Positions 1-64,000 of a stretch of 64,000 nt of DNA are shown one piece after another (the stretch's first letter is position 1; every line of letters starts with the position of its first letter). Under the pieces are notes generated by a model that saw nothing but the letters and a program-made list of their open reading frames with translations, had not been told where the DNA came from and searched no databases. This stretch comes from Ignavibacteriota bacterium (GTDB taxonomy: Bacteria > Bacteroidota > Ignavibacteria > Ignavibacteriales > Melioribacteraceae). The translations under genes and the position numbers were made by a program. The stretch spans positions 1 to 64,000 of the forward strand of contig JABFGH010000022.1 of the NCBI GenBank assembly GCA_013112585.1. Direction: 5' to 3'.

Positions 1-111
1 TCCTTGTCCTATGCGGTTTCTTACAACCAGGTTATTCCACGCTATTTGCCTGACGAAAAGAAGAAACTCCGGGTCGGTCTCGTAGACCAAGGGGTATTCC
101 TCCTTTTCCAT
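1..111 (-). CDS. 5' end of an unidentified gene, cut by the window edge
   Basis: An open frame of 37 codons starts at the ATG complementary to 109-111 and runs off the left edge without a stop. The N-terminus begins MEKEEYPLVYETDP, followed by a stretch reading FLLFVRQIAWNNLVVRNR. An AGG-like ribosome site is not obvious. The bases are richer in GC than the flanking intergenic DNA, which fits coding sequence. I do not recognise the family. Two perfect palindromes lie just upstream (178-198 and 220-236), so a repeat-associated gene is possible, but nothing in the 37 residues proves it. Confidence 0.4.
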   Translation of the reverse strand, partial: MEKEEYPLVYETDPEFLLFVRQIAWNNLVVRNRIGQG

Positions 112-177
112 ACTTAACTATTTTTTTACTATTTTTCCATTATTAACTTTCAACATACAAGGGGTTAAAGTATAATA

Positions 178-198
178 ACCACGGATAAAATCCGTGGT
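178..198. repeat. 21-bp intergenic palindrome
   Basis: ACCACGGAT-AAA-ATCCGTGGT is a perfect 9-bp inverted repeat around a 3-base loop. It lies in the non-coding stretch 112-444 and looks like a REP-type element. There is no T-run directly after it, so it is a poor terminator. Confidence 0.6.
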
Positions 199-219
199 AA
201 AAGATAATAATTTGAGAAA

Positions 220-236
220 GAACTACGGAGTAGTTC
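220..236. repeat. 17-bp intergenic palindrome
   Basis: GAACTAC-GGA-GTAGTTC is a perfect 7-bp inverted repeat with a 3-base loop, about 20 bp from the palindrome at 178-198. The rest of 112-444 is AT-rich and shows no gene; it should hold the promoter for the kinase that starts at 445. Confidence 0.6.
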
Positions 237-444
237 AAGTATAAATTTAATTTTGCTGTGAGTAATGGAACTTAGCCCTAAAAAGTATTACAAATCAAGC
301 GGGGATAAAATTAATAAAAAGAGTTTTAATCTTAGTTGATTAGTAAGTAAATTTCTAAAGCTAATATATTGAACATTCTTATTATGATAATTTTATTATC
401 ATTAAAATAAATTGAAGTGAATTTAAAAATAAAATTAATAAAAC

Positions 445-2631
445 TTGATTAAACGAAGAGTCATATTCGGAATACTTACGGTACTTGTATTAGCTGCGGG
501 CTTCTTGATTATCAACCTTTACAAAGAAGTTGAAGAACAAGTGATCGAACAACTGCTGCTTAAGCAGGAAATTTATACTAAACAAGCCTCAAAAAGTATC
601 GAATCTTTTTTCGGGAATCTTTCCAATTCACTACACTATCTTTCACAGAATGAACATATCATTAATGCAGATAAAAATTTAGATGATGAGTTAAACAAAT
701 ATTTTAATTCAAACAGAGATGAATTGAAAGCAGTAACAAGAATTTCAGCGGACGGAATAATTTTAAGTACAATTCCGGTTAATAAAACCGTAATAGGAAG
801 GGATGTTTCATTTCAAAAACATAACGCGCAAATAATTGAGTCACATAAACCAATAATTAGTGATGTTATCCTTGCTGTGCAGGGTTACAGAGCTATTGTT
901 TATGCCTATCCTGTATTCAAGAATGGAAATTATAACGGTTGTATCTCAGTAGTTATTCCTTTTAGTCTTATTGCCGAAGAATTTTTGGAAGAAATTAAAA
1001 TTGGTAAGACCGGTTATGCACTGGTAATTAGTGAAGAAGGGATAGAGCTATTCTGTACTGTATCCGAACATATCGGCGGATCAATTGTGTCCGGAACAAA
1101 TCAATCACCCCGCTTCAACGATATGATAAAAAAAATGCTCGAAGGTAAATCAGGCAGAGCAAAGTATGTCCAAAATTGGAAAGGTACAGAATATTCTAAT
1201 GGAGTAGAAAATCATGCAGCTTATCGGAAAGTAGATTTAGGCAATACGTTTTGGTCAATTGCAGTAACAGTTTCGGAGGATGAGGTATTAGCAGTAAACA
1301 GAGGGTTTATTTTAAAACTTGTTATTATCGGAACAGTATTAGGGGTGCTGCTTTTTGTAACAATGCTTATCTATATAAGATATAGAAATAGAACAATCGG
1401 GCTTTTAAAACAGAGTGAAGAGAAGCACAGAATTGTATTGGAGCAAACAGGACAATTAATCTATGAATTTAATCCCAGTACAATTAAAATAACATGGGGC
1501 GGGGCAATAGAGGAATTGACAGGCTTCACCCAGGAAGAGTTTGACAAAATAGGTTATGAAGAATGTTTGGAATTTATTCATCCCGAAGATAAAGACGAGC
1601 AGCTTAAAAAAATAAACAGTTCAATAAAAAACCAAGTAAACTACCGGGGTGAATATCGGCTTAGAGTGAAAAACGGCAGTTATATTTATGTTCAGAATAA
1701 TGCAGGGTTTTTATTAGATAAGGAAAAAAATAGCATCCGGTTTTTTGGAGCCGTACGTAATATTACCGAGCAAAAGGATGCTGAATATAAATTGTTAAAA
1801 TATCAGCAGGATTTAGAAGGATTAGTTAAAGTAAGAACTGCAGAACTGGATAAATTAAATAAAACTCTTAAAGACGATATAAAACGAAGAGAGCAGGTTG
1901 AGGAAGAACTTAAAAATGCTATTGTGCGTGTTGAAAAATCTGAAAAACTTAAAACTGAATTCCTTGCCCAGATGTCGCATGAAATTAGAACACCCATTAA
2001 TACTATTCTTAGTTTTTCAGATTTAATAAAAGATGAATTAGGAAAATATGCCGATGACGAATTAAGCTATGGCTTTACCGGTATGCAGTCCGCCGGTATT
2101 AGAATAATAAGAACTATCGATTTGATACTTAACATGTCGGAACTGCAGACCGATACCTATGAGTATAAGCCTAAACGTGTTGATATATATAATGATGTGA
2201 TCAAAAAACTTAAAATAGAATATGCAAGGCTTGCCGATGAGAAGGGACTCGATTTTCTAATTAGCGGAAATTATAAAAATACAATTATTCATGCAGATGA
2301 ATATGCAGTGTTTCAAATTTTTGCAAACTTAATTGATAATGCAATAAAATATACCAACAGTGGAAAAATCGAGATTAAATTTTATTCCAATGGAGCTGAC
2401 AATTTGAAAATATCTGTTGCAGATACCGGGATAGGAATTTCAGAAGAATTTTTACCAAACTTGTTTACAACTTTTACGCAAGAGGAAGGCGGCTATACCC
2501 GTAAATTTGAAGGCAATGGTTTAGGACTTGCATTAATTAAAAAATATTGTGAACTGAATAATGCAGTTATCGAAGTTGAAAGTAAAAAGCATATAGGTTC
2601 AACCTTCACAGTTTCTTTTCCTATAAAATAG
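445..2631 (+). CDS. Membrane sensor histidine kinase (Cache-PAS-HisKA-HATPase)
   Basis: A 728-residue sensor kinase with a TTG start. It has a membrane helix at about residues 7-25, an extracytoplasmic region of about 260 residues resembling a double Cache sensor, and a second helix at about 289-312. A PAS domain follows (about 330-450, with the PAC-like ending RNITEQKDAEYK), then a coiled coil. The HisKA phospho-acceptor motif MSHEIRTP places the histidine at about residue 512. The ATPase domain shows the N box (NLIDNAIKYT), G1 (DTGIG) and G2 (GNGLGLAL). It should autophosphorylate in response to an external small molecule and pass phosphate to a response regulator. No regulator gene is adjacent, so it is an orphan kinase here. 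Ligand unknown. Confidence 0.88.
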   Translation: MIKRRVIFGILTVLVLAAGFLIINLYKEVEEQVIEQLLLKQEIYTKQASKSIESFFGNLSNSLHYLSQNEHIINADKNLDDELNKYFNSNRDELKAVTRISADGIILSTIPVNKTVIGRDVSFQKHNAQIIESHKPIISDVILAVQGYRAIVYAYPVFKNGNYNGCISVVIPFSLIAEEFLEEIKIGKTGYALVISEEGIELFCTVSEHIGGSIVSGTNQSPRFNDMIKKMLEGKSGRAKYVQNWKGTEYSNGVENHAAYRKVDLGNTFWSIAVTVSEDEVLAVNRGFILKLVIIGTVLGVLLFVTMLIYIRYRNRTIGLLKQSEEKHRIVLEQTGQLIYEFNPSTIKITWGGAIEELTGFTQEEFDKIGYEECLEFIHPEDKDEQLKKINSSIKNQVNYRGEYRLRVKNGSYIYVQNNAGFLLDKEKNSIRFFGAVRNITEQKDAEYKLLKYQQDLEGLVKVRTAELDKLNKTLKDDIKRREQVEEELKNAIVRVEKSEKLKTEFLAQMSHEIRTPINTILSFSDLIKDELGKYADDELSYGFTGMQSAGIRIIRTIDLILNMSELQTDTYEYKPKRVDIYNDVIKKLKIEYARLADEKGLDFLISGNYKNTIIHADEYAVFQIFANLIDNAIKYTNSGKIEIKFYSNGADNLKISVADTGIGISEEFLPNLFTTFTQEEGGYTRKFEGNGLGLALIKKYCELNNAVIEVESKKHIGSTFTVSFPIK

Positions 2632-2775
2632 TTTTTATTAATCTTCGCATAAAACAAGTAATTTTATTCATTACTTCGTTCCAGTCATTTTATTAATCAA
2701 AAATATTGCGTAAAAAGATGCCCTAACATTTATTAAAGTTTATAATTATTTTGGAATAACATAAAATCGGAGAAG

Positions 2776-4149
2776 ATGTCTTTGGAATATAAAAATAATA
2801 TACTCGATCAGATTGGGGACACACCCTTAATAAAAATAAATAAAATTAATGCGGGATTAAAGCCGCAGATATTTGCAAAACTTGAATCGGCGAACCCCGG
2901 CGGCAGCGTTAAAGATAGAATTGGCTTAGCCATGGTAGAAGATGCCGAAAAATCGGGTGAACTAAAACCGGGCGGGACAATCATTGAGGCAACCAGCGGC
3001 AACACAGGAATTGGGTTAGCTCTTGCGGCGGCAGTAAAAAATTATAAATCCATTTTTGTGGTTACAGATAAAGTGAGTACCGAAAAAATAAATTACCTAA
3101 AAGCCTTTGGCGCCGAAGTGATTGTTGTTTCAAATGCTGTAGAACCTGACCACCCGGATTATTATGTAAATGTTGCAAAGAGAATTCATTCTGAAACACC
3201 GAATTCTATATTCGCTTATCAGTACTCAAATCCCGCAAACCCTGAAGTGCACTATAAAACAACCGGACCTGAACTATGGAGACAGACAGAAGGGAAGATT
3301 ACACATTTAGTGGCAAGCATTGGAACAGGAGGCACCATAAGCGGAACCGGGCGTTTTTTGAAAGAGAAGAACCCTAACATACAAATTATCGGCGCTGATC
3401 CTCTCGGTTCCATTTTCAAAACCTATAAAGATACGGGTGAGATAATTAAAGGAACTCCCTACCTGGTTGAGGGTATTGGTCAAGACTGCCTTCCGGAAAA
3501 TGTTCACTTTCAGTACATTGATAAAATTATAAATATTAGCGATAGGGAATCATTTGCCTCAGCCAGGAGACTAACAAAAGAGGAGGGAATTTTCTGCGGC
3601 GGAAGCACCGGTACAATTGTGAATGTTGCACTTAAGGTTGCCGGGGATTTAACGGAGAATGACGTTCTCGTATTTTTCATTTGCGATACCGGTGAAAGAT
3701 ACTTATCCAAAGCTCATAATGTTGAATGGCTTAAAGAAAATAGAATGCTCGATGGGAAGATGAAAATTCTACGCGATATTTCAGAGAGGAAAAAAATTAG
3801 CGGAATTGAGGACATTGCTTATGTCCGCGATACCTCAACAGTTAAAGATGCTATGAAGATCATTAATGAAAAAGGTTATTCACAGCTTCCTGTTTTTAAT
3901 GAACACTTAAAATCTATCGGCGGCATAAGAGAGGTAAAAATAATGTCGAAACTTGTTGATAACCCGGATTTATTAGAAAGCAATGTTAAGGATGTGATGG
4001 GGGAAAGTTTTTCAATTGTTGATGCAAAATCACCTATCGAAGAAGTTAAACAAATATTGAAAACTGAAAATGCTATATTAGTTAGTGACTTTGGCAGAAT
4101 TACTGATTTAATTACAAGGTATGATATTATAGATTTTGACCATGATTAA
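2776..4149 (+). CDS. Cystathionine beta-synthase with C-terminal CBS pair
   Basis: A 457-residue fold-type II PLP enzyme. The Schiff-base lysine is K46 in PGGSVKDR. The phosphate and substrate loops TSGNTG (about 73-78) and GTGGTISGTG (about 180-190) are intact. Residues from about 340 to the end form two CBS motifs, the regulatory module found in cystathionine beta-synthases and absent from plain cysteine synthases. The predicted reaction is serine (or O-acetylserine) plus homocysteine to cystathionine. It is the first gene of a three-gene set of sulfur amino acid PLP enzymes transcribed together (28-bp gap to the next). Cysteine synthase activity cannot be excluded from sequence. The ATG at 2776 follows GGAGAAG, a good ribosome site. 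Confidence 0.85.
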   Translation: MSLEYKNNILDQIGDTPLIKINKINAGLKPQIFAKLESANPGGSVKDRIGLAMVEDAEKSGELKPGGTIIEATSGNTGIGLALAAAVKNYKSIFVVTDKVSTEKINYLKAFGAEVIVVSNAVEPDHPDYYVNVAKRIHSETPNSIFAYQYSNPANPEVHYKTTGPELWRQTEGKITHLVASIGTGGTISGTGRFLKEKNPNIQIIGADPLGSIFKTYKDTGEIIKGTPYLVEGIGQDCLPENVHFQYIDKIINISDRESFASARRLTKEEGIFCGGSTGTIVNVALKVAGDLTENDVLVFFICDTGERYLSKAHNVEWLKENRMLDGKMKILRDISERKKISGIEDIAYVRDTSTVKDAMKIINEKGYSQLPVFNEHLKSIGGIREVKIMSKLVDNPDLLESNVKDVMGESFSIVDAKSPIEEVKQILKTENAILVSDFGRITDLITRYDIIDFDHD

Positions 4150-4177
4150 TATTAGAAAAAATTAGGAGAAAAATTTT

Positions 4178-5311
4178 ATGGGATTCGCTACTGATGCAAT
4201 TCATGCAGGACAAACACCCGATGATACAACCGGAGCAGTTATTGTTCCCCCTTATTTAACATCAACCTATGTGCAGGAAGAGATAGGCAAGCACAAAGGT
4301 TATGAATATGGAAGAACACACAATTTAACCCGTGCCTCCATGGAAAATAATATTGCCGCTTTAGAAAAAGGGAAGTACGGAATTGCGTTTTCTTCCGGAT
4401 TGGCAGCAACACAAGCGTTAATGAATTTAGTGAAATCCGGTGATCATATTATTGTTTCGGATAATGTTTACGGCGGCACTTACAGACTGTTTGAAATGAT
4501 CATGACAAATTTCGGAATAAAATATTCATGGGTTGATGCAAGAAATCCGAGAAATGTTGAAAAGGCAATTAGAAAAAATACTAAAATGGTATTTATTGAA
4601 ACGCCCACAAATCCAATGCTTAACTTAACAGATATTTCAGCAATTGCGGAGATTTGTAAAAAACATAAATTACTAAGTGTTGTAGATAATACTTTCATGA
4701 GCCCATATTTTCAAAAGCCGCTTACACTGGGAGCAGATATTGTTGTTCATAGCTCAACAAAATATTTGAATGGTCATAGTGATGTTATCGGCGGAATATT
4801 ATTAACAAACAGAGCTAAAGTTCATGAGAAAATGAGATTTATTCAAAATGCAGCCGGAGCAGTTCCATCACCATTTGATTGCTGGCTGATTCTGCGTGCC
4901 ACAAAAACTCTTGCTGTTAGAATGAAGCAGCACAATGAAAATGCTCAAAAAATTGCAGAATACTTAACTACAAAAAAGTATGCTAAAAAAGTTTACTATC
5001 CCGGCTTACCGGAGCATCCTCAGTATGACCTTGCTAAAAAACAGATGAGCGGATTTGGCGGAATGGTTTCTGTGGATTTTGGAAGTACTAAAAAAGCATA
5101 CAGCTTTGCAAAAAAAGTTAAAGTATTTACTCTTGCTGAAAGTCTTGGAGGAGTTGAAAGTTTGGTTTGCCACCCGGCTTCAATGACACATGCTTCCGTT
5201 CCCAAAAAAGATCGAGAAAAGATGGGCTTGGCAGATAGTTTAATTCGTCTCTCTGTTGGTATAGAAGATGTTGAAGATTTAATAAACGACATAGATAATG
5301 CTATAAAATAA
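4178..5311 (+). CDS. Cystathionine gamma-lyase / gamma-synthase
   Basis: A 377-residue Cys/Met-metabolism PLP enzyme (fold type I). The PLP lysine is K195 in HSSTKYLNGH. The loop DNVYGGTYRLF carries glycine (G99-G100) where methionine gamma-lyases have cysteine, so it belongs with cystathionine gamma-lyases and gamma-synthases. With the upstream cystathionine beta-synthase it would complete reverse transsulfuration, cleaving cystathionine to cysteine, 2-oxobutyrate and ammonia. Forward gamma-synthase activity is also possible, because the two groups are hard to separate by eye. The ribosome site AGGAGAA lies just before the ATG. Confidence 0.82.
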   Translation: MGFATDAIHAGQTPDDTTGAVIVPPYLTSTYVQEEIGKHKGYEYGRTHNLTRASMENNIAALEKGKYGIAFSSGLAATQALMNLVKSGDHIIVSDNVYGGTYRLFEMIMTNFGIKYSWVDARNPRNVEKAIRKNTKMVFIETPTNPMLNLTDISAIAEICKKHKLLSVVDNTFMSPYFQKPLTLGADIVVHSSTKYLNGHSDVIGGILLTNRAKVHEKMRFIQNAAGAVPSPFDCWLILRATKTLAVRMKQHNENAQKIAEYLTTKKYAKKVYYPGLPEHPQYDLAKKQMSGFGGMVSVDFGSTKKAYSFAKKVKVFTLAESLGGVESLVCHPASMTHASVPKKDREKMGLADSLIRLSVGIEDVEDLINDIDNAIK

Positions 5312-5337
5312 ATAAGCAGTAAAAGGGAGAGTATCAA

Positions 5338-6660
5338 ATGGATGAGAAAAAAACTAAAAATGTGAATGATGAATTGGATGATTCAAAATATTCAATGTCC
5401 ACTCATCTCATTTATGGTAAAAACGTTTCCAACAAGTGGGACTATTCGCATCATGTAACCGCACCAATTTCATCTTCAACTACGTTTCGGTTAGATTCAG
5501 TTGAAAGGGGAGCAGCCGGATTTATGCAGTTTGCCCAAACAGAAAAGCACGGCAAAGATTCACCGATATTTATTTATGACAGACTCGGTGAACCTAACAA
5601 AGATATGCTGGAAGAAAATTTAGCCCATATCGAAAAAGGGGAAATGGCTGTTTCTTTTGCAAGCGGAATGGGAGCAATATCAGCAGTACTCGGTATTCTT
5701 ACAAAAACCGGGGATGAGATTATAACTCACACCACACTCTATGGTTGTACAATATCGCTGTTTAACAACTGGTATCCAAATTATGGAATTGGGGTTAAAC
5801 CTATTGATTTAAGAAACTTACAGACCTTACTTAATACAATTACTAGTAACACAAAAGTGATATATTTTGAAACTCCGGCGAATCCTAATCTTGATATTAT
5901 TGACATACCTGCGTTAAGTGAGTTGATAAGGGATGTAAATCAAGAAAGAGATGCGGAGCATCAGATAAGAATCGTAGTTGATAATACTTTTGCCACTCCA
6001 TTTTGCCAGCGACCTTTAGAATTGGGAGCAGATTTTGTCGTTCATAGTTTAACAAAAGGTATTGGAGGATTTGGAGCCGACATGGGAGGAGTTGCAATAG
6101 GAAGAAATGAATTCCGTGATATGCTCCTTCTTTACAGAAAAGATTTTGGTGCAGTATTAAACACAAAAAGTGCTTGGGCTATTTTAACATACGGTTTACC
6201 ATCATTGCATCTTAGACAAAAACAGCAGATCACTTCTGCAAAAAGAATTGCTGAATATCTTGAAAATCATCCTAAGATTGATTTCGTAAATTATCCGGGA
6301 TTAGAATCTTTTAAGGGACACGACCTTGCAAAAAAACAGATGATTGATTTTGACGGTAACTTTGCTCCCGGCAGCATGATCTACTTTGTATTAAAAGGCG
6401 AGACTCCCCAGCAAAGTAAAGTGAACGGCGGCAAGTTTATGGACTATGTTGCTGACCATGCCTACACAATGACGCTCGCAGTAAGTCTGGGTCACACACG
6501 AACCTTGATCGAGCACCCGGCTTCAATGACTCATTCTGTTGTTCCTCCGGAAGAACTTGAAGAGCGCGGACTAAATGCAGGCGGTGTGCGCTTAGCAATC
6601 GGACTTGAAAAAGTTGAAGATTTACTAATGGATTTGGATGATTGTTTGAAGGCTATTTAA
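5338..6660 (+). CDS. Methionine gamma-lyase (Cys/Met metabolism PLP enzyme)
   Basis: A 440-residue fold-type I PLP enzyme, longer than its upstream neighbour because of a polar ~40-residue N-terminal extension. The PLP lysine is K240 in VVHSLTKGIGG. The loop TTLYGCTISLF has cysteine (C137) at the position of the active-site cysteine that marks methionine gamma-lyases (Cys116 in the Pseudomonas putida enzyme). The predicted reaction is methionine to methanethiol, 2-oxobutyrate and ammonia. An O-acetylhomoserine sulfhydrylase role is the main alternative. The start follows GGGAGAG. It closes the sulfur operon and overlaps the next gene by one base (TAATG). Confidence 0.72.
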   Translation: MDEKKTKNVNDELDDSKYSMSTHLIYGKNVSNKWDYSHHVTAPISSSTTFRLDSVERGAAGFMQFAQTEKHGKDSPIFIYDRLGEPNKDMLEENLAHIEKGEMAVSFASGMGAISAVLGILTKTGDEIITHTTLYGCTISLFNNWYPNYGIGVKPIDLRNLQTLLNTITSNTKVIYFETPANPNLDIIDIPALSELIRDVNQERDAEHQIRIVVDNTFATPFCQRPLELGADFVVHSLTKGIGGFGADMGGVAIGRNEFRDMLLLYRKDFGAVLNTKSAWAILTYGLPSLHLRQKQQITSAKRIAEYLENHPKIDFVNYPGLESFKGHDLAKKQMIDFDGNFAPGSMIYFVLKGETPQQSKVNGGKFMDYVADHAYTMTLAVSLGHTRTLIEHPASMTHSVVPPEELEERGLNAGGVRLAIGLEKVEDLLMDLDDCLKAI

Positions 6661-7091
6661 TGAATTTTAGAAAATTAACCCCACTTATTCTGTTGTGTTT
6701 AATTTTTCTTAGCTGTAGTAGGACTAAAGTAATAGTTGTTGATATTGGTAATAACCTTGTGAATATTGATACATCAGTTTTACAGCAAACAGATTATGAG
6801 TTCAGAATGGGAAGGCTTATAAATCATGGGCTCAAAATTGGCGGTGTTGTTCAAAGATATTATGGAACAAGCGTTGCTGCCGGAGGCGGAGGTGATTCTT
6901 TTATAGGATTTAGTATTCCTAGAAGTATGGCTTTAACTCCACACAGTTATTTTCATGCAAAAGTTAATAAATCAAGCGTAACTATTTATGGATATGAAAA
7001 ACCCGATTTATTCCCAAACCCTATAGGTGTCGCAGTTACCACTTCTCAAGATTCCTTGATTGCCACAATGACTCCATATCCGGAAAATTAA
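6660..7091 (+). CDS. Small lipoprotein of unknown function
   Basis: 143 residues from the ATG at 6660, which overlaps the stop of the preceding gene (TAATG). I prefer this start to the in-frame ATG at 6642 because it puts a clean lipoprotein signal peptide first: MNFRKLTPLILLCLIFLSC, with the lipobox LSC at residue 19. The mature part has glycine-rich and beta-strand-like segments and no domain I recognise. Its overlap with the sulfur operon suggests co-transcription, but a functional link is not shown. A hairpin terminator follows at 7129. Confidence 0.7.
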   Translation: MNFRKLTPLILLCLIFLSCSRTKVIVVDIGNNLVNIDTSVLQQTDYEFRMGRLINHGLKIGGVVQRYYGTSVAAGGGGDSFIGFSIPRSMALTPHSYFHAKVNKSSVTIYGYEKPDLFPNPIGVAVTTSQDSLIATMTPYPEN

Positions 7092-7128
7092 ATTCGTAGA
7101 AATTTAAACAATTATTAAATTCTGTACT

Positions 7129-7158
7129 CCCGTTTCATCATTTGGAACGGGATATTTT
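7129..7158 (+). terminator. Rho-independent terminator after the sulfur operon
   Basis: The stem CCCGTT / AACGGG (7129-7134 and 7146-7151, extendable by one or two pairs) is followed by ATATTTTTT. It lies 38 bp after the lipoprotein stop and should end the 2776-7091 transcript. Confidence 0.7.
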
Positions 7159-7245
7159 TTGTCAAAAAAGAATTCAACCCAATAACCGACTTGCATCTTT
7201 TAATTTCGTTATCCATTTTTACATATCAATTAAGGATGTGAGGGT

Positions 7246-7938
7246 ATGAATAAAATAACACATGGTATCTTTTTAGTTTTTACACTATTCCAAATGTTTT
7301 CCACAAGCAGAGTTGATGCACAATATTTAAATTCCAAATCGAATAAAATGCCGCTCAGTTTTATGAGCAGTCAATTTTGGCAGAATGATTCAACCAATGA
7401 GACTGTTTTACTTTCGTCAAATTTCTCACTCGGGTTTTCGAGAGTGTTTCATAAATTTGGTATTGGATTGTTGATGGGCTCGGTTGGCGGATTTGGTCTG
7501 GGATATTTGGGAGCTGCTGCTTATCATGTTATTAGTGATAGTAAGGATTTGTCCGGTCTTGGAGTTGGGATTATTGGGGCTTCATTAGGTTTTGTATTAT
7601 TTTCATCATTGGGCGTAACAATAGTCTCCGATATTTATGAACAGGATACTTCCTATGGGATTGTTCTTGTCGGAGGTTTAGCAGGAATAGTTTCTGGAAC
7701 AACACTAGGTTATTTAGTTCAAAAATCATTTACCAATAAAAATGAATTGCCCATTTTTATTGGTGCAGTAGTAGGGCTCTTTGCAGGTGAAATTATTTTA
7801 TCTGAAATAGAATTTCCGGATTGGGATGAATATGAAAAGGATAAAGAAATTCAAGCAGATGTAAACGATCTTACATTTCACGAATATGTAAAAAGTACTC
7901 AGGTAATTAATTTTGAACTGTTAAGAATTCAACTTTGA
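7246..7938 (+). CDS. Hypothetical membrane protein with glycine-zipper helices
   Basis: 230 residues. The N-terminus is a signal peptide ending near residue 26 (SRVDAQ). Residues about 65-190 hold four or five hydrophobic, glycine-rich helices (for example GLLMGSVGGFGLGYLGAA), as in small integral membrane or glycine-zipper proteins. The C-terminal 40 residues are charged and soluble. I recognise no catalytic motif. The ATG follows GGATGTGAGGG, a plausible ribosome site. It stands alone between a terminator and the peptidase gene, both on the same strand. Confidence 0.65.
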   Translation: MNKITHGIFLVFTLFQMFSTSRVDAQYLNSKSNKMPLSFMSSQFWQNDSTNETVLLSSNFSLGFSRVFHKFGIGLLMGSVGGFGLGYLGAAAYHVISDSKDLSGLGVGIIGASLGFVLFSSLGVTIVSDIYEQDTSYGIVLVGGLAGIVSGTTLGYLVQKSFTNKNELPIFIGAVVGLFAGEIILSEIEFPDWDEYEKDKEIQADVNDLTFHEYVKSTQVINFELLRIQL

Positions 7939-8043
7939 TAAATAATATTTGAATTTAAAACACCTTTCGCTTTGTAATTCCTTTTTACTAATTTAGCAGC
8001 AATTAATTATTTAATAAGTCATAAATAGAGCGAAAGAAAGAAC

Positions 8044-9858
8044 ATGAGAAAATTACTTTTTTTTATTTTTAGTGCATTCTTTTTATTAACACAAAATTAT
8101 AATATTGATGCCTGCACAAATCTGATTGTAACAAAAGGCGCCAGCACAGACGGTTCAACAATGATAACTTACTCCGCCGACTCATATGAATTTTACGGGG
8201 AGCTATATCACTTTAAAGCCGCGGTTTATCCCGAAGGTGCTAAACTGGACGTGTACGATTGGAACACGGGAACTTATATAAGCACAATTCCACAAGCACG
8301 TCAAACGTATAATGTTGTTGGTAATATAAATGAACATCAAGTTGTTATTGGTGAAACAACATTTACGGGAAGAAAAGAATTGATCGATAGTCAGGGTAAA
8401 ATCGATTACGGAAGTTTAATGTACATCGCATTGCAGCGTTCTAGATCAGCGCGTGAGGCAATAAAAATAATGACAGACCTTGTTGCTGAGTATGGCTATT
8501 ACAGTTCAGCGGAATCATTTTCTATTGGTGATAAAGATGAAGCCTGGATACTTGAAATGAGTGGAAAAGGTGAAGGCAACACAGGTGCAGTATGGGTAGC
8601 ACAAAGAATTCCCGATGGTTATATTTCGGGACATGCAAATCAAGCACGCATAACTACGTTCCCGCTTGATGATCCGGAGAATTGTATTTACTCCGAAGAT
8701 GTAATTTCCTTTGCTCGTGAAATGGGATACTACGAAGGCAGCGATAAAGATTTTGATTTTGCCGCAGCCTACAACCCGTTGGATTTTGGCGGAATTAGAT
8801 ATTGTGATGCCCGTGTTTGGTCGATGTTCAGAAGAGTGAATAAAAGTATGGACGACTATTTCGGCTATATAAAAGGGGAATCACTAGAACGAATGCCGCT
8901 TTGGATAAAGCCGGAAAAGAAATTATCAGTGCACGATGTGATGCAATTGATGAGAGACCATTATGAAGGTACCGATCTTGATATGACAAAAGGAATTGCC
9001 GCCGGACCTTATGGAATGCCTTACAGATGCAGCCCTTTAAGCTTTACCGTTGATGGTGAAAAGTATTTCAACGAGCGACCCATCTCAACTTATCAAACAG
9101 GATTTTCATTTGTCTCACAGTCGCGCTCTCATTTGCCGAATGAAATTGGCGGTGTACTTTGGTACGGAGTTGATGATACTTACATGACAGTATATGCACC
9201 AATGTATTGTTCAATAACAGAAATCCCTTATAACTATGGTGAAGGAATTGCTTCCCTTGGCGAGTTTAGCTGGGATTCGATGTTCTGGGTTTTTAATGCT
9301 GTCTCCAATTTTGTTTATCCCCGTTACTCTTTAGCGATTGGTGATTTACAGATGAAGCAAAATGAATTGGAGGGGGGATTTTTAAGCACTCAACCGACTA
9401 TTGAAAATACTGCACTTTCACTTCTAAATAAATCACGCGGTGAAGCGATTGATTATTTGACAGAGTATTCAAAAAGTGCCGGTAATAAAACTTACAATAC
9501 GTGGAAAAAGTTTTTTGAGTTTATGAATATGAAATATATTGACGGAGTAGTTAAAGATGAGTTTGGAAAACCAAAGCGGGTAGGTTATCCGCCGGAGATT
9601 CAGAAATTGATTGCACAAGAAGGAGGAGAAGCAATAAAGATTAAAAAACTTCAGCCGGAAATTGATTTTGAATATTCTGAGAATTTGAAGAAGGGAAACA
9701 CTTCTTTAACTAATCAAAATTATGATGAAGCAATGGAATACTTTTCAACTGCACTTGAATTAAAGCCAGGCGAAAAAGAACCGGCAGAAAAAATTGAGAA
9801 GATCAATTCAATAAAAAAATCTATTGATGAATTGCATAAAACAAAGTTTGGAGAATAG
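8044..9858 (+). CDS. Secreted dipeptidase, peptidase family C69
   Basis: 604 residues. A signal peptide of about 23 residues is followed directly by C24 in the sequence IDACTNLIVTKGAS. The nucleophilic cysteine at the mature N-terminus, and the following GASTDGST and TYSADS, are typical of the C69/PepD N-terminal nucleophile hydrolases. Removal of the signal peptide would expose the catalytic cysteine. The core runs to about residue 500. The last ~80 residues include a TPR-like unit (NQNYDEAMEYFSTALELKPG), not a usual part of the family. The predicted role is hydrolysis of dipeptides or short peptides outside the cytoplasm. The ATG at 8044 follows GAAAGAAAG-rich sequence. Confidence 0.85.
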   Translation: MRKLLFFIFSAFFLLTQNYNIDACTNLIVTKGASTDGSTMITYSADSYEFYGELYHFKAAVYPEGAKLDVYDWNTGTYISTIPQARQTYNVVGNINEHQVVIGETTFTGRKELIDSQGKIDYGSLMYIALQRSRSAREAIKIMTDLVAEYGYYSSAESFSIGDKDEAWILEMSGKGEGNTGAVWVAQRIPDGYISGHANQARITTFPLDDPENCIYSEDVISFAREMGYYEGSDKDFDFAAAYNPLDFGGIRYCDARVWSMFRRVNKSMDDYFGYIKGESLERMPLWIKPEKKLSVHDVMQLMRDHYEGTDLDMTKGIAAGPYGMPYRCSPLSFTVDGEKYFNERPISTYQTGFSFVSQSRSHLPNEIGGVLWYGVDDTYMTVYAPMYCSITEIPYNYGEGIASLGEFSWDSMFWVFNAVSNFVYPRYSLAIGDLQMKQNELEGGFLSTQPTIENTALSLLNKSRGEAIDYLTEYSKSAGNKTYNTWKKFFEFMNMKYIDGVVKDEFGKPKRVGYPPEIQKLIAQEGGEAIKIKKLQPEIDFEYSENLKKGNTSLTNQNYDEAMEYFSTALELKPGEKEPAEKIEKINSIKKSIDELHKTKFGE

Positions 9859-9861
9859 GAA

Positions 9862-9990
9862 CGCATGGCTGCATGTCAGCAAGGCTGCATGACAGCAAGG
9901 CTGCATGATTGCATGGATGCATGATTGCATGGATGAATGATTGCATGGATGAATGATTGCATGGATGAATGACCGCATGATTGCATGATT
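9862..9990. repeat. 8/16-bp tandem repeat array
   Basis: Right after the dipeptidase stop the sequence alternates GATTGCAT and GGATGAAT/GGATGCAT units, giving a 16-bp period for about five copies. It is preceded by looser GCATGACAGCAAGGCT repeats. It has no open frame of note and no hairpin, and looks like a slippage-expanded minisatellite. Confidence 0.8.
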
Positions 9991-10025
9991 TATGAGAGTC
10001 TTATAGATGAGAATATTTTTATTCT

Positions 10026-10101
10026 GACTACTGACTACTGACTACTGAATTCTGATTTTGCCTTTTTACATTCTAACTCCTAACTACTAGCTCCTAACTC
10101 C
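10026..10101. repeat. Low-complexity CTGACTACTGACTACTGA / CTAACTACTAGCTC repeat
   Basis: Tandem 7- to 8-base units (TGACTAC then CTAACTC/CTAACTAC) fill the space before the YeiH gene. A similar ATTCTAACTACTAGCTTCTAACTACT tract occurs at about 31961-31988 ahead of another gene end, so this is a dispersed intergenic sequence type. Confidence 0.65.
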
Positions 10102-10111
10102 TTTAAAAAAA

Positions 10112-11038
10112 ATGAAAAATCAAAAAATTCAAATAGCCATCTTTGCTGCTGCAATTATACTTTGTGCAACAGGATACATCAACGCCCCAACTGCACTAAT
10201 TGGCGGATTTATTTTTAGCTGGCTTGTCGGGCATCCTTTTAAAGAGTACAATCAAAAAGCTACCGGCTTGCTGTTAAAAATTTCCGTCGTAGGTTTGGGC
10301 TTCGGAATGAATGTAAATGCATCGCTTAATGCCAGTAATGATGGACTTCTGCTTACAATTATTTCAATTAGTTTAACTTTAGTTTTGGGTACGTTAATTG
10401 GGTTATCATTAAAAATTAATAAACGCGCTTCACACTTAATCGCTTCCGGTACTGCAATTTGCGGGGGCAGCGCAATCGCCGCAGTTGCACCCGTTGTTAA
10501 TGCAACTGAAAAAGAAATATCTGTTTCGCTTGCAACCATATTTTTTCTAAACTCAGTTGCGCTTTTAATTTTTCCACCGATCGGTCAGTATTTTGAACTC
10601 ACTCAATATCAATTTGGTTTATGGTCGGCAATTGCAATTCATGATACAAGTTCCGTAGTTGGTGCAGCAAGTGCTTACGGACATGAAGCATTGCTGATTG
10701 CTACAACGGTAAAACTTGCAAGGGCTTTGTGGATCATTCCTGTTGCTCTTCTTTCAGCATTCATTTTTAAAAGTGAAAAGAAAAAAGTAAACATTCCCTG
10801 GTTCATTGGTTTTTTTGTTATTGCTATGCTTATCAATTCATACTTCCCGCAGCTCGCATCAATAAATTCCGGTATTGTTACAGTTTCAAAAATTGGATTG
10901 GTAATTACACTATTTTTAATCGGTGCAGGTTTAACCATTGAAAAACTAAGGTCGATCGGGGTTAAGCCTTTATTGCTGGGCATAATTCTTTGGATATTTA
11001 TTTCAGTACTTTCGCTGCTTGCAGTGTTCCAACTATAA
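10112..11038 (+). CDS. YeiH/UPF0324 family membrane transporter (putative sulfate exporter)
   Basis: 308 residues, almost entirely hydrophobic, with about nine or ten membrane helices. The conserved family stretch around residues 105-130 (ASGTAICGGSAIAAVAPVV) and the segment AIAIHDTSSVVGAASAYG match the YeiH/UPF0324 group (PF03601). Family members have been proposed to export sulfate or sulfite, but evidence is thin. Its distance from the sulfur amino acid operon (3 kb, with a terminator between) makes a link only suggestive. The start ATG follows low-complexity repeat DNA and lacks a clear ribosome site. Confidence 0.8.
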   Translation: MKNQKIQIAIFAAAIILCATGYINAPTALIGGFIFSWLVGHPFKEYNQKATGLLLKISVVGLGFGMNVNASLNASNDGLLLTIISISLTLVLGTLIGLSLKINKRASHLIASGTAICGGSAIAAVAPVVNATEKEISVSLATIFFLNSVALLIFPPIGQYFELTQYQFGLWSAIAIHDTSSVVGAASAYGHEALLIATTVKLARALWIIPVALLSAFIFKSEKKKVNIPWFIGFFVIAMLINSYFPQLASINSGIVTVSKIGLVITLFLIGAGLTIEKLRSIGVKPLLLGIILWIFISVLSLLAVFQL

Positions 11039-11285
11039 ACCCGAATTATTCAAAAGAGATAATAGCACGGTGCTTCAGCGCCGTGAATATTGAGCAAACA
11101 TAAATATTGGGTTTTTCCAAAGGAATCCTTGGGATAACCCAAATAGTTTTGGGCCTGCCCACCGGCAAAGGCGGGCTGAAGCCCCTTACATAATTTTAAA
11201 ATCATTCACCGTCATAAATGACGGTGCAATTAAAAAGACAATTTTTATTTAGACTTTATTAATTATTTCTAATGCATAATTCGGG
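11039..11285. mobile_element. MITE-like inverted-repeat element, copy 1
   Basis: The element begins ACCCGAATTATTCAAAAGAG and ends CTAATGCATAATTCGGG, so the ends form an imperfect inverted repeat of about 25 bp. The second copy lies at 46932-47201. Inside are nested short palindromes: CACGGTGCTTCAGCGCCGTG, TTCCAAAGGAATCCTTGGGA, CTGCCCACCGGCAAAGGCGGGC and CACCGTCATAAATGACGGTG. TAA flanks both ends, which could be a 3-bp target duplication. There is no coding capacity. Confidence 0.8.
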
Positions 11286-11297
11286 ATAAATTAAATG

Positions 11298-11320
11298 GGA
11301 GCCATATTCACAGCTCCCGT
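11298..11320 (-). terminator. Rho-independent terminator for the minus-strand gene at 11346
   Basis: On the minus strand GGGAGC and GCTCCC form a 6-bp stem with a 10-base loop, followed by ATTTAATTT. It sits about 26 bp after the stop of the T9SS-sorted protein. Confidence 0.6.
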
Positions 11321-11345
11321 TAAGTTTAATCAATGTGGGTAGAAT

Positions 11346-11891
11346 TTACTTCAGCAGTATCATCTTCTTAACTTCAATAAATTTATCAGCTTGAATTCTA
11401 TAAATGTAAAATCCGGATGAGAGTAAACCGGCATCAAAATTAACTTTGTAGTACCCCGGCGTTTTAACTTCATTTACTAAAGTCACTAACTTTTCACCAA
11501 GTATATTAAATACTTCGAGTAGTACTTTCGATTCTTGAGGAACCGCAAACTCAATAACTGTAGAGGGATTAAAGGGGTTGGGATAATTTTGCTGCATCTC
11601 AAATATCTCTGGTATCAATGAGTTCACAGATTTTACATCAGTAATTATCGGCTGCTGCGTATAAAGAAAACCGAAGAATGATTTGTAAGAAGCATTAGCA
11701 GAAATCCCTATCATGCTTTCGCCAACTGAGCTTCTTATTTTATGTGTTCCGCCATTTGCAACACTCGCACCGTTGATTATTGAACTTCTTTCAATCTTAT
11801 ACTGAGCTGTTAGTTCAGCTTTAGAAAATACCAATAAAAAACCAATTGAGAGCAGCGTTAATAGATATCTATTTTTCATTTGGCTCTCCAT
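11346..11891 (-). CDS. Small secreted protein with T9SS type A sorting domain
   Basis: 181 residues. A signal peptide (about 1-29, ending LTAQ) is followed by a short mature region of about 65 residues and then a T9SS C-terminal sorting domain (about 100-181). The domain is recognised from QQNYPNPFNPSTVIEF, the GEKLVTLVNE segment and the ending KMILLK. This cargo tag directs export across the outer membrane and surface attachment or release. The segment IINGASVANGGTHKIRSSVG resembles a short repeat seen in other T9SS cargo of this group. It overlaps the end of the upstream gene by 23 bp, so the two are co-transcribed. Confidence 0.8.
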   Translation of the reverse strand: MESQMKNRYLLTLLSIGFLLVFSKAELTAQYKIERSSIINGASVANGGTHKIRSSVGESMIGISANASYKSFFGFLYTQQPIITDVKSVNSLIPEIFEMQQNYPNPFNPSTVIEFAVPQESKVLLEVFNILGEKLVTLVNEVKTPGYYKVNFDAGLLSSGFYIYRIQADKFIEVKKMILLK

Positions 11892-13206
11892 AAGGTTTGT
11901 TATTTTTATTTAAGTCCACTTGAGGCTCGGCTAAACCTTTTTGTCTAACTACTTCGTAATCTTCAAAACCTCTTCTCACAGACTTTACTTCCCAATCAAA
12001 GTCATAATTTCCGCTGCCTTTGCTTAATTCAACGACGGTAAATCCGTTTGCAGATTTTTGAACAACAGCTAAACCATTTGATTCTGCGCTAAGGGGAGTG
12101 AGCATTACAGTCATACCTTTATCCTGAATAACATGCTTAAAGTGTGAGGGGAAATCTACCGAAACTGAACCGTTAATTAATTTTGCTGACCCTCGCAAAT
12201 AAGCAGCTGCTTCCGGTCCCTCCAAACTTGCATACCAAATTTCAGAATTGGTTTCAATCGGGTGATCCATTTTGAAGTTTTTTACATCTCCGTAAACCAC
12301 GCCTTGACCTGAGGAATTTACATACATGCCGGCTTGTTCATTTCCGCTCCCGTCATACACACCCATAAATCCATTGTTAGGATAGTTAACTAATTGACCG
12401 CCGACTACATTTAATTTGTTATTCGCTCCTTTTAAAATCATATTGCCAACATCATTTGAATTGATTGAAAAATATGATCTTGATTGAGAACTGGCATTAT
12501 AAACTCCTATAAAACCTCTTTCCTTATTTCCGCTAATATAAGAAATAAGTGCATTTCGGCTGCCCGCGGGACCGCGTGTCTCAAGCGCGCCAACATCACC
12601 GCCGTATAGACGCATGCCTCGAACGCCGGTGTTAAAATCCTGCAGATCAACATTTCCTTTAACTGTTAAGGTTGAAGTTGGACTTGCCGTGCGGATACCA
12701 ACTGCAGTACCACTGTAAGAAATTATTGAACCGCTTGTTGTCCAAGGAGTAGAGAAATTTACATCCGATCCCAACTTTGCTTGTGTTACTGAACCATCGG
12801 CAAGTTTATCGGTTGTTATGCTTTCATCTTCAACAGTCTTTGCCATTATACTGTAAGCACTCGGCGTCAATTCAACTCTTGGCGATAGTTCCGTGCCGTC
12901 GGATTCGACGGTTATGCCCAGCCAGTAAGTTTCATCAAATGGTACAGTTAACGATACTACACTCCCCAGTTTTGCATTAAAAATTCCGTTGTTTGTTTCA
13001 ACTGTTTGAGATTCATCCCAAAGACTTGTGCCTTCAACATCTACATTATAAAGTTTGAATGATAACATATAGTTGCCATCGGGAACCGGGTTACCGTTGT
13101 TATCGGTTAAAACACCTTGGTAATTTATTGTATTTGGTATTTGTGCAGCAGTAAAAGATGAGAAAATTAGGACTAAGAAAAGGCTGTATATAGTTTGCTT
13201 CAACAT
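11869..13206 (-). CDS. Secreted fibre-like protein
   Basis: 445 residues with a signal peptide (about 1-21, ending TAAQ). The N-terminal part (INYQGVLTDNNGNPVPDGNY) is a beta-sandwich-like module that often starts large secreted proteins of this phylum. Then come a linker with TDKLADGSVTQAKLG, typical of tail-fibre-like stalks, repeated GFMGVYDGSGNEQAGMYVNSS-type units, and a C-terminal part with ASLEGPEAAAYLRGSAKL. It lacks a sorting domain of its own, but the next gene supplies a tagged partner and overlaps it. A structural or adhesive surface role is an inference. Confidence 0.65.
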   Translation of the reverse strand: MLKQTIYSLFLVLIFSSFTAAQIPNTINYQGVLTDNNGNPVPDGNYMLSFKLYNVDVEGTSLWDESQTVETNNGIFNAKLGSVVSLTVPFDETYWLGITVESDGTELSPRVELTPSAYSIMAKTVEDESITTDKLADGSVTQAKLGSDVNFSTPWTTSGSIISYSGTAVGIRTASPTSTLTVKGNVDLQDFNTGVRGMRLYGGDVGALETRGPAGSRNALISYISGNKERGFIGVYNASSQSRSYFSINSNDVGNMILKGANNKLNVVGGQLVNYPNNGFMGVYDGSGNEQAGMYVNSSGQGVVYGDVKNFKMDHPIETNSEIWYASLEGPEAAAYLRGSAKLINGSVSVDFPSHFKHVIQDKGMTVMLTPLSAESNGLAVVQKSANGFTVVELSKGSGNYDFDWEVKSVRRGFEDYEVVRQKGLAEPQVDLNKNNKPYGEPNEK

Positions 13207-13472
13207 AAGTTTACTCCGTTAGTTGTGAAAGATATTTTATCTCTTACCTATAAACGCAGTAAAACTTTGCAAAAGTGATAACGTGTCTTAATAAAAGTTT
13301 TAATCTAGACATTTTAACTAGTTACCTTTTCTAAATTCTACTATTAAATTTGATTGAAATTTTTATTTAACCATAAAGGCGAGTGAGAATAAGAGGATTT
13401 TATTTCATGAAGATTTTTTATGGTCGATTGATTAAAATTTTGATAGTGGTTCAAACTAACCTCTCCCTCTGT

Positions 13473-13495
13473 CCCTCTCCTTCGCAAGGAGAGGG
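13473..13495. repeat. 23-bp palindrome in gene-free stretch 13207-13655
   Basis: CCCTCTCCTT-CGC-AAGGAGAGGG is a perfect 10-bp inverted repeat. The gene-free stretch around it also holds GTGCCGGAAAGGCAGGT (about 13537-13553). A 90-codon minus-strand frame spans this DNA, but it only reads through the repeats and shows no family or ribosome site. I see no gene here. Confidence 0.7.
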
Positions 13496-13655
13496 ATTTT
13501 AAATAAGTTTTATCTATATCTTCTTGAAAACGTGTGTGCCGGAAAGGCAGGTTAGTAAAAAGATAGACAGATGGTGAAGCCGGCATGAGAAGGTGTCTAA
13601 ATATGTTGAAAGTCAAAAAATATCCGGTGGTTTGATAATGAAAGTTTTCGCAAAC

Positions 13656-14084
13656 TTACTTCTTAGTAGCCCCCAGCAAAGGCATATGCTTAATTTTATG
13701 ATAATTTAATGCCAGCGAAATACAATGTTTAAGTGCAGCAAGAGGAATTTTATCTTTCATCTTGAAAACTATTGCCCGGTTTCCTTCATAAGTAAAAACA
13801 TCGCCGTAAATAATTTTGAATGTTTCAATCAACTTACTTGTACACTTAAAGTATATTGCATATTGATCCGGTTTTGATTTTTTCCAATCGATTCTAATTG
13901 TACTTCCTTTTTTAGTAAGGTAACTTGGTTCGCCCCATTTAAGAGTTTCTTCCAAATCATTCAAGCCATCTATCCCTTCAGCAGTTTCAAGTATTATTTT
14001 ACGGAGACGGATTAGTTTACGCTGAACTTTTTCCGGGTATTTATCAAAAACTTTTTCAACTTCGGGATTTTCAATTAGCTTCAT
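13656..14084 (-). CDS. DUF1801 family protein
   Basis: 142 residues from the ATG complementary to 14082-14084. The longer frame starts at 14111, but the shorter start has a GGAG four bases upstream and begins MKLIENPEVEKVFDKYP, as family members do. The sequence GLNDLEETLKWGEPSYL and GDVFTYEGNRAIVFKM match the DUF1801/YdhG-like fold (PF08818). This is a small alpha/beta protein family without an established enzymatic role. It overlaps the cyclase gene upstream by 14 bp, so the two form an operon. Confidence 0.75.
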   Translation of the reverse strand: MKLIENPEVEKVFDKYPEKVQRKLIRLRKIILETAEGIDGLNDLEETLKWGEPSYLTKKGSTIRIDWKKSKPDQYAIYFKCTSKLIETFKIIYGDVFTYEGNRAIVFKMKDKIPLAALKHCISLALNYHKIKHMPLLGATKK

Positions 14085-15168
14085 TTCGCTCCACTGCAAA
14101 CAATTCAACATTTTCTTTTTTACCTTTCAACTCGTTTTGCCCGAATGATGTTACTTTAAAATCCGTATCAAGATTTAATGCATTTAGTAAATCACCGGAG
14201 ATAAGAAGATCGACTTGATACTTATTGCAAAGTGATTGAATGCGGGAAGTTGAATTGAGTACATCACCTGTAAAAATAATTTCTCTTCTAAGTGCACCAA
14301 TTTCACCTGTTGTCACTTTACCAAAATGTAAGCCTGCTTTGAAGGAAGGCACTACGCCGAATTTTTCATTATACCATTTGGCTCTATTTTTAAGATCACC
14401 CTTCATTGCAAAAAAACATGCTATGCAGTTATTATTTTCTATACCGGATTCATACTTCCAGGAAACAACTATCTCATCTCCAACATATTGGTAAATTTCT
14501 CCCGAGTAATTAATTATTGCTTCGGAAAGATCGGAGTAATATTCTCTCAGCAATTCAAAATATTTTATATGTCCAAGTTTCTCTGCGATGGTTGTTGATG
14601 ACTTCATATCCATGAACATAAATATTCTGTTCTCCTCCGTTGGAGTGTGATATTTGCCCGTGAAAAAATTCAGTAAAATCCCATGCCCAATATTTTCACT
14701 TATCTCAGCATAGAACAGTGAGATTATTAAAGCTACAGCTAATTGAACCGCCGTACTTAAATGAGTAAAACTGGTTAAGTAAGCTATCAGTTTAGCCCAA
14801 ACTTGTTCATCAAAAATGCTTACATCAAGTTCCAGACTGGCGGCAATAGGGAAGGTGATTAAGGTAATTACGAAAAGAATTAAAGTATAGAATAATGTTT
14901 TATAAATTATTTTTTTTGTAAAACTCTTTTTTGAAAATAGTTTATTGATCCAAAGAAGTTCAACCGTTCCAACTAAAAGTCCTACAGCGGTGATAGCAAG
15001 ACTTGAAAAAATAAAGACCGCAAAATTCATTTCAATTCTGGTTGAGGAAGAATTTGAAACTCCGGCTGCTGTGTACTCAACAATTAAAAACACCAAACCG
15101 CTGACCAGCCAGATTATACCGAAAGGAATTATGCGGGATATGTTTCGTTTAGTTTTTGGGGAGAGCAT
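14071..15168 (-). CDS. Membrane-bound class III adenylate/guanylate cyclase
   Basis: 365 residues. About four membrane helices (12-33, 48-70, 88-110, 135-155) precede a cyclase catalytic domain at about 180-355. Metal-binding aspartates lie in FMDMKSST and in VGDEIVVSW. The later FTGDVLNSTSRIQ segment holds the usual asparagine-arginine pair, and GLHFGKVTTGEIG matches the dimer-interface strand. It should make cAMP (or cGMP) at the inner membrane in response to a membrane signal. The nucleotide specificity is not settled by eye. It is co-transcribed with the DUF1801 gene downstream, and a short open frame ends 11 bp upstream. Confidence 0.82.
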   Translation of the reverse strand: MLSPKTKRNISRIIPFGIIWLVSGLVFLIVEYTAAGVSNSSSTRIEMNFAVFIFSSLAITAVGLLVGTVELLWINKLFSKKSFTKKIIYKTLFYTLILFVITLITFPIAASLELDVSIFDEQVWAKLIAYLTSFTHLSTAVQLAVALIISLFYAEISENIGHGILLNFFTGKYHTPTEENRIFMFMDMKSSTTIAEKLGHIKYFELLREYYSDLSEAIINYSGEIYQYVGDEIVVSWKYESGIENNNCIACFFAMKGDLKNRAKWYNEKFGVVPSFKAGLHFGKVTTGEIGALRREIIFTGDVLNSTSRIQSLCNKYQVDLLISGDLLNALNLDTDFKVTSFGQNELKGKKENVELFAVERNEAN

Positions 15169-15179
15169 GTTAATAATTA

Positions 15180-15317
15180 CTAATTTTTGGAAGCATCATC
15201 CAAAGTCCCTTCAAGAGCTTCTTTGAATTCATTCTCATTTTCATTGTTATAGAAAGGCACACCGGTTATAATATATTTATCCGAATAAATTTCAATTGTA
15301 GTTTTCTGCTCTCTCAT
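15180..15317 (-). pseudogene. Short open frame or gene remnant upstream of the cyclase
   Basis: Frame of 45 codons beginning MREQKTTIEIYSDKY and ending EGTLDDASKN, stopping 11 bp before the cyclase ATG. In-frame codons continue upstream for about 17 residues (VKLFTYKEDFLIE) to a double TAA. I do not recognise it. Its position beside a broken BRO-N gene suggests it is the surviving 3' end of a disrupted gene, but a genuine small protein is possible. Confidence 0.35.
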
Positions 15318-15388
15318 TTCAATTAAAAAGTCTTCTTTATAGGTGAATAGTTTGACCGCATCTTCTTATTAGGGATGAATACACAGCT

Positions 15389-15701
15389 AAACGGCTCTGC
15401 TTTTTTACTCGGCACTGATTGAATTAAGCGAAATAGCTGTTCTGTTTCGGCAACATCTGTTTTATAGAATTTACCGTCGGAAGATTGCATTTTCAGTTGA
15501 CTACAATTTGTAGCCAACTGGCTGCCTTCTTTTTCAACCGGGTTTTAAGTACACTCCAATATTTTCTAGGGTTTACACTTTCAGTCAAAACCTCTATAAC
15601 ATCTACTATTGAGAAGTACCATTTTCCTTTTCATCATCACAGCGGGAGCGTATTTGTTTCTGCTCAAATACTTTTATTGCTGTTTTATGTTTAATCACCA
15701 T
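15389..15701 (-). pseudogene. Decayed BRO-N / DinD-like gene fragment
   Basis: Reading three frames in turn on the minus strand from the ATG at 15701 gives a good BRO-N domain. It runs AIKVFEQKQIRSRCDDEKE, then WYFSIVDVIEVLTESVNPRK, then GSQLATNCSQLKMQSSDGK, ending IQSVPSKKAEPF. These are the hallmark blocks of the BRO-N domain in phage antirepressor and DinD-like proteins. Two single-base losses, both in A-runs (about 15625 and 15540), break the frame. The gene stops matching after KAEPF at about 15389, so the C-terminal half is gone. It is a remnant of a phage- or mobile-element-borne gene. Confidence 0.8.
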
Positions 15702-15724
15702 CCACTGACCTTATGTTATAGCTC

Positions 15725-15815
15725 TTAATTTACCCTTTCCAACTTTGTCATAACCTCCATCTTAGCTGCAATCATTTCACTATTTTCAATTTTTTAGTGC
15801 CGGAAATTTTTAAAA
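15725..15815 (-). pseudogene. Duplicated 3' fragment of the terB gene
   Basis: The minus strand here reads ..NSEMIAAKMEVMTKLERVN-stop, against HSDMIAAKMEVKAELGKRDVP-stop at the end of the intact TerB gene (16707-17192). By hand alignment about 44 of 53 bases match in the core. The upstream part (CCGGCA...) also aligns, but with a frameshift. Only the last ~30 codons are present. With the intact gene it forms a direct repeat flanking the HEPN-MNT pair. Confidence 0.75.
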
Positions 15816-15841
15816 CAGAATGTACTGTATGTTATTGAATG

Positions 15842-16156
15842 TTAATTCTCGATCAATAATTCGACGCCGGATTTTTGAATTTCAAATGCAAATGGATTCA
15901 TATTTGTAAAATCTGATTCATCAATAGGGTGAGGTTCAATCCTTAAATCTACTTTTCTACGAATACGCATTAACTGCATTTGGGTGGAGAAAAAATCAGT
16001 CATGTTCCCAAGTACAATTGCTATATCTATATCACTATCTTCTTTATCATAACCTTTTGCGTGTGATCCAAATATAAATGCTCTTTTAATCTGCATTTCA
16101 CTTGGAAGCATTTTAAGATATCTAACGGCAGTATCTATAATTGATTTATTAACCAT
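15842..16156 (-). CDS. MNT-type minimal nucleotidyltransferase (HEPN partner)
   Basis: 104 residues. The nucleotidyltransferase signature GS-x10-DxD is present: G30-S31 then D42 and D44, in FGSHAKGYDKEDSDIDIAIV. A third acidic residue is in KVDLRIEP (about D71). This is the length of stand-alone MNT proteins paired with HEPN partners. In characterised pairs the MNT protein adenylylates and silences the HEPN toxin. Its ATG lies 22 bp inside the end of the upstream HEPN gene, so the two are translated together. The role as antitoxin is inferred from family and gene order. Confidence 0.82.
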   Translation of the reverse strand: MVNKSIIDTAVRYLKMLPSEMQIKRAFIFGSHAKGYDKEDSDIDIAIVLGNMTDFFSTQMQLMRIRRKVDLRIEPHPIDESDFTNMNPFAFEIQKSGVELLIEN

Positions 16157-16536
16157 TCTCTTAAATTTTTAATTCTTAAAATCCATTTATTGGTAAAATC
16201 TTTTGTGCATAGCTTATTAAAATCCTGTTTGTAATTATCGTAACGGGCATTGAGATTAAATGTTGTAATTTTATCAAGCCATTCCTCTTGTTCATTGGTC
16301 ATACCTACACCAATCTTTGTTGCAAGTCTCAACAGATCATGAGTGAAGATAGCGTGCTGCTCTAATCTTTTAACATAGAGAGCTTTCAAGGTTTTTTCAA
16401 TTACTAAATGACCGATAAAAAGAGCCCAGCTATAATCTTTTGAATCAAGCAAATTGCACATTGTGGTATAATTTTGTTCGGCAGAATCTAACCAGTTTTT
16501 TACTATGTCATCTATATTTTCAGGTTTCTTATTCAT
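16135..16536 (-). CDS. HEPN domain protein (putative toxin of HEPN-MNT pair)
   Basis: 133 residues, all-helical, of the PF05168 HEPN type. Recognisable features are WLDSAEQNY near the N-terminus, the LVIEKTLKALYV helix (about 44-55) and FTHDLLRLA (about 64-72). The canonical RNase motif R-x4-6-H is not evident: the nearest pattern is RLEQH (x3), with a second histidine at FTH. It may therefore be a non-cleaving HEPN, or one using a variant site. It is directly upstream of, and overlapping, the MNT gene. The gene follows an AT-rich leader of about 170 bp. Confidence 0.78.
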   Translation of the reverse strand: MNKKPENIDDIVKNWLDSAEQNYTTMCNLLDSKDYSWALFIGHLVIEKTLKALYVKRLEQHAIFTHDLLRLATKIGVGMTNEQEEWLDKITTFNLNARYDNYKQDFNKLCTKDFTNKWILRIKNLREWLINQL

Positions 16537-16706
16537 TTGAATTAATAATACTAAATTCTAACTAAATTTAATACAGTTGAAGTATAGAATTGATTAAAGG
16601 ACTAATACCAGTCTGCTATGACAAAAATTGCATAAAAATATTGCACACTTTTTTTCGTAAATTAAAACTAAAGATAATTGGACTTGCAAAATAATTGCTG
16701 ATACAA

Positions 16707-17192
16707 TTATGGTACATCACGTTTCCCCAACTCTGCCTTAACCTCCATCTTCGCAGCAATCATATCACTATGATCCATTTTTAAGTTGCCGGCAATTTTG
16801 CGCATAAATTGCGCTTCGTAGGCATCAAGATTCTTATCTATCAAAACTAACCGCCAAAGGTATTTCATTACCATGAACTTTTCATTCTTGTTAAAGTTGT
16901 TATTTATTATATCGGTGTATTCATACAGCGAAACACTTTTATCACGTTTTTCTTCTGATAGCTGCATCAAGTAATTTACACTATCATTCGTTAGGTCGAA
17001 CAGATTTTTCATCACTTTAATTATTTTAGCCCTTTCAATATCCAGAAACTCATCATCGGCTTTGGCAGCTTCAATAAACAAAGCACAAGTTGCTATCTGA
17101 AGTTTCGTAGGTTTATTTTTGCTTTCACTTGAAACTTCTTTTTCTATTTCAACTTCATTTTGACTAAGTATATCTTTCAAAAATTTTATCAT
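16707..17192 (-). CDS. TerB-like protein
   Basis: 161 residues. The core (about 30-150) has the helical TerB pattern: KLQIATCALFIEAAKADDEF, the acidic loop DIERAKI, and later LVLIDKNLDAYEAQFMRKIA. The two short acidic loops (ADDEF and DKNLD) are where TerB proteins bind metal. Tellurite-resistance TerB domains are mostly found in stress and phage-resistance contexts. The function of this solo form is unknown. It lies 17 bp downstream of malQ on the same strand. A decayed copy of its 3' end lies at 15725-15815. Confidence 0.78.
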   Translation of the reverse strand: MIKFLKDILSQNEVEIEKEVSSESKNKPTKLQIATCALFIEAAKADDEFLDIERAKIIKVMKNLFDLTNDSVNYLMQLSEEKRDKSVSLYEYTDIINNNFNKNEKFMVMKYLWRLVLIDKNLDAYEAQFMRKIAGNLKMDHSDMIAAKMEVKAELGKRDVP

Positions 17193-17209
17193 CTGATTTC
17201 CTATATCAT

Positions 17210-18742
17210 TTATTCAACATCAATTTTTTCGTATTCATCATCTTTAATTCCGGTACGCTCGTAAATATCTACGAGTGTTAAATATTTCTGCTCAAGTTCT
17301 TCATTTATTTGATCCAAAGTAAATCTCCATCCCCAATTGCCGCCAAGCTTACCGGGAAAATTCATACGTGCTTCACCGCCTAAGTTTAATACATCCTGCA
17401 TGGGAATAACGACAGTATTGGCAACGGATGCATAAACCGTTTTTATAAGAGCATCACACATATCTTCGCCAAAGTAATTTAAGTACATTTGTGCCCAGTT
17501 ATAAATCTCCGGTTCGTTTTCTTTCGCCTTATCAAAAAATCCTTTTGTTGTATCATTATCATGCGAGCCGGTATGAACAATACAATTTGGAATATGGTTG
17601 TGCGGAAGAAATTTTTTATCACCATCCGGACCAAAAGCAAACTGCATAATCTTTATTCCAGGAAACTCAAATTCATCTCTTAGGTCAGCAACAGATTGAG
17701 TAATAACACCAAGGTCTTCGGCAATGATTGGGAGTTTTCCGAAATGTTTTTTTATACTTTCGAAAAACTTTTTCCCGGGAGCTTTAATCCATTTACCATT
17801 AATAGCGGTTTCAGCATCGCCCGGTATTTCCCAATATGCATCAAAGCCCCTAAAATGATCAACGCGAACTATGTCAACCATTGCAAATAAATTTTCAAAT
17901 CGGCGCCGCCACCAGGCAAAATCATTTTTTTCCATTTCATCCCAGCGATAAAGAGGATTGCCCCATAGCTGCCCTGTCTCGCTAAAGTAATCCGGCGGAA
18001 CTCCGGCAACGGTTTCTAACTTCCCGGTTTCATCAACCGAAAATAATTCTTTATTTGCCCAGCAATCGGAACTATCGTATGCGATAAAAATTGGCAGGTC
18101 ACCGATTATTTTTATTCCTTTATCGTTAGCGTAAGTTTTTAAATTCATCCATTGCTCATTAAATAAAAACTGTATAAATTTTTGATACTGGATCTCATCT
18201 GCCAGTTTATCTGTCCATTTTTCAATTGCACCGGTTTTCCTAAGCGCAATATCTTCTTTCCACTCTGTCCACTGCACACCGCCGTGATGCGCCTTAGCCG
18301 CCATAAATAGCGAGTAATCATCAAGCCATGATTTATTGTTTTCGCAAAATTCATTATAGCTTTTGCCAAGCTCAACACTATTATTTTTGAAATTACTATA
18401 TGCTTGTTTCAAAAGCTTAGTTTTATAAGTGATTGTTTCACCATAATCAATATTTGTCTGATCGAAAAACGGAACATCTTTCAAATCAATTTCACTTAAA
18501 AGATTTTTTTCAAGTAGTAAATCGGGGCTTATTAACAGAGGATTACCTGCAAATGCAGAGAAACACTGATAAGGAGAATCACCATAACCGGTTGGACCTA
18601 ATGGAAATATTTGCCAAAGAGATTGACCTGAATTTTTTAAGAAATCGATGAATTTATAGGCGTTTTTTCCAAGGTCGCCAATTCCATATTTTCCTGGTAG
18701 TGAAGTAGGATGAAGAAGTATGCCGGCAGTTCGAGTATTCAT
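17210..18742 (-). CDS. malQ: 4-alpha-glucanotransferase (amylomaltase, GH77)
   Basis: 510 residues, the normal length of bacterial MalQ. The N-terminus GILLHPTSLPGKYGIGDLG is the classic GH77 start. Catalytic blocks are present: VRVDHFRGFDAYWEIP with the nucleophile aspartate, IIAEDLGVIT with the acid/base glutamate, and HTGSHDNDTTKGFF with the third carboxylate. It transfers glucan segments between alpha-1,4 chains in glycogen or maltodextrin metabolism in the cytoplasm. It is the first gene of a minus-strand unit that continues into terB. Confidence 0.95.
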   Translation of the reverse strand: MNTRTAGILLHPTSLPGKYGIGDLGKNAYKFIDFLKNSGQSLWQIFPLGPTGYGDSPYQCFSAFAGNPLLISPDLLLEKNLLSEIDLKDVPFFDQTNIDYGETITYKTKLLKQAYSNFKNNSVELGKSYNEFCENNKSWLDDYSLFMAAKAHHGGVQWTEWKEDIALRKTGAIEKWTDKLADEIQYQKFIQFLFNEQWMNLKTYANDKGIKIIGDLPIFIAYDSSDCWANKELFSVDETGKLETVAGVPPDYFSETGQLWGNPLYRWDEMEKNDFAWWRRRFENLFAMVDIVRVDHFRGFDAYWEIPGDAETAINGKWIKAPGKKFFESIKKHFGKLPIIAEDLGVITQSVADLRDEFEFPGIKIMQFAFGPDGDKKFLPHNHIPNCIVHTGSHDNDTTKGFFDKAKENEPEIYNWAQMYLNYFGEDMCDALIKTVYASVANTVVIPMQDVLNLGGEARMNFPGKLGGNWGWRFTLDQINEELEQKYLTLVDIYERTGIKDDEYEKIDVE

Positions 18743-19040
18743 TATTTTTTTTCCTAATTTTTATTACAAAATCGCACAAATGAATTTAAATAAAAAATGA
18801 AACTTTCTTATCAAAATAATTAATTATATCTTCCATTTCATAAAAATGTTAACTGATAGTTTTATAAAAAATAATTTTATTCAGGATATTGCTTAAGAGA
18901 AAATTTACAACACCCTGAAAGAAAGATAAAAATTAACAAAACAGCCATTTTTAACTAAAAATGAAGTTTTTATAAACTTTAGAAGATGGATGTCTTTGTT
19001 TTTCGACTTATACTCGAAAGCAGAAAAAAAGGAGAATTGA
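18743..19040. other. Divergent promoter region between malQ and nrdJ
   Basis: 298 bp of AT-rich DNA between two divergent genes. It must hold both promoters. I see no clear hairpin, riboswitch-like fold, tRNA or open frame; in particular I could not make out a convincing cobalamin-riboswitch box ahead of the B12-dependent reductase. The sequence AAAAAAAGGAGAATTG gives nrdJ a good ribosome site. Confidence 0.5.
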
Positions 19041-22000
19041 ATGAAAATTAGCAGACTGTTTACTGCCGCCGGAGCTGATGCATGCTCGTCAATTGAGTTT
19101 GTAAAGCGCGCCTCAGAAATTAAAAATCCCGATGGCTCATTAGTTTTTAGAATGGATAATGTCGTTGTTCCAAAACATTGGTCGCAAGTGGCTACTGACG
19201 TTTTGGCACAAAAATATTTCCGTAAAGCGGGTGTACCAAAATATCTAAAAAAATTAAATGAAGAAGGAATACCGGAATGGCTTCAGCCTTCTGTTGAGGA
19301 TAGAGAGAAATTAGATAGCCTGCCCGAAAAAGAACGTTACAGTTCGGAATTAGATTCGAGACAAGTTTTTCATCGGTTAGCCGGAACTTGGACTTACTGG
19401 GGATGGAAAGGAAAATATTTTGACAGTGAAGAAGATGCACGCACTTTTTATGATGAATTAGTTTACATGCTTGCAAATCAATACTGCGCACCAAATAGCC
19501 CGCAGTGGTTTAACACCGGTTTAAATTGGGCTTATGGAATTAATAGTCCCGCTCAAGGTCATTATTATGTTGATTTTGAAACCGGTAAGCTAACTGTATC
19601 GGAAGATGCTTACACGCATCCTCAGCCTCATGCGTGCTTCATTCAATCTGTTAATGATGATTTAGTAAACAAGAATGGTATAATGGATTTATGGATTCGA
19701 GAAGCCAGGCTGTTTAAGTATGGTTCCGGTACGGGATCAAATTTTTCAGATATACGCGGTTCAGATGAGCCTTTAAGCGGCGGGGGTAAATCTTCAGGGC
19801 TAATGTCCTTCTTAAAAATTGGTGATAGATCTGCCGGAGCAATAAAATCGGGCGGAACTACAAGACGTGCAGCTAAAATGGTTACACTTGATATTGATCA
19901 TCCCGATATTGAAGAATATATAAATTGGAAAGTAACAGAAGAACAAAAAGTAGCTGCCTTAGTTACAGGGTCACAATTATGTAATCTTCACCTTAACCGT
20001 ATAATGAAAGCATGCTATGCGGAGCATCCGGAAAATGATAGGTTCAATAGAAGTACAAATTTAAAACTTAAAAAATCCGTTGCAGAAGCTAAACAATTAC
20101 GCATTCCTGAAAATTTAATTGAAAGAGTAATCCAATTAGCTAAGCAGGGGTTCAAGTCTATTGAATTTCCGGAATATAATACAGACTGGAACTCGGAAGC
20201 CTACGCAAGTGTGTCGGGTCAAAACTCCAACAACTCTGTCCGTGTAACAAATGATTTTATGGAAGCGGTTCTTAAAGATTCCGATTGGGGATTGATTTGG
20301 AGAATTGAAAAAAACAAAGCTCGTAAGGAAGGCAGAGTTCCTGTACCAAACAAAACAATAAGAGCAGCAGAACTTTGGGAAGATATTGCAAATGCAGCCT
20401 GGGCTTGTGCTGATCCCGGCATTCAGTATCACAGTACAATCAATGAATGGCATACCTGTATTGAAGATGGTGAGATTAGAGCATCCAACCCATGCAGTGA
20501 ATATATGTTCCTTGATGATACTGCGTGCAATCTTGCTTCTCTTAATCTCGTTAAATATTATAATGATGAAACCGGTGTATTTAATGTTGAAGCATTCAGA
20601 CATGCGACTAAAATTTGGACAATAGTATTAGAGATAAGCGTATTGATGGCACAGTATCCGAGTGAAGATATTGCCCAAAACAGTTATGATTACAGAACCC
20701 TGGGACTCGGTTATGCAAACCTGGGTTCGCTATTGATGAGGCAGGGTATAGCATACGACAGCAAAGAAGCAACGGCAATAGCAGGGGCTGTTACCGCAAT
20801 TATGCATTTGCGTGCCTACGCAACATCAGCCGAAATGGCAAAAGAACTTGGTGCATTTCCGCATTACGAAAAAAATAAAGACAGTATGCTTAAGGTAATT
20901 CGTAATCACCGCAGAGCATCTTACAGCGCACCTTATGAAGAATACGAAGGCTTATCAATTTACCCCGTGGGAATAAATAAAAAATTCTGTCCATCCTATT
21001 TACTTAAAGCCGCGCATGAAGATGCTGACAACGCATTAGAGCTCGGTACAAAATATGGTTTCCGTAATGCACAGGTTACCGTGCTTGCACCAACCGGCAC
21101 AATTGGCTTAGTAATGGATTGCGATACAACAGGAATTGAACCTGACTTTGCTTTAGTCAAATTTAAAAAATTAGCCGGGGGCGGTTACTTTAAAATAATT
21201 AATCAATCTGTTCCGCCATCATTAAAAAAACTTGGCTACAATGATGAACAGATTAATGATATCATCCGCTATGCAAAAGGCTCCGGTACGTTAACCGGCT
21301 GTCCGCATATTAATCGTGAATCACTAAAAACAAAAGGCTTTACAGATGAAGTACTAAACAGTATTGAAAAAGTATTACCGAAAGTTTTCGACTTAAATTT
21401 TGCATTCAACAAATTTACACTTGGCGAAAAATTCTGTGAAGAGACTTTAGGATTTACCGATGAAGTGCTGGAAGATTTCAACTTTGATATGCTTGCCGCT
21501 CTTGGATTCAGCAAAGATGAAGTTGCCGTTGCTAACGATTACGTTTGCGGAACTATGACAATCGAAGGTGCTCCATTCCTTAAACATGAACATTATCCTG
21601 TTTTTGACTGTGCAAATAAATGCGGTAAAAATGGTAAAAGATATATTGAGAGCGATGCTCACATTAATATGATGGCAGCTGCTCAGCCTTTTATATCCGG
21701 CGCAATTTCAAAAACAATAAACCTGCCTAACTCTGCAAAAATTGAAGACATTAAAAAAGCCTATATGCAGTCATGGAAATTAGGACTAAAAGCTAACGCA
21801 CTTTATAGAGACGGTTCAAAACTTTCTCAGCCTCTTAATTCTGTATCCAATGAAGATTATGAAGACATTATTGAAAAGAAAGATGAAAATGATATTATAA
21901 AAATCGCCGAAAAAATAATTCACAGATATATTGCGAAAAGGAGAAGGCTGCCAGATAGAAGAACCGGCTATACGCAGAAAGTAAAAATAAACGGACAATC

Positions 22001-22610
22001 AGTTTATATTAGAACCGGTGAATATGACAATGGTCAAGTAGGTGAAATATTTATTGATATGCATAAAGAAGGTGCCGCTTTCAGAAGCCTGCTCAACTGT
22101 TTTGCAATTTCAATATCACTCGGCTTGCAGCATGGAGTTCCGCTTGAAGAATTTGTTGATGCATTTGTGTTTACAAGGTTTGAACCGAGCGGAGTGGTTA
22201 CCGGTCATGATAAAATAAAAATGTCAACATCTGTTATCGATTATATATTTAGAGAGATGGCTGTTGCTTACCTTGGTAGAAATGATCTATCGCATGTAGA
22301 TACAACACAGGAAAACACATCGAGACCCCAGAAGAGTGTTAAACTGGTTGAACCCGACTATGAAAGTGAAGAATTAGTTAGCGAAAGGATGATTGAGTTA
22401 GATTCTAAAAAGCATAAAATAAAAACTCAATCAAACTCAAACGGAAACGGTGCAAAAAGGAAAGTTGACGAAAAACAGAAGCAGCTCCAAGAAGCCAGAT
22501 TTAGAGGCTACACCGGGGATATTTGTCCGGAGTGCCAAAGTATGACAATGGTACGGAATGGTACATGCCTTAAATGTACAACATGCGGTTCAACAACCGG
22601 ATGCAGTTAA
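19041..22610 (+). CDS. nrdJ: Adenosylcobalamin-dependent (class II) ribonucleotide reductase
   Basis: 1189 residues. It contains the RNR block [14 protein letters not shown], the redox cysteine in HACFIQSV, the [15 protein letters not shown] loop, and the NPCSEY motif with [12 protein letters not shown]. It ends in a zinc-ribbon-like tail ([20 protein letters not shown]) that serves as the redox-active C-terminus in the large B12-type enzymes. It reduces ribonucleotides to deoxyribonucleotides using coenzyme B12 and needs no oxygen, as expected for an anaerobe or facultative organism. The ribosome site AAAGGAGAA precedes the ATG. I see no intein: the length and domain order are those of the family. 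Confidence 0.95.
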
Positions 22611-22636
22611 TTAAAGTATTGATTACATTATAATTT

Positions 22637-22662
22637 CGGGGGGCTTAGCAAAGCCCCTTTTT
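22637..22662 (+). terminator. Rho-independent terminator after nrdJ
   Basis: GGGGCTT-AGC-AAAGCCCC followed by TTTTTC forms a strong 7-bp stem 27 bp after the nrdJ stop. It separates nrdJ from the YggS unit. Confidence 0.85.
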
Positions 22663-22709
22663 CATTGACTTTTGATATCAAAAAAGATACATTCACAACC
22701 TTAATTAAA

Positions 22710-23402
22710 ATGGTTCAAGCTAATTTAGACATATTGGAAGAGAGGATTTACAGTAAGTGTAAGAGTTCAGGAAGAGATAGATCTGAAATTACACTGGTTG
22801 CAGTTTCAAAAACGCATCCGATAAGTTTAATAGAAGAAGCCGTTAATTGCGGAGTGATAGATTTTGGTGAGAACAAAGCTCAAGAATTCAAAAGTAAAAC
22901 TGAAGAGTTTAAGCAAGATGTAAATTGGCATTTCATCGGTCACCTTCAAACTAATAAAGTAAAATACGTTATAGATTCTGCTCATCTAATCCACTCCGTT
23001 GATTCATTAAAAATTGCTAAAGAAATTGAAAAGCGCGCGTCGAAGATTCATAAAATACAGAAAGTGCTTATCGAATTGAATACCTCAGGTGAGCATTCTA
23101 AAATGGGAATTAGAGATTACGCCGAAGCGAAGGAACTTGCAGTTTACTGCAGGAATTCTGACTCGCTTAATTTAACCGGACTAATGACGATGGCGCCTTA
23201 CACTGAGGAAGAAGAAATTTTACGAAATTGTTTTTCGGAATTAAGAAAAATAAAAAACAAAATGAATGATGAAGGATTTGCTTTAACAGAACTTTCAATG
23301 GGAATGACGAACGATTTTGAAATAGCAATAGAAGAAGGAGCAACTATTTTAAGAGTTGGCTCTGCAATTTTTGGTGAGAGAAATTATTCTAAACAAAATT
23401 AA
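22710..23402 (+). CDS. YggS/PROSC family PLP homeostasis protein
   Basis: 230 residues from ATG 22710. An in-frame TTG at 22665 sits three bases after the nrdJ terminator, so it is unlikely to be used; the ATG also matches the family start ([13 protein letters not shown]). The PLP lysine lies in [35 protein letters not shown] and [24 protein letters not shown]-type blocks are intact (the last at about residues 198-221). It is a fold-type III PLP-binding protein that buffers PLP. It leads a tight run with DivIVA and PNP. Confidence 0.88.
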
Positions 23403-23408
23403 TTTAAG

Positions 23409-23942
23409 ATGAAATATTCTCCGTTAGATATAAAGAATCAAGAGTTTAACAAATCAGTAAGGGGTTATAATACTGATGAAGTACAAATATACCTGGAAAG
23501 TTTATCCGACTTTCTAGAAGAAATGTCTAACGAAAATGAAAAATTGCAAGTAGAGTTAGTAGAAACGAAAAAGCAGCTTGATGAGTATAAAAAAATTGAA
23601 AGAGAACTGCAGAGCACTCTGCTTAATGCTCAAGAGTCATCGAGTAAATCTGTTCAGACAACAAAAAAGCAAACTGAGTTGCTCTTAAAAGAATCAGAAC
23701 TTAAAGCTGCACAGATTGTTGAAAAGGCAAAAGAGGAAGCTAATTTTATTAGGAACTCGGTACTGAACTTAAAAGAAGAACGGATATTATTTATTGCAAA
23801 GCTGAAGGCTATGGTGGAATCACAAAAGAAAATTCTTAAAATGAACACCGGCGGCGATAAGAGTGACAGTAAGGAAAATGATAATAAAGATAAGCCCCAA
23901 AGTGGAATAGATGTTGACGACATACTGGATAAAATACTATGA
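23409..23942 (+). CDS. DivIVA domain protein
   Basis: 177 residues. The N-terminal YSPLDIKNQEFNKSVRGYN and DEVQIYLESLSDFLEEM form the DivIVA membrane-binding region and start of the coiled coil. The middle (about 30-135) is a charged coiled coil. The last ~35 residues are acidic and disordered. Such proteins bind curved membrane at poles and septa and organise growth or division. It starts six bases after the YggS stop, the yggS-divIVA order seen in other bacteria, and overlaps the PNP gene by ATGA. Confidence 0.85.
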   Translation: MKYSPLDIKNQEFNKSVRGYNTDEVQIYLESLSDFLEEMSNENEKLQVELVETKKQLDEYKKIERELQSTLLNAQESSSKSVQTTKKQTELLLKESELKAAQIVEKAKEEANFIRNSVLNLKEERILFIAKLKAMVESQKKILKMNTGGDKSDSKENDNKDKPQSGIDVDDILDKIL

Positions 23943-24760
23943 GTGAACTAAAAAAGAAGATTGAAGAGACATTAACCGAAATTAAAAAAGTAACAACTAA
24001 TAGCTATGAAGTAGGAATCATTTTAGGTACCGGTCTCGGCGGATTAGTAAGTGAAATTGAAATTGAACATGAGATCGACTATGATCAACTTCCGCATTTC
24101 CCAATTTCAACTGTCGAATCGCATCACGGAAAATTAATTTTCGGCAAGATTAACGGAAAGAATGTTGTAGCAATGCAGGGGCGTTTCCATTTTTACGAAG
24201 GCTACAGTATGCAGCAGATAACTTATCCGGTTAGAGTGATGAAATTTTTGGGTGTTCAGACATTGCTTGTATCCAATGCCTGCGGCGGAATGAACCCTAT
24301 TTACCGCAGGGGTGACGTGATGCTTATGCTTGATCATATAAATCTTATCGGCGATAACCCGCTTATAGGAAAAAATGAGGATGAACTTGGACCCAGATTT
24401 CCCGATATGAGTGAACCGTATGATCTCGGATTAATAAAACTTGCTGAAGAGGTTGCACTTGAAAATAAAATTCCGGTTCAAAAAGGAGTGTATGTTGCAG
24501 TTGCCGGACCCAATTTAGAAACACGAGCAGAGTACAGATTTTTAAGGAACATTGGTGCCGATGTTGTTGGTATGTCAACAATACCTGAAAACATTGTTGC
24601 AAACCACATGGGTATAAAAGTTCTTGGTATAAGCATAATAACAGATGAATGCTTTCCGGATTCGCTGCAGGCTGTTAATGTTCAAGAAATAATTGATACG
24701 GCTATGAAGGCAGAACCAAAAATGACATTGATAATGAAAGAGGTAATTAGAAAACTTTGA
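23939..24760 (+). CDS. Purine-nucleoside phosphorylase
   Basis: 273 residues of the trimeric PNP/MTAP superfamily. Seen are ILGTGLGGL, the phosphate-binding PISTVESHHG and the catalytic histidine in MQGRFHFYEGYS. VSNACGGMNP and VAGPNLETRAEYR are also present. In the base-binding loop it reads ISIITDECFPD, with aspartate where the mammalian enzyme has asparagine. This variant is usual in Bacteroidota PNPs and may broaden base use. It cleaves purine nucleosides with phosphate to base and ribose-1-phosphate. It overlaps DivIVA (ATGA) and the next gene (TTGA), so the three are one operon. Confidence 0.92.
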   Translation: MSELKKKIEETLTEIKKVTTNSYEVGIILGTGLGGLVSEIEIEHEIDYDQLPHFPISTVESHHGKLIFGKINGKNVVAMQGRFHFYEGYSMQQITYPVRVMKFLGVQTLLVSNACGGMNPIYRRGDVMLMLDHINLIGDNPLIGKNEDELGPRFPDMSEPYDLGLIKLAEEVALENKIPVQKGVYVAVAGPNLETRAEYRFLRNIGADVVGMSTIPENIVANHMGIKVLGISIITDECFPDSLQAVNVQEIIDTAMKAEPKMTLIMKEVIRKL

Positions 24761-25371
24761 AAAAAAACATTCTATATTACCTAACGCCTGTCCTTGCAGC
24801 CATTTTAATTTTTGCATCAAATTTTTTGAATACCGATATATTTAATATTGGGTTTCAAAATTTTACCGTATGGTTTGTTCTTTCGTTATTTACCTTTGCT
24901 TGCGGTTGGCTTATGGATCAAACATTCGGGTGGGTGAAGGGCGGCAAGTTGTTATTTGCTGTAATTGTTGTTGCCGCATTTTTTGGGATTGTTCTCGTTT
25001 CATTTTTTCGTGAGTATTTTGGACTCAATGATTTACTCTCCGAAACACTAATACTTTACACACTTAGAAATGTTACACTCGGTACAATGGGATTCTTCGG
25101 TATGGCTATTTCCCGTTTACTTATCTACGAAAAACAACTTGAAGCAAATAAAAAAATATTAGAAGATTATGAAGATAAAGTTCCGCTTGCAGAACGTGAA
25201 GCTGAAATAGTATTGAAGGAAGCAAAATTAAAAGCCGAAGAACTTCTTTTAGAAACGCAGAAAAAATGTAACGAGTTGATTGAGTCAAAAAATAAAATTG
25301 ATCGGCAGTTATCGGAACTGATAAAAACTGAAGAAGAATTACTTAAACAATACGAATCTAACGAAGAGTAA
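24757..25371 (+). CDS. Membrane protein with C-terminal coiled coil, unknown function
   Basis: 204 residues from a TTG start overlapping the PNP stop. Four hydrophobic helices occupy about residues 5-130. Residues about 135-204 are a cytoplasmic charged coiled coil (KLKAEELLLETQKKCNELIE and onward), a pattern also seen in DivIVA-associated membrane proteins. No enzyme motif is seen. Co-transcription with DivIVA suggests a cell-envelope or division role, as an inference only. Confidence 0.7.
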   Translation: MKKNILYYLTPVLAAILIFASNFLNTDIFNIGFQNFTVWFVLSLFTFACGWLMDQTFGWVKGGKLLFAVIVVAAFFGIVLVSFFREYFGLNDLLSETLILYTLRNVTLGTMGFFGMAISRLLIYEKQLEANKKILEDYEDKVPLAEREAEIVLKEAKLKAEELLLETQKKCNELIESKNKIDRQLSELIKTEEELLKQYESNEE

Positions 25372-25393
25372 TTGAAGGAATTATATTAAAGTT

Positions 25394-28300
25394 ATGTTTA
25401 AACAGTACAAAGATAAGATTAACTATTCAGAGATAGAAAAAGAGACGCTTAAGTTTTGGCAGGAAAACAATATTTTTGAAAAAAGTATTGAGACACGTGA
25501 TAAAGATAAATCGTTTACTTTTTATGAAGGTCCGCCAACCGCAAACGGTAAGCCCGGTCTTCATCATGTAATTGCACGTACATTAAAAGATTTAGTTTGC
25601 CGATATAAAACATTAAAGGGATATAGTGTATCCCGTAAAGCCGGGTGGGATACTCACGGGCTGCCGGTTGAAATAGAAGTTGAAAAAGCCCTCGGCATAA
25701 AAAGCAAAAGTGAAATACCTGAATTTGGAGTGGCAAAGTATAATGCCGCATGCCGTGAATCTGTTTTCACATATAAAGATATGTGGGAAGAGATGACAAG
25801 ACGAATGGGCTATTGGGTAAACCTCGAAGATGCCTATGTTACCTGCACAAACGAATATATAGAATCTGTTTGGTGGGCATTAAAAACACTATTTGATAAA
25901 GGCTTAATTTATAAAGATTATAAAATTGTTCCTCAATGCCCGCGTTCCGAAACAGTTCTCTCTTCACATGAATTAGCGCTTGGCTACAAAGAAACTAAAG
26001 ACCCATCCGTTTATGTAGTTATGAAATTGGAAGAATCTGAATTAACCAAGGAGGGCGATACTTACTTTTTGGTATGGACTACTACACCCTGGACACTCAT
26101 TTCAAACGTTGCTCTTGCAGTGGGCAGTGACATCACTTACATAAAAATTAAAACTGATGATGCCTACTTAATTCTGGCAAAGGAAAGATTAGAAGTTATA
26201 AGAAACGAGTATGAAATTATTGCTGAATACAAAGGCAGCGAATTAGCAGGGCAGCATTACGAACAGCTATTCGATTATAAAAAAGTTGATAAAGATGCTT
26301 TCTATGTAATTGAAGGAGGTTTCGTTAGTACTGAAGATGGTTCCGGTATCGTTCATATAGCTCCTGCATTTGGTGCTGATGACTATGAAATATCAAAGAA
26401 ACATAATCTGCCGTTTCTTCAGCCTGTAACTAGAGGTGGATTGTTTACCGATGAGATTACTGATTTTGCCGGTCAGTTTGTTAAAGATGCCGATCCGGGA
26501 ATTATCAAAAAATTAAAAGAGAAAAAACAGCTATACAAAAAAGAAACAATTACTCACTCTTACCCATTCAGTTGGCGTTTTGATAATGTGCCCGTAATTT
26601 ATTACGCAAGAGAATCATGGTTTATTCGTACTACCTCTGTCGCCGATAGAATGGTTGAACTTAACAAAACAATAAACTGGTATCCGCCCGAAGTAGGAAG
26701 CGGCAGATTCGGTAACTGGCTTGAAGAAAATAAGGATTGGGCATTATCGCGCGATAGGTTTTGGGCAACACCATTACCGATTTGGGTTAATGACGATGGT
26801 GATAAATTTGCCGTAGGCAGTATTGAAGAATTGAAAGAAGGATATGTTGAGCGAGATGGAAAGCAAATCAAAGTTTCGGAATTAAATGAAGATGAGATTG
26901 ATCTGCATAAACCATTTGTTGATGAAGTTTTCTTTGAAAAAGAAGGCAGAATTTATAAACGCACACCCGAACTAATTGATGTCTGGTTTGATTCCGGTGC
27001 AATGCCGTTTGCACAATATCATTATCCTTTCGAGAACAAGGAGCTTTTCGAATCGCAATTTCCGGCAGATTATATTTGTGAAGGAATTGATCAGACACGG
27101 GGCTGGTTTTACACATTGCATGCAATTGCCACCATGCTTTTTGATAATGTGGCTTACAAAAATATTCTGGTTAACGAATTGATCTTGGATAAGAAAGGCA
27201 TGAAGATGTCGAAGACCAAAGGAAATGCAGTTGACCCGTTTACACTTTTTGATAAATATGGAGCCGATGCAACGAGATGGTATTTAGTAACTACAAGTCC
27301 GCCCTGGCGACCAACATTATTTGATGAAGACGGCTTGCTCGAAGTGCAGAGAAAATATTTCGGTACGCTTACAAATACATACAGCTTCTTTGCTCTGTAT
27401 GCTAATTTGGATAAGTTTGAATTTACCGAAGACCCGATTGAATATAATAAACGACCGGAAATTGATAGATGGATTATTTCAAAACTCAATACCCTCATAA
27501 AAGATTATGAGGAGAGTATGGAAAAATATGATGTTACAAAAGCAGCAAGAGAAGTTGCAGCTTTTACTATTGATCAGCTTTCAAACTGGTATGTTAGAAG
27601 AAACAGACGAAGATTTTGGAAATCGGAGATAAGTGAAAATAAAATATCTGCATATCAAACTTTGTATGAATGCCTGTTGACAATTGCAAAATTGACATCA
27701 CCATTTGCTCCTTTTATTGCTGAAGAAATTTATCAAAACTTAAACTCAGTTTCTAAAAAAGAAAATTTTGAGTCGGTTCACTTATCTTATTTACCTGTTC
27801 CCGGAAATATTGATATTCAGTTAGAAGAGAAAATGGATATAGCTCAGCGAGTTGTTTATTTATCGAGAGCAATGAGAGCAAAAAGTAATTTAAAAGTCCG
27901 CCAGCCGCTAAAGCAAATTATGGTTGCTGTGGATGCTGAAAAGCGTGAAGCCGTACAGAATATGAAAGATGTTATTCTTGAAGAGGTTAATATTAAAGAA
28001 CTTGTTGTGCTCGAGGATGATTCCGGAATTGTTAATAAATCTGCCAAAGCTAACTTTAAAAAGCTTGGACCTAAGTACGGCAAACTTGTAAAATCATTAT
28101 CAAAAGTGATAGCAGATTTAGACCAGACATCAATAAGTAAATTGGAGAATGAGGGTAAACTAAATCTGAAAATTGACGACAATGATGTAACAATAGAGAT
28201 AGATGACGTAGAAATAATCAGCAGTGAAATTGAAGGCTGGGTTGTAGAAACCGATGCCGGAATAACCGTTGCAATAGATACAGAACTTACCGAAGAACTA

Positions 28301-28558
28301 ATAGCCGAGGGATATGCGCGTGAATTTGTTAATCGAATACAAAACATGCGTAAAGAAGCCGGGCTTGATGTTGTTGATAGAATAAAAGTTCACTTGCAAG
28401 GTGATGAAAGATTTGTAAATTATATAAGCAATTTTAATAAATATATTATGAACGAGACACTAGCGAATAATATTGTTTCTGGTTCCAATTCTGAAGGCTT
28501 TGAGCAAGAATGGAAAATAGGGGAGTTCGGGTGTAAAATTACAATCATTAAGGATTGA
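25394..28558 (+). CDS. ileS: Isoleucyl-tRNA synthetase, long (type 2) form
   Basis: 1054 residues. The HIGH-equivalent reads GPPTANGKPGLHH (about residues 45-58) and the KMSKS loop is GMKMSKTKGN (about 599-608). The editing domain lies between. KAGWDTHGLPVEIEVEK and GWFYTLHAIATMLF place it in the eukaryote-like IleRS2 branch, usually less sensitive to mupirocin. The long C-terminal part includes the anticodon-binding region and a tail domain. It charges tRNA-Ile. The start is 22 bp after the previous gene. Confidence 0.95.
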   Translation: MFKQYKDKINYSEIEKETLKFWQENNIFEKSIETRDKDKSFTFYEGPPTANGKPGLHHVIARTLKDLVCRYKTLKGYSVSRKAGWDTHGLPVEIEVEKALGIKSKSEIPEFGVAKYNAACRESVFTYKDMWEEMTRRMGYWVNLEDAYVTCTNEYIESVWWALKTLFDKGLIYKDYKIVPQCPRSETVLSSHELALGYKETKDPSVYVVMKLEESELTKEGDTYFLVWTTTPWTLISNVALAVGSDITYIKIKTDDAYLILAKERLEVIRNEYEIIAEYKGSELAGQHYEQLFDYKKVDKDAFYVIEGGFVSTEDGSGIVHIAPAFGADDYEISKKHNLPFLQPVTRGGLFTDEITDFAGQFVKDADPGIIKKLKEKKQLYKKETITHSYPFSWRFDNVPVIYYARESWFIRTTSVADRMVELNKTINWYPPEVGSGRFGNWLEENKDWALSRDRFWATPLPIWVNDDGDKFAVGSIEELKEGYVERDGKQIKVSELNEDEIDLHKPFVDEVFFEKEGRIYKRTPELIDVWFDSGAMPFAQYHYPFENKELFESQFPADYICEGIDQTRGWFYTLHAIATMLFDNVAYKNILVNELILDKKGMKMSKTKGNAVDPFTLFDKYGADATRWYLVTTSPPWRPTLFDEDGLLEVQRKYFGTLTNTYSFFALYANLDKFEFTEDPIEYNKRPEIDRWIISKLNTLIKDYEESMEKYDVTKAAREVAAFTIDQLSNWYVRRNRRRFWKSEISENKISAYQTLYECLLTIAKLTSPFAPFIAEEIYQNLNSVSKKENFESVHLSYLPVPGNIDIQLEEKMDIAQRVVYLSRAMRAKSNLKVRQPLKQIMVAVDAEKREAVQNMKDVILEEVNIKELVVLEDDSGIVNKSAKANFKKLGPKYGKLVKSLSKVIADLDQTSISKLENEGKLNLKIDDNDVTIEIDDVEIISSEIEGWVVETDAGITVAIDTELTEELIAEGYAREFVNRIQNMRKEAGLDVVDRIKVHLQGDERFVNYISNFNKYIMNETLANNIVSGSNSEGFEQEWKIGEFGCKITIIKD

Positions 28559-28583
28559 TTTTATTTGGTAACTGGAGGTAAAG

Positions 28584-29429
28584 ATGCCTAAAAAAACTAA
28601 TAAAAAAACAAAAGTAAAAAAATCTTCGGTAAAAGCAGCTCCTAAAAAGGCAGCTAAAAAGAAGTCAGTAAAAAAAGCAGCTCCTAAAAAAGTTGTTAAA
28701 AAATCAACTGCTAAAAAAACAGCCGTTAAAAAAGCAGCTCCTAAAAAAACTGTAAAAAAGAAAACCGTAAAAAAAGCGGCAGCTAAAAAAACAGTTAAAA
28801 AGGCAGCAGTTAAAAAATCGGCACCAAAAAAAGTAACTACTAAAAAGTCTGCATCTGCAAAGAGCAGTAAAACTACTAAATCTAAACCGTCCACTAAAGT
28901 GAAGAAAACAGTGAGTACAAAAAAATCACCGGCTGCAAAAACGACGAAAAAAACTTCCGCAAAAGCAGCTAAGCAGAAAGAAGTTGAAGTTATTTCACCA
29001 TCAAAAAAAGTAAAGAAAATTAAAGGTTACAACAAAGCCGATCTTGAAAAATTCAAACAAGTTATTTTAGATAAAAGAGAAGAGATAATCGAACAGCTTC
29101 AGAACCTAAAAGACCAGATGATGGACCCAACTACCGGGCAGTATGTTAATGAAAGTTCTCCATATTCATTGCATATGGCTGAGCAGGGAACGGATGCACA
29201 AGAAAGAGAAAAGCTGTACCTCTGGGCACAGAGAGCAAATAAATTTTTAGGTTACCTTGAAGATGCGCTGCAGCGAATTGAAAGTGGTACCTACGGTATT
29301 TGCATTGACTGTATCGATGAACCGAAAAATCTATGCCCCACTTGTCCGTTAGTACCTAAGGATAGACTAATGGCAGTACCGCATACGCAGCATTGCCTGC
29401 AAGTAAAACAGACAATGAGAAAAAGTTAA
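28584..29429 (+). CDS. TraR/DksA zinc-finger protein with long lysine-rich (histone H1-like) tail
   Basis: 281 residues in two parts. Residues 1 to about 145 are alanine/lysine/proline repeats (KKAAPKK, KKTVKK, KKSA) like histone H1 and bacterial HctB-type proteins. Residues about 150-281 are a TraR/DksA domain with a coiled coil (KRAEEIIEQLQ-like), the tip sequence EQGTDAQEREK, and a zinc finger beginning GTYGICIDC. The finger is unusual: C-x2-C-x7-C-x2-C (CIDC ... CPTC), with a single later cysteine in QHC instead of the usual second pair. The tail should bind DNA or RNA polymerase-bound nucleic acid. It follows ileS by 25 bp with the ribosome site GGAGG. Confidence 0.85.
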   Translation: MPKKTNKKTKVKKSSVKAAPKKAAKKKSVKKAAPKKVVKKSTAKKTAVKKAAPKKTVKKKTVKKAAAKKTVKKAAVKKSAPKKVTTKKSASAKSSKTTKSKPSTKVKKTVSTKKSPAAKTTKKTSAKAAKQKEVEVISPSKKVKKIKGYNKADLEKFKQVILDKREEIIEQLQNLKDQMMDPTTGQYVNESSPYSLHMAEQGTDAQEREKLYLWAQRANKFLGYLEDALQRIESGTYGICIDCIDEPKNLCPTCPLVPKDRLMAVPHTQHCLQVKQTMRKS

Positions 29430-29448
29430 TTCAAATTAGGTAACTTAG

Positions 29449-30189
29449 TTGAGAGTAATCTTAGTCTCGGCACTTGTTCTTATTGCCGATCAAATAACAA
29501 AATTATTAATTAAGGGAATTTCGATTCCCTTTTTGAATATTAATACCGAAGGTTTTCAATACGGTAAAAGTATAGAAGTCTTTGGTTCTTTCTTTCGGAT
29601 AACATTTGTGGAAAATCCGGGAATGGCGTTCGGTATCGGGGTTGGCGAGACTACCAAAATTTTCCTTTCTATATTTTCACTTGCCGCCGGTATTGGAATT
29701 TTAATTTACCTCTACAAACTCCGCAATGAAAAGTTTATTATTAGATTTGCATTAGCCCTTGTTTTAGGCGGTGCCATCGGCAACTTTATCGATAGAACAT
29801 TTTACGGAATTCTTTTTGAATATGCGCCTCTTTTTTACGGTAGGGTTGTTGATTTTTTAGATGTGGATTTTTTTGACTTCTCACTGTTCGGTCATACTTA
29901 CAACAGGTGGCCCATTTTTAATATTGCGGATACGGCAGTTACGGTAGGTGTTGTCTTGCTGTTAATTTTTCATAATACGGTTAATAATGAAAGTGAAGTT
30001 AAGGAAACAGAAGAATTGTTGAATTCTGAAATTTCAGGCACACCATCTCCGGTACCTTTAAGCACTGAGATTGGTAGTGGAACGATAGAAGATAATAGCG
30101 ATGAAATTAATTATGGCGGAACAGGTAATTTTCAAAAAAGGCAAGTGATAAATGGCGAAGATAATAACAGAAAGAGTTCTAACAATTGA
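29449..30189 (+). CDS. lspA: Lipoprotein signal peptidase (type II)
   Basis: 246 residues from a TTG start. The catalytic aspartates are in GNFIDRTFYG (D115) and FNIADTAVTVG (D161), in the right order, with the conserved VVDF between them. Four membrane helices are present, plus ENPGMAFG. It removes the signal peptide of prolipoproteins after lipidation at the inner membrane, and the window encodes several (6660, 43375, 44797, 48626, 50422). A polar C-terminal tail of about 65 residues is unusual. It overlaps rluD by 38 bp. Confidence 0.93.
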   Translation: MRVILVSALVLIADQITKLLIKGISIPFLNINTEGFQYGKSIEVFGSFFRITFVENPGMAFGIGVGETTKIFLSIFSLAAGIGILIYLYKLRNEKFIIRFALALVLGGAIGNFIDRTFYGILFEYAPLFYGRVVDFLDVDFFDFSLFGHTYNRWPIFNIADTAVTVGVVLLLIFHNTVNNESEVKETEELLNSEISGTPSPVPLSTEIGSGTIEDNSDEINYGGTGNFQKRQVINGEDNNRKSSNN

Positions 30190-31132
30190 GGTTACCGAAG
30201 GGAAAAAGAAAGAACGAATTGATACCTATCTTACTAACTCGATTGAAAATTGTACACGTTCCCGAATTCAAAAATTAATTAAAGCAGGTTATGTTGAAGT
30301 AAATGGCTCACCTGTTAAACCGAACTACCAAATTGAACCACTTGATGTAATAAAAGTAACAATACCTGTTTCACCCCGCCCCGATGAAACTGAAGCCGAA
30401 GATATACCGGTAGAGGTTGTTTATGAAGATGAATATTTACTGATTGTAAATAAGCCTGCCGGAATGGTAGTGCATCCATCGCTTGGCAACTACACCGGTA
30501 CACTTGTTAACGCATTATTGAACTACACCAAAAATTTAAGTGAACTGAACGAATCGAGCCGACCCGGTATTGTACATCGGCTTGATAAAGATACTAGCGG
30601 ACTGCTGCTCGTTGCAAAGGATGTGTGGACTCATGCTCAATTAGCAAAACAGTTTGCCGATCACACAACCGAACGGGAATACTGGGCAGTCTGCTGGGGA
30701 GTATTCAAGGAGAAGAGCGGTGAGGTTATTGGTAATATTACCAGAAGCAAAAAAGATAGAAAGATTTTTACTGTTGATAAAACAGAAGGGAAGCATGCAC
30801 ATACTTTTTTTGAAGTTATTGAAGAATACGAATTTTGCTCCCTTGTTAAGCTTAAATTAAAAACAGGAAGAACTCACCAAATTCGTGTTCACATGTCATA
30901 CATTAATCATCCCGTGTTCGGTGATCCAACTTACGGCGGGAGAAGAATTGTTTATGGAACAGAGTTAGCTAAAATGAGAAGCCGTGTAAATAATCTATTG
31001 AAGATAATGGAACGGCAGGCACTGCATGCAAAAACTATCGGCTTTTTTCATCCTCATAAAAAAGAGAGAGTTTTTATTGAATCAGAATTGCCCGAGGATA
31101 TTTTACAGTTAATTGAAGAGTTAAAAAAATAA
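30152..31132 (+). CDS. rluD: RluA/RluD family 23S rRNA pseudouridine synthase
   Basis: 326 residues. An S4 RNA-binding domain (about 20-75, SRIQKLIKAGYVEVNG) precedes the synthase domain. The catalytic aspartate is D145 in VHRLDKDTSGLLL. The GRTHQIRVHM and PVFGDPTYGG blocks are also intact. The length and S4 domain fit RluD, which modifies helix 69 of 23S rRNA; RluC-type is the alternative. It overlaps lspA, an arrangement common in bacteria. The ATG at 30152 has a weak AAG-type ribosome site. Confidence 0.88.
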   Translation: MAKIITERVLTIEVTEGKKKERIDTYLTNSIENCTRSRIQKLIKAGYVEVNGSPVKPNYQIEPLDVIKVTIPVSPRPDETEAEDIPVEVVYEDEYLLIVNKPAGMVVHPSLGNYTGTLVNALLNYTKNLSELNESSRPGIVHRLDKDTSGLLLVAKDVWTHAQLAKQFADHTTEREYWAVCWGVFKEKSGEVIGNITRSKKDRKIFTVDKTEGKHAHTFFEVIEEYEFCSLVKLKLKTGRTHQIRVHMSYINHPVFGDPTYGGRRIVYGTELAKMRSRVNNLLKIMERQALHAKTIGFFHPHKKERVFIESELPEDILQLIEELKK

Positions 31133-31176
31133 AATATATAGAAACCTTTGAATAACCTCTGAATAAACTGGTTCGG

Positions 31177-31296
31177 GTCATTGCGATCCCGATGCTGTTT
31201 ATCGGGAGAAGCAATCTGCCAAAAAGTGAGAGATTGTCGCATCCCGACTGAAGAACATCGGGATGCTCCCGAAGGGATTCCTTTTGAAGTAATGAC
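31177..31296. mobile_element. MITE-like repeat with terminal GTCATT / AATGAC
   Basis: The element begins GTCATTGCGATCCCGATG and ends AAGTAATGAC, with internal GAAGCAATCT and AGATTGTCGC arms in inverted order. Shorter palindromes are embedded: TCCCGATGCTGTTTATCGGGA and GCATCCCGACTGAAGAACATCGGGATGC. There is no coding frame of note. It fits the widely dispersed ATTGCGA-type intergenic elements of bacteria. Confidence 0.75.
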
Positions 31297-31328
31297 AAAA
31301 CATATGTTATTCTTAGGCTTCAGATAAT

Positions 31329-31760
31329 TTAATACTTATCTTTGTGCTTAGATAAGTGATAGATCAAAAGCCCCAAAGTAGCCGCAGCATTAGTATATCC
31401 CAATATTTCACCTAAAACTCCTAAATCTTTTTTCCTTTGGAAACCGGGAATTAGTTTCATGGCGCTTTGCAGATTTTTATTATACCGTTTAAAATCGTTT
31501 GATAAGGATTTAGTCTCGAGTTTGCTGCTGTAGAATTGATAAGAATTATAGTAAGAATAATTCATTACATCTAAATTAAATTTTACTCTATCAGAATAAA
31601 AAGAGTTTTGGGGAATTGAATACTTGAACCCGGCTTCGGGCAACTTAAAACTTTCTACGCCGGATGAATCAGATCCGCTTATAATTTGATTGCTGCTGTT
31701 TTTATCTTGAGCAATAATTTGTGAAGTAATAATTAGCAGTATGAATATAATTTTATACAA
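31329..31760 (-). CDS. Secreted hypothetical protein
   Basis: 143 residues with a signal peptide (MYKIIFILLIITSQIIAQ). The mature region is polar with several tyrosines (NYSYYNSYQFYSSKLE) and ends in a hydrophobic helix (AAATLGLLIYHLS) and KHKDKY. I recognise no domain. The start lacks a strong ribosome site. It lies between two repeat elements and is probably a stand-alone gene. Confidence 0.55.
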   Translation of the reverse strand: MYKIIFILLIITSQIIAQDKNSSNQIISGSDSSGVESFKLPEAGFKYSIPQNSFYSDRVKFNLDVMNYSYYNSYQFYSSKLETKSLSNDFKRYNKNLQSAMKLIPGFQRKKDLGVLGEILGYTNAAATLGLLIYHLSKHKDKY

Positions 31761-31777
31761 AAATACTCTGGTTTAAT

Positions 31778-31850
31778 TACAAATTACAAATCCCAAAAAA
31801 CAAATAACAAACTCAAATAACAAGTCCCAAATGACAAACCTCAAATTGTT
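31778..31850. repeat. Degenerate CAAATNACAA / CCCAAAT tandem repeat
   Basis: Imperfect direct repeats of 7 to 9 bases (ACAAATTACAAATCCCAAAAAAC and onward), of the AAATTACAAAT type common between genes in this phylum. There is no frame and no hairpin. Confidence 0.7.
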
Positions 31851-31883
31851 GTGCTCTTAACCTGAAAACCTGCAACCAAATTA

Positions 31884-31940
31884 TAAAAAAGCCGCTAATC
31901 ATAATTCCTGCCTATCGGCAAGCAAGTGAAAAGCGGCTAA
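31884..31940 (-). terminator. Terminator for the 515-residue cytochrome gene, with a palindrome inserted in its loop
   Basis: Read on the minus strand, AGCCGCT (31938-31932) pairs with AGCGGCT (31896-31890) and is followed by TTTTTAT, downstream of the cytochrome stop (31988). The 35-base loop contains a separate palindrome, CCTGCCTATCGGCAAGCAAG on the plus strand (31907-31926). It is related to the ~20 bp units inside the MITE copies at 11.1 and 47 kb. Confidence 0.7.
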
Positions 31941-31987
31941 ATCATTTAAGAATCTATTCTAAATTCTAACTACTAGCTTCTAACTAC

Positions 31988-33535
31988 TTATTTCATTAAG
32001 AGCATTTTCTTTGTTTGAACAAAGTTTTTAGTCTCTAATTTGTAGAAGTAAATTCCGGAAGCTAAATTTTCGGCATTCCATGTTACCTCGTAAGAGCCTG
32101 CGTTATTATTTCCATCAACCAATACATCAATTGTTTTACCAAGAGCATCAAAAACTGTAAGCGTTACATCGGCAGTTTCAGTTAATGTAAACTTAATTTT
32201 TGTTGATGGGTTGAATGGGTTAGGATAATTTTGATCTAATGAATAAGTGAATACAGGTGCATCATCATATTCAACATCAGTTGGTGAGAAATTAGCAATA
32301 GCATCAATCAGCAAGTCTTGAACCAATTTTGTATTGTGAATACCATGACTGCCTTCAGCCTCAACAGCAAGCAAATTGTATCTCGCTTGTTTGAAAGCAT
32401 CGGTTAGTGAATCAGCAGAAGAAGCATCAGCTAATTTACCTGCTAAAACATTTAATAAACTATCAGTTGTTGTTTGAGCGCCGTAGAGGTCAAATTTTGT
32501 AGCTGCTGAAGAAGTATCAACAGCGGAATAATAAGCTTCACCGTGGCATTCGGCTCTTGCACATGATTCAATAGTAGGTTCAAAAGTATGACCTGTAACT
32601 GCAATTTCGCCGTCATAAGGAATCATATTTACGTGACAGTCAATACATCTTTCAGTTGCAACAAAAGTATGCGGTGAATTTTGATAAGTTTGACCGGGAT
32701 ACTGATAACCGAAGTTTTCAGCGCCGCTTAATGCTTCACTTGTTGTGTGATGAGGTTCATCATTTACATCAACAACATCTTCATGAACTGTATGACAAAC
32801 ATCGCAAATAACTTCTGCAGTACCTACGGGAACTCTTAAGTTACCAGGATTATCATTTCCATGAGGATCATGGCAGGCTGCACAATCGATAAATTCGTTG
32901 TTTGCTAAATCACCTTCAGGTACAAATGTAGCACCGTTATAATTTTCATCCGTTAAAAATGCAACAAAGTCCTGTGTAAAGTGGCAATATGCACAGCTTC
33001 CGCCGGCAAAGTCTCTTGTAAGCCAAGCAGGTGCACCGCTTGCGTGTCCGGATGCTTCCCATTCAGCCATGTATGGGTGATGTGAACCTTCGTGGCAAAC
33101 TCCGCAATTAGATGATTTAAAATCAGTCGTACTTCCGATATGGCCCATGTCGAGAGTATTTTCGGCGCTTCCAACCGGTCCGTGGCAAGATTCGCATTGA
33201 ACGTTTTTAACTAAATCCCATCTTGTTTGGTCTGTAATTGTCCAGTCAGGTGTTGAACCTGCATTTTCAGTTACAAATTCGTCAGCACCGCCATTTACTG
33301 TTGCCGGGTCCCAGCCTGTGTTGTGGCATCCTAAACAGCTATAGCTTAAAAATGAAATTGAATCCTGTGCAATTGCATGACCGGTTGCTTCCCATGCTGT
33401 AACTAATGAGCCATGGCATCCTGAACAAGTTGGGTTAATGTTATTATTATAAACACCAATATACCAGCCTTGACCAAATGTATATGATCCTGCAAGAATA
33501 AAGCAAATTAGAAAAAGTTTGATTTTTGTTAACAT
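31988..33535 (-). CDS. Secreted multiheme c-type cytochrome with T9SS sorting domain
   Basis: 515 residues: signal peptide (about 1-21), a heme-rich region (37-331), a helical spacer and a T9SS type A sorting domain (about 435-515: NQNYPNPFNPSTKIKF to KKMLLMK). There are eight CXXCH sites, with first cysteines at 37, 67, 114, 144, 181, 218, 244 and 297. One CX4CH (C325-C330-H331) is a spacing known from cytochrome c3. The predicted product is an outer-surface electron carrier. The function (for example extracellular electron transfer or nitrogen/sulfur oxyanion reduction) is inferred only. A -24/-12 promoter and an activator-like site lie upstream. Confidence 0.88.
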   Translation of the reverse strand: MLTKIKLFLICFILAGSYTFGQGWYIGVYNNNINPTCSGCHGSLVTAWEATGHAIAQDSISFLSYSCLGCHNTGWDPATVNGGADEFVTENAGSTPDWTITDQTRWDLVKNVQCESCHGPVGSAENTLDMGHIGSTTDFKSSNCGVCHEGSHHPYMAEWEASGHASGAPAWLTRDFAGGSCAYCHFTQDFVAFLTDENYNGATFVPEGDLANNEFIDCAACHDPHGNDNPGNLRVPVGTAEVICDVCHTVHEDVVDVNDEPHHTTSEALSGAENFGYQYPGQTYQNSPHTFVATERCIDCHVNMIPYDGEIAVTGHTFEPTIESCARAECHGEAYYSAVDTSSAATKFDLYGAQTTTDSLLNVLAGKLADASSADSLTDAFKQARYNLLAVEAEGSHGIHNTKLVQDLLIDAIANFSPTDVEYDDAPVFTYSLDQNYPNPFNPSTKIKFTLTETADVTLTVFDALGKTIDVLVDGNNNAGSYEVTWNAENLASGIYFYKLETKNFVQTKKMLLMK

Positions 33536-33598
33536 TATGTGTCTCCTACCTTTTATTTATTATTGTTTAATTTTCTAAAAATATATTTGCGTCCTTAT

Positions 33599-33615
33599 AT
33601 GCAAAATAGATGCCG
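33599..33615 (-). promoter_or_regulatory. Predicted sigma54 (-24/-12) promoter of the 515-residue cytochrome
   Basis: On the minus strand the sequence reads CGGCATCTATTTTGCAT. GG and GC are separated by exactly ten bases, with TTGC at -12, against the consensus TGGCACG-N4-TTGC. The predicted start of transcription is about 55 bp before the ATG. Confidence 0.72.
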
Positions 33616-33769
33616 AAAAACATCTAAATTATAATTATTTATTGAAATAATAATTTTAGAAAAATGTTTGGATTATGGAGTAAAAACGAATAAAACAAAT
33701 TTTCTTAAAAATTCAATCTATTTGGAAGAATTCAAATTCAACGGGTGAGAAATTAAAACAGGGACATGG

Positions 33770-33786
33770 TTGTCACAGTGTGACAC
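33770..33786. promoter_or_regulatory. Predicted upstream activator site (palindrome TGTCACA-G-TGTGACA)
   Basis: A perfect 7-bp inverted repeat, TGTCACA-G-TGTGACA (33771-33785), lies about 160-185 bp upstream of the -24/-12 promoter. It shares TTGTCACAGTG-type sequence (15 of 17 bases) with the site at 37261-37277. Confidence 0.65.
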
Positions 33787-33834
33787 TTGGTGGACAATGG
33801 AGAGAATATATCTGCGGGTAAAGATGAGTTAAAA

Positions 33835-34209
33835 TTAATTGTAAATTGACTTTTGAAGTGCTTTTATTGATTCTTCCATACTTATTAACGAAATTGGTTT
33901 TAATGCCTTAAAGTGAATACCAATCTGACTAAGGTCTCTTCCAAGTTCTATTGAAAGCTCGGATGTTACTAAAATTATCGATACTCTCGAATCAATTTTT
34001 CTAAGTGATTTTAAAATTTTTACAGTTTCATTCTCAATAAAATCATTATCAAAAATGATCAAGGAAGGATTATTTGAGATTATTTCAGATAGAATTTCGC
34101 ATGAATCGGATGCTGAATTAAAAATAATTAATTGCTCATTAATAATTGAGTCAATATTATTTATCGTTTTAATAACGTCCTTATCATTTGAAATTAATAT
34201 TATCTTCAT
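33835..34209 (-). CDS. Stand-alone response-regulator receiver domain
   Basis: 124 residues, a receiver-like (CheY) fold. The phospho-acceptor is D54 in LIIFDND, with T82 in LVTSE and K104 in ALKP, in the right positions. The acidic pocket reads N8-D9 rather than the usual D-D. There is no output domain. It lies 71 bp after the large cytochrome gene, but a strong terminator stands between them, so expression would need readthrough or its own promoter. Its partner kinase could be the one at 37356, but this is not shown. Confidence 0.7.
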   Translation of the reverse strand: MKIILISNDKDVIKTINNIDSIINEQLIIFNSASDSCEILSEIISNNPSLIIFDNDFIENETVKILKSLRKIDSRVSIILVTSELSIELGRDLSQIGIHFKALKPISLISMEESIKALQKSIYN

Positions 34210-34234
34210 TTAATTCTGTTCCGGCTTGCTTTTC

Positions 34235-34270
34235 AAAAAAAAGGGGGACTGCTTATAATTAAGCAGTCCC
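34235..34270 (-). terminator. Strong terminator after the 913-residue cytochrome gene
   Basis: On the minus strand GGGACTGCTTA-ATTA-TAAGCAGTCCC is an 11-bp perfect stem followed by CCTTTTTTTT. It starts 11 bp after the cytochrome stop. Confidence 0.9.
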
Positions 34271-34280
34271 TAATTAGCTA

Positions 34281-37022
34281 TTACTTGAGCAATAACATTT
34301 TATGTGTCTGAATAAATGATCCTGATTCAAGTCTGTAGAAATAAATACCAGAAGCCATACTCGAAGCATTCCATGTGAAATTGTAATATCCTGCACTCAT
34401 TTCACGATCAACAAGAACTGCAATTTCCTGTCCGGTAATATCAAACACTGTAAGTCTTACGTTAGAGACTTCCGGAATTGCAAATTTGATCATAGTAGAT
34501 GGATTAAATGGGTTAGGATAATTTTGATTCAATGCATATTCTGTCGGAGTACCGTTTTCAAATCCAACATCAGTAAGAGTAGCTGATGCTTCATTTGAAA
34601 ATCCGCTAATGTTGTTTGAAAAATCGACTGAAGTAACTACGTAATAGTATTTAATATCATTCAAAACACTATTATCATCAAAAGTATAATCGATTGTTGT
34701 AGCAATAATATCAGAAGTGGTAGGAACAAATCCTGCAGTTTCACTTCGATAAATTTCATAATATTTGAAATCATCTTCAAGTGATTCTTCCCAAGTTAAT
34801 TGAATACCGACACCGGTTCCAGACGCAGTTAAATTAGCCGGAACTGCAGGTGCTAGGTCATCAGTTGAGTAACCGCTCATTGGATCTGTTTCGGCGATTA
34901 TTCCCATTTCAGTTTTACCAAGAACTTTGAAGGTAGTCCATACTGTATCGCCTTCAACTGTGTTATATAGAGTTGGAACAACAGCACTATATTCAAGAAA
35001 TTGAACTGCCGGAACTTCTGCAACTATATCCCATAATGTTCCTTCAAGCTTTAGCGGTGTTCCTACTGAAATATCAGCGGGTATTTCCTTTAATGAAGAA
35101 TAGTCGGTAATACCTTTATTAGCTGAAGTACCAGCTACCTTACGCAATACTACATATGATTCTACTTGGTCAGGAGCAACTCCGTCATCAGCACCAAATG
35201 CAGTCCATACAGTACGAACCTGGAATCCTTGATCCATTGGAATATCAGTAACACTAACCATATTTCCGGCTGTGATAGCGCCATACTTCATTGACTCGAT
35301 TGCAACTTGTAACATTGCAACTGTGAATGCAGGATTGTGGATACCAAAACTTCTATCTTCTTCAACGAAGACATAAGCATACTTGGCTCTCATAAATGTT
35401 GGAGATAAGGATGTATCGGCATCCAATAGAGTTTCAAGATGCTCAAGCATTCCATGAACTTCATCTTGCAGACCTTCATCAATACCATCACCATCATGAT
35501 CAGCTATGCTGTTCTGATAATATTTTTTCTCTTTAAATGTTGTACCAACATCACCATGGCAAGGCTCACAAGCTGCAACATGATCAACACCATTTACGTC
35601 ATTCATATTAAAAGAGTGACCTCCAACTAAAATTACATTGCCATCAGCATCAAAGCCGCTATTTTCTGCATACATATGGCAGTCAACGCAGGCATCTCCA
35701 CCGGCAACATCATGCGGTGAACTTGGTAGATCGTAGGGCCAGTCAGGGTAATTTGCACCAATTAACATATCTGCCTGCGGACCATGATGCGGACCATAGT
35801 GAGGTGAGGTAGAAGGAGTGGATGCATATTCTTTAGCATAACGACGACTTCTATGGCATTCCATACATTGAGCGCCAGTTCCGTATAACTCAACAGTTAC
35901 CGGAGTGCCGTCACCAAGTTGAGTATCTGATAATCTCAACTGATAAGGTTCTGTAGCATCATGAGGGTCATGGCATACCGGGCAAGAAATGTTTACTGCT
36001 TCAGGCAATTCTTCAGTACCGGTTGGTAAACCAAGAGAGTTGGTTGGTTTTCCTTCCTTATCCCATTGGATATAACCTAGACCGCTATGGCAAGGTGCAC
36101 AACTGCCTCTTCCGCCGGCATAAGTGACAAAAGCACCAACAGCATGTCCGCCATCAAATCCGCGTCCATCAAAATATGTTGCATCTTGACCGGAGGCTAA
36201 CCACTGTGATGGGAAATAATGATGTGTTCCATTGTCTTCATGGCAAACAGCACAATTATTTACATCTATACTGGAAATCATTTTCGAATCGGAAACTGCC
36301 CCATTATGCTCACTTCCGGGACCATGACAAGCTTCGCACTGAACATCTGCTCTTGCCATTGCATCAGGGTATTCGAGTGTTAAACTATCATACATTCCCA
36401 TCATAAAAGTATCCGGGAACATAAATGGAAAGTCATCAAAACCATCATTATCAGCACTTGGATAATAACCGGTAGCATGGCATTCTAAGCAAGATTCGCC
36501 AAAGTGACTGCTGCTTCCAGGTAATGCGTCAAATTGTTTTTTGGTTGCTACTGCATGTTCTGTTTCCACAAAATTACTAGCATAATCACTGTGGCACATC
36601 ATACAATTAGGTGTTCCACTTTCCATGCCCAAATATAAACCGGCGTTTATGGTAAGTGTATCAGCCATACCTGCTTCAGTAAAAATAACAACGTAAGTAC
36701 CAATAACATCCGGGGTTAATATTGTAACTTCTTTTGAAGTATCAATAACAGTTGGAGCACTGATTGCAGCAGTTGATGTAGCAGGTTTTGAATCTAAAGT
36801 CCAAGTTGTACCTGTTAGGGTTTCACTTGAACTTCCAATTAAATACATTTGTGTTTCAATCCCAACATTTGTCGCTCCATTGTATCGCAGGTCAAAAATA
36901 TCAGTAGAATCCTCTGCAACTTGACGAGGATTAACTCCATATGTACCAACGGTGACTGTTTGGGCTAACATTGTCCCGCTTATTAGTAAGAAGGCAATTA
37001 TTAGTTGTGAAAGTTTTTTCAT
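34281..37022 (-). CDS. Large secreted nonaheme cytochrome with FN3-like and T9SS sorting domains
   Basis: 913 residues. A signal peptide (about 1-20) is followed by a beta-rich Ig-like region (about 22-130). Nine CXXCH motifs follow, from C140 (CMMCH) through CLECH, CEACH, CAVCH, CAPCH, CPVCH, CMECH, CVDCH to CEPCH near residue 485. A helical region and a fibronectin III-like domain follow (about 735-825, LTWEESLEDDFKYYEIYRS). A T9SS sorting domain (NQNYPNPFNPSTMIKF) ends at KMLLLK. It should be carried by T9SS to the cell surface. An electron-transfer or reductase role is likely; the substrate is unknown. It has its own -24/-12 promoter. Confidence 0.88.
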   Translation of the reverse strand: MKKLSQLIIAFLLISGTMLAQTVTVGTYGVNPRQVAEDSTDIFDLRYNGATNVGIETQMYLIGSSSETLTGTTWTLDSKPATSTAAISAPTVIDTSKEVTILTPDVIGTYVVIFTEAGMADTLTINAGLYLGMESGTPNCMMCHSDYASNFVETEHAVATKKQFDALPGSSSHFGESCLECHATGYYPSADNDGFDDFPFMFPDTFMMGMYDSLTLEYPDAMARADVQCEACHGPGSEHNGAVSDSKMISSIDVNNCAVCHEDNGTHHYFPSQWLASGQDATYFDGRGFDGGHAVGAFVTYAGGRGSCAPCHSGLGYIQWDKEGKPTNSLGLPTGTEELPEAVNISCPVCHDPHDATEPYQLRLSDTQLGDGTPVTVELYGTGAQCMECHRSRRYAKEYASTPSTSPHYGPHHGPQADMLIGANYPDWPYDLPSSPHDVAGGDACVDCHMYAENSGFDADGNVILVGGHSFNMNDVNGVDHVAACEPCHGDVGTTFKEKKYYQNSIADHDGDGIDEGLQDEVHGMLEHLETLLDADTSLSPTFMRAKYAYVFVEEDRSFGIHNPAFTVAMLQVAIESMKYGAITAGNMVSVTDIPMDQGFQVRTVWTAFGADDGVAPDQVESYVVLRKVAGTSANKGITDYSSLKEIPADISVGTPLKLEGTLWDIVAEVPAVQFLEYSAVVPTLYNTVEGDTVWTTFKVLGKTEMGIIAETDPMSGYSTDDLAPAVPANLTASGTGVGIQLTWEESLEDDFKYYEIYRSETAGFVPTTSDIIATTIDYTFDDNSVLNDIKYYYVVTSVDFSNNISGFSNEASATLTDVGFENGTPTEYALNQNYPNPFNPSTMIKFAIPEVSNVRLTVFDITGQEIAVLVDREMSAGYYNFTWNASSMASGIYFYRLESGSFIQTHKMLLLK

Positions 37023-37108
37023 AAGTATTCCCTTTGGTTTTTGTGATTCAATTATTAATTAAAAATTCTCTCTGTATTATCAAAAATAAGTTTAGTTTCC
37101 TTTTTATC

Positions 37109-37125
37109 GGCAATTGACATGCCAA
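37109..37125 (-). promoter_or_regulatory. Predicted sigma54 (-24/-12) promoter of the 913-residue cytochrome
   Basis: On the minus strand the sequence reads TTGGCATGTCAATTGCC, with GG and GC separated by exactly ten bases and a strong TGGCATG/TTGC match to the TGGCACG-N4-TTGC consensus. It lies about 87 bp upstream of the ATG at 37022. Confidence 0.78.
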
Positions 37126-37260
37126 ATAAGAGCTTATTATATTATTATTCATTATGTCTTTTTATAATGCATATTTAGACTAAAAACTAACTTTATTTAG
37201 AAATTATTTTGAGAAGGATATTCATTTATCCTTTGAAATAAAAATTTTACTATGTATTTT

Positions 37261-37290
37261 GCGTCCCACTGTGACAAACTTGCGACAGTG
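37261..37290. promoter_or_regulatory. Predicted activator site shared with 33770-33786
   Basis: GCGTCCCACTGTGACAA (37261-37277) is, on the minus strand, TTGTCACAGTGGGACGC, matching 15 of 17 bases of the 33770 site. A second, inverted half site TTGCGACAGTG lies at 37280-37290, giving CACTGT...ACAGTG. It is about 140-180 bp upstream of the cytochrome promoter, and also 66-95 bp upstream of the kinase start, so it could serve both. Confidence 0.62.
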
Positions 37291-37355
37291 AATCAGCAAA
37301 TAATAATTTGCACTACTTTAGAATAAACTATTTATAATAAATTTTTTTCTTTCAA

Positions 37356-38828
37356 ATGCTTAACTCCGTAAAAACCAAATTCATATTTTTTTCTACACTT
37401 TTTATAGTATTAAGTGTGGGCATACCTACCTTGTTTTTAATAAATCAATTAGATGAAAATTTTAATGAGCGATCATTACTAATGCTAAATGCCACTTTGG
37501 ATATCCTTGATCACAGCATTGATCATGAAATGAAACTCGGTTACAAAAAAGATATTCAAACAATGATAAGTGAAGTATCATCAAATGAAGCGATTGATCA
37601 CGTAAGAATTATGAACGATGAGGGGTTCATAACATATTCAAGTCAACTTAATGAAATAGGTAAACATATTAATTTAGTTTCACCGCATCACATTCATTTT
37701 AATCTACAAAAATTGAATCACCGGCATATTGATTTATTTAGTGAAAGCAACATTTATTCTGCAATTGAACCGATCTTTAATAAACCCGAATGCCGAACGT
37801 GCCACGATGATGAAAAAGTTATTGCTTACTTAGATGTAGATACAGACCTTACCAAGGCTGAAGTAAAATTTCAAACCGGTTCACTCCATATTCTTTTTCT
37901 TGCGGCGGTAATTATTTTAATTATGCTTGGCGGGTTATATTTAATTTTTAATCAACTTATTAACAAACCTCTCAACAAATTTTTATTCGCCTTTACCGAT
38001 GTTGGTCAGGGTAAATTAGATACACAGCTTAACATTAAAAATGAAGGTGAAATAGGAACGCTGGCAAAAAATTTTAATCTGATGGTTAAACAGCTTAGGC
38101 AATCAAAAGATGAAATTGATGAATTGCACTTCAAACAGTTGATGCATGCTGATAGACTAACAACAATTGGCGAAATGACCTCGCAGTTAGCACATGAAAT
38201 TAATAATCATACAGGAATAATTTTATCGCGTGCGGATTATATTCAGCTTGAAGCCGCTGTTGACCCAAATTTAAGTAAAATTAAAGATGACCTTGATGTG
38301 ATTTCAAATCAGATTGAAAAAGTTTCTACAGTTACTCGTCATATACTTAGGCACAGCAAATTAAATTCAGTGGAGTTTAAAAATATAGACTTAAAAAAAA
38401 TATCTAAAAATGCTATTAATACTTTACAGCCCGTGCTGAAGAAAAAAGATATTAATATTATTACTGACTATACAGATGACAGTACTATTATTTTCGGCGA
38501 TGCATATCAATTGGAACAGGTATTTGTAAACTTAATAAACAACGCTTCAGATTCTATAATAAAAAAGGGTGAAGTAAAAATTTCAATCAATAAAGATAAT
38601 GGGAAAATAAAAATTATTGTAACGGATAACGGCGGCGGTATTACACCAGAATTACTCGATCAAATTTTTCATCCTTTTTTTACAACTAAGGAAGGTGACA
38701 AAGGAACCGGCTTAGGATTGTACATCATTAAAAATATTATTGAACACCACAAGGGGAGTATAAAGTGTGAAAGTTTAGTAGGCAGAGGAACAAAATTTAT
38801 AATTTTGTTAAAAGGTGTAGATGATTAA
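37356..38828 (+). CDS. Sensor histidine kinase with a periplasmic c-type heme motif
   Basis: 490 residues. Membrane helices at about 9-29 and 178-200 enclose a periplasmic domain that contains CXXCH: C146-R-T-C149-H150 (PECRTCHDDEK). A HAMP-like linker (about 201-250) leads to HisKA with H280 in QLAHEINNHTG, then an ATPase domain with NLINNASDSI, TDNGGG and GTGLGLYI. The c-type motif in a sensor domain suggests that a covalently bound heme reads redox state or a gas such as NO or CO. It overlaps the NtrC-type gene by eight bases and faces the cytochrome genes divergently. The signal itself is not known. Confidence 0.85.
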   Translation: MLNSVKTKFIFFSTLFIVLSVGIPTLFLINQLDENFNERSLLMLNATLDILDHSIDHEMKLGYKKDIQTMISEVSSNEAIDHVRIMNDEGFITYSSQLNEIGKHINLVSPHHIHFNLQKLNHRHIDLFSESNIYSAIEPIFNKPECRTCHDDEKVIAYLDVDTDLTKAEVKFQTGSLHILFLAAVIILIMLGGLYLIFNQLINKPLNKFLFAFTDVGQGKLDTQLNIKNEGEIGTLAKNFNLMVKQLRQSKDEIDELHFKQLMHADRLTTIGEMTSQLAHEINNHTGIILSRADYIQLEAAVDPNLSKIKDDLDVISNQIEKVSTVTRHILRHSKLNSVEFKNIDLKKISKNAINTLQPVLKKKDINIITDYTDDSTIIFGDAYQLEQVFVNLINNASDSIIKKGEVKISINKDNGKIKIIVTDNGGGITPELLDQIFHPFFTTKEGDKGTGLGLYIIKNIIEHHKGSIKCESLVGRGTKFIILLKGVDD

Positions 38829-40200
38829 TAAAAAGAAAATCTTGATTATAGATGATGAATTTGAAATGCTTACCAGTATTGAGAAAATTTTGAATTTAAA
38901 GGAGAGTTATTCAGTAATTGCAAAACAAAATTCTAAAGATGCAATCAAACTTATAAAATCCGAAAAGTTCGATTTAATTATTACAGACTTAAAAATGAAG
39001 GACTTTGACGGTATTGAAATATTAAAAACAGCAAGGGATAGTTTTTCCGATTCAAAAGTAATTGTAATTTCGGGGTACGGAACTGTAGAGGCAAGCGTTG
39101 AGGCAATGCGTAAGGGAGCTTTTGATTTTATTGAAAAACCTTTTACTTCTGCAAAGCTTTATGAATGTGTTTCGCGTGCATTAAATGAAAATGATGAATC
39201 AGCAGAAAAAACAGTTGATGATAATGATGCGAAAAGTTTTGAAGGTATTATTTATAATAGTATTGAATTGGAAAGAGTAATTCAGCTGGTAAAAAAAATT
39301 GCACCGGGCAATATGAATATTTTAATAACAGGCGAAAGTGGAACCGGAAAAGAAATGTTTGCAAGAGCAATTCATAATATTAGTAAAGGCAGCGTTGACC
39401 CGTTTGTTGCCGTTAACTGCGGTGCACTGCCTGAACATCTTTTTGAAAGCGAGTTGTTCGGACACGAGAAAGGAGCATTTACAGGTGCAATTAAAACAAA
39501 ACCGGGATTATTAGAATTTGCAAATAATGGTACTTTCTTTTTTGATGAAATTGCTGAAATGAGTGAGGCGCTGCAGGTAAAACTTTTACGCATGCTAGAA
39601 GATAGAAAAATAAGAAGAGTAGGCGGGCAGAAGGAAATTGAAATAAACGTTAGAATTATTGCGGCAACAAATAAAGATTTACTTCAAGCGGTTAATGAAA
39701 ATAAGTTTAGAGAAGATTTATACTACCGGCTAAATACGCTTAATGTGCACATTCCGCCGCTAAGGGAGCGCAAAGCTGATATATTAACACTTACAAAATT
39801 TTATTTAAATCAATTGTGCGAAAATTCAGATGGTACCAAAAAGATTTTATCAAAAGAGGCAGTTGAAGCCATTGAAAACTATTCATGGGCTGGCAATGTG
39901 CGTGAACTGAGTAACTTAATAAGCAGAGCTTACTTTTTATGTAATTCTGAAATAATTTCTGTTGATGATTTACCGCTTCCGCATAGCGATAAAATTGGAA
40001 AGATAAATGAAAAGACACTTCAGATGAATTATAAAGATGCGCGCAATACTGTTCTTGAAAAGTTTGAAATTGAATACCTTACATACCACCTAAGAAAAAA
40101 TAATGGAAATATATCAAAAACGGCTGCAGAGTGCGGAATAGATAGGAGATCGATTCACAGACTGCTGAACAAATACAATATTATTTACAAAAATACTTAA
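38821..40200 (+). CDS. NtrC-family sigma54-dependent response regulator
   Basis: 459 residues. The receiver domain has D11-D12 and phospho-acceptor D56 (LIITDLKMK). The AAA+ domain has Walker A GESGTGKE (171-178), the sigma54-contacting GAFTGA loop (218-223) and Walker B FFDEIAEM (240-247). A C-terminal Fis-type HTH (about 415-455, NNGNISKTAAECGIDRRSI) binds DNA. It should be phosphorylated by the overlapping heme-motif kinase and activate sigma54 promoters. The three -24/-12 matches within 7 kb are its natural candidates. The target sites are proposed from repeated sequence, not shown experimentally. Confidence 0.93.
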   Translation: MINKKKILIIDDEFEMLTSIEKILNLKESYSVIAKQNSKDAIKLIKSEKFDLIITDLKMKDFDGIEILKTARDSFSDSKVIVISGYGTVEASVEAMRKGAFDFIEKPFTSAKLYECVSRALNENDESAEKTVDDNDAKSFEGIIYNSIELERVIQLVKKIAPGNMNILITGESGTGKEMFARAIHNISKGSVDPFVAVNCGALPEHLFESELFGHEKGAFTGAIKTKPGLLEFANNGTFFFDEIAEMSEALQVKLLRMLEDRKIRRVGGQKEIEINVRIIAATNKDLLQAVNENKFREDLYYRLNTLNVHIPPLRERKADILTLTKFYLNQLCENSDGTKKILSKEAVEAIENYSWAGNVRELSNLISRAYFLCNSEIISVDDLPLPHSDKIGKINEKTLQMNYKDARNTVLEKFEIEYLTYHLRKNNGNISKTAAECGIDRRSIHRLLNKYNIIYKNT

Positions 40201-40212
40201 GCGGAAATAATA

Positions 40213-40329
40213 TTATAATTTTTTGTTCAATTTGTTAATCAAGAAAAACTCCTTAAGAATAAATGCTATCAGCACCAAAAAGGAACCGCCGAATAATAAA
40301 TACCATAAATAAACCATCGAACCACCCAT
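40213..40329 (-). CDS. 38-residue membrane microprotein under a sigma54-type promoter
   Basis: Open frame from the ATG complementary to 40327-40329 to a TAA at 40213-40215. The product begins MGGSMVYLWYLLFGG, has one hydrophobic helix (about residues 5-25), and ends in a charged tail KEFFLINKLNKKL, so the C-terminus is likely cytoplasmic. It is too short for routine gene calling. A near-consensus -24/-12 promoter (40354-40370) ends about 25 bp before the ATG. It lies 12 bp after the NtrC gene and faces it. I know no family for it. Confidence 0.6.
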   Translation of the reverse strand: MGGSMVYLWYLLFGGSFLVLIAFILKEFFLINKLNKKL

Positions 40330-40353
40330 TTTAATTAATATTTTTTACTGGTT

Positions 40354-40370
40354 ATGCAACGCAAGTGCCA
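40354..40370 (-). promoter_or_regulatory. Predicted sigma54 (-24/-12) promoter of the microprotein
   Basis: On the minus strand the sequence reads TGGCACTTGCGTTGCAT. It matches TGGCAC and TTGCA exactly with ten bases between GG and GC, the best sigma54 match in the window. No copy of the TGTCACA activator site was found within about 150 bp upstream. The remaining DNA up to cysS (40371-40667) is AT-rich with no gene. Confidence 0.75.
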
Positions 40371-40667
40371 AAAAGAATGTTCAAAATTTAGCCGGTATTC
40401 AAGTGTTCAAAAAACTATTTATGTTTCAATATGAAATTTTGTTTTGAATTAAATCAGCTTAATAAACAGATTTATCCGTGAACTGATACATTAAAATAAT
40501 ACTATTTTAATATTTAGCAATAAAATAAAGACTAACTAGTATAAATTAAAATTCAATTTTATTTATTAAATTATTATTTTAGTAATTTGAAACTGTAATC
40601 TTTTAATGCTATTTGTTAACACTGTTTAGCTAAGTAGTTATAAACAAATAACTAAACCGGAATTTAG

Positions 40668-42077
40668 ATGCAAATTTACAATACACTTACAAAAAAGAAA
40701 GAAGAATTTATTCCATTAGACCCGCCAAATGTTACAATGTATGTTTGCGGACCCACCGTCTATGATTATTTTCATATAGGCAATGCACGGTCATTTGTTG
40801 TCTCCGATATAATTTATAGATATTTAGAGTACAAGGGCTACAAAGTTAAATATGTTATGAACTTAACTGATGTTGATGATAAACTAATAAAAAAAGCAAA
40901 TGAAGAAGGTATAACCACCGCGGAAGTGAGTAAAAGATATATTGATGCGTTTTTTGAGGATATTGATAAACTAAAAATTAAACGTGCAACGGTTTATCCA
41001 AAAGCCACAGAGCATATGCAAGAGATTACCGACTTGATAAAAAAAATTGAAGAAAATAGTTACGCTTACGAAACAGAAGGCGAAGTGTTTTTTGATGTTG
41101 CAAAGTTTGATGGTTACGGAAAACTAAGCGGGAAAAATATTGATGATTTAGAATCCGGCGCTCGAGTTGAAATCAATGACAAAAAAAGAAATCCTCTCGA
41201 TTTTTCGCTATGGAAAAAAGCGAAAGATGGAGAGCCGTTTTGGGATAGCCCATGGAGTAAAGGAAGACCGGGATGGCATATTGAATGCTCGGCAATGAGT
41301 ATGAAACATCTCGGTGAATCGTTTGATATTCATGCAGGCGGAAACGATTTAATTTTTCCTCATCACGAAAATGAAATTGCGCAAAGCGGTGCAGGCTGCA
41401 ATGGCGGTTTTGCTAAGTATTGGATACACTTCGGATTCCTTAATATCCGTGATGAAAAAATGTCTAAATCACTCGGTAACTTTTTTACTGCAAGGGAGGT
41501 GCTCAATAAATACTCTGCCGAAGCAATCAGATTTTTATTCAATCAAGCACATTATTCAAGCCCCTTAAATTACAGCAGCGATTTAATTGAATCATCAAAG
41601 AAAGGTTTAGAAAAAATTTCATCTACTGCTTTGAAGATTAAAAATGAGATTGAAAAAGGAAATAATACAGGTGAAAATCCCGATTTCAATTTCAATAATT
41701 ACTACACTCAATTTGAAGCCGCGATGGATGATAATTTTAATTCACCAAAAGCAATTGCAGTAATTTTTGATTTTGTTAGGGATGTTAATGCAGTTATTGC
41801 TAAACGAGAAAATCTTTCTTTAGAGTTTTATAAAAATGCAAAACTGTTTTTAGAAAAAACGGCAGAGCAGGTTTTAGGTATTTTACATTTTGATGAACTG
41901 CATGCAGGTCAAGGTCCATCTTTAGAAAATGATTTGATTGAACTTCTCACAAAATTACGCGCCTCTGCAAAGGCAGATAAAAATTATCAGCTCTCCGATC
42001 AAATAAGAGATGGATTGAAAGAAATTGGAATAACATTACAGGATTCAAAAACCGGAACAACATTTACGAAAGATTAA
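40668..42077 (+). CDS. cysS: Cysteinyl-tRNA synthetase
   Basis: 469 residues, the normal length. The zinc and adenylate region CGPTVYDYFHIGNARS contains the HIGH motif (residues 36-39) and the first zinc cysteine (C27). GWHIECSAMS and HHENEIAQS carry the other zinc ligands. KMSKSLGNF is the KMSKS loop. It charges tRNA-Cys. It starts a plus-strand run with two envelope proteins, but co-transcription with them is unproven beyond the 6-bp gap. Confidence 0.96.
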   Translation: MQIYNTLTKKKEEFIPLDPPNVTMYVCGPTVYDYFHIGNARSFVVSDIIYRYLEYKGYKVKYVMNLTDVDDKLIKKANEEGITTAEVSKRYIDAFFEDIDKLKIKRATVYPKATEHMQEITDLIKKIEENSYAYETEGEVFFDVAKFDGYGKLSGKNIDDLESGARVEINDKKRNPLDFSLWKKAKDGEPFWDSPWSKGRPGWHIECSAMSMKHLGESFDIHAGGNDLIFPHHENEIAQSGAGCNGGFAKYWIHFGFLNIRDEKMSKSLGNFFTAREVLNKYSAEAIRFLFNQAHYSSPLNYSSDLIESSKKGLEKISSTALKIKNEIEKGNNTGENPDFNFNNYYTQFEAAMDDNFNSPKAIAVIFDFVRDVNAVIAKRENLSLEFYKNAKLFLEKTAEQVLGILHFDELHAGQGPSLENDLIELLTKLRASAKADKNYQLSDQIRDGLKEIGITLQDSKTGTTFTKD

Positions 42078-42083
42078 TTAATT

Positions 42084-42467
42084 TTGAAGAAAAAAAGTTA
42101 TAACATGATTTTGTTTTTAAGTCTAATACTATTTACAGCACTAATTTCATGGATGTATATTTTTAACATTTATGAAGTGGATATCGACATAAATAATCAA
42201 ATAATTAGGCAAGGTGAATCAAATAATTCTATAATTGAAATTATACCGTTAAATTCATTTGGTTTTAAAACTCCGTTTAGAAAAATTACTCCATCAGTTA
42301 AATTTATTGAAGGCAGTGAACTTGTTGATATTACGAAAAAAGATAATAACCGGTATTCAATACAAGCCAAATCCGATACCGGCAAAGTTGTTTTGCTGTT
42401 AGAATCAGAATATTTTTTATACCCGAATAAATTTACATTTTTAATTAAACCCGACGAGGCATCATGA
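42084..42467 (+). CDS. Membrane-anchored hypothetical protein
   Basis: 127 residues from a TTG start, six bases after the cysS stop. One N-terminal membrane helix (about 8-29) is followed by a soluble domain of about 95 residues with beta-strand-like alternation, for example VDIDINNQIIRQGESNNSI, similar to invasin/Ig-like modules. No catalytic motif is seen. It overlaps the next gene by ATGA, so they are translated together. Confidence 0.6.
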   Translation: MKKKSYNMILFLSLILFTALISWMYIFNIYEVDIDINNQIIRQGESNNSIIEIIPLNSFGFKTPFRKITPSVKFIEGSELVDITKKDNNRYSIQAKSDTGKVVLLLESEYFLYPNKFTFLIKPDEAS

Positions 42468-43237
42468 AAAAATTACAATTGTTTTTAGCGTGTGTGTTAC
42501 TTGGAACTGTAACAATTTATTCGCAAGGTACATCAGGCACAAATGCAAAGTTTGAATACCGCTCACTAATTGATTTGCCGACAGCCGGAATTTTGGAACG
42601 CGGATATGTTGGTGTTGGTTTAGATGCTTTACCATTTGGTGTTGTAGTAACAAAAATTGAAGTTGGGGTTTTTAATAATTTCAGTTTCGGTATTTCATAC
42701 GGCGGCGGCAACATAATCGGCAGCGGAAAAGTTGATTGGTATGAACTACCCGGTGTTAATATTCGCTTTAGACCCGTTGATGAAACACCCGCTTTCCCGG
42801 CAATAGCTATCGGTTTCGATTCGCAGGGGAAAGGAATTTATGATGATAGCAAAAATAGATATCAAATAAAATCGCCCGGATTTTTTATTGTAGCAGCAAA
42901 AAACTTTGAATTCTTCGGGTACCTCAGCTTACACGGCAATATAAATTATTCTCTCGAAAGAGATGACGGCGATAAAGATGTAAACCTTGGCATCGGTATC
43001 GAAAAAACAATTGGCGATCAAGTATCCTTTGTTGCTGAATATGATTTTGCAATAAATGATAATACCGGCGGTTCCATTGGGGATGGTAACGGTTACTTAA
43101 ATATGGGACTGCGATGGTCAGTCGGTGAAGGGTTTACCGTTGGATTAGATTTAAGAAATTTATTGGATAATAGTAAACTAACTAGTTCTAAAGCGGATAG
43201 AGGAATTTTTGTTGAGTATGTAACCGCTGTTTTTTAG
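42464..43237 (+). CDS. Putative outer-membrane beta-barrel protein (YjbH-like)
   Basis: 257 residues. A signal peptide (about 1-21, ending IYSQ) precedes a mature region of alternating polar and hydrophobic strands typical of a barrel (YVGVGLDALPFGVVVTKIEV, FSFGISYGGGN and a final EYVTAVF ending in aromatic F). LIDLPTAGILERGY resembles the start of YjbH-like barrels used in polysaccharide export or envelope assembly. The function is not certain. It follows the preceding anchored protein with an ATGA overlap. Confidence 0.65.
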   Translation: MKKLQLFLACVLLGTVTIYSQGTSGTNAKFEYRSLIDLPTAGILERGYVGVGLDALPFGVVVTKIEVGVFNNFSFGISYGGGNIIGSGKVDWYELPGVNIRFRPVDETPAFPAIAIGFDSQGKGIYDDSKNRYQIKSPGFFIVAAKNFEFFGYLSLHGNINYSLERDDGDKDVNLGIGIEKTIGDQVSFVAEYDFAINDNTGGSIGDGNGYLNMGLRWSVGEGFTVGLDLRNLLDNSKLTSSKADRGIFVEYVTAVF

Positions 43238-43338
43238 TGTGTATTTTAGTGTACACCTAGTTTAGTTTACTATACGTTTTAGTGTAATTCTACCTCAAAA
43301 ACATCGAATATCTTCACTTTTCAAGGCACACTATTTGT
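43232..43338 (+). promoter_or_regulatory. Candidate control region with TTTTAGTGT repeats and a weak -24/-12-like site
   Basis: Three direct copies of TTTTAGTGT (43232-43240, 43244-43252, 43277-43285) precede AGGCACACTATTTGT (43324-43338). The latter has -24/-12 geometry (GG, ten bases, then GT instead of GC). The predicted start would be about 43352, just before the lipoprotein ATG at 43375. Treat it as a candidate only. Confidence 0.35.
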
Positions 43339-43374
43339 CCCTTTTTTGTTATGAAAACAAGTGAGGTAACAAAA

Positions 43375-44796
43375 ATGAAATATTTAGTGAGTCTTCTTTT
43401 ACCCTTATTTATTTTAACAGGGTGTTATACACAATTAGCAAATGATGATGAATACAGCGGTTCGGATTATTACGAATACTATGATGATTCGGAAGATTAT
43501 CCGGAAACTGCAGATAATGCAGATTACTCTGATTATGAAGATTCATCATATTACTACGAAGATGATGAATATTATGATGATGAGTACATTGATGATGAAT
43601 ATGCCGAATCATCTGTTTATCCAACTGAAATTAATTACAGAAGAAAATATTACAGCGGATATTACCCAAACGTTTCAATTATTGTAGGAAGTTATGATCC
43701 TTGGTATTATGACTCATATTATTATAATTCCTGGGCATTCAATAGCTGGTGTTTCCCTGCATACTCATATTATCCAATAGTTCACTATCCATGGTGGTAC
43801 AGATCGCATTACTATTACGGCTATTATGATTATTATAGTTACCCTTATTATGGAAGCAGCTATTATTATAATTCACCCAAATATAAATACCGTACAAATT
43901 ACCATGCAAGATTAAGAAATAATGACGGGGGAGGACGAGGAAATAGGGGAAGTAGTATTAGAACAAGGAGCAGCTTTGGCGGAACTGCTACAACTTCTTC
44001 GCGTACATCAACCATAACGAGAACCGGCAGTGGAACGGCTGTTCGCTCAGGTACAAAAATTAGAGATACTGAACCGGTTGTTCAAAAACGCGGGGGTGAG
44101 GAGATTAGAAAAGGTACCACTACGAAAATTAAACCTACAGTTCGATCTAAGACCGGTACAAAAACAGATATTGGTAAAAAGAATATTAGAAAAGGAACTG
44201 TTAAAAATAATGTAGCGGATCGATCAAAGAATAAAAATCCTCGTGTAGTTGATTACAAAAAATATAAAGCTAAAAAATCTGCATCCGATTATTACCGAGG
44301 AAAAAAATCATACAACAACTCTGCAAAAACTAAAAGAAAAACCGCCGCAGATTATAGAACTAAAAATTCAACAAAAAATAGTGCAAGAATAAAAAAGCCG
44401 ACTACTAGAAAAATTCAGCCTTCACGCAAATACAACACTAAAACTTACAGGCATAAACCTAAGTCGAGTACCAGAAGTAAAGCTTCTAGTAGAAATAATT
44501 CCAGCAGCAGCAGAAAAAGTTATTCTACACCAAAGCGAAGTTCTAAGCCTAAAGCTAGTTCAAGACCAAAAAGCAGCAGCAGACCGAAATCTTATAGCAG
44601 ACCTAAAACTAATAGCCGCCCTAAAGCAAGCAGTTCCAGTTCAAGCCGCAGTTCGCGACCAAGCTCATATTCGCGTCCTAGTTCGAGTTCAAGAAGTAGT
44701 TCAGCAAGGAGCAGCGGTAGCAGGAGCAGTGGAAGTAGAAGCAGCGGAGCGAGGAGCAGCGGAAGCAGAAGCAGCAGCGGTAAGAGCAGAAGATAA
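43375..44796 (+). CDS. Lipoprotein with Tyr/Asp-rich head and Ser/Arg/Lys-rich tail
   Basis: 473 residues from ATG 43375; a longer start at 43351 would bury the signal peptide, and GTGAGG lies before this ATG. A lipobox (LTGC) follows MKYLVSLLLPLFI. Then comes a very acidic tyrosine-rich stretch (about 20-80, many YYD, DDE), a tyrosine/tryptophan-rich segment (about 85-160), and a basic tail of about 290 residues. The last ~120 residues are almost only Ser, Arg, Pro and Lys (RSSSR, SRPK, SGSRS). The product is exported, so the SR-like tail is outside the cytoplasm. Function unknown. Confidence 0.75.
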   Translation: MKYLVSLLLPLFILTGCYTQLANDDEYSGSDYYEYYDDSEDYPETADNADYSDYEDSSYYYEDDEYYDDEYIDDEYAESSVYPTEINYRRKYYSGYYPNVSIIVGSYDPWYYDSYYYNSWAFNSWCFPAYSYYPIVHYPWWYRSHYYYGYYDYYSYPYYGSSYYYNSPKYKYRTNYHARLRNNDGGGRGNRGSSIRTRSSFGGTATTSSRTSTITRTGSGTAVRSGTKIRDTEPVVQKRGGEEIRKGTTTKIKPTVRSKTGTKTDIGKKNIRKGTVKNNVADRSKNKNPRVVDYKKYKAKKSASDYYRGKKSYNNSAKTKRKTAADYRTKNSTKNSARIKKPTTRKIQPSRKYNTKTYRHKPKSSTRSKASSRNNSSSSRKSYSTPKRSSKPKASSRPKSSSRPKSYSRPKTNSRPKASSSSSSRSSRPSSYSRPSSSSRSSSARSSGSRSSGSRSSGARSSGSRSSSGKSRR

Positions 44797-45363
44797 ATGT
44801 TAAAAACTTATAAAAATATTTTAATCACTTTTCCCATACTCATACTGGCATGGGGATGTTACACAACCTCTCAACATCCCCTTGTCCATTTTGATGATGA
44901 TGATGGAAGATTGAATGTTTTTACAATTTCAGTTTATGATGAATGTAAAGATTGCCATGATGCAGATGCCTTGGAAGATATGCAGGAATTACATAAGCCC
45001 ATGCTGGCTGCAATTAGCAATTACAATTATGATTACTACAGCGGAAATTATGAATTAGAAAATTATTACAATGAAAAACCCTGGTGGTTTGAATATAAAT
45101 TTAATTTAATTTTTGATGACGAAAAAAAAGATGAACCGGAAATTATAATTTATAGAAATGATAATTACAGAAGTGATTATCATCCGGAGCCTCCGGTTAT
45201 TCTTGTTCCGCCGCCTGCAACAACACCGCCAAAGTATAGAAACCCTGACAGTAATAAATCTAATGATAGAATCAATGTGGATAACTCTAATCAGAAAAGA
45301 ACGGATCCGAACCCAAGGCAGAGAGACGGGGGCGGAAGGGGAAATTCCAACGGGAGAAAATAA
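44797..45363 (+). CDS. Lipoprotein with one CXXCH motif
   Basis: 188 residues. A lipobox (AWGC, cysteine at residue 22) gives a lipid-anchored protein. The mature part has one CXXCH, YDECKDCHDADAL, so it could bind a single c-type heme. It then shows a YYSGNYELENYYNEK tyrosine-rich stretch, a proline-rich part (PPVILVPPPATTPP) and a basic C-terminus (RQRDGGGRGN). It starts at the base after the upstream stop, and the next gene overlaps its stop (TAATG). Whether heme is attached is not known. Confidence 0.7.
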   Translation: MLKTYKNILITFPILILAWGCYTTSQHPLVHFDDDDGRLNVFTISVYDECKDCHDADALEDMQELHKPMLAAISNYNYDYYSGNYELENYYNEKPWWFEYKFNLIFDDEKKDEPEIIIYRNDNYRSDYHPEPPVILVPPPATTPPKYRNPDSNKSNDRINVDNSNQKRTDPNPRQRDGGGRGNSNGRK

Positions 45364-46823
45364 TGAAGATTATAAAAATTATATTATCATTTTTTGCTGC
45401 GGCATTGATGATAAGCCAAAGTTACGCCCAAAATTTTAATGATGCATTACGTTTAAGCAGACCCGGATTGCAGTCAAGTGCGCGGGCGCTTGGCATGGGC
45501 AATAGTTTTACGGCAGTGGCTGATGATTACTCGGCAGTGTACTTTAATCCTGCCGGTTTAGGATTAATAAAAAGATTTGAAATATCCGGCAGTGTGAACT
45601 ATAATTCCTACTCAAACGATGTTTCATTTTTCGAAAACTCCTTAAATGCAAAACGCACCAACTTTGAATTCAATCAGCTTGGTATCGTTATGCCAATGCC
45701 TACTATCAAAGGAAGCTGGGTACTCGCATTCGGTTATAACAGAAGTAAAGATTTTAATAGAACTCTTGAGTTTAGCGGTTTCAATCCTTCCGGCAATTCT
45801 ATGATCCAGGATATTACCGGAGTTGTTAATGATGAAATCCCGCTTACTAATTCAATTGGTTTGGCATATGAAATTAGAGACTCTGAGAATAATTATATAA
45901 GAGATACGAGTTTAATAAACGGTATGCTGAATCAAAGCGGAATGATTAAGCGCGAAGGCTCAATAAATAACTGGTCTGCTGCCGCATCTGTTGAAATCTC
46001 GAAAGGATTATTTATAGGCGGAACCTTTAGCATTATCAGCGGTAATTTTAAAAGCATTAGTGATTTTTATGAAGATGATACAAGGGATGTTTATTCAAGC
46101 GCTGTACAATTAGATCCGGCAGATTCACGCACAGCAGGTTTTGAAAGTTTTTATATGAACGATGTAATTGATTGGAACCTCAACGGCTGGGACTTTAAAC
46201 TCGGGTTGTTATATCAGTTCAATAAAAAAGCTCGTTTCGGATTCAATATAAAATTCCCAACTTATTATACTGTTGAAGAAATTTATTCTTATAAGGCAGA
46301 GAGTCAATTTGCAACCGGGACAATTTTTGAAATTTCTGAAATTACTGATTTAATTGAGTATCAAATAAAAACTCCTTTTGAATTATCTGCGGGCATTTCA
46401 TCAAAATTATTATTTGGTATTGTAAGCGGTGAAGTAAAAATTATAGATTACAAGCAAATGGAATTTACCGATGGTTTGGGCAGACAATATCGAATAGATA
46501 AAAATAGTGAAATTGAAGATCTATTTAGAACCACACTCAACTTTAATGTTGGTGCAGAAATTCGTGTTCCGGTTTTACCGATAAGAGGAAGAGTTGGTTT
46601 TATTTACAATCAGTCACCTTATTTGGATGATCCCTCAAAATTTGATAGAAAATATTTTACACTCGGTGCAGGAATGATACTGGGTCACAAAGTTTCCGTA
46701 GATGTTGCATACATTCACGGCTGGTGGCAAAACTATGGCGATAATTATTCGTTCAATGTCTCACGTACATTTCAGGATGTGAGTGTTGATAAACTTATAT
46801 TTTCAATCTCTTCTAGAATTTAA
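45363..46823 (+). CDS. FadL/OMPP1-type outer-membrane transport protein
   Basis: 486 residues. A signal peptide (about 1-22, ending SYAQ) precedes SSARALGMGNSFTAVADDYS and AVYFNPAGLGL, the signature of the FadL/OMPP1/TodX barrels (and related PorV). The rest is amphipathic beta-strand rich and ends in SISSRI. FadL-type barrels import hydrophobic compounds. In this phylum related barrels serve T9SS (PorV), so either role is possible. A terminator follows at 46829. Confidence 0.8.
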   Translation: MKIIKIILSFFAAALMISQSYAQNFNDALRLSRPGLQSSARALGMGNSFTAVADDYSAVYFNPAGLGLIKRFEISGSVNYNSYSNDVSFFENSLNAKRTNFEFNQLGIVMPMPTIKGSWVLAFGYNRSKDFNRTLEFSGFNPSGNSMIQDITGVVNDEIPLTNSIGLAYEIRDSENNYIRDTSLINGMLNQSGMIKREGSINNWSAAASVEISKGLFIGGTFSIISGNFKSISDFYEDDTRDVYSSAVQLDPADSRTAGFESFYMNDVIDWNLNGWDFKLGLLYQFNKKARFGFNIKFPTYYTVEEIYSYKAESQFATGTIFEISEITDLIEYQIKTPFELSAGISSKLLFGIVSGEVKIIDYKQMEFTDGLGRQYRIDKNSEIEDLFRTTLNFNVGAEIRVPVLPIRGRVGFIYNQSPYLDDPSKFDRKYFTLGAGMILGHKVSVDVAYIHGWWQNYGDNYSFNVSRTFQDVSVDKLIFSISSRI

Positions 46824-46828
46824 ATCTT

Positions 46829-46855
46829 AGCCCGGTATTGCCGGGTTTATTTTTA
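46829..46855 (+). terminator. Terminator after the FadL-type gene
   Basis: CCCGG-TATTG-CCGGG, then TTTATTTTTA, a few bases after the stop at 46823. The stem can extend to AGCCCGG / CCGGGTT. Confidence 0.75.
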
Positions 46856-46931
46856 CTCTTCGTACTTATATCTGTAAAAACAATTATCACACATTATCCA
46901 TTTATTTACGTCCAATTATTCTACTTATTAA

Positions 46932-47201
46932 ACCCGAATTATGCAAAAGAGATAATAGCACGGTGCTTCAGCGCCGTGAATCCTGCCCGTCCGGCAGGCG
47001 GGATTGAACAAACATAAATATTGGGTTTTAACCCAAACGGTTTTGGGCCTGCCCACCGGCAAAGGCGGGCTAAAGCCCCTTACATAATTTTAAAATCAAT
47101 CACCGTCATACCCGCCTGCCGGACGGGCAGGAATGACGGTGCAATTAAAAAGACAATTTTTATTTAGACTTTATTAATTATTTCTAATGCATAATTCGGG
47201 T
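46932..47201. mobile_element. MITE-like inverted-repeat element, copy 2
   Basis: It starts ACCCGAATTATGCAAAAGAG and ends CTAATGCATAATTCGGGT, with 22 of 25 end bases inverted matches. It is the same element as 11039-11285. Relative to that copy it carries two extra ~20-bp palindromes in opposite orientations: CCTGCCCGTCCGGCAGGCGG at about 46982, and CCCGCCTGCCGGACGGGCAG at about 47110. TAA flanks both ends. Confidence 0.82.
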
Positions 47202-47214
47202 TAAACGTTGTGTC

Positions 47215-47415
47215 TTCGAGCCTTCGTGGCACAATTTGATTTTAGCCGCTAAGTCACCAAGCCACTAAGAAAATACTTTGTGACTTCGAGTCTTTGTGGC
47301 GTAAGTTGTTAAAAGTAACGTATTATTAGAAAGTAAACGCCTCTAAGTCACCAAGCCACTAAGAAAAATACTTTATGATTTCGAACTTTGTTGCGTAAGT
47401 TGTTAAAAAGTAACA
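47215..47415. repeat. Two tandem copies of a CTAAGTCACCAAGCCACTAAG repeat
   Basis: The blocks CTAAGTCACCAAGCCACTAA followed by GAAAATACTTTGTGACTTCG and GGCGTAAGTTGTTAAAA appear twice (about 47253-47320 and 47342-47415). They resemble the CTTCGTGGC/CACCAAG intergenic repeats common in this phylum. I see no frame. Confidence 0.7.
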
Positions 47416-47475
47416 TTGATTGATAAGAAATGTAAAACTATCTTGCACCATTAAAAAAAAATATTTGGTGAAAGA

Positions 47476-48429
47476 ATTAAAGGCAGAATAGTTAAAATAG
47501 AAAGTAAAGATTATTCGGTAATTACCGATGAAGGTAATGAAATAAGATGCGGAATTAAGGGCAGGTTCAAAAAGATTTACGAGCTTAAAAGGGATAAACT
47601 TACTGTGCTTGACATTGCCTCTGTTGGTGATTTTGTAAAATTTGATATGAATGAGGACGGAACAGGAATTATTTATGAAATTGAGGAACGCCGTAATTAT
47701 CTCTCACGGAAATCACCCAAGTTAAAAGGGGTCTCAACCAGGGGAGAAAGATTAGAACAAATTATTGCCGCAAATATTGATACGCTATTTATTGTAACCA
47801 GCATTAAGCATCCCGACTTTAATAATCGAGTTGTTGATAGATTAATTGTTACCGCTTTCAGTTCCGGTATCGATGTAAAAATCATTATCAATAAAATTGA
47901 TCTTGATAATAAAAATGAAGTTGAACAATGGAAAAAATTATACGAAAAAATTGGATACAAAGTTTTTCTTACCGACTGTATTAATAAGATTGGTATAGAA
48001 AAACTGCACGACGAACTTTTAGATAAAGTGAACGTTTTTTGGGGTTCGTCCGGGGTCGGTAAATCAACAATACTAAACGGATTATTTCCCTCATTCAATT
48101 TCAAGGTAGGTGAGGTTAGCGATTATTCACAAAAGGGAACACACACTACCGTAACAAGTGTTATGAAAAAAGTTGACGAAAAAACTTACTTAGTCGATAC
48201 CCCCGGCTTGCGTGAAATAGATCCGTTTGGAATTAAAAAAGAAGATCTGGGACATTACTTCATCGAATTTTTACCATTCATAAATGAGTGTAAATTTAAT
48301 ACATGCACACATCACCATGAACCGGGATGTGAAATTATTGAACAGGTAGAAAACGGAAACATTGACGAACGAAGGTATATAAGCTATTTGAATATGCTGG
48401 AGACAATTGAAGATGATATAATTTATTAA
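47476..48429 (+). CDS. rsgA: Ribosome biogenesis GTPase RsgA with an ATT start
   Basis: 317 residues if it starts at ATT 47476. The GTP-binding motifs are circularly permuted, as in RsgA: NKID, then GSSGVGKST, then DTPGLRE, followed by the zinc site CKFNTCTHHHEPGC. Starting at the first standard codon (GTG 47605) would remove most of the N-terminal OB fold (KGRIVKIESKDYSVITDEG), which is clearly present in frame upstream. No ATG, GTG or TTG lies in frame between the upstream TAA (47452) and 47605. The ATT is preceded by GGTGAAAGA, a plausible ribosome site. It helps mature the 30S subunit. Confidence 0.85.
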   Translation: MKGRIVKIESKDYSVITDEGNEIRCGIKGRFKKIYELKRDKLTVLDIASVGDFVKFDMNEDGTGIIYEIEERRNYLSRKSPKLKGVSTRGERLEQIIAANIDTLFIVTSIKHPDFNNRVVDRLIVTAFSSGIDVKIIINKIDLDNKNEVEQWKKLYEKIGYKVFLTDCINKIGIEKLHDELLDKVNVFWGSSGVGKSTILNGLFPSFNFKVGEVSDYSQKGTHTTVTSVMKKVDEKTYLVDTPGLREIDPFGIKKEDLGHYFIEFLPFINECKFNTCTHHHEPGCEIIEQVENGNIDERRYISYLNMLETIEDDIIY

Positions 48430-48625
48430 ATTTTCTAAAATGATAAAAATCTAACTAATAGGGAACTTACTCATTAAAATATTTTACAATTATCTACTAA
48501 AAAGCGTATTGATTGAATTGATTAAATTAAATCTTTATAAATAGTGGGTTAAATGATTATTAATAAACGATTTAACTTGTAATTTTTAGTAATAACAAAT
48601 ATTTTGTAAATACGGATTAAATTTT

Positions 48626-50425
48626 ATGAAAACAATACTTTTAATATTAGGATTACTCCTTGCAATTAGCTGTTCATCAACTGAGCAGCTTGAAGATAAA
48701 ACTGCTGCACAAAAAAAAGTTGATGATAAACATAAATCAGCTCAAGCCTCAGATCATTTTGTTGATGGTACTATTTTAGAAATGAAAGGAAAATATGCTG
48801 AGGCAATAATTGAATATCAGCAGGCATTGGAACTTGACCCGGACGGTGGAATTTATTTTGCGCTGGCAAAAAATTATTTTCGTTTACACAAAATGCCCCT
48901 GGCAATTAAGAATGCAAAAAAAGCAGTTGAATATGATACGAACCATATCGAATACAAAGAACTGCTCGGAAAGATTTATCTAAACTCTCAACTACCCGAT
49001 TCTGCTATTGCAGTTTTTGAAGATATAACAGCATTGGACTCAACAAATACTAACGCACTTTTTAACCTTGCATTTCTGTACGAAAAGAACAGACCGACAC
49101 AAGCGTTAAAAACATATAATAAGCTGCTTGATATTACCGGACCGGAATGGAATTTATTAGTGAAGATTGCCGATTTGAATGAACGGATGGGCAATGTTGA
49201 AGAAACAATAAAAACCGTCGAAAATCTCCTGGCATTAAATCCATCGAGCCTTGAACTGCAAAAGCTCTTAATTGAATCTTACATAAAAAGCGGAAAATAT
49301 GATAAAGCCGAGATGATGATAAACGAATCTTTAACATTATTCCCCGAAGATATTCAGTTAATTGAAATGAAAGCCGGATTGTTTGTTCAGCAGGAAAATA
49401 TTGATGAAGGAGCAAAAGAATATATCAAACTTATCCATAATGAAGATTATCCATTTGCTGCAAAGGTAAGAATCGGCGGTGCTTTTTTTAATCAGGCAAT
49501 TTTAGATAGCTCATCAATTGATGCTGCAAAAAATTTACTGAATGAGATAAATAAAGATTCACTCGATTGGGAAGTGAATGCCTACTTAGGCGAACTCGAA
49601 ATGCGTGACGGAAATGATTCACTGGCAATTGAGTATTTAGAAACCTCTGCTGATCTGGCAGCATGGAACCCCGATATTTGGATAAGATTAAGCGGATTAC
49701 TTTTTGATAATGCCCGCTATCAAATAGCTGTTGACAAGTTAGAAGAAGTAATAGAAAATTTTCCCGATGAATTTATACTAAATATTGTGCTTGGGTTATC
49801 TCATGGTCAGCTTAACCAATATGATAAAGCTCTGCCTTATGTAAAAAAAGCAGTTGAACTTAATCCGAATGATTTTACTTCGCTTTACGCATATGGTTTT
49901 ACATTAAACCAAATTAAAAGAGAAGATGAAGCGATAACATATCTTAAAAAAGCATTGGAGGTTGATCCCGATAATGTACAGATACTTGGCACACTCGGTT
50001 TAATTTACGACAATAAGGAAATGTGGGAAGAGTGCGATGATGCTTATGAAACCGCACTTTCAATAGATTCAACCGATGCCCTCGTTCTCAATAATTATGC
50101 ATACTCACTCTCCGAAAGGAATATTCAGCTTGAGAGAGCTTTTAAAATGTCAACTCAAGCAGTAGAAGCCGCTCCCGATAATTCTTCTTATCTCGATACA
50201 AAAGGGTGGATACTTTTTCGGCTCGGCAAATACGAAGAGGCAGAAGAATACATAAATAAATCATTAGAAGTTGACCCTGAGAATGCAGTAGTGCTTGATC
50301 ATTTAGGTGATGTTCAATTTATGTTGGGTCAAAAAGAAGAGGCACTTAAAAGCTGGGAAAAATCATTCGAGTTAGATCCGTCGCAAGAAAAACTAAAATT
50401 AAAAATTGAAAAAGGGGAATTGTGA
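48626..50425 (+). CDS. TPR-repeat lipoprotein
   Basis: 599 residues. A lipobox (AISC, cysteine at about residue 17) anchors it in a membrane. About a dozen tetratricopeptide units follow, for example YAEAIIEYQQALELDPDGGI (about 57-76) and a final EEALKSWEKSFELDPSQEK. TPR lipoproteins act as scaffolds for envelope complexes. It overlaps the DUF4292 gene by four bases (GTGA), so they are translated together. Confidence 0.82.
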   Translation: MKTILLILGLLLAISCSSTEQLEDKTAAQKKVDDKHKSAQASDHFVDGTILEMKGKYAEAIIEYQQALELDPDGGIYFALAKNYFRLHKMPLAIKNAKKAVEYDTNHIEYKELLGKIYLNSQLPDSAIAVFEDITALDSTNTNALFNLAFLYEKNRPTQALKTYNKLLDITGPEWNLLVKIADLNERMGNVEETIKTVENLLALNPSSLELQKLLIESYIKSGKYDKAEMMINESLTLFPEDIQLIEMKAGLFVQQENIDEGAKEYIKLIHNEDYPFAAKVRIGGAFFNQAILDSSSIDAAKNLLNEINKDSLDWEVNAYLGELEMRDGNDSLAIEYLETSADLAAWNPDIWIRLSGLLFDNARYQIAVDKLEEVIENFPDEFILNIVLGLSHGQLNQYDKALPYVKKAVELNPNDFTSLYAYGFTLNQIKREDEAITYLKKALEVDPDNVQILGTLGLIYDNKEMWEECDDAYETALSIDSTDALVLNNYAYSLSERNIQLERAFKMSTQAVEAAPDNSSYLDTKGWILFRLGKYEEAEEYINKSLEVDPENAVVLDHLGDVQFMLGQKEEALKSWEKSFELDPSQEKLKLKIEKGEL

Positions 50426-51207
50426 AAAATTTCATTTTGAAAATTTCAGCAATAATTATTTTAATTGTATTGGCTGAAAGTTGTGTCCCTTCAAAACCGG
50501 CATACGAAGAACAAGTGCTGCCCGCTGATAGACTAATTAAGCAGCTTGAAAAAAATAGAAGAAAGATTAAGACTTTTAGAGGAACAGGCGTTTTAAGTAT
50601 TGAGAGTCCTGAACTAAGCGCAAACGCAAATTTTGAAGTCATGCTGAAAAAACCGGATTCAATTAAACTCTCTATTTACGGTCCGTTTGGAATTGATCTT
50701 GCACATGCAATGGTTACAAAAAATAGTTTTGTTTTTTATGATGTAATTAGAAACAATGTGTATGAAGGCAGGAATAAAGAAACAGTTCTTAAAAAAATAT
50801 TTAAGGTAGATTTTTCATTTGATGATTTGATGGATGCTTTTGCAGGGGCTGTAAACTTAACTGATAATTTAAGCAGAGAACCTGATCAATATAACTTAAA
50901 TGATGAGGATTACTTTTTAACCTATACTGATTCATTAATGAATAAAGAATCGAAATATACAATTGAACTGGTGAGCCTGGCTTTAACAAATTATAAACTT
51001 GCAGATTTAACCGGCGGAACAATATTCGAAGGCAAGTATAAAGATTTTAAGCTGTTCAGCGATGTGCCCGTTCCTTACAAAACATTTGTTGAAAATAAAG
51101 AAAATAATCAAAGTGTAGATATTGATTATCGTAATATTGAAGTGAATAATGAATTAAGTAATTTAACTATTCAAATTCCAAAAGATGCGAATGTAATAAA
51201 ATGGTAA
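50422..51207 (+). CDS. DUF4292 family lipoprotein
   Basis: 261 residues from a GTG start. A signal peptide ends in AESC (cysteine at about residue 21). The mature part (RRKIKTFRGTGVLSIESPEL, then KPDSIKLSIYGPFGIDLA) matches DUF4292, LolA/LolB-like beta-rich envelope proteins typical of this phylum. A role in lipoprotein or lipid handling is an inference. It overlaps the EnvC-like gene by seven bases. Confidence 0.78.
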   Translation: MKNFILKISAIIILIVLAESCVPSKPAYEEQVLPADRLIKQLEKNRRKIKTFRGTGVLSIESPELSANANFEVMLKKPDSIKLSIYGPFGIDLAHAMVTKNSFVFYDVIRNNVYEGRNKETVLKKIFKVDFSFDDLMDAFAGAVNLTDNLSREPDQYNLNDEDYFLTYTDSLMNKESKYTIELVSLALTNYKLADLTGGTIFEGKYKDFKLFSDVPVPYKTFVENKENNQSVDIDYRNIEVNNELSNLTIQIPKDANVIKW

Positions 51208-52394
51208 AGCGCTCATTAAATATTTTAGCTGTTTTAGTTTTATCTATTACTTGTTTAAACGCTCAATCAAACAATAAAATTAAAGCCAAAAGTGCTGAGT
51301 TAGATAATTTACGCAACGATATTAAAAAGCTTGAAAGTGAACTTTCGGAAAAAACTAAAAAGGAAAAAGAATCACTTTCATCACTCGAAAAAATCAATAA
51401 TCAAAATCATCTTCTTTCAAAACTTATTAACAAATTACGTAGAGAAGAAAAAAATAAAACAAAAAAGATAGAAAATATTAGTGAAGAATTATCAAGCGTT
51501 GAAAAGAAAATCGGTGAACTGAAAAAAGACTATTCAAGTTATATAGTATGGCTTTACAAATACGGCAGCGGCTCAACAATAAAGTATTTATTAGAATCAG
51601 AATCGATAAATCAAGCAGCACTTAGATATCAATACCTTTCCTCAATTACTTCCGAGAATGAAAAAAAACTTGCCGAATTAAATGAGAGTAAAGAAAAATT
51701 TGAAAACTTAACTACTGAATTATCAAACGAAGTGGCAGAAAAAGCCAATATCGTAAAAAGCAAAAGAGGCGAATTAAAAGTATTAAAGAGGAAAAAAAAT
51801 AGTAGGCAGAAAATAATTGAGAAAATTAAAAAAGATAAAAGTTCACTGAGTAAAGAGATTAGACAAAAAAGAGAAGCCGAAGAAGAGATAAAAAATCTTA
51901 TTTCAAAATTAATTGAAGCTGAAATTGCTAAAAAAGATAGTGAAGGTAAAAACTCAGTTGTTAAAAGATTTGACTACGATAACTTTGAAAATTTTTACGG
52001 ACTAAAAGGAAAGATGAACTGGCCCGTTAGGCAGGGTAAAGTGATAAGGAAGTTCGGTAAAAATAAAAATGCTAAACTTAATACTGTTACAATGAATTAC
52101 GGTGTTGATATTAGGACATCCCCTCAATCCAATATTTATGCAGTTGCTGAAGGAGTTGTTTCGGCAATTGAGTGGATACCCGGTTTTGGCAGTGTGGTTA
52201 TTTTAACACACAAAGATAATTACCGAACAGTTTACGGACACATTAAAGATATTAGTGTTCTTGAGGGAGAAAAAATTAAAGGCGGCGAATTGATTGGCAA
52301 AGTTAATGAGAGCCTTGAGGGTAACATTATTCATTTTGAAATATGGAATCATCGCGATAATCAAAATCCTGAAATTTGGCTCGCTAGAAAATGA
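51201..52394 (+). CDS. EnvC-like murein hydrolase activator with degenerate LytM domain
   Basis: 397 residues. A signal peptide (about 1-22) is followed by a long charged coiled coil (about 25-255) and a C-terminal M23/LytM-like domain (about 270-397). The metal site is altered: NYGVDI has asparagine (N299) where active enzymes have histidine, and IIHFEIW has isoleucine in place of the first histidine of HxH. This is the pattern of EnvC/NlpD-type activators, which switch on amidases rather than cut peptidoglycan themselves. It lies in an envelope gene run and overlaps the methyltransferase gene by ATGA. Confidence 0.82.
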   Translation: MVKRSLNILAVLVLSITCLNAQSNNKIKAKSAELDNLRNDIKKLESELSEKTKKEKESLSSLEKINNQNHLLSKLINKLRREEKNKTKKIENISEELSSVEKKIGELKKDYSSYIVWLYKYGSGSTIKYLLESESINQAALRYQYLSSITSENEKKLAELNESKEKFENLTTELSNEVAEKANIVKSKRGELKVLKRKKNSRQKIIEKIKKDKSSLSKEIRQKREAEEEIKNLISKLIEAEIAKKDSEGKNSVVKRFDYDNFENFYGLKGKMNWPVRQGKVIRKFGKNKNAKLNTVTMNYGVDIRTSPQSNIYAVAEGVVSAIEWIPGFGSVVILTHKDNYRTVYGHIKDISVLEGEKIKGGELIGKVNESLEGNIIHFEIWNHRDNQNPEIWLARK

Positions 52395-53047
52395 GATGGC
52401 TTACCAAGCATGCTTCAAATATTGAAACTGACAATTTATCGGGCAAATTTCGCAGCAGGAGATTAAAAATTCTCCTTTCTAAAATTAAAAATCTAAATTC
52501 AGTAAATACCCAAATTATTGATATTGGCGGCTCAAATTATTTTTGGGAAACTCTCGGCAAAGAAGATCACATCAATTTTAACTTAACATTAGTAAATAAA
52601 GAAAAAAATCACATTAAAGGTTTTAAGGGTATTATTGCTGATGCAGCTAATTTACAATTCATTAAAAACAATGCCTTCGATTTATGTTTCTCGAATTCCG
52701 TAATCGAGCATTTACCAACTTTTGATGAGCAGAAGCAAATGGCGGAAAGTATTTTGCGAATTGCACCATATCATTTCATTCAAACACCGGCATATATTTT
52801 TCCGGTTGAACCCCATTTTTTATTTCCGTTTTTCCATTGGCTGCCGGAGTTTATTCGTATTAAACTTTTACAGAATTTTAGATTGGGCTGGTATGAAAAA
52901 CTGCCGGAATTTCATAGAGCTGAAACATTAGTGAAATCAATTAGGATTATGAAAAAGCGTGAGTTGAAAAAAATGTTTCCGGGTTCGCATATTATTACGG
53001 AATATGTATTATTTTTGCCTAAGTCTTACATTGTAACAAACTTATAA
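52391..53047 (+). CDS. Class I SAM-dependent methyltransferase
   Basis: 218 residues. The motif I region TQIIDIGGSNYFWE and the later AFDLCFSNSVIEHLP are the usual SAM-binding and post-I blocks. The rest (WLPEFIRIKLLQNFRLGWYE) resembles methyltransferases in surface polysaccharide clusters. The acceptor is unknown. It overlaps the EnvC-like gene (ATGA) and leads into the flippase, so it likely belongs to the same transcript and modifies a glycan. Confidence 0.75.
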   Translation: MRWLTKHASNIETDNLSGKFRSRRLKILLSKIKNLNSVNTQIIDIGGSNYFWETLGKEDHINFNLTLVNKEKNHIKGFKGIIADAANLQFIKNNAFDLCFSNSVIEHLPTFDEQKQMAESILRIAPYHFIQTPAYIFPVEPHFLFPFFHWLPEFIRIKLLQNFRLGWYEKLPEFHRAETLVKSIRIMKKRELKKMFPGSHIITEYVLFLPKSYIVTNL

Positions 53048-53064
53048 CAACAGCCGCTAAAGTA

Positions 53065-54339
53065 TTGATTAAACCACAGCATAAAAATCTTGTTTATAAT
53101 TTTTCTTCATTAACCCTATTCCAAATATCAAATTATATTTTTCCATTAATAACTTTTCCATATTTAGTTAGAGTACTTGGACCAGAAAAATATGGATTGA
53201 TTAGTTTTGCAGCTGCGTTTGTGCTTTACTTTAACATTATTACAGATTATGGTTTTAATATTACTGCAACAAAGGCAATTTCATTAAACCGGGATAATAA
53301 AATTAAAATCAGTGAAATTATAAGTAATATTTTTATGATAAAACTGGGTTTGTTTTTGCTTTGCACAATACTGTTTTTCCTTATTGTTTTAAGCTTCTCA
53401 AAATTTAGTAACGATCTATTAATTTATGTTTACAGTTTCTATTCTCTAATTGGGTTAGTATTGCTGCCGAACTGGGTATTTCAGGGTTTAGAAAAAATGA
53501 AGTTTATAGCCATAATAAATATTGCAGTTAAAGTTTTCTGGGTGATAAGCATATTCATATTTATTAAATCGGAAAGTGATTATCTCCTTTTAGTTTTGCT
53601 TAACAGCTTTTCTATAATTTTAATCAGTTTTATAAGTTTACTGGTAATTTATTTTTTATTCAAAATAAAATTTGTCAAACCGAGTTATGCAGAAATAAAA
53701 TTACTACTGTTTGAAGGCTGGTATATTTTTATCTCAACTGCTTCAATCTCACTATACACGAACAGTAATATTTTTATTTTAGGACTTTTTGCAAGCAATG
53801 AAATTGTAGGATATTTTTCTGCCGCTGATAAAATAAGAATGGCTTTTCAAAATATTACAAGTTCAGCCGGGCAAGTTATATTTCCTTATTTATCAAATTT
53901 ATTTAAGAATGGTTTTAACTCAGCCGTTACCTTTATTAAAAAGTATATTGCTTCTGGATCAGTTCTACTTTTCTCTTTAACAGTTGTTATGTTTATTACT
54001 GCACCTTGGGTTATAGATATTGTACTTGGTCCAAAATATGAAACTTCACTGCCAATTTTTAGAATACTAATTTTTCTTCCTTTAATAATATTTTACAGCA
54101 ACGCACTCGGTATTCAAATAATGATAAATTTAGGATACAATAAAGAATTTACAAAAGTTGTTCTAACGGCAGGCATAATCAGTATAATGCTTTCTTTTAT
54201 ATTTGTACCAATGTATTTAGAAATAGGACTGGCAATTATAATGCTTTTAGTAGAACTGATTGTAAGTTTAGGAATGCTTAATTTTGTTTTGAGAAAAAAT
54301 ATATTATCTATAAAAAAAGTTGAACTAAATCAAAAATGA
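53065..54339 (+). CDS. Oligosaccharide flippase (Wzx/RfbX type)
   Basis: 424 residues from a TTG start with about 12 membrane helices. The N-terminal NFSSLTLFQISNYIFPLITFP and RVLGPEKYGLISFA segment is the classic start of polysaccharide flippases. It should move lipid-linked glycan units across the inner membrane. The surrounding glycosyltransferase genes support this. It overlaps glf by ATGA. Confidence 0.88.
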   Translation: MIKPQHKNLVYNFSSLTLFQISNYIFPLITFPYLVRVLGPEKYGLISFAAAFVLYFNIITDYGFNITATKAISLNRDNKIKISEIISNIFMIKLGLFLLCTILFFLIVLSFSKFSNDLLIYVYSFYSLIGLVLLPNWVFQGLEKMKFIAIINIAVKVFWVISIFIFIKSESDYLLLVLLNSFSIILISFISLLVIYFLFKIKFVKPSYAEIKLLLFEGWYIFISTASISLYTNSNIFILGLFASNEIVGYFSAADKIRMAFQNITSSAGQVIFPYLSNLFKNGFNSAVTFIKKYIASGSVLLFSLTVVMFITAPWVIDIVLGPKYETSLPIFRILIFLPLIIFYSNALGIQIMINLGYNKEFTKVVLTAGIISIMLSFIFVPMYLEIGLAIIMLLVELIVSLGMLNFVLRKNILSIKKVELNQK

Positions 54340-55436
54340 TGTATGATTATCTAATAGTTGGAGCAGGATACGCAGGTTCAGTATTTGCTGAAAGAATAAC
54401 CTCTCAATTGAATAAAAAAGTTCTTCTAGTTGAAAAACGCAGCCACATTGGGGGCAACGCATACGATGAGTTTGATGAGCATGGAATACTAGTTCATAGG
54501 TATGGACCGCATATTTTTCATACAAATAGTAAAATGGTGTTTGAATATCTTTCTCAATTTACCGAATGGTTATTTTATGAGCACAAAGTTTTAGCAAAAT
54601 TGGGTAGTGAATTATATCCAATACCAATAAACAGATTAACTTTAAATAAACTTTACAATTTAAATCTGAAAGATGAAGAAGAAACAAAACATTATTTTGA
54701 TAAAGTGAAAGAGTTAAAGTATCCAATATTAAACTCTGAGGATATAATTGTAAGTCAAGTAGGAAGAGATTTATACGAAAAATTTTTTAAGTTTTATACC
54801 TATAAGCAATGGAATCTTATACCGTCGGAATTATCGGCGCAAGTCTGCGGAAGAATACCTGTTAGATTAAACGATGACTGCCGCTATTTTACTGACAAAT
54901 ATCAATTTATGCCGAAACATGGTTACACGAAACTATTTGAGAAGATGCTTGCAAATAAAAATATTGAGATAGTATTAGGTACAGATTACAAAAGCATTCT
55001 AAACGATGTGAAAATTAATAAGCTGATTTACACGGGTCCAATAGATTACTTTTTCGATAATGAATTCGGAAAGCTGCCTTACAGATCAATTGAATTTGAA
55101 TGGAAGCATTTTAATAAAGTACAGGCACAAGAAACAGCACAAATTAATTATGTTGAAAAAGAAGTAAATTACACTCGTGTAGTGGAGCATAAGCAATTGA
55201 CAGGGCAGAAAGTAGACGGTACAACATTAAGTTATGAATACGCAAGAGCGGAAGGGGAACCATTTTATCCAATCCCAACAAACGATAATCGAGATTTATA
55301 TTTGAAATATCGTAAAGAAGCAGACAAGCTAAAATCAGTTATATTTTGCGGTAGGTTAGCAGAATACCAGTACTACAACATGGATCAAGTTGTGGCAAAT
55401 ACATTAAAAAATTTCAAAGAGATGCATCATGCGTAG
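54336..55436 (+). CDS. glf: UDP-galactopyranose mutase
   Basis: 366 residues. The FAD-binding start DYLIVGAGYAGSVFAER and the KRSHIGGNAYDE and HRYGPHIFHT blocks mark a bacterial Glf. YTRVVEHKQLTG and the YPIPTNDNRDLYLKY region complete the family signature. It converts UDP-galactopyranose to UDP-galactofuranose, so the surface glycan probably contains galactofuranose. It overlaps its neighbours on both sides. Confidence 0.95.
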   Translation: MMYDYLIVGAGYAGSVFAERITSQLNKKVLLVEKRSHIGGNAYDEFDEHGILVHRYGPHIFHTNSKMVFEYLSQFTEWLFYEHKVLAKLGSELYPIPINRLTLNKLYNLNLKDEEETKHYFDKVKELKYPILNSEDIIVSQVGRDLYEKFFKFYTYKQWNLIPSELSAQVCGRIPVRLNDDCRYFTDKYQFMPKHGYTKLFEKMLANKNIEIVLGTDYKSILNDVKINKLIYTGPIDYFFDNEFGKLPYRSIEFEWKHFNKVQAQETAQINYVEKEVNYTRVVEHKQLTGQKVDGTTLSYEYARAEGEPFYPIPTNDNRDLYLKYRKEADKLKSVIFCGRLAEYQYYNMDQVVANTLKNFKEMHHA

Positions 55437-56337
55437 TGAGCCATTAGTTACTGTTAATATACTATCATTTAACCGAAAGGAAGAACTGCGCATAACGCTT
55501 ACAAAAGTTTTTGAACAAGATTATAAGAATATTGAAGTGATAGTAGTTGATAATGCATCGGAAGACGGTACTCAGCGAATGGTGCAGAGTGAATTTCCGG
55601 CGGTAAAATTAATACAGCTTAAAAAGAACATTGGCATTGCCGGCTGGAACAAGGGTTTTGAAGCAGCAAAAGGGGAGTATGTTTTGGTGCTGGATGATGA
55701 TAGTTACCCGGAGAAGGAAACAATATGTGATGGGGTAAAGGCTTTTAATGAGGGTAATAAAAAACTTGGAATAGTTGCATTCAAAATTTATAATAATCGT
55801 TACAATTTTTACGAAACTGAAGGATTTACAAAAAAACCGAGGTTTTTTGTTGGATGCGGTGCAATGATATCTAAAAATGTTCTGAATCATGTTGGATTTT
55901 TCAACAGTCAGTATTTTATTTACTATCATGAACTTGATTATTCTGCTAGGTGTTATGATAATGATTATGATATTATTCTGCACAGCACTGCTCAGGTTAT
56001 TCATAATCAAACATTAAAATCTAGAGGTGAAAATAACACTAATCCATTTCAATCCGGCTATCGCTATAAGTATTACTTTTTAAGCTATTCTATATTTCTC
56101 ATACAAAACTTCAATTTAAATTATACCTCTATATATTTAATTAAATGGTGGTGCAATAGACTACTAGTCTGTATTAAAATGAATTACTGGGTAGAATTTT
56201 TTCAATCATCATTATTAGTTCTAAAAGAGATGAAAAAAATACGTGGAAAGAAAAAAATACTTAAGCCGGCAATACAAAAATATTACGATTATGGAAATAT
56301 AGAATTATTTGATAGGAATTATTTTGGTAAAAAATGA
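55429..56337 (+). CDS. Family 2 glycosyltransferase
   Basis: 302 residues. The N-terminus PLVTVNILSFNRKEEL, the NIGIAGWNKGFEAAKGEYVLVLDDDS block (about residues 66-91) and the YYHELDYSARC block are typical of GT2 enzymes. The nucleotide-binding aspartates lie in VLDDDS. It adds a sugar to the surface glycan, likely a rhamnosyl- or galactofuranosyl-type transferase, but the donor is not certain. It overlaps both neighbours. Confidence 0.88.
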   Translation: MRSEPLVTVNILSFNRKEELRITLTKVFEQDYKNIEVIVVDNASEDGTQRMVQSEFPAVKLIQLKKNIGIAGWNKGFEAAKGEYVLVLDDDSYPEKETICDGVKAFNEGNKKLGIVAFKIYNNRYNFYETEGFTKKPRFFVGCGAMISKNVLNHVGFFNSQYFIYYHELDYSARCYDNDYDIILHSTAQVIHNQTLKSRGENNTNPFQSGYRYKYYFLSYSIFLIQNFNLNYTSIYLIKWWCNRLLVCIKMNYWVEFFQSSLLVLKEMKKIRGKKKILKPAIQKYYDYGNIELFDRNYFGKK

Positions 56338-57497
56338 AGTCAGTACTTTATAAACCAACTTGGCGTATTTATTTTAATAATACAGCAGCTTATGCAATTT
56401 ATTTGATAACGCGGATGTTGGTGAAAAATAAAAAGAAGGGAAAAGGTCTTCTATTTATTAACACCGGGCAAATTGGGGATCTAGTCATATCAAGTGTTAT
56501 TTTGCTGAACGCACAAAAATTAAATTCTGGTTATAAAATTTATTTTCTTTTGCAGGAAAAATATATGGAACTATATTCAGATTATACAGGGAATGTTGAG
56601 TTTATTACTTGGCAAAAGGAAAAATATAAATACAATATAATTTATCGGATTTCTTTTCTAAACAAATTAAGATCACTAGGAATAAATAGAACCTATAATT
56701 TAACTGCCGCAAGGGGTATTACAAATGATGAATTATCCCTGCTTTCAGGTGCCGAAAAAGTATTTTGTTTAAGTTCGAATTGGAAATACCTAAAAAAACT
56801 TTTCGGCAATTTAATGGATAAAAAGTATGAACAAGTTTTAAACTTTGGAACTTTAAATGAATATGAAAAGCATACAGAACTAATTAAGTTCATAACGTCC
56901 GACAGTATATTCATGAATAAAACACATATTTATTTATCATCCGATGTTGTAAAGAGAACCCAAGGAAAAGTTAAATTCTTGGATGATAATTCTGATCAAT
57001 CTTATGTAGTTATAGCCCCTATGTCTGACACAATTGAAAAAGATTGGAGTTTTGAAAACTATAAAGAACTGATTGTTCAAATTGTTGAAAACACAAATTA
57101 TTTAATCATACTGATTGGAACAAATAAACAGAATATACATTTTAGATCAATTGAAAAATTTAATCCTTCAAGAATAATGAACACTGCCGGTAGGTACAGT
57201 CTTTTAGAAAGCGCAATTATAGTTAAAAACTCATTGCTTTATATAGGCAATGATTCCGGGTTTACACATATAGCAAAAGCACTTGGAACACCATTGTTAG
57301 GAATTGTGGGCGGCGGATATTGGAAGAGTTTTTTCCCTTATAATATTTCTTCAACAGAAAAATATTTATATGATGAATGTGAGTACTCTGGTTGCGAATT
57401 ACGGTGCATGTTTTCGCAAAAATATTGCTTGACTAATGTTACACCGCGAGATGCATTTAACCACATTGCGGATCTAATTCCCCAAAAACGTAAGTAA
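56334..57497 (+). CDS. Family 9 (heptosyltransferase-type) glycosyltransferase
   Basis: 387 residues. The GT9 pattern shows in INTGQIGDLVISSVI near the N-terminus and GNDSGFTHIAKALGTPLLGI (about 305-324) near the C-terminus, including the conserved G-x-D-[ST]-G. It transfers a heptose or related sugar, probably onto lipid A-core or the surface glycan. It overlaps the GT2 gene and ends before a 45-bp gap to the GT4 gene. Confidence 0.85.
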   Translation: MKSVLYKPTWRIYFNNTAAYAIYLITRMLVKNKKKGKGLLFINTGQIGDLVISSVILLNAQKLNSGYKIYFLLQEKYMELYSDYTGNVEFITWQKEKYKYNIIYRISFLNKLRSLGINRTYNLTAARGITNDELSLLSGAEKVFCLSSNWKYLKKLFGNLMDKKYEQVLNFGTLNEYEKHTELIKFITSDSIFMNKTHIYLSSDVVKRTQGKVKFLDDNSDQSYVVIAPMSDTIEKDWSFENYKELIVQIVENTNYLIILIGTNKQNIHFRSIEKFNPSRIMNTAGRYSLLESAIIVKNSLLYIGNDSGFTHIAKALGTPLLGIVGGGYWKSFFPYNISSTEKYLYDECEYSGCELRCMFSQKYCLTNVTPRDAFNHIADLIPQKRK

Positions 57498-57542
57498 TTT
57501 TACGCACTATAATTTTTTTTTAATATACTTAGGACTTTTATT

Positions 57543-58610
57543 TTGAAAATTCTTGAACTCACCCGTTTATTCTACCCCTCTTTAGGAGGAATTGAAAAGT
57601 TTGTTGATGACAGATTAAAAATTTATCAGCACCTTAAATATAATTTTAAAGTAATCACAACTACACAAACCGAGCGGCAGATATCAGGGACAACCAAAAA
57701 TAAAGATGTGACATACTTAAAAAGTTTTTCCCCTTATGAAATAACATTTGGACTCAAGCGTGTTCTCAAATCGGATTATGATATTTTAAGTGTAAATCAG
57801 TTTGGTTATCATTATGCAGATTATGCGATAATGAAAGCTTTTCGGGCAGGAAAAAAAATTGTTGTAACGCCCCACTACTTATTTCATACAGATAGATATG
57901 CGGCTGTTAAAAATGCTTATTCCAAATTTCTTCTTCCTTCACTTCTAAAGAAGATTGACAGAATTATTTGTTTTACACAAACAGAAAAAGAATATTGGAT
58001 AAAGTCCTTTCCATTTACCGAAAAAAAATTATCTGTAATTCCACATTACTTTAAACCGGCTAATTTAAATTCTGTCCCTGATAATTCTGATCGAGAATAT
58101 TATTTTTTGTACCTAGGCAGGGGAGCAAAAAACAAAAGAATCGATTTGCTAATTAAGGCATTTAATTCTTCAAATTTAGATTATGGTTTATACTTAACAA
58201 TTTATGAAGATGAACTTTCCGATGAATTAAATACTATTGTAAAATCGAATGCAAAAATTAAATTACTTGGCAGAATTAAAGAAGAAGAAAAACATCTGCT
58301 GCTTTCCAAATGTTCTGCATTAATTTTGCCTACAGATTTTGAAGCATTCGGCATTGTCTGTTTAGAGGCATCCTTTTACGAGAAACCAATTTTATGCAGC
58401 AGCCTTTCTGTTTTATGTGAAATTTTAGATGATCGAGGCGTTCTATTTTTTAATAATGATATAAAATCTATATCCAATTCATTGATCAAATTGGGTCAAT
58501 TAAATAAAAATGAAAGAGCTGCAATGGGAAAAATCAATAAGGAAAATTTACAAAAGTATAATTTTGAAAAAGTCGTAGATTTATATAGTGAGTTATTTAA
58601 GTCTCTTTAA
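57543..58610 (+). CDS. Family 4 glycosyltransferase
   Basis: 355 residues from a TTG start. Typical GT4 features: the N-terminal LELTRLFYPSLGGIEKFVDD, the nucleotide-binding FLYLGRGAKNKRIDLLIKAF, and the E-x7-E motif in FEAFGIVCLEASFYEKP. It adds a sugar to the surface glycan with retention of configuration. The acceptor and donor are not known. Confidence 0.87.
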   Translation: MKILELTRLFYPSLGGIEKFVDDRLKIYQHLKYNFKVITTTQTERQISGTTKNKDVTYLKSFSPYEITFGLKRVLKSDYDILSVNQFGYHYADYAIMKAFRAGKKIVVTPHYLFHTDRYAAVKNAYSKFLLPSLLKKIDRIICFTQTEKEYWIKSFPFTEKKLSVIPHYFKPANLNSVPDNSDREYYFLYLGRGAKNKRIDLLIKAFNSSNLDYGLYLTIYEDELSDELNTIVKSNAKIKLLGRIKEEEKHLLLSKCSALILPTDFEAFGIVCLEASFYEKPILCSSLSVLCEILDDRGVLFFNNDIKSISNSLIKLGQLNKNERAAMGKINKENLQKYNFEKVVDLYSELFKSL

Positions 58611-58648
58611 TCTATTTGTTCTTGAATAAATTACAGTGGGGTACTTAT

Positions 58649-59386
58649 TCATTTAGAATTTCTGAAGTATAGTTTTTTAAGAAAAAATAAATTAGACCGT
58701 AAATACCTCCCAAACAATCTACCCGGTTCTTTAAATAATCTATAAACCCATTCCAAACCGGAATTATACAACCATTTTGGTGAGGTGCGTTTGCTTCCGG
58801 ATAATACATCAAAAAATCCGCCTACACTAAAAATACAGTTTGCATTAATTTTATCTTTGTTCTCCTGAATCCAAAGCTCCGAAAGTGGTAAGCCCATACC
58901 GACTATAAGCACATTGGCTTTTGAAGCATTAATCTTTTCTATTATACTATCGCTCTCATTCTCTTTATCAAAATATCCATGATGAAAATCCGTAAGGTTT
59001 AAGTTTGGAAATTTTCTTTTCATTACTTCGGCAGACTTAGATATTATCTCCGAGGTTCCTCCAAGAAAAAAGAGGTTTGCATTATTCTGTTCAAATACTT
59101 TTTTCATTCCGTCAAAAAATGAATAAGTAAAAACAACTTTATTGATTGAGTTACCTGAAAGCTTTTTTATTGCCCATACAATACTGTATCCATCTGCAAT
59201 AATAAAATCTGACTTGTTTAATGCTTCTTTAAATTTTAAGTTTTTATTAGCGGTATAATATGAATGAGAATTGAGATAAAAAAAAGTTCTTTTTGAATTT
59301 GATTTTATAGTCTCATCAATTTTACTGAGATATTCATTTTCATCAGTAATGTTTACAAAACAAGGTTCAAAAAGGTATTTCATCAT
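58649..59386 (-). CDS. WecB/TagA/CpsF family glycosyltransferase
   Basis: 245 residues, converging with the GT4 gene. The family blocks are clear: SDFIIADGYSIVWA, LFFLGGTSEIISKSAE, VGMGLPLSELWIQEN, VGGFFDVLSG and WLYNSGLEWVYRLFKEPGRL. Such enzymes add the second sugar to a lipid-linked starter, often N-acetylmannosamine-type (WecG/TagA). It completes a set for initiating surface glycan assembly, although the initiating enzyme is not in the window. Confidence 0.9.
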   Translation of the reverse strand: MMKYLFEPCFVNITDENEYLSKIDETIKSNSKRTFFYLNSHSYYTANKNLKFKEALNKSDFIIADGYSIVWAIKKLSGNSINKVVFTYSFFDGMKKVFEQNNANLFFLGGTSEIISKSAEVMKRKFPNLNLTDFHHGYFDKENESDSIIEKINASKANVLIVGMGLPLSELWIQENKDKINANCIFSVGGFFDVLSGSKRTSPKWLYNSGLEWVYRLFKEPGRLFGRYLRSNLFFLKKLYFRNSK

Positions 59387-59446
59387 AGTAAAAAGTTGAA
59401 TATATTTTAATATCGGTTACTTAAAAGTAAGAGAAGAAATCACTTA

Positions 59447-62400
59447 ATGAAAACAAAAATTTTTAGCTGCATCATATTAATTGCAGCCTTCCTAAACAGC
59501 TACGGGCAGTCAAATTATATTACTGAAAAAATAATCGGAAATAAATTTGAGCTAATTTTCAAAAATGAAATTCCTTTTAATCTTGAAAAGAAAGAGAACA
59601 AAAATATTATCAAGTTTCAAGGTTTCATGGATGAATCAAAACCGGGTGAATTTATTCTTCCTGCAAAAGATATTTTCATAAACATCCCCGCCAATACAAC
59701 TCCATCGGTAAAATTAATTCCTATTAAAACAACAAGTATAAATGCACTGCCGGCTATAAACCCAAATGTTTTAAGAATTAATGATTCAACCAAAATTTAT
59801 ACTGAGGTAAGTGAGCCGGTTTTAAGACGCGATGAAAATCTGTTTAGTGTGAAAGGCTTTTTATGGATTGGTAATCAATACTGTATTCATTTATCGGTTA
59901 AACCTTTTTACTACAATTTTAACAAACGAGCCTCAATAAAATTAGACGAATACCAAATTCAATTAAGTTTTGATAAAAATTTAGATGTGAGTGAAAATTC
60001 AGAAATAAAAAGAGATGAATTAATTGCTAATAAGAAATATTTATTTCCGGCAGATAAAAAGGATTATATAGGAGATGTTATTACATCAGATGATTGGATA
60101 GATTTTTCAAAAACTTATTTGAAGATCGGTACTTCTGAAGATGCGATTTACAGAATCAGCAAGCAAAATTTACTCTCTGCAAATGTACCCGCAAATAGTA
60201 TTAACCCAAAAACATTTAAAATGTATTGGAAGGGGAATGAGATACCGATTTTGGTATCGGGTGAACAAGACAATCAATTTGACGATAACGACTTTATTGA
60301 ATTTGTTGGTAGAAAAAATTACGGCGATGAAAATTATAGAGAGCCCGCAGAATATAATGAACCTTACACCGAGTATATAAACAAATACAGTGATACTACC
60401 ATTTATTGGCTTACCTGGGATGGAGCAGATGGAAAGCGAACGCAAACTGAATTAGTAGTGAATGGAAGTACAACTGACACGTTAGAATATTACGATGAAC
60501 TAATTCATGTCGAAACTAATCACTGGTACGATTTTGCCTTAGGGGGTTCTTCTGTAAGAAGAGAGTACCCATTCATTTATGAAAACGAAACCTGGAATTG
60601 GTGGGGACAAAATGTTGGAACAAGAAATTTCGGATTTACTGCTTCAGAATTGTATCCGAATAAGCCTGCAAATGCGTATGTGAAACTGCAAAGCTGGTCC
60701 ACAAACCAAAGTACAAATGCTCATTTACTTCACCTTAAGATCAACAGCAATCCTTCTGCTTATGATTCCGGTTATATAGACAAGTACGAAGTTAAAACAC
60801 TTCATGCGGCTTTCAGTTCGGATATCTTATCAAATGGTTCAAACACATTAAAGACTATTTCGGAAGCAACTCTTTCAAATCCTAATAGATGCTTTGGTGA
60901 TTGGTGGGAAATTGAATATCCGCGATACTTAAAAGTAATGAACGACTCACTGCTTTTTGCTTATAGAAATTTAACCGCACCGGTATTTAGTAATGTTAAA
61001 CTAACAAATATTCAATCGCCTAATATTACTCTTTATAAATTTTATGATGATTACAATAATATCAAAGTCACAAACTTTAATAGAACAAGTGATGTTATAA
61101 CTTTCGCCGATACCGTGCATCAAGGGCAGAAGTATATTATTACGGAAAATGCAAAAATTAAAAGCCCTGTTATTTATTCAACCAAACAGTTTGTTAATTT
61201 AAGCAATCCATCAAATCAAGCAGATTATATATTGATCACTCATCCAATGTTTATTTCCGTAGCTGAAACCTACATCAGTTTTATTGAAAGTAATTATGGC
61301 GTAACTACAAAATTAATTAATGTGTATGATATTTATGACGAATTTAATTACGGTTTTTTTGCACCGGAGCCGATCAAAGATTTTTTAATGACAGCCTCAT
61401 CAAATTGGCAGCAGCCTGCACCGAAAAATGTTTTTATTGTCGGCAGGGCTAATTACGATTTCCACGGTTACAAAACTACTTATTTTAATAGTCCGGTGGA
61501 GCCGAATTATGTCCCATCCTACGGAGTGCCGGTTAGTGATAATTGGTTTGTTATTTGGGATAGCACAGGCGCGGCAATTCCGCAAATGAATATCGGGCGA
61601 TTACCCGCAAGGTCGGTTGAAGAATTTCAGCACTTTTTTTCAAAACATCAAAATTATATTTCCAAAAATATTACTGATTGGAATAAAAAATATTTGATGC
61701 TTACCGGCGGTAATTTTACTAATCCATCTCAAATTGCACGTTTAAAACAAGTAAATGATTTTATTGCCGATAATCATGTTTCACCCGCACCTATTGGAGG
61801 AATTGCAACTCACTTTTATAAAACCGCAAATCCTGTTACCAACTTTGGTCCCTACCCGCCTGAATTTGTGCAGAAAACATTTGAGGAGGGTTCGGTGTTT
61901 ATTTCATATTTAGGTCATAGCGGAACACAGACCTGGGATAATAGTATTACCGATCCCACTCAACTTGATAATCTTGTTGATCGAAATCCCCTGATAAGTG
62001 ATTTTGGGTGTTCAACAGCAAAATTTGCAGAGCCGGATATAACTTCTTTCTCAGAGTTATTCGTTAATGGTTTAAATGGTCAAGCTATTGCTTATGTGGG
62101 CAACACATCATTAGGGTATGAATCGACGGCTACAACTTATCCAAGATACTTTTATGGAAAAATATTACGCGATTCTGTTTATAGTTTGGGCGATGCACAT
62201 AGACTTTCAAAAATTGATATGCTAAACGAAATAAGTTCTTCGGGAACGTATGAAGTTTTTTCCTACACTAATACATTGGTCGGTGATCCAATTATAAATT
62301 TGCCTATTCCTGCAAAGCCCAATCTTACAATAAGTTCTGATGGGATTACCTTTACTCCTTCTATTCCGATTGACAATAAAGATAGTTTACAAGTGACTAT

Positions 62401-64000
62401 CAGCTATAAAAATCTTGGCAGAGTTATATCGGATTCTTTAATTATTAAAGTTGAGGATGTTTACAATCAATTAAGTAATTATTCTCAAATAATTAAAAGG
62501 CAGCTTCCGCTTAATTATGATCAAATTTCCCTTTCAATACCAATTAAAGATTTACCGGGTGAACACACACTTAGAGTGATATTGGATGAAACAAATGTAA
62601 TTGATGAGTTTGATGAAACTGATAATTTAATTGAGTTAAATTATAATGTACTTACTGCAACAATAAGAACAACCAATATTTATGAAAGTGCTAACCTGAT
62701 TAATAATAAAATTGTTTTTCTCAATCCCTCTGCAGACCCCGGTGTAAATAATTTTAATCTTGAATTGAGTTTTAATAAAGAATTTGAAAATTCAGTTGTT
62801 CAATCAATTGCGATGGATACATTTTTCACCGGTTATAATCTTACGGGAGATTACCTGAATAATAAGTTTTGGGCACGTACAAAATTACCGAATAGTTCTC
62901 AATTAGGTATAACGCAAGAATTTTTACACGATAATGATAACGGTTTTTTTGCCGATGACAGCGGAGAATTTATTGGTCATGAAGGGGAAAATGTATCGTT
63001 TAGAAATAGTGTTTTTGCCATTGATACAAGTGAAATTAAATTTGAAGTCTTGTCTGCCGGGTACAATGATGGGCGAACGGCTTTAATTAGTTTGAACGGT
63101 CCAAACCTTATTCCCGAAAATACATTGCGGGGTCATCATATTATTGTTTTTAAGGATGTTACATTTGAATTCGTTGAATATAAAAGATTTGATGTGTTTA
63201 GTGGCGGAGCGCAAATAACTAATTATATAGATTATCTTGATGGATTAGACGAAAGTCATCTTTTATTTACAGCAGTTACTGATGAAGGCAGGGTAACTTC
63301 AGACGATTTGAAAAATAAGTTAAAAGAATTCGGAAGTGTTTACATTGATAGTTTAGTGGTCAGAGGCTCCTGGGCTTTTATTGGTAAGCGCAATGCTGCT
63401 CCCGGTTCCATGCCCGAGGCTGTATCAGCTCCTTTTGAAGGGAGAGTAAGCATAGATACCACTATCTTTAAACCTCAAACTTTCGGAAAATTAGTTACAC
63501 AAAATATTGGTCCGGCTTCTGAATGGGAAAACTTAAAAATTGATACTGAACTTTTTGGAGATTCACAAATAAAAGTTCGACCAATTGGAATTACAGAACT
63601 GGGTGAGAAAGACACTCTCGAATATCTTTCATTAATTAATGACCAATCTTCATTGACTGGTCTTTCCGGCGAACTTTATCCCACTTTGAAATTAATAGTT
63701 GAGTTGGAAGCTTCATCATCCGGAAATTCTCCTTTCTTTAAATCTGTTAAAGTAACACACAAAAAACTGCCCGAACTCGGAACAAATTTCCAGGTTGTTA
63801 ATCTTAGTCAGGATAGTGTTACGCAGGGTGAAGATATTAGTTTATCTTTTTACGTTTACAATATTGGAGATGTAAAAGCAGACAGCGTTAATGTTGAAAT
63901 TGAATTAATTGATTCTGAATTAGTTCGTGAGAAAGTTTTTGAACAGCAATTGGCTTCCCTTAATCCCTTTGAGAGAAAACAAGTTAATTTCACTTTTAAC
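59447..64000 (+). CDS. porU: Gingipain-family (C25) protease, PorU-like T9SS sortase, cut by the right edge
   Basis: An open frame of 1518 codons to the window end, without a stop. It has a signal peptide (about 1-21, ending SYGQ) and a long beta-rich prodomain-like region. A C25 catalytic domain has histidine H824 (SYLGHSGTQTWDN) and cysteine C855 (DFGCSTAKF). Adhesin-like and CARDB-like beta domains follow. The size and the absence of a gingipain-type haemagglutinin region favour PorU, the sortase that removes T9SS sorting domains and attaches cargo to the surface. That fits the three tagged proteins in the window. The missing C-terminus keeps the call provisional. Confidence 0.78.
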   Translation, partial: MKTKIFSCIILIAAFLNSYGQSNYITEKIIGNKFELIFKNEIPFNLEKKENKNIIKFQGFMDESKPGEFILPAKDIFINIPANTTPSVKLIPIKTTSINALPAINPNVLRINDSTKIYTEVSEPVLRRDENLFSVKGFLWIGNQYCIHLSVKPFYYNFNKRASIKLDEYQIQLSFDKNLDVSENSEIKRDELIANKKYLFPADKKDYIGDVITSDDWIDFSKTYLKIGTSEDAIYRISKQNLLSANVPANSINPKTFKMYWKGNEIPILVSGEQDNQFDDNDFIEFVGRKNYGDENYREPAEYNEPYTEYINKYSDTTIYWLTWDGADGKRTQTELVVNGSTTDTLEYYDELIHVETNHWYDFALGGSSVRREYPFIYENETWNWWGQNVGTRNFGFTASELYPNKPANAYVKLQSWSTNQSTNAHLLHLKINSNPSAYDSGYIDKYEVKTLHAAFSSDILSNGSNTLKTISEATLSNPNRCFGDWWEIEYPRYLKVMNDSLLFAYRNLTAPVFSNVKLTNIQSPNITLYKFYDDYNNIKVTNFNRTSDVITFADTVHQGQKYIITENAKIKSPVIYSTKQFVNLSNPSNQADYILITHPMFISVAETYISFIESNYGVTTKLINVYDIYDEFNYGFFAPEPIKDFLMTASSNWQQPAPKNVFIVGRANYDFHGYKTTYFNSPVEPNYVPSYGVPVSDNWFVIWDSTGAAIPQMNIGRLPARSVEEFQHFFSKHQNYISKNITDWNKKYLMLTGGNFTNPSQIARLKQVNDFIADNHVSPAPIGGIATHFYKTANPVTNFGPYPPEFVQKTFEEGSVFISYLGHSGTQTWDNSITDPTQLDNLVDRNPLISDFGCSTAKFAEPDITSFSELFVNGLNGQAIAYVGNTSLGYESTATTYPRYFYGKILRDSVYSLGDAHRLSKIDMLNEISSSGTYEVFSYTNTLVGDPIINLPIPAKPNLTISSDGITFTPSIPIDNKDSLQVTISYKNLGRVISDSLIIKVEDVYNQLSNYSQIIKRQLPLNYDQISLSIPIKDLPGEHTLRVILDETNVIDEFDETDNLIELNYNVLTATIRTTNIYESANLINNKIVFLNPSADPGVNNFNLELSFNKEFENSVVQSIAMDTFFTGYNLTGDYLNNKFWARTKLPNSSQLGITQEFLHDNDNGFFADDSGEFIGHEGENVSFRNSVFAIDTSEIKFEVLSAGYNDGRTALISLNGPNLIPENTLRGHHIIVFKDVTFEFVEYKRFDVFSGGAQITNYIDYLDGLDESHLLFTAVTDEGRVTSDDLKNKLKEFGSVYIDSLVVRGSWAFIGKRNAAPGSMPEAVSAPFEGRVSIDTTIFKPQTFGKLVTQNIGPASEWENLKIDTELFGDSQIKVRPIGITELGEKDTLEYLSLINDQSSLTGLSGELYPTLKLIVELEASSSGNSPFFKSVKVTHKKLPELGTNFQVVNLSQDSVTQGEDISLSFYVYNIGDVKADSVNVEIELIDSELVREKVFEQQLASLNPFERKQVNFTFN

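Follow-up and report, generated by a model that had tools for sequence, protein, structure and literature searches.

The 64,000-nucleotide stretch of DNA analysed here, which we refer to as the window, contains a sensor-regulator pair next to genes for multiheme cytochromes. The pair is encoded on the plus strand and consists of a histidine kinase (37356-38828), with one CXXCH motif in a PAS/Cache-like extracytoplasmic domain, and an NtrC-type response regulator (38821-40200) with a receiver (PF00072), a sigma-54 AAA+ domain (PF00158) and a Fis-type helix-turn-helix (PF02954). The GAFTGA motif is present in the regulator translation, and the regulator has at least 43 matches in its own genome. 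The minus strand encodes a 913-amino acid cytochrome with 9 CXXCH motifs and a T9SS tail (34281-37022), a 124-amino acid stand-alone receiver-like protein (33835-34209), for which the Pfam score of 28.5 bits was just below the cut-off of 30.2 bits, and a 515-amino acid cytochrome with 8 CXXCH motifs and a T9SS tail (31988-33535). A terminator-like hairpin with a T8 tail (34245-34270, minus strand) is located between the genes for the 9-heme cytochrome and the receiver. It was also noted that the plus strand at 28584-29429 encodes a protein with a Lys/Ala-rich, histone H1-like N-terminus and, as judged by eye, a DksA/TraR-type zinc-finger C-terminus.

The residues C146, C149 and H150 of the kinase CXXCH motif were invariant in all 12 sequences compared. 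The predicted structure of the kinase (mean pLDDT 82.6, pTM 0.55) was PAS/Cache-like, with WalK as the best fold match and the Geobacter proteins GSU0935 (PDB 3b42) and GSU0582 (PDB 3b47) also among the fold matches. The best profile matches were to the membrane/HAMP segments of NarQ and others, and positions 51-152, which include the CXXCH motif, matched GSU0935 (E = 0.00079) and GSU0582 (E = 0.024). The kinase domain thus matches the two Geobacter proteins by both fold and profile, although these are chemotaxis receptors and the best matches of the kinase are found elsewhere. We take the periplasmic sensor domains of GSU0935 and GSU0582 to bind heme c. Residues 149-427 of the 8-heme cytochrome aligned to OcwA of Thermincola (PDB 6I5B; E = 5.5e-8), which is described as a cell-surface nonaheme reductase that also reduces nitrite (PMC6703420), and the 9-heme cytochrome matched OcwA over 43 residues only. 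The similarity of the 8-heme protein to OcwA is weak, and the 2 proteins differ in that the window protein has a T9SS tail and 8 motifs, as compared to 9 hemes in OcwA. The output of the system could plausibly be electron transfer out of the cell or the reduction of nitrogen oxides.

The earlier note on this DNA drew attention to two 17-mers, TTGTCACAGTGTGACAC at 33770-33786 on the plus strand and TTGTCACAGTGGGACGC at 37261-37277 on the minus strand, located upstream of the 8-heme and 9-heme cytochrome genes, respectively, and read them as a shared NtrC-type activator site. The identity of 15 of 17 bases was reproduced exactly. The segment at 33771-33785 is a perfect palindrome of 7+1+7 bases with 3 G/C per arm; the window contains 4 such palindromes, with 0 to 1 G/C per arm in the other three. 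In A/T-rich DNA, the similarity of 15 of 17 bases is by itself weak evidence: the best 17-mer match between the two intergenic regions reached 15 or more in 56 of 300 shuffles, and the best unrestricted match was not the operator pair, but another, A/T-rich pair with 16 of 17 identical bases. With at least 6 G/C demanded in each 17-mer, the operator pair was the best match and none of the 300 shuffles reached 15.

The same note had seen no other copy in the window, which agrees with our search: the next matches, at 22533 and 53024, contained 3 mismatches each, and the number of loose matches was at the chance level (4 found versus 2.2 expected, and 4 or more in 17 of 100 shuffles). A motif search of the whole genome had been proposed, with many random copies as the outcome that would speak against the site. 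In the assembly searched (G000; 4,942,932 bases, 99.97% complete), the core was nearly unique, with a single occurrence of TGTCACAGTGTGACA in the 4.94 Mb, and with TGTCACANTGTGACA at 1 exact place and at 3 places with up to 2 mismatches. Up to 3 mismatches gave 65 places, as compared to 95 for the backwards control, and the loose genome matches are therefore noise. TGTCNCANTGNGACA with at most 1 mismatch was found at 3 places, versus 4 for the control, namely the 2 window sites (33771-33785 and 37262-37276) and C2:190952. The last was rejected as a third site: by eye it is located inside an open frame, and its array score, as defined below, was 3.3, as compared to 22.4 to 35.8 for 12 leave-one-out sites.

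Each window core sits in a half-site array of about 37 bp on the minus strand. Array 1 (37251-37287), located upstream of both the 9-heme cytochrome gene and the divergent kinase gene, contains the core at 37262-37276 and a half site at 37281-37287. This half site had been described as inverted, but it repeats the promoter-distal arm in direct orientation at a distance of exactly 11 bp (TGTCGCA followed by TGTCACA); the promoter-proximal side of Array 1 is without a clear half site. Array 2 (33760-33796), upstream of the 8-heme cytochrome gene, contains the core at 33771-33785, flanked on both sides by half sites at 33790-33796 (TGTCCAC) and 33760-33766 (TGTCCCT), as read on the minus strand. 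In a gap-free alignment of the sites from the window and its relatives, the core TGTCNCA-N-TGNGACA at position 0 is preceded at -11 by a TGTCNCA-like half site and followed at +19 by a second half site, which is the least regular part of the array. The outer half sites are symmetric around the core centre.

Downstream of the window arrays are the -24/-12 promoter matches TCGGCATCTATTTTGCA (33600-33616, minus strand, predicted start at about 33589) and TTGGCATGTCAATTGCC (37109-37125, minus strand, predicted start at about 37098), and none of 200 shuffles reached either score. The upstream position of the palindromes, which the earlier note had placed about 140 to 185 bp before the promoters, is retained, while the distance from the palindrome centre to the predicted start is corrected to 189 bp for the 33771 site and 171 bp for the 37262 site. 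A sigma-54 gene is present in the same genome on C29 (PF04552, one match, E = 1.3e-58). For a total of 16 arrays from the window and its relatives (see below), L062 included, we took the best -24/-12 match between the array and the first gene. Such a match was found downstream of all 16, with the array centre at -142 to -191 relative to the predicted start. Twelve of these promoters scored higher than all 200 shuffles, and the 4 weaker ones were reached by 2 (G019), 5 (G012), 6 (L100) and 3 (G149 C103) of the 200 shuffles. GG at -24 was present in 16 of 16 promoters and GC at -12 in 11; both window promoters have the 2 elements, and GC was missing in G019, G012, L100 and both G149 promoters.

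We also noted a perfect TTGGCACTTGCGTTGCA at 40355-40371 on the minus strand, which is 1 of 4 exact TTGGCAY-N5-TTGCW sites genome-wide and faces a small membrane-like ORF (about 38 amino acids) that is convergent with the regulator gene. No array was found upstream of this site. That it represents a relic cytochrome promoter, like the one on C103 in G149 described below, was considered and dropped, since homology in the alignment was confined to cysS and the sequence immediately preceding it.

The regulator was searched for in 38 genomes, its own included, and in genome contigs. Eleven loci outside the window, with regulators of 52% to 63% identity, were examined: L062, L063, L064 and L069 from records named Melioribacteraceae, L060 and L065 from Bacteroidetes, L061 from Calditrichaceae, L100 from Calditrichota, as well as L047, L048 and L051. 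Several of these genomes carry a second label, namely G019 (L060), G004 (L063), G008 (L065), G012 (L069), G087 (L064) and G020 (L051). A palindrome scan with up to 3 mismatches was positive in the divergent intergenic region of 7 of the 11 loci (L060, L047, L048, L063, L065, L061 and L100), with a second match in L061 before the receiver gene at about 5170; the sites in L069, L062 and L064 were picked by eye. An array adjoins the kinase-regulator pair at each ortholog locus that has one. No array was found in L051/G020, despite a 52% ortholog and a CXXCH kinase, and no cytochrome gene adjoins the pair in this locus.

The site in L062 has a 16-bp core and was excluded from all models and from the alignment of 15 sites. 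Mean pairwise identity among the aligned sites peaked at 0.70 and was 0.60 across positions -11 to +25, as compared to 0.29 to 0.35 in 15-base segments clear of the array in the same 15 sites. The alignment of related species that the earlier note had suggested thus gave a positive answer: the core is kept at orthologous loci, and the array is kept in relatives from the Melioribacteraceae and Calditrichota, while the flanking DNA has diverged. The genes are split between contigs in G149. One array is found on contig C26, together with the genes for the 8-heme cytochrome, the receiver, the kinase and the regulator. The 9-heme cytochrome gene is on C103, where it has a separate array and a -24/-12-like site and is located beside a gene labelled cysS-like by its similarity to the neighbour gene in the window. 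The array thus travels with the cytochrome, which fits what a trans-acting regulon requires.

A few additional observations were made at these and more distant loci. The regulator gene in L069 (9998-11361) is apparently broken, with a TGA and a TAA stop within the match, and the array, kinase, receiver and 9-heme cytochrome are retained. L066, a Caldithrix record with a 47% identical regulator and a kinase frame that looks split, had a strong array before an 8-heme cytochrome (11396-11432, score 33.8) and another, less strong, in front of a receiver-like ORF (about 7929-7965, score 17.6). The regulator in L061 was 63% identical, slightly above the values in the window's own family (52% to 61%), which hints at a transfer of the locus between phyla. 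A protein of about 500 amino acids with 6 CXXCH motifs, possibly an inner-membrane electron donor, recurs near the locus in L063, L064, L061, L100, L069 and L165. At loci with regulators of 42% to 47% identity (L067, L068, L091, L071, L072 and L055 to L059), the best full-matrix scores were 3.9 to 14.8, and no array is claimed; clustered GTGGGACATTAATGTCACA-like words at about 18149-18204 in L071, where the regulator is 43% identical, perhaps represent a related type of operator.

To score the arrays, we used a 37-column matrix in a leave-one-out design in which, for a genome with two sites, both were withheld at the same time. The true site obtained rank 1 or 2 in 12 of 12 cases (rank 1 in 8) among 25,732 to 127,928 positions. 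Where the rank was 2, the site was outscored by the other site of the same genome (win_HK and Cald61_2) or was apparently placed behind the same site on the opposite strand (G004 and L064). The model of all 12 sites, R1, is partly circular, since the training sites were hand-chosen, and by eye at the L069, L062 and L064 loci. Among 22 family genomes, 7 were matched by R1 at E ≤ 1, and every match was at the regulator locus. Among 296 phylum genomes, to which stricter filters were applied, 7 genomes matched at E ≤ 0.05. Of these, G000, G009, G019 and G087 were in the training set, G098 and G149 were new, and G114 had a single weak match (E = 0.03). In G098 and G149 the array was found first and the regulator ortholog was shown afterwards (59% and 58% identity, respectively). 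No regulator ortholog was found at E ≤ 1e-110 in G114 and 7 further family genomes, and the match in G114, which is inside an ORF, was rejected. Also rejected was an exact core match in G002, where the best regulator match was 39% and the array had an E-value of 0.64 with the model R3, and a match in L070 (score 19.7) inside a cytochrome ORF was not counted.

Two models addressed other sets of sites. R2 was built without the window's sites, and all 4 of its matches in G000 at E ≤ 5 were the 2 window sites on both strands (best E-values 0.028 and 0.52), the 37262 site being recovered only at E 0.5 to 1.3. It gave one off-locus match in G149 (E = 0.81) and no match in G020. R3 was built from the sites of 6 relatives and run on 29 family genomes outside its building set. 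At E ≤ 0.3, it matched 7 of 7 genomes with the locus (G000, G004, G008, G012, G014, G098 and G149) and none of the 22 others, among them G020. With the limit relaxed to E ≤ 2, three genomes that lack the ortholog also matched (G002, G007 and G204; E 0.64 to 0.98), off-locus matches were obtained in G014 and G012 (E 1.2 to 1.3), and in G000 the 33771 site alone was found and the 37262 site was missed. The genome searches score part of the first-look candidates (150 of 355, for example), and weak sites may therefore be missed. Within these searches, the presence of the array tracks that of the regulator ortholog together with the cytochromes.

The first gene behind 12 of the 16 promoters encodes the stand-alone receiver, and in all 12 the gap between the -12 element and the ATG is 12 to 14 nucleotides, so that the predicted leader is only 1 to 3 nucleotides. 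This implies that the predicted mRNA is leaderless in the receiver-first relatives. The start codon was set by alignment, in which all 11 sequences share Met1 and the first strand begins directly after it. In the same 11 sequences D54, D56, T82, S83 and P105 were invariant and K104 was conserved in at least 90%, and the protein profile matched receivers (best E = 7.3e-7). The gap was 28 to 95 nucleotides in the 4 promoters where a cytochrome gene is first, the value of 28 resting on an uncertain start. In most relatives the receiver gene is first, but in the window it is located behind the terminator-like hairpin, and the receiver gene of the window falls outside the leaderless pattern. Leaderless genes are known from elsewhere (PMC5243855, PMC3616915), and no title matching a leaderless sigma-54 arrangement was seen among our literature search results, which were judged mostly from titles. 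The chances seem to us about even that the sigma-54 promoter is fused to the receiver start codon in such a way that a heme c kinase makes its own feedback receiver, a sink or relay, from a leaderless mRNA, together with electron-export cytochromes.

In our preferred reading, to which we give a probability of about 0.87, the NtrC-type regulator encoded at 38821-40200 binds an upstream activating sequence with the palindrome as its core, and would in this way control the multiheme cytochromes. The earlier note had proposed one NtrC-type activator site common to two -24/-12 promoters, and this proposal is supported by the rarity of the core, its conservation, the neighbouring regulator gene, the sigma-54 gene and the co-occurrence of array and regulator. 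With at least 43 regulator matches in the same genome, the array could instead serve one of the NtrC-type paralogs, another sigma-54 activator, with the neighbouring regulator acting elsewhere. This is improbable, as R3 at E ≤ 0.3 matched all 7 held-out genomes with the locus and none of the 22 others, the array is missing from related genomes that have dozens of paralogs and lack the ortholog, and it adjoins the kinase-regulator pair wherever the ortholog locus has one (L051/G020 having none). The array core is located 30 to 174 nucleotides from the kinase start codon in 9 loci, as would be expected if its main role were autorepression of the kinase-regulator operon, with the cytochrome promoters as bystanders. 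We consider this very unlikely given the second arrays that precede cytochrome or receiver units at a distance from the kinase gene (33771 in the window, about 5170 in L061, and C103 in G149) and the constrained spacing of -142 to -191 to the -24/-12 match.

The TGTCA and TGACA arms also resemble operators of the CRP/FNR/CooA type, which are even-spaced inverted repeats with N6 between 5-bp arms. The odd 15-bp core with a single base at its centre, present in all 15 aligned sites (the 16-bp core of L062 is outside the alignment), departs from the even N6 spacing, the flanking half sites are in an 11-bp register, and operators of this family are not usually located 142 to 191 bp before the start; an operator of this type therefore has little to recommend it. 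The least probable explanation, which we regard as close to negligible, is an RNA hairpin, a terminator or a chance palindrome. The palindrome is indeed perfect and 56 of 300 shuffles attain a similarity of 15 of 17 bases, but no T run follows it, it is absent from the terminator scan, the 37262 copy has no upstream gene to terminate, and the core is conserved in relatives.

If the palindrome is the core of an activating sequence for the neighbouring regulator, the system may work as follows. The kinase would use a covalently bound heme c to detect changes in redox state or ligand outside the inner membrane, and would phosphorylate the regulator, dimers of which would bind the central inverted repeat and the half sites one helical turn away, so that an AAA+ ring could assemble. 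A DNA loop over about 140 to 190 bp would bring the array to the promoter, and ATP hydrolysis would allow the sigma-54 polymerase to open at the -24/-12 promoters, leading to synthesis of the multiheme cytochromes. In the relatives, the same promoter would usually open with the stand-alone receiver, made from a leaderless message and probably part of a feedback loop or a phosphate sink. Where the core is only 30 to 58 nucleotides from the kinase start codon (L063, L060, L065 and L048), it must be on or beside the kinase promoter, from which we infer that binding probably also restrains the kinase-regulator operon, as a form of negative autoregulation.

Classical upstream activating sequences of the NtrC type are odd-length palindromes well upstream of a -24/-12 promoter, bound by regulators with receiver, AAA+ and Fis-type helix-turn-helix domains. 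The window arrays differ from these in consensus and in the combination of a central inverted repeat with half sites at 11-bp steps. The system seems best paralleled by DVU3142 of Desulfovibrio, which regulates the octaheme cytochrome operon ohcBAC (Kazakov 2015, PMC4641369). There too, a sigma-54 enhancer-binding regulator is divergent from a multiheme c-type cytochrome operon, and sites and sigma-54 promoters were predicted by comparative genomics, but the cytochrome system and the phylum are different, and the section on DVU3142 mentions no CXXCH kinase or receiver gene (PMC4641369). The likeness concerns the gene arrangement, as that section does not print the site sequence (PMC4641369). 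The closest printed motif that we met is the DVU2894/FlrA-type inverted repeat yGTCA-N6-TGACr, which also belongs to a sigma-54 activator and has GTCA/TGAC arms, but has N6 rather than the N5 of the perfect window site, a flagellar context and, in the section concerned, no mention of 11-bp half sites (PMC4641369). An identical motif was not printed in the sections considered of PMC4641369 or PMC3333781. A literature text search with the motif words gave nothing relevant among the matches listed, and no publication on this cytochrome switch was brought up by our text searches at the level of listings.

Most likely, then, the system in the window joins the known enhancer-dependent regulons of the sigma-54/NtrC type, with the apparently leaderless receiver gene in the relatives as its unusual trait. 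The analysis points to a single sensor-regulator pair that probably switches on secreted multiheme cytochromes in the Ignavibacteria and Calditrichota. The array would provide a searchable signature by which targets of the regulator may be predicted, and the putative leaderless sigma-54 promoter of the receiver gene represents a sharp prediction.
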